In this document: positions 1-64,000 of the stretch, piece by piece
How positions within the stretch are numbered: the stretch's first letter is position 1
Layout: each line of letters starts with the position of its first letter
Source: Ramlibacter sp. Leaf400
GTDB lineage: Bacteria > Pseudomonadota > Gammaproteobacteria > Burkholderiales > Burkholderiaceae_C
Direction of reading: 5' to 3'
NCBI RefSeq assembly: GCF_001424545.1
Contig: NZ_LMQL01000015.1
Coordinates: forward strand, 1 to 64,000
DNA: 64,000 nucleotides
Position numbers and translations under genes: made by a program
The notes under the pieces: generated by a model
What the model was told of the DNA's origin: nothing
The model's input: only the letters and a program-made list of their open reading frames with translations
Databases searched by the model: none

Positions 1-2
1 CG

Positions 3-287
3 AACATGAACTACTCGATCTCCAACAACGCGGAGTACGGCGAGTACGTCACGGGCCCGAGGATCGTGGACGAGCGCACCAAGGACGTGATGCGCCAGTG
101 CCTCAAGGACATCCAGACCGGCGAATACGCCAAGAACTTCATCCTGGAAAACCGCGCCGGCGCGCCGACGCTGCAGTCGCGCCGCCGCCTGATGGCCGAG
201 CACCAGATCGAGGTGGTGGGCGAGAAGCTGCGCGCGATGATGCCCTGGATCAAGGCGAACAAGCTGGTCGACAAGGCCCGCAACTGA
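3..287 (+). CDS. ilvC: Ketol-acid reductoisomerase, C-terminal fragment (5' end outside window)
   Basis: The reading frame is open from the window edge to a TGA at 285-287 and encodes the last ~94 residues of acetohydroxy acid isomeroreductase, the NADPH enzyme of valine/isoleucine synthesis. The family's C-terminal knotted domain is recognisable: a [10 protein letters not shown] stretch, the GPR.V.ERTK segment and the near-invariant [14 protein letters not shown]. The internal ATG at 6 is not a start; the gene begins upstream of the window. Family assignment is very secure from these motifs. Confidence 0.93.
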
Positions 288-300
288 GAAGGGGACGGCC

Positions 301-1095
301 ATGCCTGGGGAAGTGATCCGCGTCGCCGTCGTCACCGGCGCCGCGCGTGGCATCGGGCTGGCGATCGCCCGGATGTTCCTGGACCGCGGCGACGCGGTGG
401 CGCTGCTGGACATCGATGCCCCCGCGCTGGCGAGCGCGGCCGCCGAACTCGCCGCCGACCACGGGGATCGCGTGCTGCAGATCCCCTGCGATGTCTCCAA
501 CCCCGAGCAGGTGCGCAACGCCGTCGCGCAGGCCGAGCAGAAGTTCTCGCGCATCGACGCGCTGGTGAACAACGCCGGCGTGGCGGTCTTCAAGCCGCTG
601 ACCGAGACCAGCTTCGAGGAGTGGCGCCACGTGATGGCCACCAACCTGGACGGCGTCTTCCTCTGCAGCCAGGCCTGCGTTGCCGCCATGCGCAAGGTGG
701 GGGGCGGCAGCATCGTCAACATCGCTTCCATCTCCGGCCTGCGCGCCAGCACGCTGCGCGTGGCCTACGGCACGAGCAAGGCCGCGATCGTGCATTTCAC
801 CAAGCAGCAGGCCGTGGAACTCGCGATGCATGGGATCCGGGCCAACGCGGTGGCGCCCGGACCGGTGGAGACAGCGATGGCCAAAAAGGTGCACTCCGCG
901 GCCATCCGCAAGGACTACCACGACAGCGTCCCCCTGGCGCGCTATGGCACGGAGGAGGAGATCGCGGCGGCCGTGGTGTTCCTGTGCTCCGCGCAGGCCA
1001 GCTACGTCACGGGGCAGGTGCTGGCCGTCGACGGCGGCTTCGACGCCGCGGGGGTCGGACTGCCGACGTTGCGAAGGCAGTCCGGCCTGGAGTGA
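301..1095 (+). CDS. SDR family NAD(P)-dependent oxidoreductase
   Basis: A 264-residue classical short-chain dehydrogenase/reductase. The Rossmann motif TGAARGIG is at residues 12-19 and the acidic strand end LLDID (35-39) suggests NAD(H) preference. NNAG is at 90-93 and the catalytic triad S143, Y156, K160 is intact. The C-terminal GQVLAVDGG is typical of 3-ketoacyl-ACP-reductase-like and sugar/polyol dehydrogenases; the substrate cannot be told from sequence. GAAGGGGA lies 7 bases before the ATG. The gene starts 13 bp after ilvC on the same strand, so cotranscription is possible, but no functional link to branched-chain synthesis is evident. Confidence 0.9.
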   Translation: MPGEVIRVAVVTGAARGIGLAIARMFLDRGDAVALLDIDAPALASAAAELAADHGDRVLQIPCDVSNPEQVRNAVAQAEQKFSRIDALVNNAGVAVFKPLTETSFEEWRHVMATNLDGVFLCSQACVAAMRKVGGGSIVNIASISGLRASTLRVAYGTSKAAIVHFTKQQAVELAMHGIRANAVAPGPVETAMAKKVHSAAIRKDYHDSVPLARYGTEEEIAAAVVFLCSAQASYVTGQVLAVDGGFDAAGVGLPTLRRQSGLE

Positions 1096-1124
1096 AGCGC
1101 GGCCGGGGCCGCGCGGCTTTTGCT

Positions 1125-1442
1125 CTAGTTGCGGTCGGCGCGCGCCGGTCTTTCGGCGTCCGCGGCCGGTCCGGCACCGGAGCGGCGCGTGTCGTTGTCG
1201 CCGGGGTTGCGGCGCGTGTTGCGGGCATCCACGTCGACGCCCGGCACGCCGGCGCGGGCGCCCCGGTCACGCGTGCCGACGTCCACATCCACGCCCGGCA
1301 CGCCGCGGCGCACTTCCTGGTCGCTGCTCGCCGACCCGGTACCGCCACGGGTGGTGGGCCCGGTCTGCGCGGAGGCGAGGCCCGACGCGGCCAGCAGCAT
1401 CAGGGCGGCGGCCGGTGCGATAAAACGTTTCGTGGCTTGCAT
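1125..1442 (-). CDS. Small exported protein with duplicated GVPGVDVD motif
   Basis: 105 residues with a clear Sec signal peptide (hydrophobic AAALMLLAASG, likely cleavage after ASA at residue 25). The mature part is low complexity and Arg/Gly/Asp rich, with the eight-residue unit GVPGVDVD present twice (residues 47-54 and 65-72). A strong AAAGGAG site sits 7 bases before the ATG. The protein is probably periplasmic and intrinsically disordered. I do not recognise a named family or function. It is convergent with the upstream SDR. Confidence 0.7.
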   Translation of the reverse strand: MQATKRFIAPAAALMLLAASGLASAQTGPTTRGGTGSASSDQEVRRGVPGVDVDVGTRDRGARAGVPGVDVDARNTRRNPGDNDTRRSGAGPAADAERPARADRN

Positions 1443-1606
1443 GACTTGCTCCTTTCGACTTCGAGGAGACCATGCTGGACCGACGGGGGAGGCCCCCCCG
1501 TGGGATCAGGCCGTCCGCGGCTGTGGGAACGCGCACCGCTTTGCGATGGGGCTTGCGCCGACGGCCCTGAAGGCGCGCGCCGGACCGCCGTCGACTCCGC
1601 TGCGGC

Positions 1607-2398
1607 TCAGATGCCGCCCACGATCAACTTGACCGTGGCCGCGACGATCAGGCCCACGCCCAGCGCGGTCGCGACGCGCTCGCCGCCAGGCGCGAGCTTC
1701 TCGATCGCCACGGCGATGGCCAGCGCCGCCACCCAGGACAAGTTCATCATCCCGCCGATGAAGAGCAGCCCCATCAGCGCCCAGCAGCAGCCCAGGCACA
1801 GCATGCCGTGCCGCAGCCCCATGGAGAACGCGCCGCGCACGCCGGGCCGCCAGTGGCCAAGCAGGAAGCCCAGTGGCGTCCGGCAGGACCGCAGGCAGGC
1901 CCGCTTGAGCGGCGAGAACTGGTAGACGCCGGCCAGGAGCAGCAGGAGCACGGTGAGCCCCGTGGACCGGCTCACCGCCATCGGATCGACCAGGCCCGAC
2001 CGCTGCAGCAGCCATTGCGCCACCGTCCCTGCCGTTGCGAAGCCGAGCCACACGAGGCCGTAGGCGGCCACGAAGGCCCGGGCGCGGCCGTGCTCGCCAT
2101 TGCGCCGGGCGACCTGCACGAACGTCAGGACCATGGGCAGCGCCGACGGCAGCATCATCGCCACCATCATCACGCACCACATCGCCCACACCGCGAGAAG
2201 GTTGGCCGAAGTCCAGGCGCGCGACGTCGGCATCGCCAGCTGCGCGAGCGGCGTCTCCATGTCGATGGCGAGCCAGGCGACGAACAGCCAGCAAGCCACG
2301 CTGGTGCCGAGCAGCGCCAAAGCTGTCCCGCGGTGGGCCCGCATCAGCGGACCGGGTCCTGGCGCCGGGTCGGCCGGCGAGGGAGAGCCCTGCAGCAT
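1607..2398 (-). CDS. DUF2182 integral membrane protein
   Basis: 263 residues from the ATG at 2398, with about seven hydrophobic segments. The segment YQFSPLKRACLRSCRTP followed by a GLRHGMLCLGCCWAL-type block is the hallmark of DUF2182, described as a predicted metal-binding membrane protein because of these Cys/His clusters. An in-frame ATG at 2509 would add a 37-residue hydrophilic extension running almost to the start of the divergent neighbour; 2398 or the ATG at 2344 is more likely. No strong ribosome site decides between them. DUF2182 genes typically sit beside DUF1326 genes, as here, so the two probably work together. Their biochemical role is unknown. Confidence 0.85.
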   Translation of the reverse strand: MLQGSPSPADPAPGPGPLMRAHRGTALALLGTSVACWLFVAWLAIDMETPLAQLAMPTSRAWTSANLLAVWAMWCVMMVAMMLPSALPMVLTFVQVARRNGEHGRARAFVAAYGLVWLGFATAGTVAQWLLQRSGLVDPMAVSRSTGLTVLLLLLAGVYQFSPLKRACLRSCRTPLGFLLGHWRPGVRGAFSMGLRHGMLCLGCCWALMGLLFIGGMMNLSWVAALAIAVAIEKLAPGGERVATALGVGLIVAATVKLIVGGI

Positions 2399-2520
2399 GG
2401 TGCCCAAGATGATCCGCCCCAGCCCTGCGGTCAATCCGCCGCGGGTTACAAGTTGCATTTGCAGCCGGGGGCCGCAGGGCCTACCTTGGAGGCGGCGTTC
2501 ACCACACAAGGAGCACAGCC

Positions 2521-3135
2521 ATGGCCGGCTTCAGCATCAAGGGGCAGTACATGGAGACCTGCAACTGCACACTCCTGTGCCCCTGCATCTGGTCCAACCT
2601 CACCGCGCGGCCGACCGAAGGCGCGTGCGATGCGGCGGTGGCGATGCGGATCGACGAAGGGCAGAAGGACGGCGTGAAGCTGGATGGCCTGGCCTTCGTG
2701 GTCATGCTGCATTCGCCCGGGCCCATGGGGCAGGGCAACCTCACCGTGGGCCTGATCGTCGACGAGGCCGCCAACGACCAGCAGGTCGAAGCGATCCGCA
2801 CCATCGCCACCGGCGAGGCCGGCGGCCCGATGGCCGCGCTGGCGCCGCTGGTGGGCAAGATCGCGGGCATCGAGAAGCGGCCGATCCGCTTCACTCAGCA
2901 GGGGCTGAACTTCACGCTCACGGCGGGCGAGCTGGTGGACCAGGCCTGCGAAGGGCTGGAAAGCGCGGTCAAGCCCGGCGAGGCGATCAGCATCGACAAC
3001 GTCGCGCATCCCGTGAACTCCCGCCTGTCGCTGGCCCGGGCGACCCGCAGCAAGTTCCACGCTTTCGGCATCGACTGGGAGGACCTGACGGGGACCCGCA
3101 ACGGGCACTTCGCGCCGTTCTCCTGGCAGGCCTGA
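2521..3135 (+). CDS. DUF1326 domain protein
   Basis: 204 residues covering a whole DUF1326 domain. The N-terminal cysteine cluster (C14, C16, C20, C22 in TCNCTLLCPCIW) is the family signature and could bind a metal, although this is inference. No signal peptide or membrane segment is visible, so the protein is probably cytoplasmic. AAGGAG lies 8 bases before the ATG. It is divergent from the DUF2182 membrane protein gene, with about 120 bp between the starts, so the pair probably shares a control region. Confidence 0.87.
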   Translation: MAGFSIKGQYMETCNCTLLCPCIWSNLTARPTEGACDAAVAMRIDEGQKDGVKLDGLAFVVMLHSPGPMGQGNLTVGLIVDEAANDQQVEAIRTIATGEAGGPMAALAPLVGKIAGIEKRPIRFTQQGLNFTLTAGELVDQACEGLESAVKPGEAISIDNVAHPVNSRLSLARATRSKFHAFGIDWEDLTGTRNGHFAPFSWQA

Positions 3136-3160
3136 CCGCAGCGGGCGGCCGGCGAGCGGA

Positions 3161-3886
3161 TCACCCGCTCGTGAGCGTCATCAGGATGTCGGCGTACCAG
3201 GCGCAGTTGAGCCCCAGCGATTCGTCGTGGACCGAGTCGCGCCCGCCCATGTCCATGCGCGAGGAGTGCACGCCCAGGAGCTTCCAGGGCATGTCGCCGT
3301 CCGCGGCGCATTTCATCAGCACCGGGCTGCCACTCGATCCCCGGTGGGCGCGCCCGTCGGTCAGGAAGTAGCCCTGGCGCTGGAACCGCACGCCGAAGGC
3401 CGAGGCGATGATCGCGTGCCGCGCCACCGGAAGGTGGTGCACGGTGTCGTGGAAACCGAGCGGATAACCCAGGAGCACCAGCGGGGCGCCGATTTCGGCC
3501 GAACGCAGTTCCTGCAGCAGGTGCCCGGGCGTGAACCACCGGAGGTGCACGTCCGCCGGCAGCGTCGACTGGTCGATCTCCAGGGCCGCGACGTCGATCG
3601 CCCCCGCCGAGTCCTGCCCCTGGTGCCAGTTGGCCGTGCCGTTGTTGAACAGCAGGCAGGAGTGCACCGAGAACCGGGTCAGGTCCTCCCGGTCCGTGTG
3701 CATCAGCAGCTCGACGCGATCGGGAAAATGCCGGCTCGCCTCGTCCGACAGGACGTGCCGGCTGGTCACCACATAGAGCCGCCCATCGCGCTTGAAGAAG
3801 AAGCCGCTCGCACGGGTGAGGAGGACGTTGCCCGAGAACGTCGAGACCTGCGTGGCCGTGAGCAGCAGGGGTTCCACTTCCACCAT
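3161..3886 (-). CDS. Trypsin-like serine peptidase (S1 fold)
   Basis: 241 residues. The start is set by a strong AGGAGGT located 4 bases before the ATG at 3886; an in-frame ATG at 3952 lacks such a site. The chymotrypsin-fold triad is visible as H44 (TSRHVL), D98 (GAIDVAALE) and S187 (RGSSGSPV). The SSGSP nucleophile context and the DVA.LE motif match the many bacterial trypsin-like peptidase-domain proteins. I see no signal peptide or PDZ domain, so unlike HtrA/DegP it is probably cytoplasmic and stand-alone. It is divergent from the small gene at 4004. Confidence 0.8.
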   Translation of the reverse strand: MVEVEPLLLTATQVSTFSGNVLLTRASGFFFKRDGRLYVVTSRHVLSDEASRHFPDRVELLMHTDREDLTRFSVHSCLLFNNGTANWHQGQDSAGAIDVAALEIDQSTLPADVHLRWFTPGHLLQELRSAEIGAPLVLLGYPLGFHDTVHHLPVARHAIIASAFGVRFQRQGYFLTDGRAHRGSSGSPVLMKCAADGDMPWKLLGVHSSRMDMGGRDSVHDESLGLNCAWYADILMTLTSG

Positions 3887-4003
3887 TTGCACCTCCTGGA
3901 ACGCGGCGTCAGGAAGAGCCACTTCGAAAAGCCAGTCTACTTGCATCGGCACGGTCGTGCCCTGTTACGTGCCGCGTAGCGGCCCCGGGGAGGCGCCGGG
4001 CGC

Positions 4004-4300
4004 ATGATGGGTCAGGAGGTCTTCCATGAAGCCACCGCACAAGCCCCCGCGACCCCCCCAGGGCCGGGGGCAGTTCCCGTGAAGGCGAACGCACTGCGCA
4101 CCGTCCGCAAGCTGGCCATGACCGACATCCTGCAGTTCGCGAACGATCCCCACCTCTATCGCGTGGTGGCCCTGGAGCAAATGCTGGGCGGACGCTGGAA
4201 GGTGATGCTGCGGTCCCTGGACGAGGCCGCCACCCTGATGCTCGTCCGGTCGGGGACCGACCAGGTGTTCGTGGTCCCGGGTGGTGCCCTGATGCATTGA
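4004..4300 (+). CDS. Hypothetical protein; real start may be GTG at 4079
   Basis: 98 residues if read from the ATG at 4004. The N-terminal 25 residues are Ala/Pro-rich and poorly protein-like. From the GTG at 4079 the product is a compact 73-residue alpha/beta polypeptide (TDILQFANDPHLYRVVALEQ...). The GTG overlaps the TGA of an 18-codon ORF (4026-4082) that has its own strong AGGAGGT site, so translation could be coupled from that leader. I do not recognise the family and no signal peptide is present. It is divergent from the trypsin-like peptidase gene. Confidence 0.55.
   Translation: MMGQEVFHEATAQAPATPPGPGAVPVKANALRTVRKLAMTDILQFANDPHLYRVVALEQMLGGRWKVMLRSLDEAATLMLVRSGTDQVFVVPGGALMH
4026..4082 (+). 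CDS. Putative 18-codon leader ORF coupled to the next gene
   Basis: An ATG preceded by CAGGAGGTCTTCC opens an 18-residue Pro/Arg/Lys-rich peptide ending in a TGA that overlaps the GTG at 4079 (GTGA). The ribosome site is better than that of the 4004 start. The same ribosome-binding and start context recurs at 4393. The peptide could be a translated leader that delivers ribosomes to the downstream GTG; this is inference from spacing and overlap alone. Confidence 0.35.
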   Translation: MKPPHKPPRPPQGRGQFP

Positions 4301-4392
4301 TTCGGTGCCTGCGCACCACAGCACAATGAGTTGCCAAACAGGCTTTGGCACGCGCTGACGGCAAGCGCAACATGGTCTGGGAGGTCTTCGCC

Positions 4393-4518
4393 ATGAAGAC
4401 GAAGGGGGCCGCGAATGCGCAGGCCCTTGCGCCACCCGCCGGCGCATTTCCCATCCCAGCAGCAGCCTCATACCGGGCTGACTCGGACCGAGGACCACCT
4501 AGAAGGAGTCCGTCATGA
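4393..4518 (+). CDS. Putative 41-residue upstream ORF coupled to exported protein gene
   Basis: A 41-codon ORF begins at ATGAAG, preceded by GGAGGTCTTCGCC, nearly the same start context as at 4026. It ends in a TGA that overlaps the ATG of the next gene (ATGA at 4515-4518). The peptide is Ala/Pro-rich in the middle and Arg/Ser-rich at the end, with no signal sequence. The ATGA overlap is a common arrangement for translational coupling. No family recognised; it may be only a leader. Confidence 0.35.
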   Translation: MKTKGAANAQALAPPAGAFPIPAAASYRADSDRGPPRRSPS

Positions 4519-4817
4519 CCTACCGCATCCTTGCCATCGCCGCACTGGCCTGGGGCCCCGCGCTCGCGCAGGCGCCTGCGCAGCCCGAGCCGATGCCCCT
4601 CTCGCCGAGCGCGGCACCGGCCAAGGCCGTGCGCAGTTCGGCGTCGGGCGAACCGGGGACTTCGGAGCGGCAGGTCGGCGGCCCGCCTGCCACCAGCATC
4701 ATGGGCGCGGGCCCGGCCCGGCCGATGGAAGACAGCGCGAACCGGGCACCGGTCCAGGCGGTGCCGCTGCGGCTGCCCTCACCCTTCAACGAGACCCCCA
4801 ACGGCGGTCCCAACTGA
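4515..4817 (+). CDS. Small exported Pro-rich protein
   Basis: 100 residues with a short signal peptide (hydrophobic ILAIAALAWGPALAQA, cleavage near residue 18-20). A Pro/Ala/Ser-rich mature part follows and ends in PSPFNETPNGGPN. GAAGGAG lies 7 bases before the ATG, so the gene can also be translated independently of the overlapping upstream ORF. No domain recognised; it is probably a disordered periplasmic protein. It is convergent with the esterase gene, with 57 bp between the stops. Confidence 0.65.
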   Translation: MTYRILAIAALAWGPALAQAPAQPEPMPLSPSAAPAKAVRSSASGEPGTSERQVGGPPATSIMGAGPARPMEDSANRAPVQAVPLRLPSPFNETPNGGPN

Positions 4818-4874
4818 AGCTGCCGCCAGGGCCGCCCTCCGGGCGGTCTTTCCGTGGGGGAGACACCCAGGGGA

Positions 4875-6002
4875 TCACGCCTTTCGCGGGTGTTCGAGGA
4901 AGAAGCGCAGCATCTCGGCACTGGCATCCGGCCCCGTGGGGTCCGTGTAGCTGCCGCGGGCGCTGCCGCCCGACCACGCATGGGGCGAGCCGTGCACCGA
5001 CCAGTGCTCCATCGTCACGGCCCCCGTCGCATCTCGCTGGATCTGCCGCGTCGCCTTGCGCCGGCCGTTCGCCTGCACTTCATCGGATTGCGCGCGGCCT
5101 CCTGCCGGGCCGGCCGATTCGAAGACCTGCCGGCCGTTGACCGGGTGCACGGTGGTGTCGGCATCGCCGTGGAACACGATGGTCGGCACGCCGGGCGCGC
5201 GCGGCTTGCGCTCGCCCCCCTTCTTCATCGCCTCGAGCGCGGACGGGACGTCGTGCGCGACGCCCGGCGCCAGGCCGGAATGGACGCCCGCGGCAGCGAA
5301 GAGCTCCGGATAGGCCTCCGCCACGATGGCCGCCATCGCGCCCCCCGCGGACAGGCCCGCCACGTACACCCGGTCCGCGTCGATCGAATGGCGGGCCATG
5401 ACCTCGCGCACCATGCCGGCGAACAGCGCCGGCTCGCCTCGCCCGCGCCCCTGGTGGTTGGACTTGAACCAGTTCCAGCAGCGCTGCGGGTTGGCGCGCT
5501 GCGACTGGCTGGGGTAGAGGACGAAGAAGCCCTGGGCCGCGGCCAGCTCGTTCATGCGGGTTCCCGCGGCGAAGTCGTCCGGGTCCTGGGTGCAGCCGTG
5601 CAGCATCAGCACCAGGGGCATGGGGCGGCTGCCGGCGCCGGGCGGGACGTACAGCTTGTAGTCGCGGCCCGCCAGGCCGGCGGCACCATGGCGCCCCCGC
5701 ACGAAAGCGCCCGGCGCTTCAGGCTGCGCCGCGGCCGGGCCAGGGCCCCATTCGGTCGACTTCGATGCCGGCTTGCTGGCGGGGGAAGGCTGCCAATCCC
5801 CTGCGGGCGGCAGCGCGGGGCGGTCGGCATCGGGCACCTCACGGGCCTCCACGTCGATCACGTCGCCATCGCCATCGCCGTCGGCATCGGCGCCTCCCGT
5901 GGGGCGCAGGGCCTGCTGGATGGCACGGGTGGCGGCCTGCAGATCACCCAGGCGGGTGAGGTGGGTCGCTTCCTGGAGGAGGTGCTGGAAGTCGGGATTC
6001 AT
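4875..6002 (-). CDS. PHB depolymerase family (LpqC-type) alpha/beta esterase
   Basis: 375 residues. Residues ~112-365 form the extracellular-PHB-depolymerase/feruloyl-esterase-like hydrolase. The oxyanion motif HGC is at 135-137, the nucleophile elbow GLSAGG has S218, a HGDAD acidic segment is near 279-283, and the catalytic His in HGSPHAW is H341. The first 100 residues are a helical segment followed by an acidic DGDGDGD run and a Pro/Ser-rich linker; there is no signal peptide, so a cytoplasmic role on short polyester or ester substrates is likely. The start ATG at 6002 overlaps the stop of the small upstream gene (ATGA). An in-frame extension to 6311 is disfavoured because it runs over that gene. 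Confidence 0.85.
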   Translation of the reverse strand: MNPDFQHLLQEATHLTRLGDLQAATRAIQQALRPTGGADADGDGDGDVIDVEAREVPDADRPALPPAGDWQPSPASKPASKSTEWGPGPAAAQPEAPGAFVRGRHGAAGLAGRDYKLYVPPGAGSRPMPLVLMLHGCTQDPDDFAAGTRMNELAAAQGFFVLYPSQSQRANPQRCWNWFKSNHQGRGRGEPALFAGMVREVMARHSIDADRVYVAGLSAGGAMAAIVAEAYPELFAAAGVHSGLAPGVAHDVPSALEAMKKGGERKPRAPGVPTIVFHGDADTTVHPVNGRQVFESAGPAGGRAQSDEVQANGRRKATRQIQRDATGAVTMEHWSVHGSPHAWSGGSARGSYTDPTGPDASAEMLRFFLEHPRKA

Positions 6003-6238
6003 GTTCTTTCGCGGCAAAGGGCGCGCCCGGAGCGGGCGGCGAGAACCGCAGGTGGGCCCGGCCCGGGGACGCTCAAGGCGCGCAGAAGAAACAATCGGTG
6101 TGCCGCGGCGAAGGCGGCGTGCGCGGCAGGCGGAGGACGCAGAACCGAAATCCTGATGTCGGCGCGGGTGCGGGCGAACTCGACCCCCTGGGCGACGAGG
6201 AGGTCCGCCTGGTGCTCCATGAAATCGGAGATGCTCAT
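5999..6238 (-). CDS. Small hypothetical protein coupled to the esterase
   Basis: 79 residues starting at ATG 6238 with GGAAGG 4-6 bases upstream. The first ~35 residues (MSISDFMEHQADLLVAQGVEF...) look like a folded helical segment; the rest is Ala/Leu/Pro/Arg-rich. Its TGA overlaps the esterase ATG as ATGA, a typical coupling arrangement. No family recognised. An accessory role for the esterase is possible but rests only on position. It is divergent from the MEDS gene. Confidence 0.5.
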   Translation of the reverse strand: MSISDFMEHQADLLVAQGVEFARTRADIRISVLRPPPAAHAAFAAAHRLFLLRALSVPGPGPPAVLAARSGRALCRERT

Positions 6239-6354
6239 CGCCCTTCCAGCTCGACGCCACGCCTGGCTCGTCCACGCCCCCCTGCAAGGACCAACGAGGA
6301 AGGCTCGGCACTTTTGCAATCGGCTCGCCGGCCTACACCGGGCTGCGGCGCCTG

Positions 6355-7029
6355 GTGACATCCTCGCAACTCATACCGCTTTCCATGAAGCTCATCCAAG
6401 ACGGCTGCCGCACTCCCCGAACCTTCTGGGGCGAGGTCGCACCGTGTGACCACCTGGTCCAGATCTACGAGGACGAGGCCGTCTTCCTGGACACGCTGGG
6501 ACGGTTCATCGCCGCCGGGCTTGAGTCGGAAGAAGCCGTGGTCGTCATCGCCACGGAGCCGCACCGCCGGGCGCTCGAACGCATGCTGCAGGAGTATGGA
6601 TTCGATCTCGCGGCCGCCCGCGAGTCGAATCGATTCGTCGCACTCGATGCCGTGGAGACCCTGGGGCGGTTCATGGTGGGGGGCTGGCCGGACGATGTCC
6701 TGTTCAGGGAAACCGTCGGCGGCCTGCTCAAGCGTGCCGGCAGCCAGACGCGCCTGGTGCGGGCCTTCGGCGAGATGGTGGCGCTGCTCTGGGCGCAGGG
6801 CCATTGCGCGGCCACCGTGCGGCTCGAACACCTGTGGCACCGGTTCTGCGCGGAGGAAGGCTTCTCCCTGCTGTGCGCCTATCCGAAGAGCGGCTTCACC
6901 GGCAGTGCGGCGGAGTCGATCCGGCAGATCTGCGACGCGCACTCCCACGTCGTGGAGAAAGCCGGCGTCGTCTCCCGCGGCGTGAACTCCATGCGCGAGC
7001 TGTCCAAGAGGATCGACACGCTGGCCTGA
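6355..7029 (+). CDS. MEDS domain sensory protein
   Basis: 224 residues if started at the GTG at 6355; the ATG at 6385 (214 residues) is an equally good choice, since neither has a strong ribosome site. The HLVQIYEDEAVFLDTLGRFIAAGLESEEAVVVIAT block (residues ~33-68) is characteristic of the MEDS domain, found in DcmR-type sensors and in proteins beside histidine kinases. Here the domain stands alone with no kinase or HTH attached. The role is probably ligand sensing or protein interaction in the cytoplasm. Confidence 0.75.
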   Translation: MTSSQLIPLSMKLIQDGCRTPRTFWGEVAPCDHLVQIYEDEAVFLDTLGRFIAAGLESEEAVVVIATEPHRRALERMLQEYGFDLAAARESNRFVALDAVETLGRFMVGGWPDDVLFRETVGGLLKRAGSQTRLVRAFGEMVALLWAQGHCAATVRLEHLWHRFCAEEGFSLLCAYPKSGFTGSAAESIRQICDAHSHVVEKAGVVSRGVNSMRELSKRIDTLA

Positions 7030-7172
7030 ACAGCGTTGCGGGCCCTCGGGTTCCACCTGAACGCATCAATGCGCGCTGCTTGACGGCTTCGCGCGGCGAA
7101 GGGTAGAACGCGGCAGGCATCGGTGAGGCGTCCTCCACGTCGGCGGCGCTCCGTGTCGCAGGAGCCGCAAGA

Positions 7173-8003
7173 ATGAGCATCAAGGCCCGCCGCATCGCTC
7201 CGTGGGAACAGGACCAGGTCGACACCGCCAGCTTCGCGTGGCGGATGCTGGCGGAAGGCGACTCCTGGTTCTCCTTCGGCTCCTTCTTCGGCAACAGCCT
7301 GCTGGACGCGCTGGAGTTCGACCAGAGGACCCTGATCATCCAGACGGCGATGCCGGGCGACACGCTCAGTCGCATGGCCGACTGGTGGAAGGACCTGAAC
7401 TTCAACAACCTGCTCGCCGGCGCGGTGGCCACCCCGTTCGACGCGATCCTGATCAGCGGCGGCGGCAACGACCTGATCAACGCGCTCAGCACGCAATCGC
7501 CCGGCGGTGGCGTGCTGCGCCTGTTCAACCCCAACGAGCCGCCGATGAGCGCGCAGGACTGCATCGACGAAGAGGCGTGGGCGAAGTTCGAGACGTACCT
7601 CCATGCCAACTTCCGCGAGATCAGCAAGCGCGCCAAGGGCAGCCGCGCCAACTCCGGCACGCCGGTCTTCGTGCACACCTACGACTTCGCCACCCCGCGC
7701 GAGAGCGGCTTCGGCCTGGGGCGCGGCCCCTGGTTGTGCCGGGCCTTCCAGGCCCACAACATCCCCGAGATGCGGTGGGTGCCGCTGATGGAGGTGCTCT
7801 CCTCGCGGCTGCAGGCCCTCATCACCGGATTGAGCCTTCCCAACGTCCACGTGATCGACACGCTGGGCACGCTGCAGCGCGCGGAGACTTCGGACGAGGG
7901 CGAGAGCCTGCACTGGGTCAACGAGATCCATCCCAGCCGGGAGGGCTACCGCGAACTGGCCAAGGCGTGGAAGAAGGCGGTGGAGTCCGTCCTGGGCGAC
8001 TGA
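7173..8003 (+). CDS. SGNH/GDSL-type hydrolase
   Basis: 276 residues. Block I is GDSW with the nucleophile S31, block III is the GGGND motif near residue 96-100, and block V is WVNEIHP near the C terminus with H253. The usual Asp three residues before that His is Asn (N250). The Asn form may be normal for this subgroup, as Ser and His carry most of the chemistry. There is no signal peptide. AGGAG lies 8 bases before the ATG. Esterase or lipase activity is likely; the substrate is unknown. Confidence 0.75.
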   Translation: MSIKARRIAPWEQDQVDTASFAWRMLAEGDSWFSFGSFFGNSLLDALEFDQRTLIIQTAMPGDTLSRMADWWKDLNFNNLLAGAVATPFDAILISGGGNDLINALSTQSPGGGVLRLFNPNEPPMSAQDCIDEEAWAKFETYLHANFREISKRAKGSRANSGTPVFVHTYDFATPRESGFGLGRGPWLCRAFQAHNIPEMRWVPLMEVLSSRLQALITGLSLPNVHVIDTLGTLQRAETSDEGESLHWVNEIHPSREGYRELAKAWKKAVESVLGD

Positions 8004-8024
8004 ACCCGGTCGTCCGCCGCGACG

Positions 8025-9536
8025 TCACCTGCCGCGACGAAGCGCCCAGCGCTCCAGCAGCTCGAACACCAGCTGCGTCAGCAGCGCCAGCGCCGCGGCC
8101 GGGATGGCACCGGCGAGAAGCGCGGTGCCGTCGTTGAGCGCCAGGCCTTGCGCGATGCGCTCGCCGTACCCGCCGGCGCCGATGAAAGCGGCGATCGTCG
8201 CGGTGCCCACCGTCAGGATGGCGGCCGTCTTGATCCCCGCCAGGATCGCGGGGACCGCCAGCGGGAAGTCCACGTACCGCCATCGCTGCGGCGCCGTCAT
8301 GCCGAGCGCCAGGCCGGCCTGCTTCAGGCCCGCCGGCACCTGGTCCAGGCCGAGCGCCGTGTTGCGCACGATGGGCAGCAGCGCGTAGAGCGACAGCGCC
8401 ACGATGGCCGGGACCGTGCCGATGCGCCCGAGCAGGGGGATCAGCGCCGCCAGCAGGGCCAGCGAGGGGATCGTCTGCAGCACGCCCACGGCCGCCAGGA
8501 TGGGCTGGCTCAGCTGCCGGCTGGCGGCCGCGGCCGCGCCCAGCGGCACGCCCAGGAGCACCCCGATCCCGACCGAGGCCGCCACCAGGCCCACGTGCTG
8601 GCGGGTGAGCCGGCCCAGGTCGTCGCTGAACACGCGGCCCCACAGCCCGGGCTTGCGCGCCGGAGCGCCCGCGGTGGAGTCCGCCGTGCGGCCCGCCATG
8701 AAGTCCTCGGCGATGGCCGCGAAGGTGCGGCCGCGCAGTTCCGCGTCGCCGTTCATGCGGATCATGCGGCTGCCATCGATGCGGCCTTCGAGTTCGCGGA
8801 TCGCCTTCCAGGCCAGCGGCGCGCGCTGGGGCAGGTCGATGCGGTACAGCAGCACGGCGTCATAGCGGGGGAAGTAGCCCGCGTCGTCCTCCAGCACCGT
8901 GAGGCCCAGCTCGGCGATCTTGGCGTCGGTGGTGTAGATGTCCGTCACCGCGATGCGGCCGCCGGCCAGCGCTTCGTACGCGATGCCGTGGTCGATCCCC
9001 GTCGGCCGCTGCGGCAGGCCGTAGCGGGCGGCCAGCCCGGGCCAGCCGTCCGCGCGGCCCAGGAACTCCTGCGAGACCGCGATCGGGAGCTGGGGATGCC
9101 GCCGCAGGTCGCCCACGGTGCGCAGCGACCGTTCGCGCGCGACCTGCGCCGTCGTCGCCAGCGCGTAGCCGTTGGAGAAGCCCAGGGGCACGGCGAAGGC
9201 CAGACCGGCCTTGCGCAGCTCCTGCTGCAGCGTCTCCGGCTTGCTGCCCGCGGGGAGCTTGAGGATCTCCTTCTCGATGGTGCCCAGGTACTCGGGATAG
9301 ACGTCGATCGAGCCCAGCTTCAAGGCCTCCAGCACGACGGCGGTGCTGCCCAGGCCGGGCCGGTGGACGGCCTGCGCGCCCGATTGCTGCGCGGTGCGGG
9401 CGATGATCTCGCCGAGGATGTAGCTCTCGGTGAAGCGCTTGGAGCCGACCGCCAGCTGCTCGGCGGCGTTCGCCCCGCCCCAGCAGGCCGCAAGGCCCAT
9501 CGCGAGCGCCGGAAGCAGGTGTCGGCAGGTCAGCAT
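8025..9536 (-). CDS. Fused glycine-betaine/choline-type ABC substrate-binding protein and permease
   Basis: 503 residues from ATG 9536. Residues 1-25 are a signal or anchor segment. Residues ~28-285 are an OpuAC/OsmF-type binding domain with the GSKRFTESYILGEI opening and the DVYPEYLGT motif. From ~300 onward there is a BPD-type permease domain with about five membrane segments and a PLAVPAILAGIKTA-type EAA loop. Binding domain and channel are therefore one polypeptide with the binding part first. The ATPase partner is not in this window. The substrate is probably a quaternary amine or similar osmolyte, by family. An in-frame start at 9656 would run into the divergent gene's control region. 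Confidence 0.87.
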   Translation of the reverse strand: MLTCRHLLPALAMGLAACWGGANAAEQLAVGSKRFTESYILGEIIARTAQQSGAQAVHRPGLGSTAVVLEALKLGSIDVYPEYLGTIEKEILKLPAGSKPETLQQELRKAGLAFAVPLGFSNGYALATTAQVARERSLRTVGDLRRHPQLPIAVSQEFLGRADGWPGLAARYGLPQRPTGIDHGIAYEALAGGRIAVTDIYTTDAKIAELGLTVLEDDAGYFPRYDAVLLYRIDLPQRAPLAWKAIRELEGRIDGSRMIRMNGDAELRGRTFAAIAEDFMAGRTADSTAGAPARKPGLWGRVFSDDLGRLTRQHVGLVAASVGIGVLLGVPLGAAAAASRQLSQPILAAVGVLQTIPSLALLAALIPLLGRIGTVPAIVALSLYALLPIVRNTALGLDQVPAGLKQAGLALGMTAPQRWRYVDFPLAVPAILAGIKTAAILTVGTATIAAFIGAGGYGERIAQGLALNDGTALLAGAIPAAALALLTQLVFELLERWALRRGR

Positions 9537-9646
9537 CGAGGGCAGGGGGGTGCAGCTCGGGCGATCGTACTCCGGCCGTTCTCGCGCTGCCGAGCGGCTA
9601 AGATGGTTCCGCCCCGCAGCGCCACCCCGCGCGGCCGTTCCCGCGA

Positions 9647-10867
9647 ATGCAAGCACCCCCGGACATCACGCCCTACATCGGCAAGCTCGTCAGCTTCCGA
9701 CGCGACCTGCACGCCCATCCCGAGCTCAAGTTCGAGGAGTCGCGCACGTCCGGCCAGGTGGCGGCCTGGCTGCAGGCGCTGGGGCTGCCGGTGCAGCGCG
9801 GCCTCGGCGGCACCGGCCTGGTGGCGACGCTGCGCGGCAAGGGACCGGACGCCGCCGATCCGGCGCGCGCCATCGGCATTCGCGCGGACATGGATGCGTT
9901 GCCGGTGCAGGAGCTCAACGCCTTCGGGCACGCCAGCGTCCACGCCGGCCGCATGCACGCCTGCGGCCATGACGGCCACACCACGATGCTGCTGGGCGGC
10001 GCGACGCTGCTCGCGCAGCGGCCCGACTTCAACGGCACGGTCCACTTCATCTTCCAGCCCGGCGAGGAGGGCGGCGCCGGCGCGCGCCGCATGATGGAGG
10101 ACGGCCTGTTCGAGCGGTTCCCGATGCAGGCGGTGTTCGCGCTGCACAACTGGCCCGCGCTGCCGGCCGGGCAGATGGGCGTGCGGGTGGGGCCGATCAT
10201 GGCCGCCACCAACCGGTTCGAGATCCGCGTGCGGGGGCAGGGCGGCCACGCGGCGCAGCCGCACACCACGGTGGACCCGATCCCGATCGCCTGCGCCATC
10301 GTCGGGCAGCTGCAGACACTGGTCTCGCGCGGCGTCGATCCGCTCGACAGCGCGGTGCTCACCATCGGCAGGATCGAGTCGGGCACGGTCGAGAACATCA
10401 TCCCGGACGAGGCCTTCATCTACGGCACCTGCCGCACGCTGGGCATCGCGACGCAGGACCAGCTGGTGGAGGGCCTGAAGCGCATCAGCAGCCACGTCGC
10501 GCAGGCCCACCGCGCGAGCGCGGAAGTGATCATCAAGCCCGGCTACCCGAGCACGGTCAACCATGCGCGCGAGGCCCGCTTCATGGCGCAGGTGATGGGC
10601 TCGGTGGTGGGCCCGGACAACGTGCACGCCGACGTGCCGCCCGCGATGACCGCGGAGGACTTCGGCTTCATGCTGGAGAAGGTGCCCGGCGCCTACGGCT
10701 TCATCGGCAACGGGCCGGGGGGCCGGCCGGGGATCAACCTGCACAACGCGGCGTACGACTTCAACGACGACCTGCTGGGCCCGGGCGCGAGCTTCTGGGA
10801 CCGGCTGGCACGCCACTGGTTCGAACAAGGGCAACAGGAACAGCCTGGGAAGGAAGTGCGTTCATGA
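9647..10867 (+). CDS. M20 family amidohydrolase (hippurate hydrolase type)
   Basis: 406 residues. RRDLHAHPELKFEE opens the domain. C106 and H108 in HACGHDGH, E140/E141 in QPGEEG, H167 in ALHNWP and the C-terminal LHN motif supply the di-metal site of the IAA-amino-acid/hippurate hydrolase group. The probable reaction is hydrolysis of an N-acyl amino acid in the cytoplasm. The TGA overlaps the ATG of the Bug receptor gene (ATGA at 10864-10867), suggesting uptake of an acylated compound followed by cleavage. It is divergent from the betaine-type transporter. Confidence 0.88.
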   Translation: MQAPPDITPYIGKLVSFRRDLHAHPELKFEESRTSGQVAAWLQALGLPVQRGLGGTGLVATLRGKGPDAADPARAIGIRADMDALPVQELNAFGHASVHAGRMHACGHDGHTTMLLGGATLLAQRPDFNGTVHFIFQPGEEGGAGARRMMEDGLFERFPMQAVFALHNWPALPAGQMGVRVGPIMAATNRFEIRVRGQGGHAAQPHTTVDPIPIACAIVGQLQTLVSRGVDPLDSAVLTIGRIESGTVENIIPDEAFIYGTCRTLGIATQDQLVEGLKRISSHVAQAHRASAEVIIKPGYPSTVNHAREARFMAQVMGSVVGPDNVHADVPPAMTAEDFGFMLEKVPGAYGFIGNGPGGRPGINLHNAAYDFNDDLLGPGASFWDRLARHWFEQGQQEQPGKEVRS

Positions 10868-11844
10868 CATCTCGCCGGAGCGCCATCGCGCTGGGCCTGG
10901 GTTCGCTGGCGGCGGCGGTGCTGCCGCTGCCCGCGCGCGCACAGGCCGCATGGCCCAGCCGCCCGCTGCGGATCATCGTCCCGTACCCGGCGGGCGGCGT
11001 GAACGACGTCGTCGCCCGCCTGCTCGGCGAGCGCCTGCGGCCGCTGCTCGGGCAGCCGGTGGTGGTGGACAACCGCGCGGGGGCCGGCGGCACGATCGGC
11101 ATGGATGCCGTCGCCAAGGCCGGCGACGAGCACACGCTGGCCTTCGCCGCCATCAGCCCGCTGACGCTGAACCCGCACATCATGAAGGTGCAGTACGACC
11201 CGCTGAAGGACCTGGTGGCGGTCGCGTCGGTGATGTACTCGCCGGTGTACGTGCTGGCCACGTCGCGCTTCCGGGGCGCGCGCTTCGAGGACGTGGTCGC
11301 CAGCGCGAAGGCCGAGCCCGGCAAGGTGAGCATCGCCAGTTCCGGCTACGGCACGCTCGGCCACATCATGATCGAGCAGATCCGCCGCAAGTCGGGTGCG
11401 GACCTCACGCACGTTCCCTACAAGGGCGGCACCCAGCTCGTCACCGACGCGGCGGGCGCGCAGTTCGACCTGCTGGTCGCCAACCCGTTCGCGCCCCTCA
11501 ACGCGCTGATCGACGAGGGCCGGCTGCGCGTGCTGGCCGTCACCGGCCCGCGGCGCCTGCCCAACCTGCCGCAGGTGCCGACGCTCGCGGAGCTGGGCCA
11601 CCCGGACGCCAACCTCACCTCGCTGTTCGGCTTCTACGCCCCCGCATCGATGCCGGCCGACGCGGTGCGGCGCCTCAATGCCGAGATCAACAAGGTGCTG
11701 GGCGAGCCGGAAGTGCAGGCGCAGCTGCGCAAGCTGGACAACGTGGTGAGCCCCGCCACGCCCCAGCAGTTCGCGGCCGTCATCGAGAGGGAACACGCCG
11801 CCAACGCGCGGATCGTGAAAGAGGCCAACATCAAGGCCGAGTGA
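10864..11844 (+). CDS. Bug/TctC-type tripartite tricarboxylate transporter substrate-binding protein
   Basis: 326 residues with an N-terminal export signal that starts SRRSAIALG and ends at PARAQA (near residue 28), possibly Tat-type. The RIIVPYPAGG motif, the VDNRAGAGGTIG block and the FTHVPYKGG-like LTHVPYKGG segment are diagnostic of the Bug family of periplasmic solute receptors, which bind organic acids and are greatly expanded in Comamonadaceae and Bordetella. No TctA/TctB membrane genes are nearby, as is usual for orphan Bug receptors. Translation is probably coupled to the M20 amidohydrolase. Confidence 0.9.
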   Translation: MTSRRSAIALGLGSLAAAVLPLPARAQAAWPSRPLRIIVPYPAGGVNDVVARLLGERLRPLLGQPVVVDNRAGAGGTIGMDAVAKAGDEHTLAFAAISPLTLNPHIMKVQYDPLKDLVAVASVMYSPVYVLATSRFRGARFEDVVASAKAEPGKVSIASSGYGTLGHIMIEQIRRKSGADLTHVPYKGGTQLVTDAAGAQFDLLVANPFAPLNALIDEGRLRVLAVTGPRRLPNLPQVPTLAELGHPDANLTSLFGFYAPASMPADAVRRLNAEINKVLGEPEVQAQLRKLDNVVSPATPQQFAAVIEREHAANARIVKEANIKAE

Positions 11845-11874
11845 CGGCGGGCAGGAAGGACAGGCCCGGGCCGC

Positions 11875-12663
11875 TCACACGACCATCGGGGTGGCGGCGC
11901 CATCCATCGAGACGACGGCACCCGAGACGTAGCCCGCGCGTGCCGAGGCCAGGAAGACCACCACGTTGGCGATCTCCTCCGGCGTGGCCAGCCGGCCGAG
12001 CGGCGCCCGTGCGATCGCCTGCGTCAGGACTTCCTCCGCTTGCAGGCCCTTCAACCGGGCGTCGGCGGCCAGGCCTTCCGCCATGCGGTCGGTCAGCGTC
12101 AGCCCCGGATTCACCGCGTTGACGCGAACGCCGCGCGGCCCCCACGCCGCGGCGAGGCCCGCGGTGGCCAGCATCAGCGCGGCGTTGGCGGCGCCGCCGG
12201 CCAGGTGGGTGGGGGTGGCGACCTTGCCGCCCATGCCGATCACGTTGACGATCACGCCCCGCCCGCGCTCGCCCATGCGCCGCACCACCGGGTCCATCAC
12301 GTGGACGTAGCTGAAGAACTTGGCATCCATCGCGGCGCGCCAGGCGTCGGGCGTGAGTTCCGTGAAGGGCGTGCGGCGGGCGGCGCCGGCCGAGTTCACC
12401 AGCACGTCCACCGGCCCCTGAAGCTCCGCCGCGTCCACGGCCTGCAGCGCGGCCTTCGCATCCTGCAGGTCGGCCGCGAGGCAGGCGACCCGGCCGGGGG
12501 CGCGGGCTTCCAGGTGCGCGCGGGCTTCGTCCAGGTGGGCCTGGGTGCGCCCGACCAGGGTGACGCGGGCGCCTTCCTGCAGGAACAGGTGGGCGCAGGC
12601 CAGGCCGATGCCGCGGCTGCCGCCGGTGATGAGGACGTGCAGGCCGCCGAGTTCGAGGTCCAT
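11875..12663 (-). CDS. SDR-fold protein lacking the catalytic Ser-Tyr-Lys
   Basis: 262 residues with an intact Rossmann nucleotide motif (TGGSRGIG, residues 13-20), an NSAG variant of NNAG at 90-93 and the usual C-terminal GAVVSMDGA. The catalytic region reads VNVIGMGG...AGGAANAAL: by alignment the Ser is G143, the Tyr G156 and the Lys N160. All three catalytic positions of classical SDRs are therefore lost, while length and fold signals are normal, so this is not obvious pseudogene decay. It may bind nucleotide without classical redox chemistry or use other residues. It lies 47 bp after the GST gene on the same strand. Confidence 0.82.
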   Translation of the reverse strand: MDLELGGLHVLITGGSRGIGLACAHLFLQEGARVTLVGRTQAHLDEARAHLEARAPGRVACLAADLQDAKAALQAVDAAELQGPVDVLVNSAGAARRTPFTELTPDAWRAAMDAKFFSYVHVMDPVVRRMGERGRGVIVNVIGMGGKVATPTHLAGGAANAALMLATAGLAAAWGPRGVRVNAVNPGLTLTDRMAEGLAADARLKGLQAEEVLTQAIARAPLGRLATPEEIANVVVFLASARAGYVSGAVVSMDGAATPMVV

Positions 12664-12710
12664 GGGGGTGTCGGTCGTCGTGGAGTGATGTCTGAAGAAT
12701 CGAGCCGGGC

Positions 12711-13379
12711 TCAGCTCGCGGGCGCGCCCGGCTGCAGGTGCGGCGCGGCGAGGCGGAAGGCCTCGATCGCGTCGCAGCGCGCCATGATGCGGTCGACGGT
12801 GGGCGTGCCTTCGGTGTCGATCTTGAACACGCGCATCACCGCGATGATGCTGGCCAGGCAGATGTCCGCGAAGGTCACCGAATCGCCGTGGCAGAAGGTG
12901 CCGGTCTGCGGCTCGTTCGCCAGGCGCTGTTCCAGGGCCGCGAGCCCGGTGCCGAACCAGCGCACCTGCCATTGCCGCCACTGCGCGTCGCTGAACCCGG
13001 CCTCGCCCTGCAGGTACTTGCGCACGCGCGGCGTGATCAGCGGATGCGTGTCGGCCGCCAGCATGCCGGCCAGCGACCGCACGCGCGCGCGGCCATGCAG
13101 GTCCGGCGGCAGCAGGGGCGGTTGCGGCTGCATCTCCTCGAGGAACTCCAGGATGGCCAGCGACTGCGTCATCGGCGGATGGCCCGCCTGCACCAGCGCC
13201 GGGATGGCGCCCATGGGGTTGAGCCGCAGGAAGGCCTCGCCGCGGTGCTCGCCCGCGTCGACGTCGACGAAGCGCTCCTGGGCCTGCAGCCGCTTGAGGG
13301 CCATCGCGACGCGCACGCGGAAGGTGGCCGAGGTGCGCCAGTAGCCGTAGAGCTCGAATTCGGGAGGTGGGGAGGCCAT
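12711..13379 (-). CDS. Zeta-class glutathione S-transferase, maleylacetoacetate isomerase-like
   Basis: 222 residues. The N-terminal thioredoxin-fold domain carries YGYWRTSATFRVRVA (residues 11-25), NPMGAIPAL and QSLAILEFLEE, the zeta-class pattern. The catalytic region corresponding to SSCS in MaiA is RTSAT with S17. The C-terminal all-helical domain ends in an FADICLAS-type N-capping motif. It probably isomerises a maleyl compound in aromatic breakdown or performs a related glutathione reaction. AGGAGA sits 6 bases before the ATG. It is the first gene of a pair with the SDR-like gene. Confidence 0.85.
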   Translation of the reverse strand: MASPPPEFELYGYWRTSATFRVRVAMALKRLQAQERFVDVDAGEHRGEAFLRLNPMGAIPALVQAGHPPMTQSLAILEFLEEMQPQPPLLPPDLHGRARVRSLAGMLAADTHPLITPRVRKYLQGEAGFSDAQWRQWQVRWFGTGLAALEQRLANEPQTGTFCHGDSVTFADICLASIIAVMRVFKIDTEGTPTVDRIMARCDAIEAFRLAAPHLQPGAPAS

Positions 13380-13480
13380 GCTTGTCTCCTGCTGGGGGTG
13401 CGCAGGAGGGAAGTATGGCCGCAGGACGATGGGCGGGGATGCGGCCGGCAGGCGGCGCGGGGCACCGCCCGGTCCGTGCT

Positions 13481-13648
13481 TCAGCAGTTGCCCTTCTTGG
13501 CCTGCCCGGGCGGGCAGAAGCCGCCGCGCGCCGCCGGTGCGTGCGAGCCCGCCGGATCCACGACGACCGCCACGCCCGGCGTGTAAACCGCACAACCTCC
13601 CAGGGTGGAGAACAGGCAGATGCAGAAGGCGACGCGCAGGAACTTCAT
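13481..13648 (-). CDS. Small lipoprotein
   Basis: 55 residues from ATG 13648, chosen because GAGGT lies 8 bases upstream; the in-frame ATG at 13672 would place charged residues before the signal. The n-region is MKFLR, the hydrophobic core is VAFCICLFSTL, and LGGC is a good lipobox with the lipidated Cys near residue 19. The short mature part contains two further Cys residues. No family recognised. Convergent or cotranscribed partners are not apparent. Confidence 0.65.
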   Translation of the reverse strand: MKFLRVAFCICLFSTLGGCAVYTPGVAVVVDPAGSHAPAARGGFCPPGQAKKGNC

Positions 13649-13784
13649 TCGGTGGACCTCGTGGATGGGCACTGCCCGGGGGCAGCTGTGCGGGACTGTA
13701 CGGGCCTCGCACGGGCAGTCCGCCGCTGCGCCGGGGGAAGTCGACGGGCGGACGCCCCGGCCCTCCGAGCGGCGGGGGACCGCC

Positions 13785-14795
13785 TCAGAGGCGGGTCTCG
13801 AAGCTGCGGCTCAGGACCACCTGCCCGCCCTGGCGCACCACGTACTCGCCGACGTAGCGGCCGCGCACCCAGCCCCCGGCGGGGCGAGCCGCGCCGGTGA
13901 AGACCATGTTCTGCGCCTGGTCGCGGGGCAGGGGCGGGGTGGTGTTCGCGGCGAGCAACGCGCCGTCCGGTCCCTTGAGGGTGACGGTCTGCACGTCGCC
14001 GGCCTTCAGGCCGATCCCCCTCGCGTAGGCGAGCAGGGCCGGAGCGTCGGGAGTGGGCGCGTCCGGTCCTTCCTCGATGGCCGCCATGGTCAGCGGCGCC
14101 TGCGCGGCGAAGCCGGCATTCAGCACGATGCGCGCCTTGTAGGCGAGCGCCTCCTGCAGCTCGGGCCGCCAGAGGCTACGTCCGCCCTGGCAACTGCCCT
14201 CCGGCGCGCCGTAGGCGAAGGGGTCGACCAGGGCCTGGCCGCTGCGCACGGTGAAGTGCAGGTGCGGGTACTCGGTGCGCCCGGAGAGCCCGACCCGCCC
14301 CAGCACGTGGCCCGCCTTCACCTCGTCGTCCGGCTTCACGGCGATGCTGCCGTTGGCCAAGTGGCAGTACTGCGTGGTGAAACCGCCTTCGTGGAGGAGC
14401 AGCACGCCGTTGCCGCAGTCGCGCCCCTCCAGCGCCTCGCGCCCGGTGATGCGCACCGAGATGTCGGCCACGCCGTCGCGCAGGCGCAGGACCCGGCCGT
14501 CGGCGGCCGCGAGCACGGCGACGCCCTGCCTTTGCCGCGCCAGGGTCGGCACGCGGAAGTCGATGCCGGTGTGGGCCTGGTAGGTGCGCGAGCCGCACTG
14601 GTAGTCGAGGACGCCCGGGCCGGGATCGCGGTCGACGTAGTTCTGGATCTCGCAGTCGACGCCGGGCCGGCACTGGATCGGCAGCGCCAGGCTCGGGGGC
14701 GTGACCTGCGCCGCCGCCGGCGCCGCCGCGAGCCAGCCGCCCGCGAGCGCCGCGAGGGCAAGGGGCAGGCGTATGGAGGCCCAGGCGTTGCGCAT
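13785..14795 (-). CDS. M23 family peptidoglycan endopeptidase, exported
   Basis: 336 residues with a Sec signal peptide ending near AAAQ (residue 30). The lysostaphin-type M23 domain spans ~60-205: H75 and D79 in HTGID, H145 in QYCHL, and H178/H180 in YPHLH provide the zinc ligands and catalytic His, all present. A C-terminal ~120-residue beta-rich region is unassigned. Probable periplasmic cross-bridge hydrolase. The ATG comes 2 bases after the stop of the thioesterase gene (TGAGCATG), so reinitiation is likely. Confidence 0.88.
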   Translation of the reverse strand: MRNAWASIRLPLALAALAGGWLAAAPAAAQVTPPSLALPIQCRPGVDCEIQNYVDRDPGPGVLDYQCGSRTYQAHTGIDFRVPTLARQRQGVAVLAAADGRVLRLRDGVADISVRITGREALEGRDCGNGVLLLHEGGFTTQYCHLANGSIAVKPDDEVKAGHVLGRVGLSGRTEYPHLHFTVRSGQALVDPFAYGAPEGSCQGGRSLWRPELQEALAYKARIVLNAGFAAQAPLTMAAIEEGPDAPTPDAPALLAYARGIGLKAGDVQTVTLKGPDGALLAANTTPPLPRDQAQNMVFTGAARPAGGWVRGRYVGEYVVRQGGQVVLSRSFETRL

Positions 14796-14797
14796 GC

Positions 14798-15286
14798 TCA
14801 CCCCGGGGGATGGGCGGAATGCGTCGCCAGCCGGGCCCGCACCTCTTCGCGCAACTGCTTGCGCAGCTTGGCCGCTTCGCAGCGCCGCTTCTCGTCGGGC
14901 GTGAAGGGGCGCAGGGGCGGCACCGCCACCGGCTTGCGCTCGTCGTCCACCGCCACCATGGTGAAAAAGCAGCTGTTGACGTGCCGCACGCCCTGGCTGC
15001 GGATGTCCTGGGCCATCACCTTGATCCCGATCTCCATAGAGCTGCTGCCGGTGTGGTTGACGCTGGCCAGGAAGGTGACCAGCTCGCCCACGAAGATCGG
15101 TTCGCGGAAGGTGACCTGGTCGACCGACACCGTCACCACGTAGCGCCCGGCGTAGCGGCTGGCGCAGGCATAGGCCACCTGGTCGAGCCACTTCAGGAGG
15201 TGGCCGCCGTGCACGTTGCCGGCGAAGTTCGCCGTGTCGGGCGTCATCAGCACGGTCATGGTGAGCTGGTGGGCGGGCAAGTCCAT
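14798..15286 (-). CDS. Acyl-CoA thioesterase, hotdog fold (YciA/BFIT-like)
   Basis: 162 residues with one hotdog domain: MTPDTANFAGNVHGGHLLKW contains the Asn/His-Gly-Gly catalytic helix start, followed by LDQVAYACASRYAG and the V.VDQV.F..P strand. It hydrolyses acyl-CoA in the cytoplasm; chain-length preference is not visible. CAGGAGA lies 8 bases before the ATG at 15286. It is immediately upstream of the M23 peptidase gene and divergent from the DUF899 gene, 129 bp away. Confidence 0.87.
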   Translation of the reverse strand: MDLPAHQLTMTVLMTPDTANFAGNVHGGHLLKWLDQVAYACASRYAGRYVVTVSVDQVTFREPIFVGELVTFLASVNHTGSSSMEIGIKVMAQDIRSQGVRHVNSCFFTMVAVDDERKPVAVPPLRPFTPDEKRRCEAAKLRKQLREEVRARLATHSAHPPG

Positions 15287-15415
15287 CGTTCGGTCTCCTG
15301 GCAAGGCCCCCGAGTGTCGCCGACCCGCTCCACGGTCGAGCCGCAACGCACGGTAGCGGACTCGGGCGTGCGCTTTCCGTACGATGTTCCGTCGGTCGCA
15401 CGCGCAGGAGCCCCC

Positions 15416-16115
15416 ATGACAGATCAGCTGAAGTCCGCCGCGGAACTGGCGGCCAGGGCGAAGACGCCGTTCCCGGGCGCGTCGCGCGAGTACGAGGCGG
15501 CCCGCCAGGTCCTGCTGGCCGAGGAGATCGAGTTCCGCCGCCGCATGACGCGGCTGGTCGAGCAGCGCCGCGCGCTCCCGCGTGGGCCGGTGATCGCCAA
15601 GGACTACCGCTTCCGCGACAACGAGGGCGCCGAGGTCGGGCTGCGCGAGCTCTTCGGCGACAAGGACACGCTGGTGACCTTTCTGGATGTACGGACCGCA
15701 GCGTGCGCGGCCCTGCCCGATGTGCACCAACTGGCTGGGCGCCGTCAACGGCAATGCGGCCGACATCAAGCAGCGGGTGGCGCTCAAGATCCTCGGCCGC
15801 TCCACCGTGGAGCGGCAGAACGCCTTCGCCGTGGAGCGCGGCTGGCGCGACCTGGACTTCGTGCAGACGGTCGGCGACGACTACGCCAACGACCTCGGGC
15901 TGCTGACGCCCGATGGCCTGGAATACCCCGCGCTGACGGTCTTCCAGCGCGACGGCGACCAGGTCCGGCTGTTCTGGGCCAGCGAGATGACGCTCGAGAT
16001 GGCCGATCCGGGGCAGGACCCGCGCGAGGCGCCGGACATCGCTTCGCTGTGGTCGGTGCTGGACCTCACGCCGCAGGGGCGGGGCACGGACTGGTACCCG
16101 AAGCTGTCCTACTGA
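15416..16115 (+). pseudogene. DUF899 (thioredoxin-like) gene with a frameshift
   Basis: The first frame from ATG 15416 (AGGAG upstream) gives the N-terminal half of a DUF899 protein up to DKDTLVTF. The remaining half, starting WMYGPQRARPCPMCTNWLG and ending TPQGRGTDWYPKLSY, is in the next frame, open to 16115. The junction lies at 15678-15690, in a short T-run (ACCTTTCTGG). Two bases missing from the T-run would restore a family-like LVTFFWMYGPQR. The CPMC motif typical of the family is in the second half. This may be a true inactivation or a sequencing/assembly error; both halves are otherwise well conserved. Confidence 0.82.
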
Positions 16116-16124
16116 CCGCGCGAA

Positions 16125-16571
16125 TCAGCCGGGAATTTCCGGCTCGACCAGCTGCGCCAGCGACAGCAGCGACTCCTGCCAGCCCAGGTAGCACATCTCC
16201 ACCGGGATCACGGAAGGGATGCCGTCCTGGACCACGCTCATGTCGGTGCCGCAGGACACCCGGGCGAGCGTGACGGTGGTGGTCATGCGGCCGGGCAGGT
16301 TCGGGTCGTCGAACGCGGCGTCGTAGACCACGCGCTGGCCGGGCACCAGTTCCAGGTAGCGCCCGCCGAAGGAATGGGCGTGCCCCGTGCCGAAGTTGGT
16401 GAACGACATCCGCCATTCGCCGCCGACCACGGCGTTCATGGCGTGCACCTTGCCGATGAAGCCGAACGGCGGCAGCCATCGCTCGAAGGCGCCGGGTTCG
16501 ACGAAGGCGCGGTAGAGCCGCTCGGGCGGGGCGCGCAGCACGCGGTGGTGGCGGACGGTGGAGGTGGACAT
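16125..16571 (-). CDS. SRPBCC family protein (AHSA1/activator-of-Hsp90-like fold)
   Basis: 148 residues starting MSTSTVRHHRVLRAP at ATG 16571, with TGGAGA 7 bases upstream. The PPERLYRAFVEPGAFERWLPP block and the C-terminal WQESLLSLAQLVEP helix are typical of the AHSA1-like START/SRPBCC small-ligand-binding proteins. The protein is cytoplasmic; the ligand is unknown. It is convergent with the frameshifted DUF899 gene, 9 bp apart. In-frame sequence upstream to 16679 lacks protein-like features. Confidence 0.83.
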   Translation of the reverse strand: MSTSTVRHHRVLRAPPERLYRAFVEPGAFERWLPPFGFIGKVHAMNAVVGGEWRMSFTNFGTGHAHSFGGRYLELVPGQRVVYDAAFDDPNLPGRMTTTVTLARVSCGTDMSVVQDGIPSVIPVEMCYLGWQESLLSLAQLVEPEIPG

Positions 16572-16707
16572 GGAGTTCTCCAGGTTGTGAGAGGACGGCC
16601 CTCTGCGTGCATGACGAACGAAGGGAGCGGGGATCGACACGGCGACAGCGAGTCCGAAGGGTTTCTGGGCTTTGGACAAAGCTGAACATTTGTCCAGAAT
16701 CTCGGGG

Positions 16708-17034
16708 ATGGACGTCGAGCCGCACGGAAAACTCCTGGCCAGTCACGCGAGGGAACTGCAGCAGCAGATCGAACAGGATCGATTGACGGCGCACCGGCGC
16801 ATCGGGATGGAATTGCTGGGCCGGGAGGAGCGCAGGAACCACTTGCTGGAATCGGCCAGGCGCGAGGTGCGCCGCTGGGCGGAGCAAGGCCTGTGCAGCC
16901 AGGACTACATCGACCGATGGAGCGAATGGCTCTCATTGCCGGTCGGGGAACTGGTCGAGCGCATGTGTTCCGACGCGCAAGGGTGGGGCAGGGCCATGAG
17001 GCAGAACTCCCCGTTCGGCACCGCGTCGGAATGA
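16708..17034 (+). CDS. Hypothetical helical protein
   Basis: 108 residues from ATG 16708; a TTG at 16672 would add 12 residues. The sequence is rich in Arg, Glu and Gln and predicted almost wholly helical (SHARELQQQIEQDRLTAHRR), with a C-terminal DYIDRWSEWLSLP segment. No signal peptide or membrane segment is seen and no named family is recognised. It is divergent from the SRPBCC gene and convergent with the ICL/PEPM gene. Confidence 0.6.
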   Translation: MDVEPHGKLLASHARELQQQIEQDRLTAHRRIGMELLGREERRNHLLESARREVRRWAEQGLCSQDYIDRWSEWLSLPVGELVERMCSDAQGWGRAMRQNSPFGTASE

Positions 17035-17073
17035 TCCCTGGAGAGCGCAACAGCACGGAGAGGCCCCGGCTTT

Positions 17074-17904
17074 CTACTCCGAGCGAAAGATCGCGTTCAG
17101 CTCCGCCCCCGTCGCCGCCCCCGCCAACCCATCGAACGTCCCCGTCGACGCGATCCCCTGCGCGGCCCGCATGAAGCCGCCCCAGGCCGCGCGGGCCAGG
17201 GCGCCGCCGACGCTGATGCGGCGCACGCCGAGGGCCTCGATGTCGCGCACGGTGAGGTCGGTGGTGCCGCCGACCAGCAGGTTCACCGGCTTGGGCGCCA
17301 CGGCCGCCACCACGGCGGCGATCTCCGCGCGCGTCTTGATGCCGGGCGCATAGAGGCAGTCCGCGCCGGCGTCGGCGTAGGCCTTCAGGCGGCGGAGGGT
17401 GTCGTCGAGGTCGGGGCGGCCGACGATGAAGTTCTCGGCGCGGCCGACCAGCAGGGTCTCGCCGCCGGTTTCGTCGATGGCCGCGCGGGCGGCGCGCACG
17501 CGCTCCACGGCGGTGGCGATGTCGCGCAGCGGCGCATCGGGGTCGCCGGTGGCGTCCTCGATCGAGAGGCCGGCCACGCCCGTTTCCACCGCCAGGCGCA
17601 CGTTGCGGGCCACGCCGGCCGCATCGGCCGCGTAGCCGGCTTCGAAGTCCGCGTTCACCGGCAGGCTCGTGGCCGCGACCATCTCGCGCAGGTGGACCAG
17701 CACCTCCTCCAGCGTCATCTGGCCGTCCGCCTTGCCATGCCGCCACGCCACGCCCGAGCTGGTGGTGGCCAGGGCCTGGTAGCCCAGCTTCTCGAGGTAT
17801 TTCGCGCTGCCGGGATCCCACGGGTTCGGGATCACGAAGCAGCCCGAGGCGTGAAGCTGGCGGAAGGCGCGCCGGCGGGCGAACGCGTCCTGCGGTGGGA
17901 ACAT
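17074..17904 (-). CDS. Isocitrate lyase/phosphoenolpyruvate mutase family protein
   Basis: 276 residues of a (beta/alpha)8 ICL/PEPM superfamily enzyme. FVIPNPWDPGSAKYL near the start, NADFEAGY (residues 84-91) with a metal-ligand acid, and GLSIEDA are family motifs. The KKCGH loop of true isocitrate lyase is absent, so it belongs to the broader oxaloacetate decarboxylase/carboxyphosphonoenolpyruvate-synthase-like group acting on alpha-keto acids. GGAGGT lies 4 bases before the ATG. It is divergent from the exonuclease gene. Confidence 0.87.
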   Translation of the reverse strand: MFPPQDAFARRRAFRQLHASGCFVIPNPWDPGSAKYLEKLGYQALATTSSGVAWRHGKADGQMTLEEVLVHLREMVAATSLPVNADFEAGYAADAAGVARNVRLAVETGVAGLSIEDATGDPDAPLRDIATAVERVRAARAAIDETGGETLLVGRAENFIVGRPDLDDTLRRLKAYADAGADCLYAPGIKTRAEIAAVVAAVAPKPVNLLVGGTTDLTVRDIEALGVRRISVGGALARAAWGGFMRAAQGIASTGTFDGLAGAATGAELNAIFRSE

Positions 17905-17973
17905 GGAACCTCCGGGGTGGGGAGGCCGCTATTCTGCGGCGTCCACGTCCCCGCACGTTTCGCTGCGGACCTC

Positions 17974-18819
17974 ATGATCATCGACCTCATCGACCTCATC
18001 GACGGCACCTACGAGCTGTTCCGGCACTTCTACGGCCTGCGCCGCTTCACCAAGGGCGAAGACCGTCCTTTCGGCGCGGTGGTCGGCGTGCTCAACGGCG
18101 TGCTGGAGATGCTGGAGAGCCGGACCACGCACGTGGGCGTGGCGACCGACCACGTGATCGAATCCTTCCGCAACCAGCTGTGGCCGGGCTACAAGACCGG
18201 CGAGGGCATCGAGCCGGCCCTGCGCGCGCAGTTCCATCCCCTGGAGCAAGGGCTCGCGGCGATCGGCGTGGCGGTCTGGCCGATGGTCGAGCTGGAGGCG
18301 GACGACGCGCTGGCCTCGGCGGCCCGGCTGGCCGATGAAGACGCCCGGGTGGAGAAAGTGCTCATCTGGACGCCCGACAAGGACCTGGCGCAGTGCGTGC
18401 GCGGCGACCGCGTGCTCCAGGTCGACCGCAAGGCGAAGGCGGTCCGCGACGCGGAGGCTGTTCGCAAGAAGTTCGGCGTGGCGCCGGCCCTGATCCCGGA
18501 CTTCCTGGCGCTGGTGGGCGATGCCGCCGATGGCTACCCCGGGATCACCGGCATCGGGGCCGTGGGGGCCGCGCGCCTGCTGAACCGCCACGGGCCGATC
18601 GAATCCTTTCCGCCGAGCCTGCTGGGCGACCAGCTCGAGGCGGCGCTGCTGTTCAAGCGGCTGGCGACGCTGGATGCCACGGCGAAACTGTTCCGCGACG
18701 TGGACGAGCTGCGCTGGAAGGGGCCCACCCCGAAGTTCGCGGCGTGGACCGAGCGGATCGGTGCGCCGCAGCTGCTGCAGCGCAGCCTGGAAGCGAAAGC
18801 CACGATCGCGCAACGGTGA
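17974..18819 (+). CDS. 5'-3' exonuclease / flap endonuclease-like protein
   Basis: 281 residues from ATG 17974. It resembles the 5'-3' exonuclease domain found in DNA polymerase I and ExoIX. DGTYELFRHFYG follows the first strand, VELEADDALAS supplies acidic metal ligands, WTPDKDLAQCV carries the DKD motif, and ALVGDAADGYPGITGIGAVGAARLL is the helix-hairpin-helix-like H3TH region. The 9-base unit ATCGACCTC is repeated at the start, so the exact N terminus is uncertain by a few residues. Cytoplasmic; RNA-primer or flap removal is the likely role. Convergent with the LysR gene. Confidence 0.83.
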   Translation: MIIDLIDLIDGTYELFRHFYGLRRFTKGEDRPFGAVVGVLNGVLEMLESRTTHVGVATDHVIESFRNQLWPGYKTGEGIEPALRAQFHPLEQGLAAIGVAVWPMVELEADDALASAARLADEDARVEKVLIWTPDKDLAQCVRGDRVLQVDRKAKAVRDAEAVRKKFGVAPALIPDFLALVGDAADGYPGITGIGAVGAARLLNRHGPIESFPPSLLGDQLEAALLFKRLATLDATAKLFRDVDELRWKGPTPKFAAWTERIGAPQLLQRSLEAKATIAQR

Positions 18820-18844
18820 GGGTGAGGTCCGCGTGCCGCGGACC

Positions 18845-19738
18845 TCACCCCGTGAGGATGGGCCGCAGCGTCGCGGTCTCCTGCGCCATGAACTCGAAGA
18901 ACGACGCCACGCGGGGCGTGCGGCGCAGCGGCCGGGTGGTGAGGATGCGCCAGATGCGCGTGAGCTCCGGTACGGGGCCGAACTGGCGCACCAGGTCCGG
19001 CTCGGCGTCGCCCAGCGCCGTGGGCAGCGCCGCCAGGCCCATGTTGGCCTTGGCCGAGTGCACCATGCCCAGCACGCTGCCGGTGGTGACCGCGACGTGG
19101 GCTTCGGGCGCGACCTGCCGCAGCCATTGCGTGGCGCGGTGCTGCGGCATCGATGCGTCCAGCATGATCCAGTCGCGGCCGGCGCCCTCCTGCACGCTAG
19201 CGACCTCGCCATGCCGGCGAACGTAGTCGCGTCCCGCGTAGACGGCCCACAGCGACTCTCCGACCTTGCGGCCGACCAGGTGCGGGTCGACCGTGTCGCC
19301 GGAGCGCAGCGCCACGTCGGCTTCGCCCTGGGTGAGGTCGACGTAGTGGTCGGTGGTGACGAACTCCACGCGCAGGCCGGGGTGGCGGGCCTGCAGGCGG
19401 TCGAGCAGGGGCGAGCGGGTGATGCGCGGCACCAGTGGCTCGGGGCAGGTCAGCCGCAGCAGGCCGTTCACCTCGCGTGCCGATTGCCGGATCCTCAGTT
19501 CCAGCGCGGCCACTTCGCGCTCGACGGCCTGGGCCATCGGCAGCAGCGACTCGCCGTACCAGGTCAGGCGGTAGCCGCTGGGATGGCGCTGCACCAGGGG
19601 CTGGCCGATGCGCCGCTCCAGCTCGCCCAGGCGCCGCTGCACGGTGGACTGGTCGACGCCCAGGGCGCGCGCGGCGGCGGTGGTGCTGCCGTGCCGCGCC
19701 ACGGCCAGGAATGGTCTGAGGTCGTCCCAGTCGAACAT
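18845..19738 (-). CDS. LysR family transcriptional regulator
   Basis: 297 residues. The N-terminal winged HTH (FLAVARHGSTTAAARALGVDQSTVQRRLGELER, ~10-42) is canonical, followed by the LysR effector-binding domain with LRLTCPEPLVPRI opening the first subdomain. The start ATG at 19738 is the usual one for MFDWDDLRPFLAV-type regulators. It is divergent from the exported cupin gene with ~100 bp between them, so that gene is the likeliest target besides autoregulation. Confidence 0.9.
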   Translation of the reverse strand: MFDWDDLRPFLAVARHGSTTAAARALGVDQSTVQRRLGELERRIGQPLVQRHPSGYRLTWYGESLLPMAQAVEREVAALELRIRQSAREVNGLLRLTCPEPLVPRITRSPLLDRLQARHPGLRVEFVTTDHYVDLTQGEADVALRSGDTVDPHLVGRKVGESLWAVYAGRDYVRRHGEVASVQEGAGRDWIMLDASMPQHRATQWLRQVAPEAHVAVTTGSVLGMVHSAKANMGLAALPTALGDAEPDLVRQFGPVPELTRIWRILTTRPLRRTPRVASFFEFMAQETATLRPILTG

Positions 19739-19839
19739 GCAGCCCCCGCGATCGTGCGGCCCCATTATGCGAACGCGCGGCTGTCGCGGCGGGCCCCCGC
19801 CTCCTAGACTGGCCAGGTCCCATTGCCAGGAGCGCCACC

Positions 19840-20259
19840 ATGCCCTCTGCCGTCTTGCGTGCCCTTGCAGCGATGCTGCTGCCGTCGGTCATCGTGCCCG
19901 TCCTGGCCCAGGCCCCGCACCATGGCCTGGCGAAACCGCACGAGGTGCTGTCCCAGGTGGTGGAGCAGATGCCGCGGGGGGAGCGCCAGCGGCTGCGGGT
20001 GCTCACGGCCAGCTTCCAGCCGGGGGACCGGACAGTGCTCCACACCCACCGCTCGCCGGTGACGGTCTACGTGCTCGAGGGCGAATTCACGCTCGAGCTG
20101 GACGGCCGGCCGCCGGTCGTGGTGGGCCCGGGCCAGGCCTATGTCGAGCCGCCGCACGTGAAGATGGTGGGCTACAACCGCAAGGCGGCCGAGCCATTGA
20201 AGGTGCTGATCTTCTACGTCAGCGAACCGGACGCGCCGTTCCTCGACCCTTCGCATTGA
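19840..20259 (+). CDS. Exported cupin-domain protein
   Basis: 139 residues with an N-terminal signal peptide ending at VLAQA (residue ~25). The cupin motif 1 is GDRTVLHTHRSPVTVYVLEGEFTLELDG-like with two His and a Glu as metal ligands; motif 2 is GPGQAYVEPPHVKMVGYN with a third His. AGGAG lies 6 bases before the ATG. Probably a periplasmic single-domain cupin of unknown substrate, perhaps controlled by the divergent LysR gene. Its last 41 bases overlap the 3' end of the next LysR gene in antisense. Confidence 0.83.
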   Translation: MPSAVLRALAAMLLPSVIVPVLAQAPHHGLAKPHEVLSQVVEQMPRGERQRLRVLTASFQPGDRTVLHTHRSPVTVYVLEGEFTLELDGRPPVVVGPGQAYVEPPHVKMVGYNRKAAEPLKVLIFYVSEPDAPFLDPSH

Positions 20260-21184
20260 AGCGCTGCAGGAACTCCGAAAGCTTCATCGCGGCGTCGCCC
20301 TGGGCGCCCCTGGGCTGCAGAACGCCGATCGGCTCCATCGCCACGGGCGTGCCCAGGCGCAGCTCCTTGAGCTCGCCGCGCTCGATGAGCGGTCGGGCCA
20401 GGTTGAGCGGCACCAGGGCCAGCAGGTCCTGGCTGAGCACCAGGGTCCAGAGCATCGGCAGGGCGCGGGTGACCACCGGGTGGCTGCGGGGCGGCTCGGG
20501 CAGCTGGGCGCACAGCTCGTCGAACCGCGTGCGAGCCGCCAGGCCCGCCGGCAGCAGCGCCCAGGTCTGGCCGGCCAGGTCCTCCCACCGCAGTCGCCGC
20601 GCCTGGGCCAGGGCGTTGTCCGCGCGGCAGACGATGACGAGGCGGTCTTCCAGCACCGGATGGAACTCCCAGCCTTCCGGGGCCACCGGCGGTCTGCGGC
20701 ACGCGACCAGGTCCACTTCGCCGCGCGCTACCGCCAGCAGCTGGTCCTCGCCTTCGGCTTCGAGCAGGTGGACCTGGATGCCGGGGTGGCGTTCGCTGAA
20801 GGCCGGCAGGGCGTTGAGCAGCAGGCCGTTGACGGCCGAGGCCGAGCCGATCATGCGCACCACGCCTTCGCCCTGGTTCTGGCGCGCCACGATGATCTCG
20901 GCGCCGTCCGCCACGCCCATCATCAGCTGGCGGGCCACGGGCAGCAGGTCGGCGCAGGCGGAGGTGGGGCGCACGCCGCGCGCATGCCGCTCGAAGAGGC
21001 GCACGTCCAGCAGCTGCTCCATGTAGGCCAGCGTCTGCGTGACGGACGACTGCGTCATGCCGATGGCATCGGCCGTGCGCTGCACGCTGCCCAGCTCGGC
21101 CAGCTGCAGCAGCACCTGCATGTGGCGGAACTTGCCGCGCGCCAGCAGGCGGTTGAGCAGGGCGGAGGCGGAGTGCTGCGGCAA
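20219..21184 (-). CDS. LysR family transcriptional regulator of the adjacent Bug operon
   Basis: 321 residues starting at a TTG (21184); no ATG lies upstream in frame and the first internal ATG (21121) would cut into the HTH region. The HTH is LAELGSVQRTADAIGMTQSSVTQTLAYMEQ (~28-57), followed by the effector domain. It is divergent from a Bug/hydrolase/VOC/Bug operon, and a perfect palindrome of T/A-rich half-sites at 21211-21227 lies between them. Direct control of that operon is therefore likely. The 3' end overlaps the cupin gene by 41 bp. Confidence 0.88.
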   Translation of the reverse strand: MPQHSASALLNRLLARGKFRHMQVLLQLAELGSVQRTADAIGMTQSSVTQTLAYMEQLLDVRLFERHARGVRPTSACADLLPVARQLMMGVADGAEIIVARQNQGEGVVRMIGSASAVNGLLLNALPAFSERHPGIQVHLLEAEGEDQLLAVARGEVDLVACRRPPVAPEGWEFHPVLEDRLVIVCRADNALAQARRLRWEDLAGQTWALLPAGLAARTRFDELCAQLPEPPRSHPVVTRALPMLWTLVLSQDLLALVPLNLARPLIERGELKELRLGTPVAMEPIGVLQPRGAQGDAAMKLSEFLQRFNAKGRGTARPVR

Positions 21185-21210
21185 GGTATCGGAAAGTCTA
21201 ATGGCGTGGC

Positions 21211-21227
21211 GCCAAATTTAATTTGGC
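21211..21227. promoter_or_regulatory. Putative LysR operator palindrome
   Basis: GCCAAATT-T-AATTTGGC is a perfect 8-bp inverted repeat with a 1-bp centre, lying 27 bp from the LysR start and 74 bp from the Bug gene start. It is a conspicuous AT-rich island in otherwise GC-rich DNA. The T-N11-A spacing usual for LysR recognition is satisfied. Binding by the neighbouring regulator is inferred from position. Confidence 0.6.
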
Positions 21228-21300
21228 ACCGATGGCTGCTCACCGGAAGATCAGGCCGTAGAACACCGAGGCGGCAGGCCGCTTCCATCAGGAGACAACG

Positions 21301-22281
21301 TTGAAATCCCTTTCCCGCACCCTGGCGCTGGCCGCGGCCGCCGGCTTTGCCGCCCTCTCGCCCACGGTCCACGCGCAACCGGCCGACTGGCCGGCGCGGC
21401 CGGTCCGCATCATCGTCCCCGCACCGGCCGGCGGGCCCTTCGACCGGACCATCCGACCGATCGCCCAGCACATGGCGCAGACGCTCAAGCAGCCGGTGGT
21501 GGTGGAGAACCGGCCGAGCGCCGGCAACATCGTCGGCACCCAGGCCGGCGCCACCGCGGCGCCCGACGGCTACACGCTGACCATGACGGGCATGCTCAAC
21601 ACCATCGCGCAGGGCCTGTACGAGAACGTGCCGTTCGACATCGTGAAGGACTTCGAGCACGTCGGCGCCATCGGCGAAGGCGCGCAGTGGCTGGTGGTGC
21701 GCAGCGATGCGGGCATCCAGAGCTTCCAGGACCTGGTCGACAAGGCCCGGCGCGAGCCCGGCAGGATCAACTACGCCAGCTCGGGCGCGGGCAGCACCGG
21801 CCACCTGGTGATGGAGCTGCTGCAGCGCGCCGCCGGCGTGCAGTTCACGCATGTCCCTTACAAGGGCGGAGCGCCCGCGATGCAGGACGTGCTCGCTGGC
21901 GTCGTCCCCGTCACCGTGATCCCGTCGAGCGCCGCCCTGGCCAACGTGCAGAACGGCAAGCTCAAGGTGCTGGCCGTGTCCAGCGCGCAGCGCAGCCCGC
22001 AGGCGCCGCAGGTGCCCACCTTCGCCGAGCTGGGCCACAAGCAGCTGACGGTGAGTTCCTGGATCGGCCTGTCCGCGCCCAAGGCCACGCCCGCGCCCAT
22101 CGTGCGCAAGGTCAACGGCGCGCTGCAGGCGGCCCTGAAGGACGGCCCCTTGCTCAAGCAGCTGGAAACCGAGGGCCTGACGGCGATGCCCAACTCGCCG
22201 GAGCAGTACGCGCAGATGGTGCGCAGCGACACCGAGCGCTGGGGCCAGCTGGTGCGCAGCCTCAACCTCAAGGCCAACTGA
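21301..22281 (+). CDS. Bug/TctC-type solute-binding protein
   Basis: 326 residues starting at TTG 21301, supported by AGGAGA 6 bases upstream and an immediately following signal peptide (ending VHAQP, ~residue 22-25). RIIVPAPAGGPFDRTIRP, VENRPSAGNIVGTQ and FTHVPYKGG identify the Bug family. It is the first gene of a four-gene unit (Bug, alpha/beta hydrolase, VOC, Bug), suggesting capture of a carboxylate whose breakdown enzymes are encoded downstream. Probably regulated by the divergent LysR protein. Confidence 0.9.
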   Translation: MKSLSRTLALAAAAGFAALSPTVHAQPADWPARPVRIIVPAPAGGPFDRTIRPIAQHMAQTLKQPVVVENRPSAGNIVGTQAGATAAPDGYTLTMTGMLNTIAQGLYENVPFDIVKDFEHVGAIGEGAQWLVVRSDAGIQSFQDLVDKARREPGRINYASSGAGSTGHLVMELLQRAAGVQFTHVPYKGGAPAMQDVLAGVVPVTVIPSSAALANVQNGKLKVLAVSSAQRSPQAPQVPTFAELGHKQLTVSSWIGLSAPKATPAPIVRKVNGALQAALKDGPLLKQLETEGLTAMPNSPEQYAQMVRSDTERWGQLVRSLNLKAN

Positions 22282-22291
22282 GGACAGCACC

Positions 22292-23095
22292 ATGCCCTTC
22301 GTGCAATCCCGCGGCCGCGGCATCTACTACGAGCGCCATGGCGAAGGCCCCGCCGTCCTCTTCTGCCACGGCGCCGGCTCGAACGCGGCCACCTGGTGGC
22401 AGCAGCTGCCGGTGTTCGGCCAGCGACACACCTGCCTGACGATGGACATCCGCTGCTTCGGCCGCTCGGTGGCGCCGGTGGAGGAGTTCTCGCTGGAGGG
22501 CTTCGTCGACGACGTGCTCGCCATCCTGGACCGCGAGGGCATCGACCGCGTCACGCTGGTCGGGCAATCGCTGGGCGGCATGATCGGCCTGCAGCTCGCG
22601 CTGCGGCACCCGCAGCGCGTGGCCGCCTTCGTCGGCTGCGACACCTCGCTGGCCATCGACCATCCGGTGCTGCTGGAGATCCTGGGCAAGCGCCAGATCA
22701 CCCACAAGGCGGTGACGATCGAGCAGCGGTCGCTGGGGCGGTGGTTCCTGGAGCACCACCCCGACAAGGCCGCGCTCTACGCCCAGATCAACCACTTCAA
22801 CCCCAGCGCCTACGCGATCCCGGGCGAGGCCTGGGGCAGGGCGCTGGGCGCCATCCTGCAGCCCGGCCGGCTGGTGCCGATGGCGGCCCTGCGCGACGTG
22901 CGCTGCCCGACGCTGCTGCTGGTGGGCAGCGAGGACCCGATCGTCCCGGTGCCGGTCATGCAGGAAGTCGCGGCGCTGGTGCCCGAGAGCGAGCTGCTGG
23001 TGGTCGACGACGCCGGCCACTCCACCTACTTCGAGAAACCGGAAGAGTTCAACCGCGGCGTGCTCGACTTCATCGCGCGGCGGGCGGTCTACTGA
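22292..23095 (+). CDS. Alpha/beta hydrolase (enol-lactonase/esterase-like)
   Basis: 267 residues. The oxyanion HGAG is at 26-29, the nucleophile elbow GQSLGG has S93, the acid is D215 in GSEDPIV and the catalytic His is H243 in DDAGHSTYFEKPEEFN. That full triad and the length match the 3-oxoadipate enol-lactonase/ring-cleavage hydrolase group, though substrate cannot be assigned. It starts 10 bp after the first Bug gene and ends 57 bp before the VOC gene, within the LysR-flanked operon. Confidence 0.87.
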   Translation: MPFVQSRGRGIYYERHGEGPAVLFCHGAGSNAATWWQQLPVFGQRHTCLTMDIRCFGRSVAPVEEFSLEGFVDDVLAILDREGIDRVTLVGQSLGGMIGLQLALRHPQRVAAFVGCDTSLAIDHPVLLEILGKRQITHKAVTIEQRSLGRWFLEHHPDKAALYAQINHFNPSAYAIPGEAWGRALGAILQPGRLVPMAALRDVRCPTLLLVGSEDPIVPVPVMQEVAALVPESELLVVDDAGHSTYFEKPEEFNRGVLDFIARRAVY

Positions 23096-23152
23096 ACGGC
23101 CCGGCGCCGTGGACAATCGTGGCTCCCACCCCGTTCCCGGAAGGAGCACACG

Positions 23153-23581
23153 ATGGAGACGCAGGAGCTGTACCGCGGCCGGCTGATCGACCACATCCAG
23201 CTGGTCGTGCGGGACCTTCCCGCTTCGCGGGTGTTCTACGAGGCGGTCCTCGAGGTCCTGGGCATCCCCATCGGCGGCACCGGCGAGGGCTTCCTCTGGG
23301 CCGATGAGCTGGTGCTCTCCACGCGGGACAGCCCGGCCGCGCTGGGCGCGCTGACCGGGCGCCACCACCTGGCCTTCCAGGCGAAGGACGCGGCCATGGT
23401 CGATGCCTTCCACAAGGCGGCGCTGGCCCATGGCGGGCGTGACAACGGCGCGCCGGGCCAGCGCCCCTACCACCCCGGCTACTACGCCGCCTTCGTGCTG
23501 GACCCCGATGGCAACAACATCGAGGCCGTCTTCCACGGCGAGGCCGAGCGCAGCGCTCCGTCCGTCAAGATCACGTTCTGA
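23153..23581 (+). CDS. VOC (glyoxalase/extradiol dioxygenase fold) protein
   Basis: 142 residues forming one VOC module pair. Metal-ligand candidates are His in IDHIQLVV near residue 12 and Glu in GNNIEAVFHG near 125, with a central GRHHLAFQA segment providing another His. Activity could be isomerase, lyase or dioxygenase. AAGGAG lies upstream of the ATG. It sits between the alpha/beta hydrolase and the second Bug gene, so it likely acts on the same imported compound. Confidence 0.83.
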   Translation: METQELYRGRLIDHIQLVVRDLPASRVFYEAVLEVLGIPIGGTGEGFLWADELVLSTRDSPAALGALTGRHHLAFQAKDAAMVDAFHKAALAHGGRDNGAPGQRPYHPGYYAAFVLDPDGNNIEAVFHGEAERSAPSVKITF

Positions 23582-23610
23582 AAAAAATGAAAAGCGAAGG
23601 AGACAAGGAC

Positions 23611-24594
23611 ATGACGCATCCCGCACGACGCCGCACGCTGCTGGCCTGGGCCGGCGCGCTGGCCACGGCCCTCGGCTGCGACCTGGCGGCCGCCCAGGGC
23701 TTTCCCACGAAGAGCATCACCCTGGTCGTGCCCAATCCGCCCGGCGGGCTGGTGGACGGCTCCGCGCGCCTGCTGAGCGAGCCGCTCGCGCGCGTGCTGG
23801 GCCAGCCGGTGGTGGTCGACAACCGCGGCGGTGGCAGCGGCAACGTGGCCTACGGTGCCGTCGCGCGCGCGGCCCCCGACGGCTACACGCTGCTGGCCTC
23901 GTACTCGGCCTACCACGTGGGCAACCCGTCGCTGTGGCCCAAGCTGCCCTGGGCGCAGAAGGACCTGGCACCGGTGGCGCTGATCACCGCGGCCACCAAC
24001 GTGATCGCGGTCCATCCTTCGGTGCCGGCCAACACGCTGCCGGAGTTCATCGCCTACCTCAAGCAGAACCCGGGGCGCCAGAGCTACGCGTCGCAGGGCA
24101 ACGGCTCGCTGTCGCACGTCGGCACCGAGATGTTCAAGATGCAGACCGGCACCAGCATGGTCCACATCCCTTACCGCGGCTCCGGTCCCGCCATCTCGGA
24201 CGTGCTTTCGGGCCAGGTGCAGGTGTTCATGACCACGCCGCCTTCGGTGATGGGGCACATCCAGGCCGGCAAGCTCAAGGGGCTGGCCGTGACGAGCAAG
24301 GCGCGCCATCCGGCCCTGCCGCAGGTGCCCACCACCGCCGAGGCGGGGCTGAAGGGCTTCGAGCTGGAGGCGTGGGTGGCCATCTTCGCGCCGGCCGGAA
24401 CGCCCCCGGACGTCGTCAACAAGCTCACCACGGCCATCAAGCAGTCGCTGGAGCTGCCCGAGACGCGGACGCGCGCGACCAACGCCGGCATCGACCTGCG
24501 CTACCTGCCGCCCGCCGAGCTGGCTGCGCTGGTGGACCGGGAGACGGCGTTCTGGGCCAAGACCATCCAGTCGGCCAAGATCACCGCTGAGTGA
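23611..24594 (+). CDS. Bug/TctC-type solute-binding protein
   Basis: 327 residues from ATG 23611, preferred over the ATG at 23587 because GAAGGAGA precedes it and the arginine-rich HPARRRTLLAW n-region then starts an export signal ending AAAQG. LVVPNPPGGLVDGSARLL, VDNRGGGSGNVAYG and VHIPYRGSG are Bug-family landmarks. It is the second Bug receptor of this four-gene operon and distinct in sequence from the first, suggesting two related ligands or different affinities. Confidence 0.9.
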   Translation: MTHPARRRTLLAWAGALATALGCDLAAAQGFPTKSITLVVPNPPGGLVDGSARLLSEPLARVLGQPVVVDNRGGGSGNVAYGAVARAAPDGYTLLASYSAYHVGNPSLWPKLPWAQKDLAPVALITAATNVIAVHPSVPANTLPEFIAYLKQNPGRQSYASQGNGSLSHVGTEMFKMQTGTSMVHIPYRGSGPAISDVLSGQVQVFMTTPPSVMGHIQAGKLKGLAVTSKARHPALPQVPTTAEAGLKGFELEAWVAIFAPAGTPPDVVNKLTTAIKQSLELPETRTRATNAGIDLRYLPPAELAALVDRETAFWAKTIQSAKITAE

Positions 24595-24706
24595 GCCCCG
24601 CCGGCGCGACGCTTCAATAGCACGAAAGAGCCAAGCGGGACCATTCGCGCGCGCCCAGAATGGGGGCACACCATGTGGCATCTCCACTGCCACCAGGAGT
24701 TCCGCC

Positions 24707-24817
24707 ATGCTCAAGATCTGGCCCCGCATCGCCCCCATCGTGATGGAGATCGAGCCCCTCGCCGCGGGCATCGCGGGCGTGCTGTTGCTGGTGCTGATCG
24801 TGATCTTCGCGCTCTGA
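24707..24817 (+). CDS. 36-residue single-pass membrane peptide
   Basis: A short ORF with AGGAG 8 bases before the ATG encodes MLKIWPRIAPIVMEIEPLA followed by a strongly hydrophobic ~17-residue stretch ending at FAL-stop. One membrane segment fills the C-terminal half. Such tiny proteins are often missed in annotation. No family recognised. It is convergent with the hemerythrin gene, and no promoter is identifiable beyond ~110 bp of otherwise empty sequence upstream. Confidence 0.5.
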   Translation: MLKIWPRIAPIVMEIEPLAAGIAGVLLLVLIVIFAL

Positions 24818-24870
24818 GGATCCGGCCGCGCCGCAAGCTCCGGCCCGGACGTCCGGGCCGGTGAGGATCG

Positions 24871-25314
24871 TCAGGCCGCGTGCGGGGCCAGCAGTTCCGC
24901 CTTGCGCTGCTCCAGCTGGTCGGCCAGCGCGAAAAGGTCCAGGTTCCTGGCCTTGCGCGCCTGCGGGAACATCTTCTCGCGCTCGTCGTTCACGTGGTGG
25001 AGGATCGCGTCCTCCAGCTCCAGCATCGTGCGGTCGTCGGGCGTGGCGGCGCCTTCGAGCTGCGCGATCAGGCGTCGCGCCTCCTGGTGCTCGCGCTCCG
25101 ATTCCTGCACGACGTCCTCGTCGCCGGTCGCCTTGCGGAAGGCCGGGTAGAAGATCTCTTCCTCGATGCGGGTGTGCACCGTCAGTTCCTGGCAGATCTG
25201 CTGGGCCAGCAGCCGCTTGTGGTGGGGCTGGGGCGCGGCCTTGAACTGCTGGAACAGCCGGGCCACCTTGTTGTGGTCCTCGTCTAGCAGCGTGCAGGCG
25301 TCCTGTTGGGCCAT
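24871..25314 (-). CDS. Hemerythrin HHE-domain protein
   Basis: 147 residues forming a four-helix hemerythrin-like bundle. Candidate iron ligands are H14 (DEDHNKV), H47 with E51 (VHTRIEEE), H76 (EREHQEA) and H106/H107 (LHHVNDERE), matching the HHE pattern. It probably binds a non-haem di-iron centre for O2/NO sensing or iron handling in the cytoplasm. AGGAGA lies 7 bases before the ATG. Divergent from the KTSC gene. Confidence 0.87.
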   Translation of the reverse strand: MAQQDACTLLDEDHNKVARLFQQFKAAPQPHHKRLLAQQICQELTVHTRIEEEIFYPAFRKATGDEDVVQESEREHQEARRLIAQLEGAATPDDRTMLELEDAILHHVNDEREKMFPQARKARNLDLFALADQLEQRKAELLAPHAA

Positions 25315-25459
25315 GGTGGGTTCTCCTGTGGGGGTGTCGGGTCAGGCGACACCGTAGGCCGCTGCGGCCGCGCAGGCGAGGTGGTCGCTTCGCGCATTGG
25401 CGTAGTCGCGTGCCTACGCTCCGTACACTGACGCATCCGGCCCCTGACCTGCCCGCGCC

Positions 25460-25753
25460 ATGACCGTTCGAACCTTCACCACCGGCCGCCTGCGCAAGGC
25501 GGACTACGACCCGGCCTCGCGCCAGCTGGACCTGCATTTCGATGGCGGCACCGTGCTGGCCTATGCGCACGTGCCGGAAGAAGTGTTCCGGCGGCTGTGC
25601 ACCGCGCCCAACGCGGCCACCTACTGGGAGGACCGCATCGCCGAGGAGTACCCGAAGGCGCGGCCGCGCAAGCCGGGGGCCGAGGGGGCGGGGGGCAAGA
25701 CCTTGCGCGACCTGTTCGGTGGGGAGGACGAGCCGGGCACGGGAAATCCCTAG
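25460..25753 (+). CDS. KTSC domain protein
   Basis: 97 residues. Positions ~14-68 form a KTSC domain, named for its occurrence at the C terminus of some lysyl-tRNA synthetases: ADYDPASRQLDLHFDGGTVLAYAHVPEEVFRRL followed by YWEDRIAEEYP. A Gly/Glu-rich disordered tail follows. The molecular role of stand-alone KTSC proteins is not established. It ends ~95 bp before the livG-like gene. Confidence 0.78.
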   Translation: MTVRTFTTGRLRKADYDPASRQLDLHFDGGTVLAYAHVPEEVFRRLCTAPNAATYWEDRIAEEYPKARPRKPGAEGAGGKTLRDLFGGEDEPGTGNP

Positions 25754-25847
25754 GCCTGCGCCGCGCCGTACCTACTTGTAATTCGGCAGGTTACCGGCGA
25801 GTCGAAAAACGTCCTCCAGGACGGGGCGCCGGTGCAAGGAGACGACC

Positions 25848-26690
25848 CTGCAGCCTGCCGCGGCCCCCCTGGCCCCCCTGCTCGAGGTGCACGGCCTCAC
25901 GCTCGCCTTCGGCGGCGTGAAGGCCCTCAACGACGTCGCCTTCTCGGTGGCGCCGGGCTCCATCACCTCGGTGATCGGTCCCAACGGCGCGGGCAAGACC
26001 TCGGTGTTCAACACCATCTCCGGCTTCTACAAGCCGGCCACCGGATACATCCGGTTCGAAGGCCAGGACATCACGCGGCTGGCGCCACCCAGGCGCGCCG
26101 CCAGGGGCCTGGCGCGCACCTTCCAGAACATCGCGCTGTTCCGCGGCCTCACGGTGCTGGACAACATCAAGCTCGGTCGCCACTGCCACCTGAAGACCGG
26201 GCCGCTGGGCGCGCTGTTCTATTCGCCCGCCGTGCGGCGCGAGGAGGAGGCGCTGCGCACCGAGATCGAGGAACGCATCATCGATTTCCTGGAGATCGAC
26301 CACATCCGCAAGGCGCCCGTGGGCGCGCTGTCGTACGGGCTGCAGAAGCGGGTGGAGCTGGCGCGCGCGCTGGCGATGAAGCCGAAGCTGCTGCTGCTGG
26401 ACGAGCCGGTCGCCGGCATGAACCGCGAGGAGACCGAGGACATGGCGCGCTTCATCCTGGAGGTGCGGCGCGACTGGGGCGTGACGGTGCTGATGGTGGA
26501 GCACGACATGGGCATGGTGATGGACCTGTCCGACCACGTGGTGGTGCTCAACTTCGGCCAGGTGATCGCGCGCGGGCTGCCGCAGGAGGTGCAGCGCAAC
26601 CCGGAGGTGGTGAAGGCCTACCTTGGCTCGGGGAACGTGGCGCAGTTGCGAGAGCGTTTCCAGCGCTACCGCCGCAAGGAGGTGGCCTGA
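25848..26690 (+). CDS. livG: Branched-chain-type ABC transporter ATPase (LivG), probable CTG start
   Basis: 280 residues if started at CTG 25848, which lies 6 bases after AAGGAG. No ATG, GTG or TTG is in frame upstream until past the ribosome site; the first GTG (25887) would begin inside the first beta strand (LLEVHGLTLAFGG). Walker A is GPNGAGKTS, the signature is the variant LSYGLQKRVELA, and Walker B is LLLLDEPVAG; the LivG-type C-terminal YLGSG element is present. It energises uptake of amino acids or organic acids with LivF. First gene of a seven-gene operon. Confidence 0.88.
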   Translation: MQPAAAPLAPLLEVHGLTLAFGGVKALNDVAFSVAPGSITSVIGPNGAGKTSVFNTISGFYKPATGYIRFEGQDITRLAPPRRAARGLARTFQNIALFRGLTVLDNIKLGRHCHLKTGPLGALFYSPAVRREEEALRTEIEERIIDFLEIDHIRKAPVGALSYGLQKRVELARALAMKPKLLLLDEPVAGMNREETEDMARFILEVRRDWGVTVLMVEHDMGMVMDLSDHVVVLNFGQVIARGLPQEVQRNPEVVKAYLGSGNVAQLRERFQRYRRKEVA

Positions 26691-26691
26691 C

Positions 26692-27582
26692 ATGGCCGGC
26701 GGCATCGACTGGTGGCTGCTCTTCGAGATCGTGCTTTCGGGGCTGGGGGCGGGCGGGCTGTACGCGCTGACCGGGCTGGCCTTCGTCACCATCTACAAGG
26801 CTACGCGCGTGGTCAACATCGCCATCGGCGAGATGCTGATGGTGGGCGCCTACCTGTTCTTCGCCTTCAGCGCGGGCATGAAGCTGCCGATCTGGCTGGC
26901 CATCCCCGCGGCGATGCTGGCTTCGGGCGTGTTCGGCGCGGTGGTCGAGCGCGTGATGATCCGCCCGATGCTGGGCGAGTCGCCGATCTCGTCCTTCATG
27001 GTCACCGTCGGCCTGGGCTCCATCCTGGTGGGCGCGGTGGAGCTGATCTGGACCGCCGACCAGCAGCGCCTGCCGGAGTTCTTCCCCTCGGCGCCGGTGA
27101 AGATCGGCGAGGCGCTGCTCTCGGCCAAGGTGTTCTGGGGCTTCGTGGTGGCGGTGCTGCTGATCGGCGCGGTGCTGCTGGCGTTCCGCTATTGGCGCGG
27201 CGGCGTCGCGCTGCGCGCCACGGCTTCGGACCAGCAGGCCGCGTACTCCATGGGCATCGACGTGCCGCGCGTGTTCTCGCTGGCCTGGGTGGCCGCGGCC
27301 ATGATCGCCTGCGTGGCCGGCATCGTGGTGGGCTCCATCGGCGGCATCTCGTCGGTCATGGGCGTCTTCGGCCTGTCGGTGCTGGTCGTGGTGATCTTCG
27401 GTGGCCTGGACAGCGTGCTGGGCGCGCTGGTGGGCGGCCTGGTGGTCGGCGTGGTCGAGGCCATGGCCGGCTTCTACCTGGGCGGCGAGTACCGGCTGAT
27501 CGCCACCTTCCTGCTGCTGGTGCTGGTGCTGCTGGTGCGGCCCTACGGCCTGTTCGGCACCCACGAGATCGAGAGACTCTGA
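26692..27582 (+). CDS. livH: Branched-chain-type ABC permease (LivH)
   Basis: 296 residues with about eight hydrophobic segments. GLGAGGLYALTGLAFVTIYKATRVVNIAIGEMLM is the LivH N-terminal signature and a GGLDSVLGALVGGLVVGVVEA block is the C-terminal one. The start lies 1 bp after the livG stop. It forms the channel with LivM. An in-frame extension upstream to 26623 overlaps livG and is not needed. Confidence 0.9.
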   Translation: MAGGIDWWLLFEIVLSGLGAGGLYALTGLAFVTIYKATRVVNIAIGEMLMVGAYLFFAFSAGMKLPIWLAIPAAMLASGVFGAVVERVMIRPMLGESPISSFMVTVGLGSILVGAVELIWTADQQRLPEFFPSAPVKIGEALLSAKVFWGFVVAVLLIGAVLLAFRYWRGGVALRATASDQQAAYSMGIDVPRVFSLAWVAAAMIACVAGIVVGSIGGISSVMGVFGLSVLVVVIFGGLDSVLGALVGGLVVGVVEAMAGFYLGGEYRLIATFLLLVLVLLVRPYGLFGTHEIERL

Positions 27583-28622
27583 TGCGCATCGGTGCCGCCA
27601 AGCAGACCTACGCCGCCGACGCGGCCCTGTTCGAGACGCCCACGCAGCGCTTCTGGTTGGCCCTGCTGGCGGTCGCCCTCGCGGGCCTTCCCTTCGTCGC
27701 GTCCGAATACTGGCTGTACCTGGCCTGCCTGGTGGCCATCCACATCATCAGCGCCGCGGGCCTGAACATCCTCACCGGCTCCACCGGGCTGGTGAGCCTG
27801 GGGCAGGCGGCCTTCATGGGCGTGGGCGCGTACACGGTGGCCATCCTGCAGTCGCGCTGGGGCGTGCCGGCACTGGTCAGCCTGCCCCTGGCCGGCTTCG
27901 TGGCGCTGCTGTGCGGGGTGGTGGTGGGCCTGCCGTCGCTGCGGGTCAAGGGGCTGTACCTGGCCATCGCCACCATCGCCGCCGGCGTGCTGGCGCACTT
28001 CATCTTCTCGCACTTCACCTCGCTCACCGGCGGCTCGGCCGGGCTGTCGGTGCGGCCGGCCAACGTGTTCGGGCTGGCGCTGGACAACTCGTTCCGCTTC
28101 TACTGGCTGGTGCTGCCGCTCACCGCGCTGGCGCTGCTGGGCGCGGCCAACCTGCTGCGCACCCGCATCGGCCGCGCCTTCATCGCCATCCGCGACCGCG
28201 ACATCTCGGCCGAGGTGCTGGGCATCCCGCTGCTGCGCTACAAGCTGCTGGCTTTTGCGATCTCGTCGTTCTACGCCGGCGTGGCGGGCGGGCTGTACGC
28301 GCTGTTCTTCCGCGCCGTGACGCCCGAGACCTTCCCGCTGGTGATGTCCATCTTCTTCCTCGCCGCCGTGATCGTGGGCGGGCTGGGCACGGTGCTGGGC
28401 AGCGTGCTGGGCGCCGTGTTCATGACGCTGGTGCCCGAGGTGCTGCGGATGGTGATGGGCTGGCTGCCGTTGTCGGGCAACGCGGCGCTGTACCTGTCGC
28501 CGGTGCGCACCATCGTCTTCGGCGCGCTGATCGTCCTGTTCCTCGTCTTCGAGCCGCTGGGCCTGGCCGAAGCCTGGCGCCGCGTGCGCCGCACCTTCCA
28601 CCTGTGGCCCTTCCGCACCTGA
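27582..28622 (+). CDS. livM: Branched-chain-type ABC permease (LivM)
   Basis: 346 residues with a ~30-residue hydrophilic head and about eight to nine membrane segments. AAGLNILTGSTGLVSLGQAAFMGVGAYT and the RIGRAFIAIRDRDISAEVLGI cytoplasmic loop are LivM signatures. The ATG overlaps the livH stop (TGATG). It pairs with LivH. Confidence 0.9.
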   Translation: MRIGAAKQTYAADAALFETPTQRFWLALLAVALAGLPFVASEYWLYLACLVAIHIISAAGLNILTGSTGLVSLGQAAFMGVGAYTVAILQSRWGVPALVSLPLAGFVALLCGVVVGLPSLRVKGLYLAIATIAAGVLAHFIFSHFTSLTGGSAGLSVRPANVFGLALDNSFRFYWLVLPLTALALLGAANLLRTRIGRAFIAIRDRDISAEVLGIPLLRYKLLAFAISSFYAGVAGGLYALFFRAVTPETFPLVMSIFFLAAVIVGGLGTVLGSVLGAVFMTLVPEVLRMVMGWLPLSGNAALYLSPVRTIVFGALIVLFLVFEPLGLAEAWRRVRRTFHLWPFRT

Positions 28623-28661
28623 GAGCCGGCCTTTTCGTTTTCGTCCAACCAGGAGACAGCC

Positions 28662-29845
28662 ATGACCACCAAGCGAAAGTTCCTCACCACCGCCGCCGCG
28701 GCCGCCGCGGCTTCCGCCCTGCCGGCGGCCGTCCGGGCCCAGGCGCGCCCGGCCGCGCAGGAGGACATCGTCTTCGGCGCGTCGGTGCCGCTCACCGGCG
28801 TGTTCGCCTTCGCCGGCATCGGCATCGACGCGGGCATCAAGGACTACCTGCAGATCCTCAACGAGGGCGGCGGCGTGAAGGGCCGCAAGGTGCGCTACGT
28901 GGCCGAGGACACGGGCTACAAGGTCGACCAGTCGATGGCGGTGTTCAAGAAGATCACCGGGCAGAACAAGGTCAACCTGTACTACGCCGACTCCACCGGC
29001 TTCGTGAAGGCGGTCAATCCGGAGCTGGACCGCCTGGGCTCCATGCTCATGACGGGCGCCTCGTTCGCGCGCGAGATCAGCAACGCGCAGAAGTACCCGC
29101 TGCAGTTCATGGTGGGCCCCGACTACAGCGAGATGGTGGGCATCCTGCTGCAGTACATCGCCAAGGCCAAGCCGGGCGCCAAGGTGGCGCTGGTGTACTC
29201 CGACACCGAGTTCGGCAAGGACCCGGTGGAGGCCGCCCGCGCCGACACCAAGAAGCTGGGCCTGAACCTGGTGCAGGAGATCGTCACGCCGCCGGGCAGC
29301 GTGGACGTGTCCACCGAGGTGATCAAGCTGCGCCGCGCCGACCCCGACTACACCATCTTCCACGGCTACGTGTCGGCGCCGATCCCGGAGTTCATCAACC
29401 AGGCGCGCGCGCAGGGCCTCAAGACGCAGTTCATGGGCACCTTCTGGACCATGGACAACTCCACCGTGATGCGCATGGGCGCCAACGCCGACGGCTTCCT
29501 GGGCGTGATGCCCTACCGCTACCACTACGACACCGAAGGCAAGGCGCCCATGCTCGACCGCATCCGCAAGATGCGCCCCGAGTACCAGAGCACGGCCTAC
29601 ATGCAGGGCTTCCTGGCGGCGATGCTGCTGACCGAGGCGGCGCGCCGCTGCCTCGAAGCGGGCAACGAGCTGAACGGCCGCAACCTGAAGACGGCGCTCA
29701 GCTCGATCCGCAACTTCGACACCGGCGGCCTCATCGGCGTGCCGCTGTCGATCAAGGGCAACTCCATCCCGATCGGACGCATCTACAAGGCGGACTTCAA
29801 GCAGCAGAAGATGCTGCCGGTGTCCGACTGGATCAGCCTGCAGTG

Positions 29846-29846
<1 letters not shown>
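28662..29846 (+). CDS. Branched-chain-type ABC substrate-binding protein (LivK family)
   Basis: 394 residues with an export signal (KRKFLTT then an alanine-rich core ending AVRAQA near residue 28). A type-I periplasmic binding fold starts at IVFGASVPLTGVFA and includes VALVYSDTEFGKDP. The ligand pocket is not diagnostic; with the downstream acyl-CoA ligase, an aromatic or fatty acid is more likely than leucine, by inference. AGGAGA lies upstream. Placed between livM and livF. Confidence 0.88.
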
Positions 29847-30670
<824 letters not shown>

Positions 30671-30695
30671 ACTGCTCCGGGGCGAGGGCGGCTGC

Positions 30696-32498
30696 ATGAG
30701 CGCGCCGTTCACGCTCACCCTGCCGCAGGCCCTGCGCCACCAGGCGCAGCACGCGCCCACCCGGGTGGCGATCCGGCAGAAGCGCTTCGGCATCTGGAAG
30801 CCGCTCACCTGGGCACGGTTCAACGAGCGCGCGATCGACGTGGGCCTGGGCCTGGCCGCGCTCGGGGTCGAGCGCGGCGCCCACGTGGGCGTGCTGTCGG
30901 AAAACCGCATCGAGTGGGTGCTCGCGCAACTCGGCGCGGGCATGGTGGGCGCCATCACCGTCGGCGTCTACCCGACCAGCCCCGCCAACGAGGTGGCCTA
31001 CGTGCTCGGCCACGCCGACGCCCAGGTGGTCGTGTGCGAGGACCAGGAACAGGCCGACAAGGTGCTGGACGCGCGCGACCAGCTGCCGGCGCTGCGGGCC
31101 GTGGTCGTGATGGAGGCCAAGGGCCTGGGCGACGTGAAGGCGCGTGCGCCCGGGCTGGTGGTCGGCTTCCAGGAACTCGAAGAACGCGGCCGCGCTTCGG
31201 CCGACCGCGCCCGCGTCGACGCCGTGCTCGCTTCGCAGCAGCTGTCGGACACGGGCCTGCTGATCTACACCTCCGGCTCCACCGGCAAGCCCAAGGGCGC
31301 GATGATCAGCTACGGCAACATCGCGGCCATGGCGCCGGGCGTGATCGAACGGCTGGGTCTGGACGCCCACACCTCGCACCTGTCGTACCTGCCCCTGTGC
31401 CACGTGGCCGAGCAGATGCTGACCTGCTTCGTGCCGATGTACCTGGGCTCGCGGGTGGATTTCGGCGAGTCGATCCGCACCGTGCAGGACGACCTGCGCG
31501 AGGTGGCGCCCACCATGTTCCTGGGCGTGCCGCGCATCTGGGAAAAGCTGCACTCGTCGATCTCGATCAAGATGCAGGAGACCGGCGCCTGGCGCCGCTG
31601 GCTGTACGCCAGGGCGATGGCCGCCTGCGAGCCCTTCGCGCACAAGTCGGCCGCGCAGCGCAGCGTGGGCGAGCGCCTTCGCTTTGCGCTCTGGTACGCA
31701 CTGGTGTTCCGCGCGCTGCAGAACTTCATCGGCCTGCGCCGCGTGAAGGTGGCGCTCACGGGCGCGGCGCCGATCTCGCCGCTGATCCTGCGCTACTTCC
31801 GCACGCTGGGCGTGCCGCTGGTCGAGGTGTACGGCATGACGGAGTCCAGCGGCATGGTGCTGGGCCAGCGCCGCGACGACATCCGCTGGGGCACGGTGGG
31901 CGCGCCCACGGTGGGCGTCGAGGCGCGGGTGTCGCCCCAGGGCGAGCTGCAGGTGCGCGGCGGCGTGGTGTTCCAGGGCTACTACAAGAACCCCGAGGCC
32001 ACGGCCGCGACCATCGTCGACGGCTGGCTGCACACCGGCGACGTGGTGCAGGCGCAGGACGGGCACCTGCGCATCGTCGACCGGCTCAAGGACGTGATGA
32101 TCACCGCCGGCGGCAAGAACCTCACGCCCTCGGAGATCGAGAACACGATGAAGGCCAGTCCCTTCATCAAGGAATGCGTGATCGTGGCCGAGGCGCGCCG
32201 CTTCGTCGCGGCGCTGGTGCAGATCGATTTCGAGACGGTGGGCAAGTGGGCCGAGAACCAGCGGCTGGCCTTCACCCATTTCCGCTCGCTGGCGCAGCTG
32301 CCGCAGGTGCGCGAGCTGGTGCACCAGGAGATCGAGCGCGGCAACGGCACCCTGGCCGAGGTGGCGCGGGTGCGGCGCTTCCACCTGCTCACCAAGGAGC
32401 TGGACCATGACGACGGCGAGGTGACGGCCACGATGAAGGTGCGCCGCGCCAGCATCTACAAGACGTATGGCGACGAGATCGAAGCGCTCTACCGCTGA
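30696..32498 (+). CDS. AMP-dependent acyl-CoA synthetase/ligase
   Basis: 600 residues, an ANL-superfamily adenylating enzyme of the long-chain type. The P-loop YTSGSTGKPKG is near residues 191-201, the A5-type motif YGMTESSGM is present, and GWLHTGDVV plus IVDRLKDVMITAGGKNLTPSEIE mark the hinge and C-terminal domain. It activates a carboxylic acid to its CoA thioester at the cytoplasmic side. Its position directly after livF suggests it traps the imported acid. Confidence 0.9.
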   Translation: MSAPFTLTLPQALRHQAQHAPTRVAIRQKRFGIWKPLTWARFNERAIDVGLGLAALGVERGAHVGVLSENRIEWVLAQLGAGMVGAITVGVYPTSPANEVAYVLGHADAQVVVCEDQEQADKVLDARDQLPALRAVVVMEAKGLGDVKARAPGLVVGFQELEERGRASADRARVDAVLASQQLSDTGLLIYTSGSTGKPKGAMISYGNIAAMAPGVIERLGLDAHTSHLSYLPLCHVAEQMLTCFVPMYLGSRVDFGESIRTVQDDLREVAPTMFLGVPRIWEKLHSSISIKMQETGAWRRWLYARAMAACEPFAHKSAAQRSVGERLRFALWYALVFRALQNFIGLRRVKVALTGAAPISPLILRYFRTLGVPLVEVYGMTESSGMVLGQRRDDIRWGTVGAPTVGVEARVSPQGELQVRGGVVFQGYYKNPEATAATIVDGWLHTGDVVQAQDGHLRIVDRLKDVMITAGGKNLTPSEIENTMKASPFIKECVIVAEARRFVAALVQIDFETVGKWAENQRLAFTHFRSLAQLPQVRELVHQEIERGNGTLAEVARVRRFHLLTKELDHDDGEVTATMKVRRASIYKTYGDEIEALYR

Positions 32499-33255
32499 AC
32501 CGCCGCTCGCCGCGGCGGCCAGGCCGCCGGCGCCCGAGCCGCTGGAGTCGCCCTGGACGCCCGGGGCCGACCGCGACCGGCTGCGCGCCAGCAAGCGCCA
32601 GGCGGTGCTGCGCACGGCCGCGCGCGTGTTCAACGAGAAGGGCTTCCATGCCACCTCGCTGGACGAGCTGGCCGAGCGGCTGCACATCACCAAGCCGACG
32701 CTGTACTACTACGTCAAGAACAAGGACGAGATCCTGTTCGACTGCGTGAGCATCGGGTTGCAGATGCTGGAGGACGCGATCCAGGCCGAACGGGCCCGCG
32801 GCGGACGCGCCGTCGACCAGCTGGTGGCCGCGATGCGCAGTTACGTGGAGATCGTCACCGCCGACTTCGGCATGTGCGTGATCCGCGTGGGGGAGGACCC
32901 GCTGCCGCCGGACAGCCAGCGCGCGCTGCGCGCCTTCAAGGCCAAGCTGGATGCGCACTTCCGGGAGCTGGTGCGGCGGGGCATCGAGGAGGGCTCGATC
33001 CGTCCCTGCGATCCCAAGATCGCTGCCTTCACCCTGGCGGGGGCGCTGAGCTGGATAGGGCGCTGGTACCGCCCCGAGGGGCCATTGCCTCCCGAGGAGA
33101 TCGCACGCCAGTGCATCGGCCTGCTCACGTCGGGCCTGTGCACGACCCGGGGACGCTCGCGCCTGCGGACGCTGGCCGGGCCTGGTGATGCCGTCAGCGG
33201 CGGTGGGGAGGGCGGGGGGCGCCGTCCCTGCGCTCCGGCAGGTGGCGGAACATGA
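32467..33255 (+). CDS. TetR family transcriptional regulator
   Basis: 262 residues from ATG 32467, overlapping the ligase 3' end by 32 bp. A ~40-residue Ala/Pro-rich head precedes the TetR HTH ([41 protein letters not shown], ~51-93). The ligand domain follows. The last ~20 residues are Gly-rich and lie antisense over the 3' end of infA by 62 bp, so the tail looks like a recent stop-codon loss or readthrough extension. Probably regulates the transporter/ligase operon it ends. Confidence 0.88.
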
Positions 33256-33454
33256 TTCGGCCCTTGCTCAGGTCGTAGGGCGACATCTCTAGCGTCACGT
33301 CGTCACCCGCGATGATGCGGATGCGGTGCTTCTTCATCTTGCCGCCGGTGTAGGCGACCAGTTCGTGTCCGTTGTTCAGGATGACGCGGCAGCGCGAGTC
33401 CGGGAGGATCTCGGCCACGCGGCCGCGCATTTCAATGAGGTCTTCTTTCGCCAA
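33194..33454 (-). CDS. infA: Translation initiation factor IF-1
   Basis: 86 residues. It has the whole S1-like OB fold of IF-1 ([19 protein letters not shown]..., [45 protein letters not shown]) plus a ~12-residue Arg/Pro-rich C-terminal extension beyond the usual 72 residues. Burkholderiales often carry a second infA outside the ribosomal protein operon, and this copy, beside an RRM gene rather than rpmJ/rpsM, fits that. Its 3' end is overlapped by the TetR gene. Confidence 0.93.
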
Positions 33455-33500
33455 TGGATTCCTTCGGCATGCCCGTGGGCACGCATTCGGCGTTTGCTGG

Positions 33501-33564
33501 TTGGCGGCCGCGGGCTGCGGCCGCCAAAGGCGAAGCGGAGGCGGCGGCGCCGTTGCGCCGCCTC
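33501..33564 (-). terminator. Two strong hairpins between RRM gene and infA
   Basis: A perfect 11-bp stem (TTGGCGGCCGC / GCGGCCGCCAA, loop GGGCT, 33501-33527) and a 9-bp stem (GAGGCGGCG / CGCCGCCTC, 33538-33564) occupy the 122-bp gap between the RRM stop and the infA start. Neither has a clear T-run, so they may be Rho-assisted terminators, 3'-end stabilisers or leader structures of infA. Confidence 0.4.
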
Positions 33565-33576
33565 ACGTGCCGGGGA

Positions 33577-33888
33577 TCAGTAGCCGCGCGAGCCGCCGTA
33601 GCCGCCGCCACCACCGCCGCCGGTGCGCGGGGCACGCGGCTCCATCGGGCGGGCTTCGTTGACGACCAGGCCGCGGCCGCCGAGCTGGTGGCCATTCATG
33701 CCGTCGATGGCCGCCTTGGCTTCGGCCGGGCTGGACATCTCGACGAAGCCGAAGCCCTTGGAGCGGCCGCTGTCGCGGTCGGTGACGATCTTGGCACTGT
33801 TGACGGCGCCGAACTGGCTGAAAGCCTGTTCCATGTCGCTGTCGCTGAAAGAGTAGGGCAGGTTGCCCACGTAAAGTTTGTTGCCCAT
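33577..33888 (-). CDS. RRM-domain RNA-binding protein, glycine-rich tail
   Basis: 103 residues from ATG 33888. One RRM: RNP2 LYVGNL at residues 5-10 and RNP1 KGFGFVEM at 44-51, followed by a Pro/Arg hinge and a Gly-rich tail ending GGYGGSRGY. This is the bacterial cold-inducible Rbp type. Its gene has a ~190-bp non-coding upstream region containing a CATAAT -10-like hexamer at 34014-34019, which would give a long leader, as in cold-shock genes; regulation by temperature is inference. Confidence 0.9.
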   Translation of the reverse strand: MGNKLYVGNLPYSFSDSDMEQAFSQFGAVNSAKIVTDRDSGRSKGFGFVEMSSPAEAKAAIDGMNGHQLGGRGLVVNEARPMEPRAPRTGGGGGGGYGGSRGY

Positions 33889-34078
33889 CAGGACTCCAGG
33901 AGAAGTGAACGATCCACGATGGAGCCGGGATGCAATCACAAACTCAAGGAATCGGTTCGGGAAGGCGAGGCAGACTGAACACCGCAGGGAAAGCCTCGAG
34001 CGAGGCACCCGCGATTATGGGGCAGCGCGCCTTCCCGCGGCGCCCGCCTGTCGTAAAGACACCCGCAGCGAGGGGGCT

Positions 34079-34330
34079 TCAGGGCTTGCGCGGCTGATCG
34101 TCCGGACGCGCGTCCATCACCTGGGCCCAGCGGCCCCAGGCCGCGTCAGTGTCGGCGCGGGCGGTCATCCAGGCGGTGAACTCGGGCGTCTCCACCGTCC
34201 GGGCGGCTTCACCGCGGGCATCGGCCTCGTCGTGGACGGTGTCGAAACGCTGTTCCGCCACGCGCTCCAGGGCCTCGATCCGCAGGGCGGCGGCTTCCAC
34301 CAGCGCCAGTTCCTCTGACCAGAATTTCAT
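34079..34330 (-). CDS. Small helical hypothetical protein
   Basis: 83 residues from ATG 34330, where GGAGG precedes the start by 5 bases. It is almost entirely helical and acidic/arginine-rich (MKFWSEELALVEAAALRIEALERVAEQRF), with no membrane or signal segment. No recognised family. It lies upstream of the RRM gene on the same strand, ~190 bp away. Confidence 0.6.
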   Translation of the reverse strand: MKFWSEELALVEAAALRIEALERVAEQRFDTVHDEADARGEAARTVETPEFTAWMTARADTDAAWGRWAQVMDARPDDQPRKP

Positions 34331-34500
34331 CGGGGCCTCCGTGCACAAAGCCAGCGAGTATGGCGCATGGGGCAATACCCCTCCTGCTCACCCAGCGCCG
34401 GGCTTAGGCAATCGGCCTAGCACGGCCGCGCCTTCCACGGCCCCGGCTTCTTCGATGATCGCCGTCCCCGACGAACGAAAGAAAGAAAGGACAGCCACCC

Positions 34501-34875
34501 GTGAGATCGGTGCTCATCGTGGAGGACAACCGCGACCTTGCAAAGACGCTGATGACCGGCCTGGACCCGCTGGACGTCGACGTGCGCCTCGCATTCGATG
34601 GCCGCGAAGCCGTGCGGCAGGCCAGCGAGCGCCTGCCGGACGTGGCCGTGCTCGACATCGGCCTGCCGGTGATGGACGGCTACGAGGTGTGCCGGCGCAT
34701 CCGCGCGCTGCCCGGCGGCGACCGCATCCGCGTGGTCGCGCTCACCACCTGGGGCACGGTGCAGGACCGGCGCTCCGGCGCCGACGCCGGCTTCGACGAG
34801 CACTGGACCAAGCCGCTGGGGCTGGACCTCTTCGTCGACCTCACGCGCCGCCAGCTGCTCGCGACGGTGGACTGA
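34501..34875 (+). CDS. Stand-alone response regulator receiver domain
   Basis: 124 residues starting at GTG 34501. It is a single CheY-like receiver: acidic pair in VEDN (residues 8-10), phosphoacceptor D52 in LDIGLPVMDGYE, conserved Thr in ALTTWG and Lys in WTKPL. There is no output domain, and no kinase gene is adjacent. It ends 10 bp before a convergent SRPBCC gene; the shared gap contains a short ACTGAA/TTCAGT stem. Confidence 0.87.
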   Translation: MRSVLIVEDNRDLAKTLMTGLDPLDVDVRLAFDGREAVRQASERLPDVAVLDIGLPVMDGYEVCRRIRALPGGDRIRVVALTTWGTVQDRRSGADAGFDEHWTKPLGLDLFVDLTRRQLLATVD

Positions 34876-34885
34876 AAAAACGCGT

Positions 34886-35566
34886 TCAGTGCTGGGTGAC
34901 GGTGCCGCGCCAGGCCCCCGTCGCCTGCCCGCGGGCCTCCACCAGCTTCTTGAAGCGCTTGAGGTTGCCCTTGGTGGTGAACCGCACGCCGCCCAACGTG
35001 TCGCCGACCACCTCGGCCGTCGTCTCGGGCCGGTAGTCCATCTGCAGCATCACGCGGCTGCGGCGGTCGTCGATGCGGTGGAAGGTGACCACGCCCGCGT
35101 TGGTCGCGCCGCCGGTGCTGCGCCAGGCGATGCGCTGGTCGGGGATCTGCTCGGTGATCTCCGAGTCCCATTCCTTGGTCCGGCCCGCCACCACGGCGCG
35201 CCAGTGCAGGTGGGTGTCGTCCACCTGCCGGACCTGCTCCACGCTGGCCATGAAGCGCGGGAACTCCTCGAACTGGGTCCACTGGTTGTAGGCGGTGCTC
35301 ACCGGGACGTTCAGGTCGATCGATTCCTCCACCGTCGACATCCCGCTGCCGTCGCGGCGCGCGTGCAGGTATCTCGTGACGACCACGCCGCCGGCGACGA
35401 AGCCCGCCGCGGCCAGCGCGATCGTGGCCAGCGGCAGTTCGGTGCCGGTGTCCGCTTCGAATTCGTAGTCGATTTCGTCTCGGTACGACGGCCTGCCGCG
35501 CAGCATGTGCGACAGGAAGAGCCCGCCGGCGACGTACGCGGCGATTCGGGGGAAGTTGGCTTGCAT
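34886..35566 (-). CDS. SRPBCC (polyketide cyclase/dehydrase-like) protein with N-terminal membrane segments
   Basis: 226 residues. The first ~70 include two weakly to moderately hydrophobic stretches (IAAYVAGGLFLSHML and LATIALAAAGFVAGGVVV), probably anchoring the protein in the inner membrane. Residues ~78-220 are a START-like fold (SIDLNVPVSTAYNQWTQFEEFPRFM...). Similar proteins are frequent in proteobacteria as stress-related membrane proteins of unknown ligand. Convergent with the receiver gene. Confidence 0.8.
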   Translation of the reverse strand: MQANFPRIAAYVAGGLFLSHMLRGRPSYRDEIDYEFEADTGTELPLATIALAAAGFVAGGVVVTRYLHARRDGSGMSTVEESIDLNVPVSTAYNQWTQFEEFPRFMASVEQVRQVDDTHLHWRAVVAGRTKEWDSEITEQIPDQRIAWRSTGGATNAGVVTFHRIDDRRSRVMLQMDYRPETTAEVVGDTLGGVRFTTKGNLKRFKKLVEARGQATGAWRGTVTQH

Positions 35567-35670
35567 GGGGTGCGCGTCCTTGTTCGCTGGGGAGCGCGAA
35601 TGCTGGCAAGCCGCCGCCCTGCACGGGGCTACAGAGTGCTACAAGGGGATTCGCCGGCCCGCGGCCGGCT

Positions 35671-35877
35671 TCACTCGAGCGGCGCGGGCCGGCTGTTGCG
35701 GCCCTGCTCGAGGTAGGGCGCGAGGCTCTCGGTGCCTTCGCCGCTGCGCTGGCCGGCCGGGGGAAGCTCGTTCAGCTGGCGCCGCCGCAGCCCGTCCAGC
35801 AACCGGCGCACCAGGCCGCTGGGCGGCGATGCGGGCTCCTCCTTGGGCGGCTGCGGGACATGGCGTTTCTTCTTCAT
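35671..35877 (-). CDS. Small basic hypothetical protein
   Basis: 68 residues, Arg/Pro/Leu-rich, starting MKKKRHVPQPPKEEP. One amphipathic helix (GLVRRLLDGLRRRQL) is the only structural hint. The ribosome site is weak (AGG 10 bases upstream) and no family is recognised, so the call rests on codon pattern and the Lys-rich start. Lies between the SRPBCC and MipA genes on the same strand. Confidence 0.45.
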   Translation of the reverse strand: MKKKRHVPQPPKEEPASPPSGLVRRLLDGLRRRQLNELPPAGQRSGEGTESLAPYLEQGRNSRPAPLE

Positions 35878-35989
35878 GCGTCGGTTGCCTGACGGGCTCA
35901 GTCCAGGAATGGCTCAGCTTGACGGCCGGCGAGACCGTTTTCAATCGCGGCGGTGAAACAGCGGTAACTCAGCCGTAACGCTGTCGAGT

Positions 35990-36829
35990 TCAGTCGATCG
36001 CGGGGCGGCTGGAGCGCATCCAGGTCCACGACACGCCCACGCCCACCGTGCCGCCGTTGGTCCGGCGCACCAGCGGGCTGTCGCGGTTGGTGGCGCCCGC
36101 CACCGAGTCGATGCGGGCGAAGCCGAACACCGTCCAGTCGCGCGTGAGGTCGCGCGACAGCGAGGCGCCCAAGCGCCACGCCAGCAGGCCGGCATCGGCC
36201 TCGTAGGCGGGCCGGGTCGGCGTGGCGAACACCGGCGCCACCTCGTAGAAGGTGCTGGCCAGGCGGCTGTCGGCGATCACGGCGCTCACGCTGCTGGAGA
36301 CGGTCCAGCCCGGCGCCGGGCGCAGCTGCCAGATCACGCCGGGCTGGAACACCATGCCTCGGTAGTTGAGGCTGTCGCTGAGGTCGAACACGCCGCGAAG
36401 GGGCAGGTCCAGGCGCCAGCGGCCGGTCTGCGCCGAACCGCCCAGGTGCCACTTGAGCCGCGGCCCGAACTCCACCAGCGTGCCCAGGTTGGGCATGCCG
36501 CGGCGCACCGGGTCCTGGTCGGCGTCGGAGCCGAAGGACCAGCCCGCGCTGACGTCGAACTCGTAGGTGGGGGTGCGGACCGCGCGCACGCCGACGCCGT
36601 CGCTGTCGGCGCGCAGGAACTGCCCGCGGTAGATGAAGTAGGGCAGGGCCACGCCGCGCCGCACTCGCTGGTCCGAGCCGGGATACGCCTGCTGCGAGAC
36701 ACCCACGGCCACGCCGCCGATCTCCCACAGGGGGCGGGCCGGCGCGTCCTGCGCCTGCGCGGCGGCGGTGCACGAGAGGCAGGCGAGGGCGGCGCCGGAG
36801 AGGACGGAGCGCGAGGCGGTCAGGTTCAT
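35990..36829 (-). CDS. MipA/OmpV family outer-membrane protein
   Basis: 279 residues from ATG 36829 with a signal peptide ending AAAQAQ (~residue 24-27). The mature part opens with PLWEIGGVAVGVSQQAYPGSDQRV, the MipA/OmpV signature, and consists of alternating beta segments ending in a near-terminal SWTWMRS strand. Predicted outer-membrane beta-barrel or scaffold of murein hydrolases. An in-frame ATG at 36922 would add a non-signal head. Divergent from the histidine phosphatase gene. Confidence 0.85.
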   Translation of the reverse strand: MNLTASRSVLSGAALACLSCTAAAQAQDAPARPLWEIGGVAVGVSQQAYPGSDQRVRRGVALPYFIYRGQFLRADSDGVGVRAVRTPTYEFDVSAGWSFGSDADQDPVRRGMPNLGTLVEFGPRLKWHLGGSAQTGRWRLDLPLRGVFDLSDSLNYRGMVFQPGVIWQLRPAPGWTVSSSVSAVIADSRLASTFYEVAPVFATPTRPAYEADAGLLAWRLGASLSRDLTRDWTVFGFARIDSVAGATNRDSPLVRRTNGGTVGVGVSWTWMRSSRPAID

Positions 36830-36977
36830 GGATGGACTGTCGGGCAAAGCCGCCGTTTCTAGCGCATCTGCAGGCGGGGCGGCGTCCGTTGCATGCAAAC
36901 GTTTTTTCTGGAAAGTCGCCATTGTGGAGCTCCCGCTCCATTCGACACGCGACGCCGGCTCTTGCTATGGTGGGGCC

Positions 36978-37538
36978 ATGCGCCCTGTCACCCGCCTGTT
37001 GTCCGCCGCCTGCATCGCGCTGGCCGCCGGGGTCGCCGCAGCAGCGGATGCCTGGAGCGAACTCGCGAAACCCGGCGCCATCGTGCTGTTCCGCCATGCG
37101 ACCGCGCCCGGCGTGGGCGACCCGCCCAACTTCCGGCCGAACGAGTGCGCCACCCAGCGCAACCTCAGCGAGCAGGGCCGGGCGCAAGCGCGGCGGCTCG
37201 GCGAGCAGTTCCGCCAGCGCGGCATCGCGGTCGGCGCCGTGCTGACCTCCGAGTGGTGCCGCACGCGCGAGACGGCGCGCCTGGCCTTCGGCGACAAGAT
37301 TCGCGACGAGCCGGCCTTCAACTCCTTCTTCGGCCAGGGCGCGCAGGAGCGCGACGCGCAGACCGAGCGCGCCCGCCGCGTCCTGCGCGAGTGGAAGGGC
37401 CCGGGCGTGCTGGTGGTGGTGACGCACCAGGTCAACATCTCGGCGCTCACCGGCCATGGCGCGATGTCCGCCGAAGGCGTGGTGGTGCAGCCGACCGCCG
37501 AGGGCCCGCTGCGCATCCTCGCCAACGTGCAGCCCTGA
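36978..37538 (+). CDS. Exported histidine phosphatase family protein
   Basis: 186 residues with a signal peptide ending AAADA (~residue 24). The phosphohistidine motif is FRHATAPG (R39, H40; Ala replaces the usual Gly), the internal SEWCRTRETA supplies another Arg, and the second catalytic His is H150 in VVTHQVNI. Periplasmic phosphatase, substrate unknown. Its stop overlaps the MFS gene start (TGATG), so the two are probably cotranslated. Confidence 0.85.
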   Translation: MRPVTRLLSAACIALAAGVAAAADAWSELAKPGAIVLFRHATAPGVGDPPNFRPNECATQRNLSEQGRAQARRLGEQFRQRGIAVGAVLTSEWCRTRETARLAFGDKIRDEPAFNSFFGQGAQERDAQTERARRVLREWKGPGVLVVVTHQVNISALTGHGAMSAEGVVVQPTAEGPLRILANVQP

Positions 37539-38779
37539 TGGACTCCGCCCGGCCCGCGGTCGACGCGCTCGAGGCGCAGCGGGCGGCCGAAGCGGCGCCA
37601 CCGCGCCGCATCCTGCCGGTGATCGTGGGCGCGCAGTTCGCCGGCACCTCGCTCTGGTTCGCGGTCAACGCCGTCATGCCCGACCTGCAGGGCGCCTGGG
37701 GCCTGCCGCCGGCCGCCGTGGGCACGCTGTCCTCGGCCGTGCAACTGGGCTTCGTGGCCGGCACGCTGGTGTTCGCGCTGGCGATGGTGGCCGACCGGTT
37801 CCCGCCGACGCGCGTGTTCCTTGCGTGCTCGCTGCTCGGGGCCGCGGTGAATGCGGCCATGCTGCTGGCCGACGGCAGCCTGCCGCTGCTGGTCGCGCTG
37901 CGCTTCGCCGTCGGCTTCCTGCTGGCGGGCATCTACCCGGTGGGCATGAAGATCGCGGCCGCGTGGTTCCGCGAGCGGCTGGGGGCCGTGCTGGGCGTCC
38001 TGATCGGCGCGCTGGTGCTGGGCACGGCGCTGCCGCACGGGCTGCGCGCGCTCGCCACGCTCGGTGCCGACGGGCAGGTGCCCTGGCAGGCGGTGGTGCT
38101 GGCCGTCTCGGCGCTGGCGGCGCTGGGCGGCATCGCCACGGCCTGGTGGGTGCCGGACCGCCCGGCGGTGCCCGGCGCTCGCATCACGCCGCGGGCGCTC
38201 GGGGCGATCTGGAGCGACCGGCGCCTGCGCGCCTCGGTGTTCGGCTACTTCGGCCACATGTGGGAGCTGTACGCCTTCATCGTGCTGGTGCCGGCCATGG
38301 CCGCGAGCCGCGTCGCCGGCACCGGCGCGGTGAGCGCGCTCTCGTTCTGGGCGATCGCCGCCGGCTTCGTGGGCTGCGTCGGCGGCGGCCTGGCCGTGCG
38401 CCGCTGGGGCAGCGCGTGGGTGGCGCAGGCCCAGCTGTCCACCAGCGCGGCCTGCTGCCTGCTGGCGCCGCTGATGCTGTCGGCGCCGATGCCGCTGTTC
38501 GTCGCGTGGCTGCTACTGTGGGGCGCCACGGTCGCGGGCGATTCGCCGCAGTTCTCCGCGCTGACCGGGCGCAACGCGCCGCCGGCCGTGGTGGGCAGCG
38601 TGCTCACCTTCACCAACTGCATCGGCTTCGCGATCTCGGTGGTGAGCATCGAGCTGTTCGTCGCCGCCGCGCAGGCGCGGCCGCTGGCGCAGGTGCTGCC
38701 CTGGCTGGCGCTGGGGCCGGCGGCGGGGCTGTGGATGATGCGGCCGCTGCTGCGGCGGCGCACCGACGCACCGGCCTGA
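37538..38779 (+). CDS. MFS transporter
   Basis: 413 residues with ~12 hydrophobic segments. GFVAGTLVFALAMVADRFPPTRVFLACSLLG contains the A-like motif between segments 2 and 3. FAVGFLLAGIYPVGMKIAAAWF resembles motif C of CynX/NimT-like or general MFS permeases. The substrate is unknown. It is translationally coupled to the upstream phosphatase and convergent with the cardiolipin synthase gene, 3 bp apart. Confidence 0.87.
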   Translation: MDSARPAVDALEAQRAAEAAPPRRILPVIVGAQFAGTSLWFAVNAVMPDLQGAWGLPPAAVGTLSSAVQLGFVAGTLVFALAMVADRFPPTRVFLACSLLGAAVNAAMLLADGSLPLLVALRFAVGFLLAGIYPVGMKIAAAWFRERLGAVLGVLIGALVLGTALPHGLRALATLGADGQVPWQAVVLAVSALAALGGIATAWWVPDRPAVPGARITPRALGAIWSDRRLRASVFGYFGHMWELYAFIVLVPAMAASRVAGTGAVSALSFWAIAAGFVGCVGGGLAVRRWGSAWVAQAQLSTSAACCLLAPLMLSAPMPLFVAWLLLWGATVAGDSPQFSALTGRNAPPAVVGSVLTFTNCIGFAISVVSIELFVAAAQARPLAQVLPWLALGPAAGLWMMRPLLRRRTDAPA

Positions 38780-38782
38780 AGC

Positions 38783-40045
38783 TCAGAACACTTCGTTGAG
38801 CAGGTAGAGCGCGTTGTCGCGCAGCTTGGGCCACCACCCCCGGCGGCGCCAGGCTTCCAGCTGGACCTCCTGGGCGCGGGCCGCGTAGTGCTCGAAATGC
38901 GCGTCCAGCTCTTTCGCCAGCGGCGGGTGCAGGAAGCCCAGCGTGATCTCGTCGTTGGTGTCGAAGGAACGGTCGTCGAAGTTGGTCGAGCCCACCGCGC
39001 ACCACTTGCCGTCCACCGTCATGGCCTTCTGGTGCAGCAGCGTGTGCGGGTACTCGAAGAGCCGCACGCCACAGCGCAGGATCTTTTCGAAGTTGCGGTG
39101 GGCGATGTGCTGCACCAGGGGGTTGTCGCTGCCTTCGGTGGACGGCATGAGCACGCGCACGTCGACGCCGCGCCTGACCGCCGCACCCAGGGCGTCGATG
39201 GCTTCCGGCTCGGGGATGAAGTAGGGGTTCTGGATCCAGATGCGCTCGCGCGCCATGCACAGCACGGCGTGGTGCAGGATCTTCACCGCCGGCGCCGAGT
39301 TCTCCGGCTTGATGAAGGCCGCGTGGACCAGCACGTCGCCGGCGGGCTCCAGCGCCGGGAAGACGCCGTCGCCCACGAACAGCTCGCCGGTGTCGCCCGC
39401 CCAGTTCTCGCTGAAGGCCGACTGGATGGTGTGCACGATGGGGCCGTGCAGGTGCACGCTGAGGTCGGCAAAGTGCTTGTGGTCCTCGGCGTCGCCCAGC
39501 CACTCGTCGGTGATGCAGTGGCCGCCCAGGAAGGCCTCGCGGCCGTCGATCACCACGATCTTGCGGTGGTCGCGGTCGGTCATCACGCCCAGGTTGTAGA
39601 TCGAGTGCGGATGGAAGAAGCGCACGCGCGCGCCGGCTTCTTCCATCAGGCGGCGCTCGCCGTCGCCGATCTCGCGGCAGCCGGTGGCGTCGAGCAGCAC
39701 GCGCACCTTCAGCCCCGCGCGGGCGCGCTCGGCCAGGGCGGCGGCCATGCGGCGCCCGAGCTCGCCCTCCTTCCAGAGGAAAGTCTCGAAGTGCACCGTC
39801 TCGCGCGCCTGGGCGATGCGGTCGATCACGACGTCGAAATAGTGGCCGTTCTTCAGCAGTTCCACCGAATTGCCGGCGATGGGCGTGCCCAGCGACAGGC
39901 CGGCCAGCGAGCGCACCAGCTGCTCGACCGGCGCGTCGCATTCCATCTTCAGGTGCGGGCTGCGGTGGCGGCGCGACGACCACAGCACCAGCACGAGCAG
40001 GATGACGGCGCCGGCCAGCAGGCCGATCCAGAACGTCGCGCTCAT
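38783..40045 (-). CDS. Cardiolipin synthase-like phospholipase D family protein
   Basis: 420 residues from ATG 40045. One N-terminal membrane segment (FWIGLLAGAVILLVLVLW, ~5-22) anchors two PLD domains. The first HKD is DHRKIVVIDG (H160, K162) and the second LLHQKAMTVDG (H338, K340), followed by GSTNFDDRSF. All catalytic His and Lys are present. Probably ClsA/B-type transphosphatidylation at the inner membrane. No ribosome site is obvious; longer in-frame extensions upstream are low-quality sequence. Confidence 0.88.
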   Translation of the reverse strand: MSATFWIGLLAGAVILLVLVLWSSRRHRSPHLKMECDAPVEQLVRSLAGLSLGTPIAGNSVELLKNGHYFDVVIDRIAQARETVHFETFLWKEGELGRRMAAALAERARAGLKVRVLLDATGCREIGDGERRLMEEAGARVRFFHPHSIYNLGVMTDRDHRKIVVIDGREAFLGGHCITDEWLGDAEDHKHFADLSVHLHGPIVHTIQSAFSENWAGDTGELFVGDGVFPALEPAGDVLVHAAFIKPENSAPAVKILHHAVLCMARERIWIQNPYFIPEPEAIDALGAAVRRGVDVRVLMPSTEGSDNPLVQHIAHRNFEKILRCGVRLFEYPHTLLHQKAMTVDGKWCAVGSTNFDDRSFDTNDEITLGFLHPPLAKELDAHFEHYAARAQEVQLEAWRRRGWWPKLRDNALYLLNEVF

Positions 40046-40318
40046 GGCGCCGCGGCCGCGCGGGCGGCGGGGAAGGGTGAAGGGGTGTCCATCCCCTGAC
40101 GATAGGCAAGCCCAGCCTTTGGGCTTGTAAGGCAACCCCGACACCTGAGGTTGGCGAAGGGCGTCCATCCGGCGCGGGGCACCGGGGTGCGGTAGAGCTG
40201 CAGGGGAGCCTGCCGGCGCCGGCACGGGTGAAGCAGAATCGGCAGCGATTGTTTCGGGATTGGGACGGATGGCGATCGATAGCGTCGTGCGGGCGCGGGC
40301 CCAGGGCGGGGCCGGTCC

Positions 40319-40939
40319 ATGAGCTTCATGGAATCCATGCTGGCCATGCTGCAGGCGCTGCAGGGCTGGCCGGCCTACCTGCTGGTGTTCGGCCTGCTGG
40401 TGGGCAGCGGCTTCGGCCTGCCGATCAACGAGGACATCCTGCTGCTGGTGGCCGCCGCGCTCACCCTGCGCGGCGTGATGGAGCCGGTGCCGCTGGTGGC
40501 CGTCGCCTGGTGCGGCGTGCTGTGCGCGGACGGGCTCATCTTCCACTGGGGGCGGCGCTTCGGCACGCAGTTGCTGCGGCACCGCCTCGCGGCGCGGGCG
40601 CTGCCGGCGGCGCGGCTGCACACCATGGAAAGGGCGATGCAGCGCTGGGGCCCCGGCGTCATCTTCGTCGTGCGCTTCGTGCCTGGCCTGCGCACGGCGC
40701 TGCTCTTCGCCGCCGGCTCGATGAAGATCCGCTACCGGCACCTCTTCATCTTCGACGGCGCCGCCGCCCTGATCGAGTTGCCGCTGCTGGTGTGGGGCGT
40801 GCGGTACGTGGGGGGGCGCTGGCAGGACATCGTGGCCTCGCTCCAGCAGTGGCAGGGCTGGCTGCTGCCGGCGCTGGCCGCGGCCGCCGTCGCGGTGGCG
40901 GCCGCGGTCTGGTGGCGCCGGCGCGCGCGGGCCCGTTGA
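40319..40939 (+). CDS. DedA family membrane protein
   Basis: 206 residues with five or so membrane segments. GLPINEDILLLVAAAL is the DedA acidic motif, FHWGRRFG the loop, and FVVRFVPGLRTALLFAAG the conserved Arg-containing re-entrant segment. DedA proteins act as undecaprenyl-phosphate/phospholipid flippases or affect proton motive force. A start at ATG 40328 is equally possible. Divergent from the cardiolipin synthase gene, which also acts on membrane lipids. Confidence 0.88.
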   Translation: MSFMESMLAMLQALQGWPAYLLVFGLLVGSGFGLPINEDILLLVAAALTLRGVMEPVPLVAVAWCGVLCADGLIFHWGRRFGTQLLRHRLAARALPAARLHTMERAMQRWGPGVIFVVRFVPGLRTALLFAAGSMKIRYRHLFIFDGAAALIELPLLVWGVRYVGGRWQDIVASLQQWQGWLLPALAAAAVAVAAAVWWRRRARAR

Positions 40940-41028
40940 ACGGCCGCGCTGCAATACGGCTGAAATAATGCTGTGCAACTGTCCGGTCGCGGCCTAAGAT
41001 GGCCTTGCACAACGGGACGGAGGCCAGG

Positions 41029-41298
41029 ATGAATGCACCCCAGCGTGTTCCCACGACAGCCGTGCGCGAGCCGGCCCCCCAGGAGACGCAGCTCCTGCGC
41101 CAGCTCGTCTCCGTGCAGGGCCGCGACCCCGGCGGCTTCTCCGCCGCGCTGCTGCCCAGCGGCTCCATTTCGGTGCGTTCGCCGGCGGCCGCCGCCTTCT
41201 ATCCCCTGGACGGCTGGACCCACCGCTTCGTGCGGCACCTGCACCAGGGCTATTTCGATCCCAGGGCGCTCGCCCAACCCACGCCGCGCGCCAACTGA
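41029..41298 (+). CDS. Hypothetical protein
   Basis: 89 residues starting at ATG 41029 with GGAGGCCAGG directly upstream. There is no signal peptide. The central part, RQLVSVQGRDPGGFSAALLPSGSISV, reads as a short beta-rich segment, and the C-terminal HRFVRHLHQGYFDP is basic/aromatic. I do not recognise the family. Lies between DedA and the HTH gene, on the same strand. Confidence 0.55.
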   Translation: MNAPQRVPTTAVREPAPQETQLLRQLVSVQGRDPGGFSAALLPSGSISVRSPAAAAFYPLDGWTHRFVRHLHQGYFDPRALAQPTPRAN

Positions 41299-41470
41299 GC
41301 GCGCCGGTTCTTCATATCGGTGTATCCATCGTGCCTTGCGCATGGATGGGAAGGTGCAAAGTTCCCGCGGCCGTGCCCGCTAAGATGCGGCCTCTGGGAG
41401 CGGAACAGCCCGGCAGCGAAACACGGCCTTCGACCGTGGCGACGCCGACAACCGAGGTATAGAAACCAAC

Positions 41471-41905
41471 ATGCCCAATATCGGCACCGTCCTGAAGCAG
41501 GAAATCGCCCGGGTCGCGCGCAAGGAGATGCGCGGTGAACTGCAGCAACTGAAGAAGACCGTCACGCAGTACCGCAGCCAGATCGCCCAGCTCAAGCGCC
41601 GCCTGCAGGCGCTGGAGCAGCAGGTGCGCCGGCAGGGGCGCGGCGGCGGCCGGGCGGCCCCGGCGGTGGCGGTGGACGACGAGGACGAGGGACCGCAGCT
41701 GCGCTTTTCCGCCAAGGGCCTGGCGGCCCAGCGCAAGCGCCTGGGCCTGTCGGCGGCCTCGGTCGCCAGGATCCTGGGCGTGTCGGCGCTGTCGGTCTAC
41801 AAGTGGGAAAGCGGCAAGACCCGCCCGCGCGCCCGCCAGCTGGAAGCGATCTCGTCGCTGCGCAAGATGGGCAAGCGCGAAGCCCTGGCCAAGCTGGCCG
41901 CCTGA
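41471..41905 (+). CDS. Coiled-coil protein with C-terminal HTH (XRE-like)
   Basis: 144 residues in two parts. Residues 1-55 are a heptad-rich coiled coil (LQQLKKTVTQYRSQIAQLKRRLQALEQQV); a Gly/Ala/Asp-Glu linker follows; residues ~80-135 are a helix-turn-helix (LAAQRKRLGLSAASVARILGVSALSVYKWESGKTRP) of the XRE/Cro type. The N-terminal coiled coil suggests a dimer or larger complex. It ends 4 bp before the DUF2889 gene, likely cotranscribed. Confidence 0.8.
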   Translation: MPNIGTVLKQEIARVARKEMRGELQQLKKTVTQYRSQIAQLKRRLQALEQQVRRQGRGGGRAAPAVAVDDEDEGPQLRFSAKGLAAQRKRLGLSAASVARILGVSALSVYKWESGKTRPRARQLEAISSLRKMGKREALAKLAA

Positions 41906-41909
41906 GAGC

Positions 41910-42506
41910 ATGCCCCTGCCCGAACCCGCCGCGCGCCGGCACCTGCACACGCGGGCCGTGACGTACCGCGGCTTCCTGCGCGACGATGGCCTGTGGGACA
42001 TCGAAGGCGAGATGTCGGACGTCAAGACCTATGCCTTCCAGCGCTCGGACGGGCGCGACATGCCGCCCGGCGCGCCCATCCACAACATGCTGATCCGCCT
42101 CACGGTGGACGAGGGCATGGTGATCCGCGCCGTGGCCAGCTCGATGGACGCCACGCCGTACGGCGAATGCGGGCAGGGCAACGATCCCATGCAGCGGATG
42201 GTGGGCGTGCGGCTGGGCCCGGGTTGGCGGCAGGCGATCGAGAAGGCGCTGGGCGGGGTGCTCGGCTGCACGCACCTGCGCGAGCTGCTGTTCAACATGG
42301 CCACCGCGGCCTACCAGACCATCTTTCCGTGGCGCGAGGGCCAGAGGCGCCAGTCCGGCCTCACGTTGCAGCAGACCGCCGAGCCGCCTTACCACCTGGG
42401 CCGCTGCATCGCCTGGGACCCCAGCGGCCCGCTGGTGCAGCGCGTCTACCCGCAGTTCTTCGGACAGCCCCTCAGGCGACCGCTTGCGAAGGATCCGAAG
42501 GCTTGA
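41910..42506 (+). CDS. DUF2889 domain protein
   Basis: 198 residues. RRHLHTRAVTYRGFLRDDGLWDIEGEMSDVKTY and CTHLRELLFNMATAAYQT are DUF2889 landmarks. There is no signal peptide or membrane segment and the function is not established. It follows the HTH gene by 4 bp. Its last 35 bases overlap the convergent methyltransferase gene. Confidence 0.85.
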   Translation: MPLPEPAARRHLHTRAVTYRGFLRDDGLWDIEGEMSDVKTYAFQRSDGRDMPPGAPIHNMLIRLTVDEGMVIRAVASSMDATPYGECGQGNDPMQRMVGVRLGPGWRQAIEKALGGVLGCTHLRELLFNMATAAYQTIFPWREGQRRQSGLTLQQTAEPPYHLGRCIAWDPSGPLVQRVYPQFFGQPLRRPLAKDPKA

Positions 42507-43134
42507 CCCAGGTGAACACCCGCACCGGCGGGATGTTCACCAGCTCCCAGCGCTTGTCCGGCGTGCCGAGGTAGGGCGCCGCATACGAGGCCACGTGCGC
42601 GCGGACCTGGTAGGCGACGAAGCGCCCGCCCGGCCGCAGCACCTGCGCGACGATGGCGGCGATGCGGTCCGACACCTGCGCCGGCATGGTGGAAAAAGGG
42701 ATGCCCGAGACGATCGCGTCCGGCGCCGGCAGGCGGCGGGCGGCCAGGAACTCCGCCAGCTTCTCGGCGCTGCCCAGCTCCAGCAGGAGACGGGGATCGC
42801 GCAGCTGCTGCTGCAGGTGCTGGTGGAAGGCCGGATCGAGCTCGACGGCGAGCAGCCGGGCCGTGGGCGGCATCGCCAGCAGCATGGCCGCGGTGGTGCC
42901 GCCGGTGCCGGGGCCCAGCTCGACCACGGTGCGCGCCTGCGCGATCGCGGCACTGCGCACCAGCCGCTGCTCGAGCCGGTGCGAACTGGGCACCACGGAG
43001 CCGACCTGGGCCGGGTGGCGCAGAAACCCCCTCAGGAACTCGAAGCGGTCCCGCAGGGGGCCGGAGGTGAGGGAGGCGGGCGGCAGGACGTTCTCGCCGG
43101 CGCCTTGGCCGGCGCGGGGGTCTTGGAGCGCCAT
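42472..43134 (-). CDS. Class I SAM-dependent methyltransferase (phospholipid N-methyltransferase-like)
   Basis: 220 residues from ATG 43134. FLRGFLRHPAQVGSVVPSS is characteristic of the PmtA/rRNA-dimethylase-like family, VELGPGTGG (71-79) is the SAM-binding glycine loop, and AIVSGIPFSTMP occupies the NPPY-like catalytic position. Possible substrates are phosphatidylethanolamine or another lipid; not proven. Convergent with DUF2889 and divergent from the PBP gene, 116 bp away. Confidence 0.8.
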   Translation of the reverse strand: MALQDPRAGQGAGENVLPPASLTSGPLRDRFEFLRGFLRHPAQVGSVVPSSHRLEQRLVRSAAIAQARTVVELGPGTGGTTAAMLLAMPPTARLLAVELDPAFHQHLQQQLRDPRLLLELGSAEKLAEFLAARRLPAPDAIVSGIPFSTMPAQVSDRIAAIVAQVLRPGGRFVAYQVRAHVASYAAPYLGTPDKRWELVNIPPVRVFTWVKPSDPSQAVA

Positions 43135-43250
43135 GGAGTGTTGGGATTGTTGTGGATGTGCGGCGATTCTGGTGGCGCGACGCACAGATGCGTGTCGGAC
43201 GGGGTCGACAAGCCGGCCCCAGGCCGACCGAAGGGAAGGACACTATTTCG

Positions 43251-45284
43251 ATGCGGATGAACCCAACCATGGGCCGGTTCCTGGACGCGATCCGGGCCGG
43301 ATGGACACGACTGTGGGGCGCGGTGCGCCGCCACCCCTGGCGCACCGCGCTGGTCCCGCCGGGACTCGTGCTGCTGTACGTGCTGGCGCTGCTGCCCTTC
43401 ACGCCCGGCATCGGCAACCTGCGCAAGGCCAAGGTGGAAGCGCCGGCCGTGCTGGTGTCGGCCGACAACGTGGTGCTGGCCAGCTACAAGCGCGTGAACC
43501 GCGAATGGGTGCCGCTGGACAAGGTCGCGCCCGCGGTCGTGCAGGCGCTCATCCACACCGAGGACCACCGGTTCTGGGACCACCACGGCATCGACTGGTA
43601 CCGCACCGCGGCGTCGGCCTGGCACACGCTGAAGGGGCGGCGGCAAGGCGGCTCCACGCTCACGCAGCAGCTGGCCCGCAACCTGTACCCCGAGGAGATC
43701 GGCCGCTCGCCGACCGTGCACCGCAAGGTCAAGGAAGCGATCACCGCGCTGAAGATCGAGGCGGTCTACAGCAAGAAGGAGATCCTGGAGACGTACCTGA
43801 ACACGGTGCCCTTCCTCTACAACGCCTTCGGCATCGAGATGGCCGCCCGCACCTACTTCGACAAGCCGGCCAGCGAACTGGACGTGCTGGAAAGCGCCAC
43901 CCTGATCGGCATGCTCAAGGGCACCAGCTACTACAACCCGGTGCTCAATCCCGAGCGCGCGCGCGAGCGGCGCAACGTGGTGCTGGACCAGATGGCCAAG
44001 CACGGCTCGCTGCCGGCCGAGCGCGCCGAGCAGCTGGCGAAGCGGCCGCTGAAGATCGACTTCGAGCGCCAGCAGGAGCCGCTGGGCCCGGCGCCGCACG
44101 TGGCGCAGCACGTGCGCAAGTGGCTGATCGCCTGGGCCGACCGCAACGGCTACGACATCCACTCCGACGGCCTGGTGGTGCGCAGCACGCTGGACACCCG
44201 GCTGCAGCGCGCGGCCAACGAGTCGGTGACCCGGCAGCTGTCGCAACTTCAGCCGCTGGCCGACCGCCGGCGCAAGGCCGGGCAGGACCCGGCCCTGCTG
44301 CAGGCCGGCTTCCTGGCGCTGGACCCGCGCAACGGCCACGTGCTGGCCTGGGTGGGCAGCAGCGACTTCGCGCGTGACCAGTTCGACCACGTGAGCCAGG
44401 CGCGGCGCCAGCCGGGCTCGACCTTCAAGCCCTTCGTCTACGGCGCGGCCTTCCTCGACGGCTTCGGCCCGAACGACACCCTGATCGACCAGCCGGTGGT
44501 CCTGCGCGGTGCGAACGGGGAGACCTGGAGCCCGCGCGACTCGACGCCGCCCACCAACGCCCCCTGGACGCTGCGCGCGGGACTGGTGTTCTCGCGCAAC
44601 TCGATCACGGCCCAGCTCATGGAACGCGTCGGGCCGCAGAAGGTCGCCAAGCTGGCGCAGGCCATGGGCGTGCGCGAGAGCCGGCTCGATGCCGTGCCTT
44701 CGCTCGCGCTGGGCACCAGCCCGGTCACGCTGCGCGAGATGGTCTCGGCCTACGGCACGCTGGCCAACAACGGCCGCTGGGTGGAGCCGCTGCTCGTGCT
44801 GCGCATCGAGGACTCGGAAGGCAAGGTGCTGGACGCCTTCGTGCCGCCGCGCTCGGCCGAGGCCATGCCCAAGGCCAAGGCGCTGATGCTGGTCAACGCC
44901 ATGCGCGGCGTGGTGGACGAGGGCACGGGCGCGGCGATCCGCAGCCGCTACGGCATCCAGGCCGACGTGGCCGGCAAGACCGGCACCACCCAGGACAACG
45001 CCGATGGCTGGTTCATCCTGATGCACCCGCACATGGTGGCGGGCGCCTGGGTCGGCTTCAACGACCCCTCGATCACCATGCCCGATGCCTGGGGGCCGGG
45101 CGCCCGCAGCGCGCTGCCCATCGTGGGCGACTACTTCCAGCAGTCGGTGCGCAACCGCTGGGTGGACACCAAGGCCGAATGGGACATCCCACGCCCGCGG
45201 CCCAAGCCCAAGCAGCCCGAGGGCGATCCGCTGGAGCGGCTGGTCAACGACGTGATCGACCGGCTGTTCAAGATCCTGCAGTAG
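43251..45284 (+). CDS. Class A penicillin-binding protein (glycosyltransferase/transpeptidase)
   Basis: 677 residues from ATG 43251. After a basic head and one membrane segment (LVPPGLVLLYVLALLPF), the GT51 domain shows HTEDHRFWDHHGID (catalytic E104), GGSTLTQQLARNL and the second acid region. The transpeptidase domain has S390-T-F-K393, SRN near 446 and K576-T-G-T. All motifs are intact, so both activities are likely at the inner membrane. The last ~30 residues are Pro/Lys-rich. Typical class A length is 700-850, so this is a compact member. Confidence 0.9.
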   Translation: MRMNPTMGRFLDAIRAGWTRLWGAVRRHPWRTALVPPGLVLLYVLALLPFTPGIGNLRKAKVEAPAVLVSADNVVLASYKRVNREWVPLDKVAPAVVQALIHTEDHRFWDHHGIDWYRTAASAWHTLKGRRQGGSTLTQQLARNLYPEEIGRSPTVHRKVKEAITALKIEAVYSKKEILETYLNTVPFLYNAFGIEMAARTYFDKPASELDVLESATLIGMLKGTSYYNPVLNPERARERRNVVLDQMAKHGSLPAERAEQLAKRPLKIDFERQQEPLGPAPHVAQHVRKWLIAWADRNGYDIHSDGLVVRSTLDTRLQRAANESVTRQLSQLQPLADRRRKAGQDPALLQAGFLALDPRNGHVLAWVGSSDFARDQFDHVSQARRQPGSTFKPFVYGAAFLDGFGPNDTLIDQPVVLRGANGETWSPRDSTPPTNAPWTLRAGLVFSRNSITAQLMERVGPQKVAKLAQAMGVRESRLDAVPSLALGTSPVTLREMVSAYGTLANNGRWVEPLLVLRIEDSEGKVLDAFVPPRSAEAMPKAKALMLVNAMRGVVDEGTGAAIRSRYGIQADVAGKTGTTQDNADGWFILMHPHMVAGAWVGFNDPSITMPDAWGPGARSALPIVGDYFQQSVRNRWVDTKAEWDIPRPRPKPKQPEGDPLERLVNDVIDRLFKILQ

Positions 45285-45286
45285 CG

Positions 45287-45313
45287 AAAAAAAGCCGGGC
45301 ACATGGCCCGGCT
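45287..45313 (-). terminator. Rho-independent terminator, reverse strand
   Basis: On the reverse strand AGCCGGGC-CATGT-GCCCGGCT forms an 8-bp stem followed by a run of seven T. It lies ~155 bp beyond the stop of the Asp-box lipoprotein gene at 45467 and immediately after the convergent PBP gene. The T-run is on the reverse side only, so it serves the lipoprotein transcript. The stem core matches that of the second lipoprotein's terminator. Confidence 0.75.
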
Positions 45314-45342
45314 CAAGCTCCCTTTCGCTTCCCTGATCTCTT

Positions 45343-45454
45343 CGGCATTCCCACCTTCATCCGTCATTCCCGCCTTCATCCGTCATTCCCGCGAAGGCGG
45401 GAATCCAGTGCTTCCCTGGGCATCCCTGGATCCCCGCCTGCGCGGGGATGACGG
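45343..45454. repeat. REP-like palindromic repeat element
   Basis: Three tandem partial copies of a CGTCATTCCCGCCTTCAT-type unit (45343-45397) lead into a nested inverted repeat: CATTCCCGCGAAGGCGGGAATCCAG-like arm at 45384-45408 and its near-complement at 45426-45450. Each arm also folds on itself (ATTCCCGC/GCGGGAAT). This is the CATTCCCGC-type REP/BIME sequence found many times in beta- and gammaproteobacterial genomes. It lies between the lipoprotein stop and its terminator. Confidence 0.8.
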
Positions 45455-45466
45455 GCGATGTGACAG

Positions 45467-47065
45467 CTATCGAATCGTGAACGCGCCCCCCTCGTGGTGC
45501 GTGACCGTGAACCGGCCATTGCCCTGGTAGGTCAGCTGCAGCACCTGCCCCTGGCCGCCGCCGATCGAGCCCAGGGTGCCGCCGGAGGTGCGGTTGCCCT
45601 GCGAGGTGTAGAGGCGCCCGCCCGAGCCGTTGGCGCCGGTGTCGCCGACCACGATCCAGTTCCCGTCGAAGGACAGGCTGACGCCGCGGTACCAGCGGTT
45701 CTCGCCGTGCCAGTTCCAGTCGGTGCCGCCGTCGGTGCTGACAAAGGTGTAGCCGGTGTAGGCGTAGGTGTCGTCGCGAGGCTCGAGCGCGCTGACCACC
45801 TGGCCGTTGCCCGAAACCGCCAGCCCCGACCAGTTGCTGAAGCCGAACCGCATCGTCCAGGTGACGCCGCCGTCGTCGCTGATCCAGGGGTTGCCGCCGT
45901 TGTCGATGGCCGCCATGCGCCCCCCATCGGCACTGGCGGCCGCGAAAGCCCAGTTGCCGTTGCCCTGGCGGCGCGTCCAGGTGGCGCCGCCGTCGGTCGA
46001 CACGTGGATGCCCTGCAGCGAGGGCGCCTGCGAGTAGAAGGACGCGACGGCCACCAGGCGCTGCCCGTCGCGCGAGCCCGCCACGGCGCGCCAGTCGCCG
46101 CCGGCCGTGCCGGGCACGACGCTGAAGCTGGCGCCGCCGTCGACCGACCGGTGGATCGCGCCGCCGACGGCCGTGGCCACGATGCGCTGGCCATCCCCGG
46201 AGATGTGCACGCCGCTCCACGGCTGGGCCGTGCTGTTGGCGGCGGTCCAGGTCTGCCCGTGGTCGGACGAAACGTGGATGGCGCCGCCCGTGGCCACGGC
46301 GGCCAGGCGGCTGCCTTCCTCGTTCATCGCCACCCAGGTCCAGTTGGCCGTGGGGGCGCTGCTGCGCGTCCAGCTGGCGCCGCCGTCCTGCGACAGGTAG
46401 AGCCCGCCCGGGCTGGCCACCGCGGCGATGCGGTTGCCGCTGGCCGACGAGGCGGTGGCGACCCAGTTCTGCAGGGGCGCGGCCGCATCGACCGTGCGCG
46501 GCGTCCACACCGTGCCGGGCGTGACGTTGCCGGGCACCCCGACCGTCTCGACCCACTGCAACGGGTTCTGCGCCAGGCGCCAGGCGGCGCCGCTCTGTCC
46601 GCTGACCCGGATGCGGTCACCGGCTTGGAGGCATTCGTTGGCCGGCAGCGTGATGGCCACGCTGGCCGAGCTGGACGTCACCGTGTACTCGCCGTTCGCT
46701 GCGGCCTGGAGGGCCGCGCCCGCGACGCTGCCGCTGTTGGGTGCCGCGCAGGTGGCGGGTGAGGGCGCGGGCGCCGGGGAGGGGGCCGGCGCAGGCGCAG
46801 GCGGGGCAGGCGGTTGAGGTTCCGGAGCGGGGGACGGTGCGGTCGATGGCGCGGGGGCATCGGGCCGCGTTTCGGGCTCCGGGGCGGGCGTCAGCGCGCC
46901 GGCGCTTGCGGAAGCCGAGACCGGGGTGGCGCCGGGGGTGGCCGCGGCCGTATCGCCGCCTCCACCACCGCCACCGCCACCGCATGCACTCAGCCACAAG
47001 GCCGCCATCGCGGACAGGGCGGCCACTCGGGTCTTCTTGCCGCTGTCCGTACTCGTTTCGGTCAT
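45467..47065 (-). CDS. Asp-box (BNR) repeat lipoprotein with polyglycine tether
   Basis: 532 residues from ATG 47065. The hydrophobic AALSAMAALWLSAC ends in a lipobox; nine glycines follow the lipidated Cys. A ~70-residue Ala/Pro-rich linker leads to a small region (~110-165), then a beta-propeller-like array with six Asp-box motifs (S-x-D-G-G-x-x-W type, e.g. SQDGGASW, SSDHGQTW, STDGGATW, SDDGGVTW). Asp boxes mark sialidase/Ycf48/sortilin-type propellers, but no sialidase Arg triad is apparent. Probably surface or periplasmic. Paralogous to the next gene upstream. Confidence 0.8.
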   Translation of the reverse strand: MTETSTDSGKKTRVAALSAMAALWLSACGGGGGGGGGDTAAATPGATPVSASASAGALTPAPEPETRPDAPAPSTAPSPAPEPQPPAPPAPAPAPSPAPAPSPATCAAPNSGSVAGAALQAAANGEYTVTSSSASVAITLPANECLQAGDRIRVSGQSGAAWRLAQNPLQWVETVGVPGNVTPGTVWTPRTVDAAAPLQNWVATASSASGNRIAAVASPGGLYLSQDGGASWTRSSAPTANWTWVAMNEEGSRLAAVATGGAIHVSSDHGQTWTAANSTAQPWSGVHISGDGQRIVATAVGGAIHRSVDGGASFSVVPGTAGGDWRAVAGSRDGQRLVAVASFYSQAPSLQGIHVSTDGGATWTRRQGNGNWAFAAASADGGRMAAIDNGGNPWISDDGGVTWTMRFGFSNWSGLAVSGNGQVVSALEPRDDTYAYTGYTFVSTDGGTDWNWHGENRWYRGVSLSFDGNWIVVGDTGANGSGGRLYTSQGNRTSGGTLGSIGGGQGQVLQLTYQGNGRFTVTHHEGGAFTIR

Positions 47066-47134
47066 CTCTCGTTTTCTCCCGGGCGACATCGCCTGGGAAC
47101 GATTCTTCGGCCCCGCTGCAGAGCCTGGCGTGCG

Positions 47135-47149
47135 CCGACTGAGCCATTG
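47135..47149 (-). promoter_or_regulatory. Shared 15-bp motif upstream of first Asp-box lipoprotein
   Basis: The reverse strand reads CAATGGCTCAGTCGG, 70 bp before the start at 47065. An identical copy precedes the second lipoprotein gene (48636-48650). No other match was noticed by eye in the window. Role unknown; could be a promoter element or operator. Confidence 0.4.
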
Positions 47150-47226
47150 CGCGTAGGCGCCCGAAGCTCGTCCGTGTCGGGCTTGCGCCGACCCCGTTGG
47201 AGCTATTGCCGGGGCCCAAACGAAAA

Positions 47227-47248
47227 AGCCGGGCCTTTCGGCCCGGCT
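47227..47248 (-). terminator. Rho-independent terminator, reverse strand
   Basis: AGCCGGGCC-GAAA-GGCCCGGCT on the reverse strand, a 9-bp perfect stem with a GAAA tetraloop followed by five T (to 47223). It lies ~43 bp beyond the stop of the second Asp-box lipoprotein gene. Strong classical terminator; the stem core equals that at 45287-45313. Confidence 0.85.
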
Positions 47249-47290
47249 TGTCTCCCTCCCTGGGAGCGCGACAGCGTTATTTCGACTCGA

Positions 47291-48478
47291 TCACGGGGCC
47301 GTGACGGACCCGCTGGACGTGTAGAGCTGGCCCGTGGCGCCGAAGAAGGTGCCGGCAGCCAGCAGCAGTCGGGCTGCGTCGCCGCTGATGGACACGGCGC
47401 GCCAGTTGGTCTCGACCGGGGGCAGCGTGGCCAGCGGGGCGAAGCTGGTGCCACCGTTGGTGGACAGCAGCACGGTGCCGGCGCCGGACATCGTGGCGAC
47501 CATGATGCCGCCGTCGGCGGTCATGTCGATGCTGGTGTAGGCGCCGCTCGTCGCGTTGCCCTGCACCCAGGTGGCGCCACGGTCGCGGGACGTGTACAGG
47601 CCGGTGCTGGTGCCTGCGAAGTCGGTGTTCCCGGCGACGGCGATGGTGTTGCCGTCCTCGGACACCGCCACGCGGTACCAGCCGTCGGCGATCGCGCCGG
47701 CGCCGATGTTGACGGGCAGGGCCGCGAAGGTCAGGCCGCCGTCGGTCGACAGGTGCACGTTGCCGTCCTGCGCGGCGGCGACCACGACCGAACCATCGGC
47801 CGAGCTGTCCACGGCGCGCCAGGGCGCGGGTGCGGCGGCGCTGCCACCGGCGACCGTGAAGGTCGCGCCACCGTCCTGCGAGACGTAGACGAGCCCGTTG
47901 GCCGGGTTCGCCCCGACGCCCGTGTCGACCATGGTGACCGCGACGATGCGCTGGCCGTTCTGGGACATGGTCACGGATTCGTAGGCCAGGTTGCCGCCGG
48001 CATCGCCGACCTGCGGCGGGTTCACCGCGCCGTCGATCTTGGTCCAGCTTGCGCCACTGTCAGTCGACCGGTACATCCCACCGCCGAAGCCCACCGCGAC
48101 CATCGTCGTGCCGTCGAGGCTCATGTCCGCCGAAATCCAGTTGTCGACGGGCAGGGTGCTGTCCACGAAGGTCGCGCCGCTGTCGCGGGACACGAAGACG
48201 TTGCCCGGGATGGACGTGGCGAGCTGGACGGTGCCGCTCGGGTTCATGGTCACCCAGTGCCAGGTGTTGGCGGCCAGGGACGTCGCCGTCCAGGCCAGCG
48301 GTTGTGCCGGGGGCGCCGGCACCGGGGCCGGTGCGGGTGCGCCTACCGGTGCAGGTGCCGGGCTCGGTGCTGCCGCGACATCGTCGCCACCACCACCTCC
48401 TCCGCACGCCGTGAGCCAGAGTGCGGCCACGGTAGCCGTCACGCAGACCCTGCTCTTTGTCGTTGCTGCTTTGAACAT
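47291..48478 (-). CDS. Second Asp-box (BNR) repeat lipoprotein with polyglycine tether
   Basis: 395 residues from ATG 48478, with TTGGAGG 7 bases upstream. The signal VTATVAALWLTAC ends in a lipobox, six glycines follow the Cys, then a ~35-residue Ala/Pro linker and a propeller-like region with six Asp boxes (SRDSGATF, STDSGASW, SQDGGATF, STDGGLTF, SRDRGATW, STNGGTSF). It shares architecture, upstream motif and terminator stem with the gene at 45467, so it is a tandem paralogue. No enzymatic signature recognised. Confidence 0.8.
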   Translation of the reverse strand: MFKAATTKSRVCVTATVAALWLTACGGGGGGDDVAAAPSPAPAPVGAPAPAPVPAPPAQPLAWTATSLAANTWHWVTMNPSGTVQLATSIPGNVFVSRDSGATFVDSTLPVDNWISADMSLDGTTMVAVGFGGGMYRSTDSGASWTKIDGAVNPPQVGDAGGNLAYESVTMSQNGQRIVAVTMVDTGVGANPANGLVYVSQDGGATFTVAGGSAAAPAPWRAVDSSADGSVVVAAAQDGNVHLSTDGGLTFAALPVNIGAGAIADGWYRVAVSEDGNTIAVAGNTDFAGTSTGLYTSRDRGATWVQGNATSGAYTSIDMTADGGIMVATMSGAGTVLLSTNGGTSFAPLATLPPVETNWRAVSISGDAARLLLAAGTFFGATGQLYTSSGSVTAP

Positions 48479-48783
48479 TCGGTGCCTCCAAGTTGCGATT
48501 GATGACGCGGTCGATACACGTCGCAACGGATGGTCGGTTCTCCCATTGATCGGCGCTTTCCCATTTGGCGCGCCTGCTTGTAGGAGAACGCCGTTCGAGC
48601 AGCTCTACCGATTGCAAGTTGTGTTTTTGCATGGCCCGACTGAGCCATTGAACAACGACAAGCACTGCTGAGGCCGTTCGCGCGCAGTACCTCACGCGGG
48701 CGGCGGCGAAGTTGAAACAAGGTTCGAAAAGCCGTCCATGTCGCGTTGCGCTGATGATTTCATGTCGGCGGACCGATGAACCC
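48479..48783. other. 305-bp divergent intergenic region
   Basis: This gap separates the start of the second Asp-box lipoprotein from the lytic transglycosylase. It is somewhat less GC-rich than its surroundings. It holds the second copy of the 15-bp motif (48636-48650). No protein-coding ORF with a convincing ribosome site, and no other regulatory element, is recognised here. Confidence 0.5.
48636..48650 (-). promoter_or_regulatory. Shared 15-bp motif upstream of second Asp-box lipoprotein
   Basis: Reverse-strand CAATGGCTCAGTCGG, identical to 47135-47149, here 158 bp before the lipoprotein start. Flanking bases also partly match (CATGC versus CACGC just downstream). The distance to the start differs between the two genes, so it is not simply a ribosome-site remnant. 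Confidence 0.4.
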
Positions 48784-49608
48784 ATGAGGCACTCCTACTT
48801 ACTTCTTTACGCCGCGGGCGCGCTGCTGGTGCTGGTGCTCGAAGCGCTGGCGCTGGCCGGCTGGCAGGGCTGGCTGCCGCGCCGGCCGGTCGAGCAGGTT
48901 TCGCAGGCTCATCCGATGCCGGCACCTCAACCGGCGACACAGCCGCAGACCCCGCCGGTCCAGGTGTCCGAGCGGCCCATCGAAGGCTACTTCCGCGAGC
49001 TGCGGGCCCAGCTGCGCTACGTGCCCGCGCGCCTGGGCAGCGAGCTGCTGACGCTCGACATCCCTTCGCGCATGCTGCTGGCCAAGTCGGCGGCGCGTCA
49101 GGCGAACCTCGACGAGGTGGGCCTCGGCTTCGCCGACGTCTACGGGATCATCAACGCCGAATCGTCCTGGCTGCCGCGCGACGGCAGCAGCCGCGACGGC
49201 ACGCCCAACCTGGGCATCGCGCAGTTCGAGCCGGACACGGCCACCGCGCTGGGCGTGCGCGATCCGCACGACGTGGTGGAAGCGGTGCACGCGGCCGCCG
49301 AGCACATGCGCGAGGCCGCACTGTGGAGCGCTTCGCGCATCGCCGGGCTGAAGCTGAGCAAGCCGGAACGCGCCAGGCTGCTGCGCGAGGGCGTCTCGGT
49401 CTACTACAACCTCTCCAGCCGCGGCCGCGCGCTCTGGGATGGCCGCGACGCCTCGCGGCTTCCCGCGGCCACGCACGCACACATCCGCAATGCACAGCTG
49501 GGCGCGCAGGAGGCGGCCTGGCTCGAGATCCGCGGCGGTGCAGCGGAACTGGCGGACCGCGCGCGTGCGGGCTCGGTGCTCACCGCCGCGGCCGGGGGTG
49601 CGCCCTAG
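48784..49608 (+). CDS. Lytic transglycosylase-like (SLT fold) membrane-anchored protein
   Basis: 274 residues from ATG 48784. One N-terminal membrane segment (LLLYAAGALLVLVLEALALAGW) anchors a periplasmic domain after a Pro/Gln linker. VYGIINAESSWLPRDG supplies the catalytic-type Glu followed by Ser (ES motif), and NLGIAQFEPDTATALGV is the GLMQ-like motif of SLT muramidases. Probably cleaves peptidoglycan glycan strands, but the divergence makes activity less certain. Divergent from the lipoprotein genes. Confidence 0.78.
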   Translation: MRHSYLLLYAAGALLVLVLEALALAGWQGWLPRRPVEQVSQAHPMPAPQPATQPQTPPVQVSERPIEGYFRELRAQLRYVPARLGSELLTLDIPSRMLLAKSAARQANLDEVGLGFADVYGIINAESSWLPRDGSSRDGTPNLGIAQFEPDTATALGVRDPHDVVEAVHAAAEHMREAALWSASRIAGLKLSKPERARLLREGVSVYYNLSSRGRALWDGRDASRLPAATHAHIRNAQLGAQEAAWLEIRGGAAELADRARAGSVLTAAAGGAP

Positions 49609-49668
49609 CGGGTCGAACGGCTCGGCTTGCGATCCGGCGGCGAACCTCCATCCTTCATGCACAGCACC

Positions 49669-50121
49669 ATGAGCGAACCCCTGCACGTCGTCTGTCCGGC
49701 CTGCCGCACCACCAACCGGCTGCAGAGCACGCAGCTGGGGAGCGATCCCCACTGCGGCCAGTGCAGGCAGCCGCTGTTCCAGGGCCGGCCGGCCGAGCTG
49801 GACGAGGCCGGCTTCGACAAGCAGGTGGCCCGCAGCGCGCTGCCGGTGCTGGTCGATTTCTGGGCGCCGTGGTGCGGGCCCTGCCGCGCGATGGCGCCGG
49901 CCTACGAGCAGGCCGCCCACACGCTGGAGCCCCACGTGCGCGTCGCCAAGGTCAACACCGAGGAGGCGCAGGCGCTGGCGGCCCGCCTGAACATCCGCAG
50001 CATCCCCACGCTGGCGCTGTTCATGGACGGGGCCGAAGTCGCCCGGCAACCCGGTGCGCTGACGCGGCCGGAGGACATCGTCCGCTGGGCGCGAGCGCAG
50101 CTGGCCGCCCACGCCACCTGA
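49669..50121 (+). CDS. trxC: Thioredoxin 2
   Basis: 150 residues from ATG 49669. It has the TrxC-specific N-terminal zinc motif (C9-x2-C12 and C29-x2-C32) and the thioredoxin domain with W-C-G-P-C at 68-72, then the cis-Pro region RSIPTLALF. Cytoplasmic oxidative-stress disulfide reductase. Other in-frame starts (ATG 49657, TTG 49627) add residues not seen in the family. Ends 24 bp before the aldo/keto reductase. Confidence 0.92.
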   Translation: MSEPLHVVCPACRTTNRLQSTQLGSDPHCGQCRQPLFQGRPAELDEAGFDKQVARSALPVLVDFWAPWCGPCRAMAPAYEQAAHTLEPHVRVAKVNTEEAQALAARLNIRSIPTLALFMDGAEVARQPGALTRPEDIVRWARAQLAAHAT

Positions 50122-50145
50122 AGCCTGCCGCGTTAAGCTCCACGA

Positions 50146-51147
50146 ATGCTCTATCGCAACCTCGGCCGCAGCCAGCTGCGGGTCTCTGCCCTGTGCCTCG
50201 GCACGATGATGTTCGGCGACCAGACCGATGCGCGCGAGGCCGGCGCCATCCTCGCCGACGCCCGCGAACGCGGCATCAACTTCCTGGACACCGCCGACGT
50301 CTACAGCAAGGGCGGCTCGGAAACCCTGCTGGGCAGCCTGCTTGGCGAGGGCCGCGACGACTGGGTCATCGCCAGCAAGCTGGGCAACCCGATGGGCGAC
50401 GGCCAGAACCAGTCGCGCTATTCGCGCACCTGGATGCTGCGCGAGGTGGAGGCGAGCCTGCGGCGCCTGCGCACCGACCGCCTGGACATCCTCTACCTGC
50501 ACCGCGATTACGAAGGCATGGACCTGGAGGAGCCGCTGCGCGCGCTGGACACGCTCATCCGGGACGGCAAGGTGCGCTACTGGGGCCTGTCCAACTTCCG
50601 GGGCTGGCGCATCGCCGAGGCGGTTCGCATCGCGCGCGAGCTGGGCATGCCGGGCCCGTCCGCCTGCCAGCCCTACTACAACCTGCTCAACCGCATGCCC
50701 GAGGTCGAGGTGCTGCCGGCCTGCCGGCACCACGGCATCGGTGTCGTGCCCTACAGCCCGATCGCCCGGGGCGTCCTGTCCGGCAAGTACGCGCCCGGGC
50801 AGGCGCCGGCCGCGGACAGCCGGGCGGGGCGGGGCGACAAGCGCATCCACCAGACCGAGTTCCGCGAGGAGTCGCTGCGCATCGCCCAGCAGCTGCAGGC
50901 GCACGTGGCGGGGCGCGGCGTGACGCTGGCGCAATTCGCCACGGCGTGGGTGCTGGCGCACCGGGCCGTGTCGTCGGTGATCGCGGGGCCGCGCACGCTG
51001 GAGCAGTGGCAGGCCTACGCGCCTGCGGTCGAGTTCAAGGTGACGCCGCAGGACGAGGCGCTGGTCGACTCCCTGGTGGCGCCGGGCCACCCGTCGACCC
51101 CCGGCTACTCCGACCCGCAGTACCCGATCCCCGGACGCACCCTGTAG
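50146..51147 (+). CDS. Aldo/keto reductase
   Basis: 333 residues of an AKR (beta/alpha)8 barrel. The catalytic tetrad D48, Y53, K78, H119 is present (FLDTADVY, IASKLG, YLHRD). C-terminal SSVIAGPRTLEQW binds the NADPH phosphate. Substrate unknown, probably an aldehyde or ketone. Downstream of trxC on the same strand. Confidence 0.9.
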   Translation: MLYRNLGRSQLRVSALCLGTMMFGDQTDAREAGAILADARERGINFLDTADVYSKGGSETLLGSLLGEGRDDWVIASKLGNPMGDGQNQSRYSRTWMLREVEASLRRLRTDRLDILYLHRDYEGMDLEEPLRALDTLIRDGKVRYWGLSNFRGWRIAEAVRIARELGMPGPSACQPYYNLLNRMPEVEVLPACRHHGIGVVPYSPIARGVLSGKYAPGQAPAADSRAGRGDKRIHQTEFREESLRIAQQLQAHVAGRGVTLAQFATAWVLAHRAVSSVIAGPRTLEQWQAYAPAVEFKVTPQDEALVDSLVAPGHPSTPGYSDPQYPIPGRTL

Positions 51148-51270
51148 CGCAACCGGGCGGGGCGTTGCGATTCCCGACAGCCTGTTACGCCCGCCTCCTA
51201 CACGCCCGATGGGCGGCCGCCGCCTACTCTCGCGCTACGAAAGCGCCGGATGGCGCGTGGGAGACGAGGA

Positions 51271-51585
51271 ATGCAGGACGCTCAGCTCAGGCCGCGATCA
51301 GCCGAACGCTTCGGGCTGGCGCTGCCCATCACGATGGAGGGCGAGGAGTGCTCCACGCACGACATCAGCGCCACCGGCGTGCTGCTGGAGTCGCCGGCGG
51401 CGCCGCCGCTGGGCGCCCAGGTCTCCCTGATGCTGCAGTACCGCGCAGGCGGCCGTGATTTCAGCCTCGGCTGCACCGGCGAGGTGGTGCGGGTGGAACG
51501 CCACGGCGAGAACTTCAACATCGCGGTGCGGCTGGCCGAACCCCTGTTCCAGGACGCGGTGCCGCAGGAAGGCGGCACCGGCTGA
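51271..51585 (+). CDS. PilZ domain protein
   Basis: 104 residues from ATG 51271. A single PilZ domain: an RSAERFG segment near residue 8-14 corresponds to RxxxR, and THDISATGVLLES contains the (D/N)xSxxG motif. It binds cyclic di-GMP by family knowledge; the second Arg of RxxxR is uncertain. AGGA lies just before the ATG. First of two tandem PilZ genes. Confidence 0.82.
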   Translation: MQDAQLRPRSAERFGLALPITMEGEECSTHDISATGVLLESPAAPPLGAQVSLMLQYRAGGRDFSLGCTGEVVRVERHGENFNIAVRLAEPLFQDAVPQEGGTG

Positions 51586-51640
51586 CGCCGGCGCCGCGGG
51601 AAAAGGGCAGGAACGCGCCGCGCGCGCGAGGAGAACGAGG

Positions 51641-51958
51641 ATGGCGATGGTGGAACCCAGGGTGGTGGTGCCGCTGCGGCGGCGCCAGGAAAAACGCGGC
51701 GCGGAGCGCTTCGAGATGGAGATGCCGCTGTCGGTGGGCAACGGCGAGGGCGGCGTCACCCGCGACCTGAGCGTCAGCGGCCTGTCATTCACCTCCCGCC
51801 AGCCCTACGTGGTGGGCGAGGCGATCGACGTCACCGTGGAATACCTGTTGGATGGCCACAACTTCCCGTTGCGCTGCCGCGCCACGGTGGTGCGCTGCGA
51901 CCCCTGCGCGGGCGGTTTCACCATCGGCGCCCGCCTGAACACCGCCTTCGTCGAGTAG
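51641..51958 (+). CDS. PilZ domain protein
   Basis: 105 residues from ATG 51641 with GAGGAG upstream. RRQEKRGAERFEME includes RxxxR-type basic residues, and TRDLSVSGLSFTS is the (D/N)xSxxG motif. A likely c-di-GMP receptor and paralogue of the preceding PilZ gene. Fifty-five bp separate the two. Confidence 0.85.
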   Translation: MAMVEPRVVVPLRRRQEKRGAERFEMEMPLSVGNGEGGVTRDLSVSGLSFTSRQPYVVGEAIDVTVEYLLDGHNFPLRCRATVVRCDPCAGGFTIGARLNTAFVE

Positions 51959-51999
51959 CTCGGCTTCCCTCCGGGCCCGGGCGCGGGAATAATGCGTCC

Positions 52000-52632
52000 A
52001 TGGGCCTGCTCAACAAGATCTTCCGGCCGGAACCCAAGGGTGGCGACACCGCTTCGGTTCCGCCGTCGGCCACGCGCTTCCAGGTCACCGACAGTGGCAC
52101 CGAGGACGAGAAGGCCGAGGCGCGCCAGGCCGTGCGCCGCGAGCTGGTCCAGGTCACGCTGCGCGAAACCATGCGGCGCCACGCCGTACCGTCCGACTGG
52201 ATGGAAGTGCGCATGCTCCCGGTCGTCACCAGCAAGGGCAAGAGCGGCATGCACGTGCAGCTGGTGGTCAAGCAGGGGCAGGGCAGCCTGCTGGGCTACA
52301 TCCCGGCCTTCCAGAGCGGCTTCATGGCCGAGATCGAGAAGTTCGAGCCGCGCGCCTGGGATTGGCTGTTCAGCATCTCCTGGCAGTTCGCCGCCATCAC
52401 CGCCAGCAACGGCGGCGAAGAGGCGGCGGGGTCCTGGCAGGCCGCCAGCCCCGTCACGGCGCCGGCGCCCGCCAGGCCGGAGCGGCAGGTCGAGGACGAC
52501 GATGTCGCGCAGGACCTCAAGGCCCTGTTCGCCATCCGCGACGCCGCGATGAAGCCGCGAGCGGACGACACGCCGCCGGACTTCGAGCCGACCCGGCCGT
52601 TCAACAACTCCCAGGGCGGCGCGGGGCGCTAG
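52000..52632 (+). CDS. Conserved hypothetical protein
   Basis: 210 residues. The N-terminal MGLLNKIFRPEPK is followed by a disordered segment, then a compact domain (~40-140) with RRELVQVTLRETMRRHAVPSDWMEVRML and WDWLFSISWQFAAI. The tail is acidic and Pro-rich. No signal or membrane segment. I do not recognise a Pfam family. Convergent with the DUF5666 gene, 13 bp apart. Confidence 0.7.
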   Translation: MGLLNKIFRPEPKGGDTASVPPSATRFQVTDSGTEDEKAEARQAVRRELVQVTLRETMRRHAVPSDWMEVRMLPVVTSKGKSGMHVQLVVKQGQGSLLGYIPAFQSGFMAEIEKFEPRAWDWLFSISWQFAAITASNGGEEAAGSWQAASPVTAPAPARPERQVEDDDVAQDLKALFAIRDAAMKPRADDTPPDFEPTRPFNNSQGGAGR

Positions 52633-52645
52633 ACGCGCCGGCCGC

Positions 52646-53959
52646 TCACAGGAACTCCACCCGCTCGGCGATCAGCACGTCGTTCGCGACGCGCGAACCG
52701 GTCACCCGCACCCGCCGCCCGTTGCGCAGGTCGGCCGCCGTGCCGTCCTCGAACACCACGCCCGTGCCGCCGGCATCGATGTCCTGGCCCTGGATCCTGA
52801 ACTCCGACGCCGAGCGGAACGAGCTGATGTTGCCGCGGGCGCTGTAGTCGTTGTCGCCGGAGCCGCTGCCGGAATTGCTGCCCGAGCCGCCGCCGTTTCC
52901 GTTGCCGTTCCCATTGCTGTTCCCGTTGCCGTTCCCCGGTTGGGGCTCGGGCGCGACGGGTTCGGGTTCGGGCGCATCGCGCAGCTTCAGCCGGGTGGCG
53001 GCCAGCACGCCGCCGGCCCAGGCGCCGGCCACTTCGACCCGCGCGCCGACGCCCAGGGTCGACAGGCGACCGGTCACCCGCGCCTTCGACGCATCGACCG
53101 CCACGCCGTCGACCTGCATGGCCGCCAGGCTGGTGTAGCGCGTGACCAGGCCTTCCACCGAGATCCGTTCGCCATCGGTCGGCCGCAGCGGGTACCAGGG
53201 CTCCACCTCGGCGCGCGACAGCGGGTCGGCGATCGCGTTGCCGCGGATGCGCACCAGCTGGCCTTCGAGCTGGTCCAGCCGCAGGCCTGCGGCCTCCAGC
53301 AGCGCCGCGATGATGCCGATGCGGCGTCCGCCGATCTGCAGGATCGCCTCGCCGATGTCCACGAATTGCACCGAGCCTGAGAGCACCGGCGTTCCCTCCG
53401 CCGCGAGCCGTTCGATGCGGGAGGCGCGCAGGCCGGGTCCGGATTCCGGCAGGCCGTAGACCTGCACCGGATCGCCCGGCTGCAGATCGTGCAGGGCCAT
53501 CAGCCCGCCGGCGAAGACCGTGGTCGCGTCGATGTAGATCGGTGTGTTCCACACCTTCATGATGCCCAGGCCCGCGTCCACCCATTCGACCGTTCCGCGC
53601 ACGTCGGCGGACGAGAAGACGGTGTTGGCCACGCCCGTCAGCAGGTCGTCGCTGACCAGGCCGCGCACCTGCACGGTCATGCCCAGCTTGAGGGTGTCCG
53701 CATCGACCAGCGTGAGCGCGGCGCGGTCGGTGTCGAAGTGCACGCCGTTGACCAGGATGCTGCCGAAGCCGGTGATCGATCCCACGGCCGCCGACGTGAT
53801 GCCGGTGCCGCCCGATCCCACGCCCTCGCCCGAGATCCCGGTGCCGCCCGAGCCGATGCTGGCGACGTCGCCGAAATCGCCGCCGCCGCCACCGCCCCCG
53901 CCGCAACCGGCAACGACGACAGCCGCCGGCACGGCGGCGATGAGGGTGCGGCGCTTCAT
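52646..53959 (-). CDS. DUF5666 lipoprotein with polyglycine after the lipobox
   Basis: 437 residues. IAAVPAAVVVAGC is the lipoprotein signal, followed by eight glycines and two GSGGTGI repeats. Several ~60-residue beta modules (GSVQFVDIGEAILQIGG..., SVEGLVTRY..., VTGRLSTLGVGARVEVAGA) are DUF5666 OB-like repeats. A Gly/Asn/Ser-rich linker (NGNGNSNGNGNGNG) lies near residue 345. Translationally coupled to the upstream DUF6502 gene by ATGA. Probably outer-membrane or periplasmic; function unknown. Confidence 0.82.
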   Translation of the reverse strand: MKRRTLIAAVPAAVVVAGCGGGGGGGGDFGDVASIGSGGTGISGEGVGSGGTGITSAAVGSITGFGSILVNGVHFDTDRAALTLVDADTLKLGMTVQVRGLVSDDLLTGVANTVFSSADVRGTVEWVDAGLGIMKVWNTPIYIDATTVFAGGLMALHDLQPGDPVQVYGLPESGPGLRASRIERLAAEGTPVLSGSVQFVDIGEAILQIGGRRIGIIAALLEAAGLRLDQLEGQLVRIRGNAIADPLSRAEVEPWYPLRPTDGERISVEGLVTRYTSLAAMQVDGVAVDASKARVTGRLSTLGVGARVEVAGAWAGGVLAATRLKLRDAPEPEPVAPEPQPGNGNGNSNGNGNGNGGGSGSNSGSGSGDNDYSARGNISSFRSASEFRIQGQDIDAGGTGVVFEDGTAADLRNGRRVRVTGSRVANDVLIAERVEFL

Positions 53960-54759
53960 TGCTGCGCCTCCCTCTCCTCGTGGAAGAGATAGACACCCAC
54001 GCGCAACCTGCGCGCGCCCTGGGCTCCGCTGCGCGTGATGGCCTCGCTCAGCTGGCTCACCAGCTCGCGGTGCAGCGTCGACCAGCGCTGGCGCATCAGC
54101 TGGTGCACCGCCTCGCAGTCGGCCTCGCTCAGGCCTTCGGCGAAGACCGCGCGCTCCAGCAGCAGCGGCGCTTCGCCCAGGGCGTTGGAGACTGCCGCCG
54201 CCGCGTGGTCACGCAGGTTGTCGCCGAGGAAGGCGAGGGTGCTCTGGAGGTCCGCCGTGGGCACGAAGCCTTCGGCCGTGAGTTCCACGTGCGTGGGGTC
54301 GACCTTGGAGCACATGCCCAGGCGCGTCAGCTCGTCGAGCACCGCGCGATGGTGCACGTCGCCGCGGCTGGCCTCGCGCGCCACGTCCTCGAACGAAGTG
54401 CCTTCGGCGCCGGCGGCGATCGGCAACCGCAGGAGTGCCGGGTCCTGGCTGGCCAGCTGCAGCCAGCGCGTGAACGTCTTGGCCGCCGCGGACAACTCGG
54501 TGTGCGGCAGCGGATCGGCGGGCCGGCGCACGCGTGCGGTCACGTCCTTGCGATTGAGGCCGGTCGTCACCGCCAGCTGGCTGATGTTCGGTGCCGCGAC
54601 GCCCTGGCGTTGCCACAGGCGAGTCGCTTCCTCCAGCAGGAGGTCCCGCAGCATGCTTTCCAGGTGCGGGTGTTTCAGGCCCATCCCGAGGGCGAGCCGC
54701 ACCAGCGGGCGCATGACGCGCGCGCAGGCGGCTTGGGCCCAGGTCAATCGGTCCTGCAT
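53956..54759 (-). CDS. DUF6502 family protein
   Basis: 267 residues from ATG 54759. ACARVMRPLVRLALGMGLKHPHLESMLRDLLLEEA and an HTH-like QLAVTTGLNRKDVTARV match DUF6502, a putative DNA-binding family. Cytoplasmic. Its TGA overlaps the DUF5666 ATG (ATGA at 53959-53956), so the two products are made together and possibly function together. Confidence 0.8.
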   Translation of the reverse strand: MQDRLTWAQAACARVMRPLVRLALGMGLKHPHLESMLRDLLLEEATRLWQRQGVAAPNISQLAVTTGLNRKDVTARVRRPADPLPHTELSAAAKTFTRWLQLASQDPALLRLPIAAGAEGTSFEDVAREASRGDVHHRAVLDELTRLGMCSKVDPTHVELTAEGFVPTADLQSTLAFLGDNLRDHAAAAVSNALGEAPLLLERAVFAEGLSEADCEAVHQLMRQRWSTLHRELVSQLSEAITRSGAQGARRLRVGVYLFHEEREAQQ

Positions 54760-54895
54760 CGTGTTCCGTTTCGCGTTTGCACCATTGTTCCGGGATGCGC
54801 AGGCGCCGTGAGCGTTTTTCCCATGCCGGTGACCCCGACGGGCCATCGAATAGTCCGAATGGGCCACGTGCCGCCGGGAACAGCCGAGCCAGGAT

Positions 54896-55474
54896 TCAGG
54901 CGGATGGGTAGTCATGCAGTACCTCGTAGCCGCGCGCAGGCACGCTGCGCACGAGCACATAGCCCCGGTCCACCGGCCAGAGCGGCGACGGCGAGGGCGG
55001 ATCGGCAGGGGGCTTCGCACCGGACGCGCGGCGAGCCAGCGTGATGTGCGGCCGGAACGGACGCGATTCCACCGGCCACTCCAGTGCGCGCAGCGCCTGC
55101 GCCAGCGCGGCATGCAGGCGTTGCAGCGGTGGCGGCGCCTGGAGCTCCAGCACCGCGAGGCCGCCGTGCCAGCAGGTGGCGCGGGCCGTCTCCAGTTCGA
55201 GGAAGTGAGGCTCGCAGGGGACGGTGAGCGCGGCGCGCAACTGCTCCACGCGGGCCTGCGGCACCTGGCCGAGGAAGTGCAGCGTGACATGGAGGCGCTC
55301 CGCGGCGACGAGGGCCGCGTGCTGTGGCCACAGCACGCGCGCCTGGATCGCCTGCAGGGCTTGCCGCACGCGCTCGGGCGGCCAGAGCGCCAGGAACAGG
55401 CGGACGCTGGGCGGCTTGCGGCTTTTCGCCGAAGTAAAGGCCGCCACGGATGAGTCCACAAGCTGAGCTCCCAT
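54896..55474 (-). CDS. 2'-5' RNA ligase / cyclic phosphodiesterase (ThpR-like)
   Basis: 192 residues from ATG 55474; an ATG at 55495 is an alternative. The two 2H-phosphoesterase motifs are LHVTLHFLG (H62-x-T64) and RPHITLARR (H143-x-T145). ThpR-type enzymes hydrolyse RNA 2',3'-cyclic phosphates in the cytoplasm. The start is divergent from the gene at 55522. Confidence 0.85.
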   Translation of the reverse strand: MGAQLVDSSVAAFTSAKSRKPPSVRLFLALWPPERVRQALQAIQARVLWPQHAALVAAERLHVTLHFLGQVPQARVEQLRAALTVPCEPHFLELETARATCWHGGLAVLELQAPPPLQRLHAALAQALRALEWPVESRPFRPHITLARRASGAKPPADPPSPSPLWPVDRGYVLVRSVPARGYEVLHDYPSA

Positions 55475-55521
55475 TGGTAGAGTTCGCTCCTTCATGCCAG
55501 CCGAGCACGTTCCGAACCCCG

Positions 55522-55896
55522 ATGCGGCCTGACCTGCCCCAGGACCTGCGGCGGTTCATCCTCACCAGCATCCCGTCGGTGCCTTACCTCGAGGCGGTTC
55601 TGCTGCTGCGCGCCGAACCGCAGCGCAGGTGGGGTCCGGCCGACGCGGCCCGGCGCCTGTACCTGCCCGAGCAGCGCACCGCCGAGCTGCTGGCCGAGCT
55701 GGTCAGCGCCGGGGTCGCCCGCACGGAGCCGGAGGGCGCCTGCTACGGTCCCACCGAAGAGCTGGCCGCGATCCTCGACCGCCTGGCCGCGCACTACGCC
55801 ATCGACCTCGTGGGCGTCAGTGACCTCATCCATTCGCGCGTCGACAAGAAAGCGCAGCAGTTCGCGGACGCGTTCCGAATCCGAAAGGACACCTGA
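55522..55896 (+). CDS. Hypothetical winged-helix-like protein
   Basis: 124 residues from ATG 55522. EAVLLLRAEPQRRWGPADAARRLYLPEQRTAELLAELVSAGVAR looks like a winged-helix fold, as in MarR/ArsR regulators without a named match. It heads a three-gene run with two small membrane proteins (the next starts 1 bp after its stop), so it could regulate or act with them. Confidence 0.6.
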   Translation: MRPDLPQDLRRFILTSIPSVPYLEAVLLLRAEPQRRWGPADAARRLYLPEQRTAELLAELVSAGVARTEPEGACYGPTEELAAILDRLAAHYAIDLVGVSDLIHSRVDKKAQQFADAFRIRKDT

Positions 55897-55897
55897 G

Positions 55898-56158
55898 ATG
55901 GCCGCCGTCGTGTATTTCCTGTGCGCCCTCACCAGCCTCACCTGCTTCGTGCTGCTGTTCCGCGCCTGGCGCAGCAGCCGCGTGCGCCTGCTGTTCTGGA
56001 GCGCGCTGTGCTTTGCCGGCATGACGATCAACAACACGCTGCTGGTGCTGGACAAGGTGGTGTACCCGACCGAGGTCGACCTGAGCACCTGGCGCCTGGC
56101 GATGGCGTTGGTGGCGGTGGGGCTGCTCGTTTTCGGGCTGGTGTGGGAGGAGGAATAG
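55898..56158 (+). CDS. Small membrane protein (DUF5985-like)
   Basis: 86 residues, three hydrophobic segments (AAVVYFLCALTSLTCFVLLF, LLFWSALCFAGMTI, LAMALVAVGLLVFGLV). The motif RAWRSSRVRLLFWSALCFAG resembles the next gene's RFWRSTRDTFFLYFALSFW, so the two are paralogues. GAAAGGA lies upstream. Role unknown; possibly a sensor or anchor in the inner membrane. Confidence 0.72.
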   Translation: MAAVVYFLCALTSLTCFVLLFRAWRSSRVRLLFWSALCFAGMTINNTLLVLDKVVYPTEVDLSTWRLAMALVAVGLLVFGLVWEEE

Positions 56159-56161
56159 CAC

Positions 56162-56416
56162 ATGAACCAGATGCTCATGGGAGGGATCGTCGTTGCATCC
56201 TTTGTCGCGGGGCTGTTCTTCTTCCGCTTCTGGCGCAGCACGCGGGACACGTTCTTCCTGTACTTCGCGCTGTCGTTCTGGATCGAGGCGGCCAACCGCA
56301 TCGCGCTGGGCCTGACGGTGGCCAGCGAACTCGAGCCGGTCTTCTATCTCGTGCGCGTGATCGCCTATGGCTTGATCGTGGTGGCCATCCTCCAGAAGAA
56401 CCGCAAGCGTTCCTGA
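56162..56416 (+). CDS. Small membrane protein (DUF5985-like), paralogue
   Basis: 84 residues with three membrane segments, starting 3 bp after the previous gene. Shares the R-x-W-R-S-[ST]-R segment and overall length with it. Likely forms a hetero-oligomer with its neighbour; inferred from tandem placement only. Convergent with the phosphatidyltransferase gene, 3 bp apart. Confidence 0.72.
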   Translation: MNQMLMGGIVVASFVAGLFFFRFWRSTRDTFFLYFALSFWIEAANRIALGLTVASELEPVFYLVRVIAYGLIVVAILQKNRKRS

Positions 56417-56419
56417 CGC

Positions 56420-57046
56420 TCAGAACTTGGGAATCCGCAGCGTCTTGCTGATCATCAGGCTGCCCGACAGCACGAACAGCAGTGCCATCGGGTGCAGCGT
56501 CCAGGGGCCCAGGGCCACCGCCCCGCCGTACAGCGCATCACCGATGCGGTCCTGCCAGGCGGCGAAGGCCAGCACGCCGGTGAGCAGCACGCTGGTCGGG
56601 ATCGGCGTGCCCTCGAAATAGGCCACCTTGCCGGTGCCGGCCGCCAGGTTTTCGGCGGTGACGTTGAAGCGCGCCAGCCGGCTCACGCCGCAGCAGACGA
56701 AATAGATCAAGGCGGCGGCGTCCCAGCCGCCCTGCATCCCGGCGGCAAAGCCCAGCGCCGCCGGCGCCACGCCGAAGGAGATCACGTCGGAAAGCGAATC
56801 GAGCTCGCGGCCGAGGGCCGAATGCTGGTGCCGCGCGCGGGCGATGCGGCCATCCAGCACGTCGAAGGCGAAGGCCGCCGGGGCGAGGGCGGCGGAGTAC
56901 ATGAAATGCACCATGTCGCCGGAGGCCAGGTACAGCATCGCCAGGAACACGGCGCCCACGCCGCAGGCCGCGTTGCCCAGGGTGAAGAAGTCCGCGAGAT
57001 GGAACTCTCGCAGCATCGAGAAATGGCGGGGGGCGGTCTGTTGCAT
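56420..57046 (-). CDS. CDP-alcohol phosphatidyltransferase (PssA-like)
   Basis: 208 residues from ATG 57046; ATGs at 57073 and 57088 are alternatives. The class-I CDP-AP motif is complete: D62..D65-G-x2-A-R-x8-G79-x3-D83-x3-D87. Five to six membrane segments surround it. The similarity favours CDP-diacylglycerol-serine phosphatidyltransferase, but the acceptor alcohol cannot be proven by sequence. Confidence 0.85.
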   Translation of the reverse strand: MQQTAPRHFSMLREFHLADFFTLGNAACGVGAVFLAMLYLASGDMVHFMYSAALAPAAFAFDVLDGRIARARHQHSALGRELDSLSDVISFGVAPAALGFAAGMQGGWDAAALIYFVCCGVSRLARFNVTAENLAAGTGKVAYFEGTPIPTSVLLTGVLAFAAWQDRIGDALYGGAVALGPWTLHPMALLFVLSGSLMISKTLRIPKF

Positions 57047-57156
57047 GGCGGGGGCCCGGAGGATGTGCTGCATCTTGGGCCCGGCCATGGGAAAGCCCGG
57101 TCGTCCCCGGGCCCCGCGCGCTGTCGGCTGTGTCCGACGAGCCGCGGCTCTTCGGT

Positions 57157-58275
57157 TTACTGGCGGATCTTGCCGGCGCCGCTGATGATGGACAGCTCGA
57201 CGAAGCGCGAACCGGTGCGCACGCCCGGCTTGAAGCCGACCATGTAGCCGCCCAGGTCGAAGCGCTCCATGCCTTCCAGCGCGGTGACGATGCCTTCGCG
57301 CGTGGGCCGCGCGCCCTGGCGGCGCACCGCCTCCACGATCACCTTGCCGGTGATGAAGCCTTCCATCATCGCGTAGCTGACCGGCACCTCCAGGTTGGCC
57401 GTCTTGGCCGTCGTCAGGTCGACGAACTCCTTGGCGATGCGGCTGGAGATCTTGTACGGGCTGGGCGTCACCTGCGCGATGGCCACGCCCTGCATCTGCT
57501 CCTCCGACAGGCGCTTGGACAGCTGCTCGATGTCGGCGCCGGAGTGCGCGAAGAGCTGGGCGCCGCCGCCGGAGCCGCGGTACTGCTCGATGAAGCCGGC
57601 CGCCGCCGCGCCGGTGGCCACCAGCAGGATGGCCTGGGGCTTGCTCTTCAGGAACGCGTCGACCGCCGGCGTGACGGACGCGGTGCCGGCCGCGTACGAG
57701 GCCTTGGATGCGATCCTGGCCTTGGCCTTGGTGGCGGCTTCCTCGGCGGCCGCGATCAGCGCCGGCGCGCCGGGGCCGTCTTCGTACAGCAGGCCCAGCT
57801 GGGTGATGCCGATGGTGGCCAGGTGTTCGGTGAGCTTGTTCAGCTCGTCGCGCAAACCAGCGCGCACGTTGTACATCCAGGGCGAGTCCGGCCGGATCTC
57901 CGCGGTGCGGTAGCCCACCAGCGGGATGCGGTCCTTCTCCAGCAGGCCCGACTGCACCAGGTCGCCGACGTTGCGGCTGCCGAAGTAGCCGGCCAGCACC
58001 ATGGGCTTGTTCTCCGCCAGCAGCTGGCGGGTGGCCGCGAGCGTGTCCTCGGGCCGGCCGCCGTCGTCCTTGCGCACCAGGCTGAATGTGTGGCCGTTGA
58101 CGCCGCCGGCCTTGTTGACGCTGTCGAAGACCAGCTGCATGCCGGTGGCGTAGGCGCGGCCCTGGCTGGCCTCCATGCCCGACATCGGTCCGACCTGGCC
58201 GACGACGACCTGGGCGGCGTGGGCGAGGGGGGTGGCCAGGGCAAGGGCCGTGGCGAGGGCGGGCAGGGTTCTCAT
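57157..58275 (-). CDS. Branched-chain-type ABC substrate-binding protein (orphan)
   Basis: 372 residues from ATG 58275, with GGAGAG 6 bases upstream. The signal peptide ends at AHAAQ (~residue 20). VVVGQVGPMSGMEASQGRAYATGMQLVFDSVNKAGGVNG is the LivK-type opening. No permease or ATPase gene is adjacent, so it is an orphan receptor that may serve the transporter at 25848-30670. Divergent from the MFS gene. Confidence 0.87.
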   Translation of the reverse strand: MRTLPALATALALATPLAHAAQVVVGQVGPMSGMEASQGRAYATGMQLVFDSVNKAGGVNGHTFSLVRKDDGGRPEDTLAATRQLLAENKPMVLAGYFGSRNVGDLVQSGLLEKDRIPLVGYRTAEIRPDSPWMYNVRAGLRDELNKLTEHLATIGITQLGLLYEDGPGAPALIAAAEEAATKAKARIASKASYAAGTASVTPAVDAFLKSKPQAILLVATGAAAAGFIEQYRGSGGGAQLFAHSGADIEQLSKRLSEEQMQGVAIAQVTPSPYKISSRIAKEFVDLTTAKTANLEVPVSYAMMEGFITGKVIVEAVRRQGARPTREGIVTALEGMERFDLGGYMVGFKPGVRTGSRFVELSIISGAGKIRQ

Positions 58276-58350
58276 CGTTCTCTCCATCGGTGACAGCGGA
58301 CGCCACCATACCAAAGCTCAACAATTGAACATCGTGGAAAGTTCGTGGGT

Positions 58351-58363
58351 CACCAAGTTGGTG
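58351..58363. promoter_or_regulatory. Inverted repeat in divergent promoter
   Basis: CACCAA-G-TTGGTG is a perfect 6-bp palindrome with 1-bp centre, 35 bp before the MFS start and 76 bp before the binding-protein start, in a relatively AT-rich divergent gap. Possible operator for an unidentified regulator; no regulator gene is adjacent. Confidence 0.35.
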
Positions 58364-58397
58364 CGGATTTTGTCGCAACGGTGTCCAATCAGGCCCC

Positions 58398-59660
58398 ATG
58401 ACGCGCACCGCCATCCTGTCGGCACCCCGATCCCCCGCGCACGCCGTCGAATCGCCCTATGCCTGGATGCGCCTGGCGCTGTCGCTGCTGCTGATGACGA
58501 TCGGCGGCTCCGGCATGTACGCGGTGGCCGTCGTGCTGCCGGCGATCCAGTCGGAGTTCGCCGTCGACCGCGGCGCGGCCTCGCTGCCCTACACGGCCAC
58601 CATGATCGGCTTCGGTCTGGGTGGCGTGCTGATGGGGCGGCTGGCCGACCGCTTCGGCGTGATGGTGCCGGTGGCCCTGGGCGGCGCGGCGCTGGGCGCG
58701 GGTTTCATCGGCGCGGGGATGGCGCCGGACCTCTGGTCGTTCGGCCTGGTGCAGGGCCTGCTGATCGGCCTGCTGGGCACTTCGGCCACCTTCGCGCCGC
58801 TGGTGTCGGACACCTCGCAGTGGTTCGACCGTCGGCGCGGAACGGCGCTGGCCATCTGCATGAGCGGCAACTACGTGGCCGGCGCGCTGTGGCCGCCGGT
58901 GATGCAGCACTTCATCGACGCGGTGGGCTGGCGCCAGACCTACGTGGGCATCGGCGTGTTCTGCCTGGCCACCATCCTGCCGCTCGCCTGGTTCCTGCGG
59001 CCCCGGCCCCCCGTGCTCGCCGCGACGCCCGGGGCAGGCGCGGCAACGGGCATCACGCGCGACACCAGCCGGCCGATGGGCCTGAGCCCCGCGGCCGCCC
59101 AGGCCCTGCTGTGCGTGGCCGGCGTGGCCTGCTGCGTGGCCATGTCGATGCCGCAGGTGCACATCGTGGCGTACTGCTCGGACCTGGGCTTCGGCGCGGC
59201 GCGCGGCGCCGAGATGCTGGCGCTGATGCTGGGGCTGGGCATCGTGAGCCGGCTGGTCTCGGGCTGGATCTCCGACCGCATCGGCGGGCTGCGCACGCTG
59301 CTGCTCGGGTCCATCCTGCAGGGCGTGGCGCTGCTGATGTTCCTGCCCTCCGAGGGGCTGGTGTCGCTGTACCTGGTGTCGGCCATGTTCGGCCTGTTCC
59401 AGGGCGGCATCGTCCCGGCCTACGCGCTCATCGTGCGCGAGCACTTCTCGCCGGCCGAGGCCGGTGCGCGCGTGGGCACCGTGCTGATGGCCACGCTGTT
59501 CGGCATGGCGCTGGGCGGCTGGATGTCGGGCGCGGTGTTCGACCTCACGGGGTCCTACCGCGCGGCCTTCCTCAACGGCATCGCCTGGAACGCGCTCAAC
59601 CTGGCGATCGTGCTGTACCTGCTCTACCGGGTGAGGTCCAGCTCCAGCAGCACGGGCTGA
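58398..59660 (+). CDS. MFS transporter (monocarboxylate porter-like)
   Basis: 420 residues, about 12 membrane segments. YTATMIGFGLGGVLMGRLADRFGVM is the motif between segments 2 and 3, SRLVSGWISDRIGG is the matching motif in the second half. The signature resembles the oxalate/formate and monocarboxylate porter families. Probably carries an organic acid. The last 37 bp overlap the convergent EEP gene. Confidence 0.87.
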   Translation: MTRTAILSAPRSPAHAVESPYAWMRLALSLLLMTIGGSGMYAVAVVLPAIQSEFAVDRGAASLPYTATMIGFGLGGVLMGRLADRFGVMVPVALGGAALGAGFIGAGMAPDLWSFGLVQGLLIGLLGTSATFAPLVSDTSQWFDRRRGTALAICMSGNYVAGALWPPVMQHFIDAVGWRQTYVGIGVFCLATILPLAWFLRPRPPVLAATPGAGAATGITRDTSRPMGLSPAAAQALLCVAGVACCVAMSMPQVHIVAYCSDLGFGAARGAEMLALMLGLGIVSRLVSGWISDRIGGLRTLLLGSILQGVALLMFLPSEGLVSLYLVSAMFGLFQGGIVPAYALIVREHFSPAEAGARVGTVLMATLFGMALGGWMSGAVFDLTGSYRAAFLNGIAWNALNLAIVLYLLYRVRSSSSSTG

Positions 59661-60481
59661 TGGTCCGAGGCCTGCACCTGCAGGTCGACCTCCAGCCGGC
59701 GCACGCGGGGCGCGAGGTCCTCCGACACGAAGCAGAAATCGAAGGCGGACGACCGGTGGTGCCACTGCGCATGGTCGTACAGGCCGACGGTCTTGGCGTG
59801 CGGCTGGTTGGGGTGGGCGCAGGTCCACGCGTCCACCCAGCGCGGCGCGCCGCCCAGCGGCGCCTGCAGCCTGGCGATCTGCGGGTCCGAAGCATCGCAG
59901 TTGAAGTCCCCCGTGAGCACCGCCCGCGGGCCGCGCGGTCGCGGCTCGAAGGGACCGTCTTGCTTGCCCGGCCGCCCGGGGTGGGGATGCGCCGCCGCCT
60001 CCTCCTGCAGGTGGCGCAAGGCGTCCACCTGCGCCGCGCGCTGCAGGGCGGAGTAGTACTCCAGGTGGGTCGTCATGAGGCGCAGCGGGCCGCCGGGCGC
60101 GTCGACCACGACCTCCAGCGCCATCCTCGGCATGCTGTGGTGCTGCGGGTCGGGCGGGCCGGGCAGGCGGTGCCGCAGCACCTGCAGCGGCGGCTGCCGG
60201 CAAAGGACCATGTTGCCGAAGCGCTGGCGACCCAGCCCCGGCGTCCAGCGCTCCACGGCCACGCCGTCGACCGCATGGAAGTCCGGCAGCAGCCGGGCCA
60301 GCTCGGCGAACTGGTCGACGCCCGCGGGCAGGCCTTGCAGGCCGGGATAGTTGTCCGCGATCTCCTGCAGGCACAGGACGTCAAAAGGCGCCCAGCGCCT
60401 GGCAACGTCGACGATGCGGGCCAGGTCCACTCGGCCGTCGACGCCGCGGCCCCACTGGACGTTCCAGGTGATCACGATCAT
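59624..60481 (-). CDS. Endonuclease/exonuclease/phosphatase (EEP) family protein
   Basis: 285 residues from ATG 60481, with GGGGGAA upstream. EEP motifs: ITWNVQWG (Asn), VLCLQEI (metal Glu), GDFNCD (Asp/Asn), and C-terminal SDHQPV (catalytic His). No signal peptide. Substrate could be nucleic acid, phosphoinositide-like lipid or other phosphodiester. Convergent with the MFS gene. Confidence 0.85.
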   Translation of the reverse strand: MIVITWNVQWGRGVDGRVDLARIVDVARRWAPFDVLCLQEIADNYPGLQGLPAGVDQFAELARLLPDFHAVDGVAVERWTPGLGRQRFGNMVLCRQPPLQVLRHRLPGPPDPQHHSMPRMALEVVVDAPGGPLRLMTTHLEYYSALQRAAQVDALRHLQEEAAAHPHPGRPGKQDGPFEPRPRGPRAVLTGDFNCDASDPQIARLQAPLGGAPRWVDAWTCAHPNQPHAKTVGLYDHAQWHHRSSAFDFCFVSEDLAPRVRRLEVDLQVQASDHQPVLLELDLTR

Positions 60482-60570
60482 GGGCAGTTCCCCCGTGCGG
60501 CCAGTGTAGGCAGGCGCGGGTGACCGGAAGCGGGCCGCCCGCAAGGATGGGTTGCTATAGTGCCCCGCCC

Positions 60571-62169
60571 ATGTCCGATGCCTTCGATCCGCACCGCCGC
60601 CAGCTGCTGAAAGCCGCTGCCGCCGCGGCCGGCATGCTGGGCCTGCCCGGCTGCGCCGGCAGCCAGGGGCGCTGGCGCTCCGACCCCTTCACGCTGGGCG
60701 TGGCCAGCGGCTCGCCGGCGGCCGACTCAGTGGTGCTCTGGACCCGCCTGTTCCCCGGGTCGGGCGAGCTGCCCGAAGGTGGCCAGGCTGCGGTGCCGGT
60801 GCGCTGGGAAATGGCGCACGACCAGGGCTTCGCCCGCATCGCACAGCGCGGCGAGACGCTGGCGCTGCCGCAGCTGGCCCACAGCGTGCATGTCGAAGCC
60901 GCCGGCCTGGAGCCGGACCGCTGGTACTTCTACCGTTTCCACGCCGGCGACGCGACCAGCCCCATCGGCCGCACCCGCACCTTGCCGGCAGCCGATTCGC
61001 AGCCTTCGCGCCTTCGCCTGTCGTACGCGTCCTGCCAGCGCTGGGAGCACGGCCATTACGCGGCCTGGCGCCACATGCGCGAGGAGCAGCTCGACCTGGT
61101 CATGTTCCTGGGCGACTACATCTACGAGTACCCCAACGCCACGGCGGCGGTGCGAAGCTTCCCCACGCTGGGCTGGGTGCAGACGCTGTCCGAGTACCGC
61201 GAGCGCCACGCGCTGCACCGCGGCGACGCCGACCTTCAGGCCATGCATGCGCAATGCCCCTGGCTGCTGACCTGGGACGACCACGAGGTCCAGAACGACT
61301 ACGCCGGTACGGTGCAGGGCGATCCCTACCCCTGGGGCATGAACGCGTCGGTCGATTTCGCGGCGCGCCGGGCCGCGGCCTACCAGGCCTACTACGAGCA
61401 CATGCCGGTGCGCGCGGCCGAGTTCGGCCGCGCCATCGCGCAGGGCGGCGCCGCGGCCGGGTTGCGCCTGCATTCGCGCTACCGCTGGGGCCGCCTTGCG
61501 GACGTGCTGCTGCTGGATACGCGGCAGTACCGCGACCCGCAGGTGTGCACGCCGCGCGCGCCGCGGCCGGCCGGCCTGGTGGCGCCGTCCACCTGCGCCG
61601 CGTGGACGGACCCGCGCCGCAGCCTGCTGGGCACGGCGCAGGAGCAGTGGCTGGACGGCATGCTGGCCGAGGCGGGCAGCGGCTGGACGGTGATGGGCCA
61701 GCAGACGCTGTTCGGCCGCCGCGACAACCAGCCCGGCCCCGGCGAACTGCTGTGGAACGACGGCTGGGACGGCTACGGCCCCGCTCGCACGCGCCTGACC
61801 GGGTCGCTGCGCCGGCATGCGGTGCGCAACCCGGTGATGCTGGGCGGCGACGTGCACGAGAACTGGGTGGGCCACATCAAGGCCGACTACACGCAACCCG
61901 ACAGCCAAGCCTTGGGCGTGGAGTTCTGCGGCACCAGCATCACCTCGCAGTCGGGGGCGCCGGAGCTGGTGCCGGCCCGGCTGGCCGAGAACCCGCACTT
62001 CGTCTTCGCCGACGGCCGCCAGCGCGGCTACGGCGTCACCGAGTTCACCCCGGGCCGCCTGACCACCACGTTGCGCGTGCTGGACGACGCGCGGCGGGCC
62101 GATGCCAGCGTCGCCACCCAGGCGCGCTTCACCGTCGAGGACGGCCGCCCGCGGCTGGAACGGGCCTGA
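60571..62169 (+). CDS. phoD: PhoD-family alkaline phosphatase/phosphodiesterase (Tat signal)
   Basis: 532 residues from ATG 60571. A Tat signal starts PHRRQLLKAAAAAAGMLGLPGCAG; the final Cys may also be lipidated. PhoD landmarks: YASCQRWEHG, FLGDYIYEY, TWDDHEVQNDYAG and GGDVHENWVGH supply the metal-binding residues. Periplasmic or surface phosphomonoester/diester hydrolase. Its stop overlaps the sensor kinase start (TGATG). Confidence 0.9.
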   Translation: MSDAFDPHRRQLLKAAAAAAGMLGLPGCAGSQGRWRSDPFTLGVASGSPAADSVVLWTRLFPGSGELPEGGQAAVPVRWEMAHDQGFARIAQRGETLALPQLAHSVHVEAAGLEPDRWYFYRFHAGDATSPIGRTRTLPAADSQPSRLRLSYASCQRWEHGHYAAWRHMREEQLDLVMFLGDYIYEYPNATAAVRSFPTLGWVQTLSEYRERHALHRGDADLQAMHAQCPWLLTWDDHEVQNDYAGTVQGDPYPWGMNASVDFAARRAAAYQAYYEHMPVRAAEFGRAIAQGGAAAGLRLHSRYRWGRLADVLLLDTRQYRDPQVCTPRAPRPAGLVAPSTCAAWTDPRRSLLGTAQEQWLDGMLAEAGSGWTVMGQQTLFGRRDNQPGPGELLWNDGWDGYGPARTRLTGSLRRHAVRNPVMLGGDVHENWVGHIKADYTQPDSQALGVEFCGTSITSQSGAPELVPARLAENPHFVFADGRQRGYGVTEFTPGRLTTTLRVLDDARRADASVATQARFTVEDGRPRLERA

Positions 62170-64000
62170 TGCGCACCCTGCTGCGGCAGGTGGGCGTGCT
62201 GTGGCTGCTGTTCATGGCCGCGCTGCCGCTGCAGGCGGGCGAGGTGCGGCTGTCGCCGGCGCCCAGCTTCAATCTCGCGCGTGCGCTGGAGTACCTGGAG
62301 GATCCGGACGGGCGACTCGGGCTGGAGGACGTGCTGCAGCCGCGGCACCAGGAGCGCTTCCGGCGCGTGGCGCCGTTCGGACCCGGCGCCAACTTCGGTT
62401 TCTCCCGTTCTGCTTACTGGCTCAAGGTCACCCTGGAGGCGCCGCAGGGCGTGCCCACCCGCTGGCTGCTGGAGGTCGCGTACCCGCCCCTGGACCACGT
62501 CGAGGTGTTCGCGCCGGCCGCCCCGTCCGGCTGGTCGCGGCAGGTGGGCGGTGACGCCCTGCCGTTCGCCGGCCGGGCGATCTCGCACCGCAACCATGTC
62601 TTTCCCGTGGAGCTGGCGCCGGGCGGCAAGACCACCCTGTACCTGCGGCTGCAGTCGAACAGCACCCTGTCGGCCCCGGTTCACCTGTGGCAGCCGGCCG
62701 CGTTGTGGGAACAGGACCAGTTCGCCTACACCGCGCTCAGCCTGTACTTCGGCCTGATGCTGGGCCTGATGTTCTACAACCTGCTGCTGTTCGCCTCGGT
62801 GCGTGAGATCGGCTACCTGCTCTACGCGGCCTTCGTCGCCACCATGGGCCTGGCGCAGGCTGCGCTCAACGGCTTCGGCCCGCAGTTCCTGTGGCCGCAG
62901 TGGACCGCCTTCAATACCGTGTCCGTGGCGGCCGGCCTGACGATGACGGCGATCTTCGGCCTGATGTTCGCGCGCAACTTCCTGGCCAGCGCGGCCCGCA
63001 CGCCGCGGCTGGACAAGCTGCTGCTGGCGCAGATGGCCGGATGGGGCGTGGCCCTGGTGGCCGCGCTGCTCGTGCACTACCACGTCGCCGCCTACATGAT
63101 CGCGGGGCTGGCGGTGTTGAGCGCGGTCACCCTGGCGACCATCGGATATACCAGCATCCGCCGCGGCCATCCGGGCGCGCGCTGGTTCTTCACTGCCTGG
63201 ACGCTGCTGCTGCTTGGCGTAGTCACCCTGTCGCTGCACAACATGGGCGTGCTGCCGTCCAACGCGCTCACCGCCAATTCGCTGCTGATCGGCTCGGCCC
63301 TGGAGATGGTGCTGCTGTCGTTCGCTCTGGGCGACCGCATCAACGTGGCCCGGCGCTTCAAGGAGCAGGCCCAGGCCCGCATCGCCGCCGAGCAGGCGAT
63401 GGTGGAGGCGCTCAGCCAGTCGCAGGCGCGGCTGCGCGCGACCATGTCCGAGCGCGAGGCGATCCTCAACAACGCGGTGGTGGGCATCGTGCTGTCGATC
63501 AACCGCCGGCACGAGTGGGTCAACGAGAAGTTCGCCCAGATGCTGGGCTACCCGCCGCGTGTGCTGATCGGCCAGTCGTCCATGTACATCCACGCCGACG
63601 AAGCCAGCTGGCTGCGCTTCGGCGAGGAGGCGCGCGCGGCGCTCATCGCCACCAACGGCTACACCTGCGAGCGGCAGCTCAAGCGCCGCGACGGCGGGCT
63701 GTTCTGGGTCGAGATGGGCGGCAGCTGCGTGCGGCCGCACGACCCGGACTCGGGCGTGATCTGGACCTTCCTGGACATCACCGGCCGCAAGAAGTCCGAG
63801 GCCGAGATCCGCGAGGCGCTGGACCAGCAGCGCGCGCTCAACGAGCTGCGCACCCGCTTCGTCGCCATGACCAGCCACGAGTTCCGCACGCCGCTGGCCG
63901 CCATCCTCTCGGCCGAGGAAGTGCTGCGCCACTACGGCGACCGGCTGCCGCAGGCCGAGCGCATGGAGACGCTGGACAGCATCGCCGCCGGCGTGCAGCG
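62169..64000 (+). CDS. 7TM-DISM sensor histidine kinase with PAS domain (3' end outside window)
   Basis: The reading frame is open from ATG 62169 to the window end (610 residues so far). A signal peptide ends near ALPLQAG; residues ~30-170 are a 7TMR-DISM extracellular domain (SAYWLKVTLEAP). Seven membrane segments follow (~180-400). A PAS domain (EAILNNAVVGIVLSI..., GYPPRVLIGQS...) is at ~430-545. The H-box MTSHEFRTPLAAI carries the phosphoacceptor H570. The catalytic ATPase domain is cut off by the window. Coupled to phoD by TGATG. Confidence 0.88.
   Translation, partial: MRTLLRQVGVLWLLFMAALPLQAGEVRLSPAPSFNLARALEYLEDPDGRLGLEDVLQPRHQERFRRVAPFGPGANFGFSRSAYWLKVTLEAPQGVPTRWLLEVAYPPLDHVEVFAPAAPSGWSRQVGGDALPFAGRAISHRNHVFPVELAPGGKTTLYLRLQSNSTLSAPVHLWQPAALWEQDQFAYTALSLYFGLMLGLMFYNLLLFASVREIGYLLYAAFVATMGLAQAALNGFGPQFLWPQWTAFNTVSVAAGLTMTAIFGLMFARNFLASAARTPRLDKLLLAQMAGWGVALVAALLVHYHVAAYMIAGLAVLSAVTLATIGYTSIRRGHPGARWFFTAWTLLLLGVVTLSLHNMGVLPSNALTANSLLIGSALEMVLLSFALGDRINVARRFKEQAQARIAAEQAMVEALSQSQARLRATMSEREAILNNAVVGIVLSINRRHEWVNEKFAQMLGYPPRVLIGQSSMYIHADEASWLRFGEEARAALIATNGYTCERQLKRRDGGLFWVEMGGSCVRPHDPDSGVIWTFLDITGRKKSEAEIREALDQQRALNELRTRFVAMTSHEFRTPLAAILSAEEVLRHYGDRLPQAERMETLDSIAAGVQ

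Follow-up and report, generated by a model that had tools for sequence, protein, structure and literature searches.

Where does a lipoprotein go when an unbroken run of glycines directly follows its lipidated cysteine, and what would the β-propeller that it carries do there? The question is raised by two tandem genes, here called gene A and gene B, in the window, the whole 64,000-nucleotide stretch of Ramlibacter sp. Leaf400 DNA that was analysed.

Architecture and fold of the tandem lipoproteins

A preliminary description of this DNA had recognized two tandem paralogous lipoproteins, each with a lipobox Cys, a run of 6 or 9 glycines, an Ala/Pro linker and six Asp boxes, as well as a third polyglycine lipoprotein nearby. 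All of these are present, with the following coordinates.

47291..48478, minus strand: gene A, Asp-box propeller lipoprotein of 395 aa, C-G6 (open reading frame, Pfam, AlphaFold)
48404..48406, minus strand: lipobox Cys codon of gene A (LTAC; site 48387-48406, TGC then GGN)
48386..48403, minus strand: poly-Gly tract of gene A (6 Gly), proposed sorting motif, by analogy with another genus (PMC12802150)
47300..48301, minus strand: predicted β-propeller of gene A, residues 60-393 (AlphaFold and VIA-align; its matches are seven-bladed propellers)
45467..47089, minus strand: gene B, Asp-box propeller lipoprotein of 540 aa, C-G9 (open reading frame, Pfam, AlphaFold)
46982..46984, minus strand: lipobox Cys codon of gene B (LSAC; lipobox scan)
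46955..46981, minus strand: poly-Gly tract of gene B (9 Gly), proposed sorting motif on the same grounds as for gene A
46493..46735, minus strand: predicted small β domain that precedes the propeller of gene B, spanning about residues 110-190 (strands; pLDDT of 85-95 in the blocks covering residues 111-190)
45593..46513, minus strand: predicted β-propeller of gene B, residues 184-490 (its matches are seven-bladed propellers)
45470..45592, minus strand: predicted C-terminal β tail of gene B (found together with the small domain near the N-terminus)
52646..53959, minus strand: third poly-Gly lipoprotein of the window, C-G8, with DUF5666 (E 1.8e-27)

For gene B, an alternative ATG at 47065 would give a product of 532 aa. 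The two proteins, both with an Ala/Pro linker after the Gly tract, are paralogues with 31% identity (101/328 columns). A relaxed motif detects six Asp boxes in gene A and five in gene B, whose sixth, read from the translation, is degenerate (STDGGTDW). Gene A is without the small domain and tail of gene B; this domain was found in 14 of 22 aligned relatives, each time together with the C-terminal tail.

Both proteins passed the Pfam cut-off for PF02012 (BNR/Asp-box; 36.5 and 38.2 bits against 27), and that for Sortilin-Vps10 was passed by gene A alone, gene B falling slightly under it. The fold anticipated from sequence was borne out by AlphaFold and VIA-align for both proteins: the models have mean pLDDT values of 88.4 (gene A) and 84 (gene B) with a single propeller each, and the VIA-align matches listed are to propellers, at Z 28.5-30.4 and rmsd 2.5-3.0 over 270-294 residues. 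The best VIA-align matches of both models are seven-bladed propellers (Z about 30), a blade number taken from the matches and not from the models; the GH33 sialidase propeller has six blades (PMC2716378).

Several known proteins resemble the two. Ycf48 (PDB 5ojr, 2xbg), a photosystem II assembly factor, is likewise a single Asp-box propeller and is among the top Foldseek matches, but at an identity of only 14-17%. The top Foldseek matches of gene B are the dispase autolysis-inducing protein of Streptomyces (PDB 5fzp, 6fhp), described by title as a complex with a thermolysin fragment; it is 18-20% identical to gene B, comes from a Gram-positive source and, to our knowledge, has no poly-Gly lipoprotein stalk. 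The Sortilin/Vps10 domain has Asp-box repeats in common with both proteins, whereas sortilin is a ten-bladed eukaryotic receptor propeller and the matches of gene A and gene B are seven-bladed. The best 50 VIA-align matches contain other propellers and no Ycf48, dispase autolysis-inducing protein or GH74 structure, which we did not count against these three. Matches of gene B to AcfD/SslE fall on the signal and the low-complexity linker and were set aside.

GH74 xyloglucanases and GH33 sialidases share the Asp boxes and the propeller fold, and the propellers might accordingly be taken for glycosidases, either sialidase-like or GH74/F510_1955-like. In GH74 enzymes the active site lies between two propellers arranged in tandem, and in GH33 sialidases an (F/Y)RIP motif precedes the Asp boxes. 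Each of our proteins has one propeller-sized region, so that the second propeller of GH74 is missing, and the (F/Y)RIP motif is absent from all 22 aligned members. A glycosidase is favoured by the E value of 5e-15 for NF045728 ('F510_1955 family glycosylhydrolase'), by the phmmer match (E 3.6e-9) that gene A has with a xyloglucan hydrolase and by GH74 structures among the Foldseek matches; the NF045728 scores (55.2 and 55.4 bits), however, lie far under the cut-off of 175. Residue conservation also argues against catalysis. In alignment A1, which leaves out L086 (cut at a contig end), the 14 invariant columns consist of W, G, S and A only, and the single invariant acidic residue of alignment A2 (20 of 23 homologues), D299, lies inside an Asp box. 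We thus regard a glycosidase as very unlikely, a sialidase or GH74 enzyme having been discounted on the NF045728 scores and the missing RIP motif. The earlier statement that no enzyme signature is seen holds for the sialidase motif and NF045728, and has to be qualified for gene A, which weakly resembles GH74 in sequence. The propellers are probably non-enzymatic and would bind a peptide, protein or glycan, much as Ycf48, a fold match, and sortilin, a Pfam match, do.

Shared upstream and terminator elements

The preliminary description had also noted a 15-bp upstream motif and a terminator stem common to the two genes, and we confirmed both elements at both genes.

48636..48650, minus strand: 15-bp upstream motif of gene A, 157 nt before its start (exact repeat)
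47135..47149, minus strand: 15-bp upstream motif of gene B, 69 nt before the 47065 start (exact repeat)
47226..47249, minus strand: intrinsic terminator after gene A (stem with T tail)
45292..45314, minus strand: intrinsic terminator after gene B, which also lies between convergent genes (stem with T tail)

The 15-mer, CAATGGCTCAGTCGG, occurs exactly at just these two sites in the 4.6-Mb genome; with 2 mismatches there are six more sites, against 1 for the reversed pattern. The terminator stem, AGCCGGGC..GCCCGGCT with a T tail, has one further copy in 204 kb of other DNA from the same genome. Both elements recur in two syntenic relatives, and a search of positions 44000-55000 with Rfam gave nothing above any gathering score.

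The probable role of the 15-mer is that of an operator or promoter element through which both paralogues would be co-expressed. Alternatively, the 15-mer and the terminator could be functionless remnants of a tandem duplication, the genes being tandem paralogues. Consistent with this, the syntenic upstream DNA is related (a 30-mer is shared with L081), the motif, at fewer than 4 mismatches, is missing from 16 of 21 family members, including L076, the gene B orthologue at the syntenic place in G009 (4 mismatches), and alignment of longer upstream windows failed to line up the L068 copy. The 15-mer has nevertheless stayed exact between paralogues whose proteins are so diverged, it recurs at corresponding distances in L081 (at -158 with 0 mismatches) and L068 (at -132 with 2 mismatches and at -70 with 3), and five aligned upstream regions, with a mean identity of 57%, all contain CAATGGCT unchanged. 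Mere remnants are therefore a possible but doubtful explanation.

The surroundings did not yield a conserved partner gene: no neighbour was common to all of the 21 regions compared. Genes for a PBP, a methyltransferase, DUF2889, HTH and DUF5666 recur partly among the window, L068, L072, L076 and L081, reflecting synteny; L067 is syntenic with L083, and cluster f20 is common to L074, L085 and L086. A plasmid search left gene A unmatched and matched gene B to one Variovorax replicon. Among the further loci checked, Asp boxes were read in frame only for L032, L049/L062 and L116. All 21 homologues with an intact N-terminus, among 23 read, have C-G4 or longer, as does a Variovorax homologue, a sharing that is partly a selection effect because the queries included the signal and linker. 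Titles and abstract openings, with subscription literature mostly outside this scope, revealed no poly-Gly Asp-box lipoprotein.

Poly-Gly lipoproteins and the T2SS/GspN genes

A genome-wide scan for C-G(6-10) lipoproteins, proposed in the preliminary description, found 31, after two of 33 C-G(5 or more) frames without a start or signal peptide (L091 and the first of L101) had been dropped. With the tract spread genome-wide, the occurrence of three such proteins within about 8.5 kb does not by that alone make a system. The suspected special local arrangement thus stands as regards the cis elements, which are real and partly conserved, but any shared partner is likelier to be an export route used genome-wide than something local. 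In 30 of the 31 tracts the Gly codons are mixed (GGT makes up 25%, against 7% among the other Gly codons of the same genes), which suggests that the tract is kept at the protein level. Pfam matches of the set include PhoX, CAP, S41, glucose/sorbosone dehydrogenase, galactose-oxidase/Kelch, GH8 (two), GDSL (two, one under cut-off), weak GH18 (two) and five NHL propellers, a content that appears typical of secreted proteins; none of the 31 matches a Bam, Lol, Pal or Lpt family in Pfam at E 1e-4.

Surface export through T2SS/GspN in Acinetobacter requires a motif rich in Gly/Ser or Asn/Asp behind the lipidated Cys (PMC12802150). This motif occupies P2'-P8', with GGG at P2'-P4', and is necessary but not sufficient; this 2025 report lists about 19 Acinetobacter lipoproteins and gives Burkholderia and Shewanella as sequence logos only (PMC12802150). 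Gene A (C-G6) and gene B (C-G9) both have GGG at P2'-P4' after the lipobox Cys, and InvL and FilF of Acinetobacter baumannii and PulA of Klebsiella likewise have a Gly-rich motif directly after it (PMC12802150). In 20 of the 31 proteins the residue after the tract is D or S, which resembles the published CGGGGDGY and CGGGSSDD (PMC12802150 Table 1), and the published clients, like the set here, include many hydrolases and proteins of unknown function (PMC12802150). In contrast, the 31 proteins here have a longer and purer tract of 6-10 Gly, the fold differs, and T2SS dependence is putative.

As for those surface lipoproteins, T2SS genes with gspN are present: a search covering gspC to gspE, gspG to gspL and gspN placed C, D, E, G, I, K, L and N together in this genome, GspN (T2SSN) scores 83 bits against a cut-off of 29.6, and GspH and GspJ were seen as N-methylation motifs only. 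Slam (PF04575) has no match in this genome and none in the control genomes either.

We compared C-G5 counts with the presence of gspN in 250 genomes of the order, using the reversed pattern as a control and counting G074, G264 and G276 (GspN under the Pfam cut-off) as lacking GspN. The mean count was 5.43 with gspN and 1.52 without, against 2.1 and 1.7 for the control, corresponding to AUC values of 0.84 and 0.58. GspN was present in 29 of the 30 genomes with 8 or more matches; within the 20 families having both states the count went up in 17, down in 2 and tied in 1, and a regression adjusted for size and control gave t 9.9. Exceptions were G049 and G192, with 5 and 6 matches and no GspN. With GspL counted at E 0.001 (107 genomes; 102 above cut-off), 103 genomes had GspN and GspL, 130 neither, 13 GspN only and 4 GspL only; both mixed groups average 2.0 matches, and GspN is inseparable from the T2SS as a whole. 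Within the genus, GspN was found in all 37 genomes searched and does not discriminate.

The class-wide repeat (229 genomes, leaving out three of family f1 and counting G367, G372, G387, G414 and G427, with GspN under cut-off, as lacking it) is weaker and has clear exceptions. The reversed control rises too (1.93 against 0.68), the AUC is 0.76 against 0.68 for the control, the within-family comparison gives 4 up, 2 down and 2 ties, and the adjusted regression gives t 5.0. Six of the 26 genomes with 6 or more matches are without GspN, three of which (G409, G490 and G511) have zero control matches.

Proposed surface export and its alternatives

We favour, with some confidence, the reading that gene A and gene B encode surface lipoproteins exported by T2SS/GspN, displaying a non-catalytic binding propeller, the localisation and the ligand being putative. 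After lipidation, the Gly tract would prevent the protein from entering the Lol route and mark it for GspN, which would pass it on to the T2SS, to leave through the GspD secretin. The lipid would then anchor the protein in the outer leaflet, with the Gly/Pro-Ala stalk holding the propeller away from the membrane. The earlier suggestion that the tract is a localisation or export signal thus gains support from the published motif in another genus (PMC12802150), the T2SS cluster with gspN and the count association, the location itself staying conjectural.

Two other fates of the proteins have to be weighed. The tract could be an inner-membrane retention signal that leaves the propellers facing the periplasm: GGG/GDD is cited as a Lol-avoidance signal in Pseudomonas (PMC12802150, discussion), and proteins with CAP or S41 domains may likewise reside in the periplasm. 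Because Lol avoidance is equally a requirement of the proposed T2SS route, sequence by itself does not separate export from retention. Several extracellular-type hydrolases among the 31, together with the lack of Bam, Lol, Pal and Lpt matches, nevertheless speak against retention, which moreover does not predict counts that track T2SS/GspN across genomes, and we consider it unlikely. Alternatively, these could be ordinary Lol-sorted outer-membrane lipoproteins with the tract as a flexible stalk, the T2SS association reflecting large, GC-rich genomes. A disordered linker after the Cys helps lipoprotein sorting, the association partly tracks genome size and composition, and the reversed control differs class-wide; however, the association persists in both adjusted regressions and in the within-family test of the order, which makes plain Lol sorting rather improbable.

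In a broader reading, for which we see the case as evenly balanced, a long, pure run of Gly directly following the lipidated Cys would be the general address label of a GspN/T2SS surface lipoproteome in the order of this bacterium (Burkholderiales), and the tandem Asp-box propellers an expanding, co-regulated binding-protein family using that label. If so, scanning the DNA for C-G(5 or more) would reveal the surface proteome, about 31 proteins here, rich in β-propellers. The count association extends the GspN motif from Acinetobacter across an order and points out a genome with 31 likely T2SS/GspN clients. A vague 'poly-Gly tether' thereby becomes a testable export signal, and a genus-wide Asp-box propeller family gains a putative role at the cell surface.

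The tandem propeller lipoproteins and their relatives

The tandem genes encode paralogues of 31% identity, in which the lipobox Cys is followed by a run of glycines (C-Gn for n residues):

47291–48478, minus strand: gene A, lipoprotein with LTAC-G6, an Ala/Pro linker and Asp boxes
45467–47089, minus strand: gene B, lipoprotein with LSAC-G9, followed as in A by an Ala/Pro linker and Asp boxes

The propeller fold suspected in the preliminary description was borne out for both proteins by AlphaFold models (mean pLDDT 88.4 for A and 84.1 for B): their matches in VIA-align were propellers, the best ones seven-bladed (Z about 30, 270–294 residues), and DAIP (dispase autolysis-inducing protein), GH74 and Ycf48 ranked high among the Foldseek matches. 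As for the suspected profile signatures, BNR scored above the Pfam cut-off in A and B, Sortilin-Vps10 in A but not in B. Protein B additionally has a small beta domain N-terminal to the propeller and a beta tail C-terminal to it. Both elements were present in 14 and both absent in 8 of 22 aligned family members; this behaviour as a unit suggests that the two ends may form a single domain.

We searched for the family with A in 61 genomes and with B in 15, and read 21 regions. With a phmmer E of 1e-10 for the propeller parts as the criterion, the genus yielded 23 homologues, several genomes having at least two paralogues. All 21 homologues with an intact N-terminus carried C-G4 or longer, a uniformity that was partly selected because the initial searches used whole proteins, including signal and linker. 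A Variovorax relative on a 1.24-Mb replicon, matching 64% of B at 36.5% identity, has C-G6 and six Asp boxes. C-GG was absent from the remoter Asp-box proteins L032 and L049 (genus and order) and L116 (planctomycete).

Neighbour genes of A and B recurred near relatives through synteny only. One cluster of exported proteins (f1), which look like tripartite tricarboxylate transport receptors, had 10 members in 6 of the 21 regions (the window, L070, L071, L072, L078 and L082); its recurrence probably reflects mere abundance in the lineage. On the plus strand, 51250–51585 and 51455–51958 are adjoining, overlapping ORFs with a PilZ domain each, the start of the second being uncertain.

Shared cis elements

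Upstream of both genes is the 15-mer CAATGGCTCAGTCGG, at a distance of 157 nt from A and 69 nt from B; these are its only exact matches in the own genome (4,585,682 bases). An exact copy stands at −158 in L081 (genome G013), and at L068 (G024), where two family genes are also tandem, it occurs with two mismatches at −132 and three at −70. Of the 21 family members examined, the remaining 16, among them L076 (G009), the orthologue of B in syntenic position, had no match with fewer than four mismatches. CAATGGCT was invariant in an alignment of five upstream regions (mean identity 57%); when three regions were aligned over longer windows, the L068 copy of the 15-mer did not align with the others.

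Both genes are followed by a terminator, the stem AGCCGGGC..GCCCGGCT and its T tail. We found one further copy in 204 kb of other own-genome loci and two among other loci of the genus (274 kb), each of the two directly 3′ of syntenic homologues (L068, L081). Between B and its terminator, a repeat-like stretch (45343–45460; TCATTCCCGCGAAGGCGGGAATCCAG ... ATCCCCGCCTGCGCGGGGATGACGGG) contains a direct repeat of 19 nt (45343–45380) and looks like a dispersed palindromic repeat.

Poly-Gly lipoproteins and their proposed export

The Gly tract, regarded in the preliminary description as a possible export tether, proved common to 31 lipoprotein-like proteins when the genome was scanned for C-G(6-10) lipoproteins: TGY(GGN)6 gave 33 sites, 31 of them lipoprotein-like, against 2 with the reversed pattern. 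The tract was followed by D in 11 of the 31 proteins and by S in 9. At least two different Gly codons were used in 30 of 31 tracts, so the tract is not a simple triplet repeat; GGT made up 25% of tract codons versus 7% of other Gly codons of the same genes. Pfam (E 1e-4) matched PhoX, GH8 (2), GH18 (2, under cut-off), GDSL (2, one under cut-off), S41, GSDH, CAP, Kelch/galactose oxidase, NHL (5), a DUF5122 propeller (under cut-off) and BNR (3), and DUF3443 (2), DUF5666 (2) and DUF4382; nothing matched for 6 of the 31. The two DUF3443 proteins (L093 and L096; E below 1e-107) are lipoproteins with C-G7 and C-G6, and the DUF3443 family may thus share the export route of the other poly-Gly lipoproteins.

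PMC12802150 describes Acinetobacter lipoproteins with Gly/Ser- or Asn/Asp-rich residues directly after Cys, such as InvL (CGGGGDGY), whose arrival at the surface requires GspD and GspN. Surface export of InvL was abolished when it received Pal's signal peptide, Cys and seven residues; in the reverse swap, Pal was not exported. The paper also cites GGG as a reported retention signal in Pseudomonas. In the own genome, gspC, D, E, G, I, K, L and N are clustered (L115). GspN was present in 37 of 37 genus genomes searched, which fits a link without discriminating.

To test the link, we compared KSNTGY(GGN)5 counts with GspN (PF01203) and GspL (PF05134) across 250 genomes of the order (completeness at least 95%). 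Mean counts, of sequences rather than proven lipoproteins, were 5.43 with GspN (116 genomes) and 1.52 without (134), versus 2.06 and 1.66 for the reversed pattern (AUC 0.84 versus 0.58). When genome size and control count were entered alongside it in a regression, GspN had a t of 9.9; among 20 families holding both states, 17 went up, 2 down and 1 tied. These comparisons account for relatedness only in part. GspN was present in 29 of 30 genomes with at least 8 matches, the remaining one having 12 control matches, and the own genome had the highest count of the 250 (36; control 3). G049 and G192 were milder exceptions. As GspN and GspL nearly always co-occurred, the type II secretion system as a whole, rather than GspN itself, could be behind the association.

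The association was weaker in 229 genomes of the class outside the order: means were 3.31 with and 1.30 without GspN, and the control also rose (1.93 versus 0.68; AUC 0.76 versus 0.68, t 5.0), with 4 families up, 2 down and 2 ties. Of 26 genomes with at least 6 matches, six had no GspN above the cut-off; G409 and G511 (8 matches each) and G490 (6), with zero control matches and no GspN match, are either counter-examples or users of another export route. Export via a known kind of signal is plausible by inference.

Role of the propeller family

In the alignment of 22 members, the 14 invariant columns were exclusively W, G, S and A, to which the nearly invariant columns added two Arg as well as residues of the lipobox, the linker and the Asp boxes. 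An alignment of 20 of the 23 had a single invariant Asp, within an Asp box. No RIP motif was found in the 22 aligned members, and A and B scored far under the cut-off of profile NF045728. In glycosidases, according to PMC2716378, Asp boxes and active site occupy opposite faces. As to the function of the propeller of A and B, binding is the better guess.

The tandem pair, whose two genes share cis elements, is part of a genus-wide propeller family. The fold is already known; what is new is the combination of a large poly-Gly lipoproteome, probably located at the surface, with a genus-wide propeller family within it.
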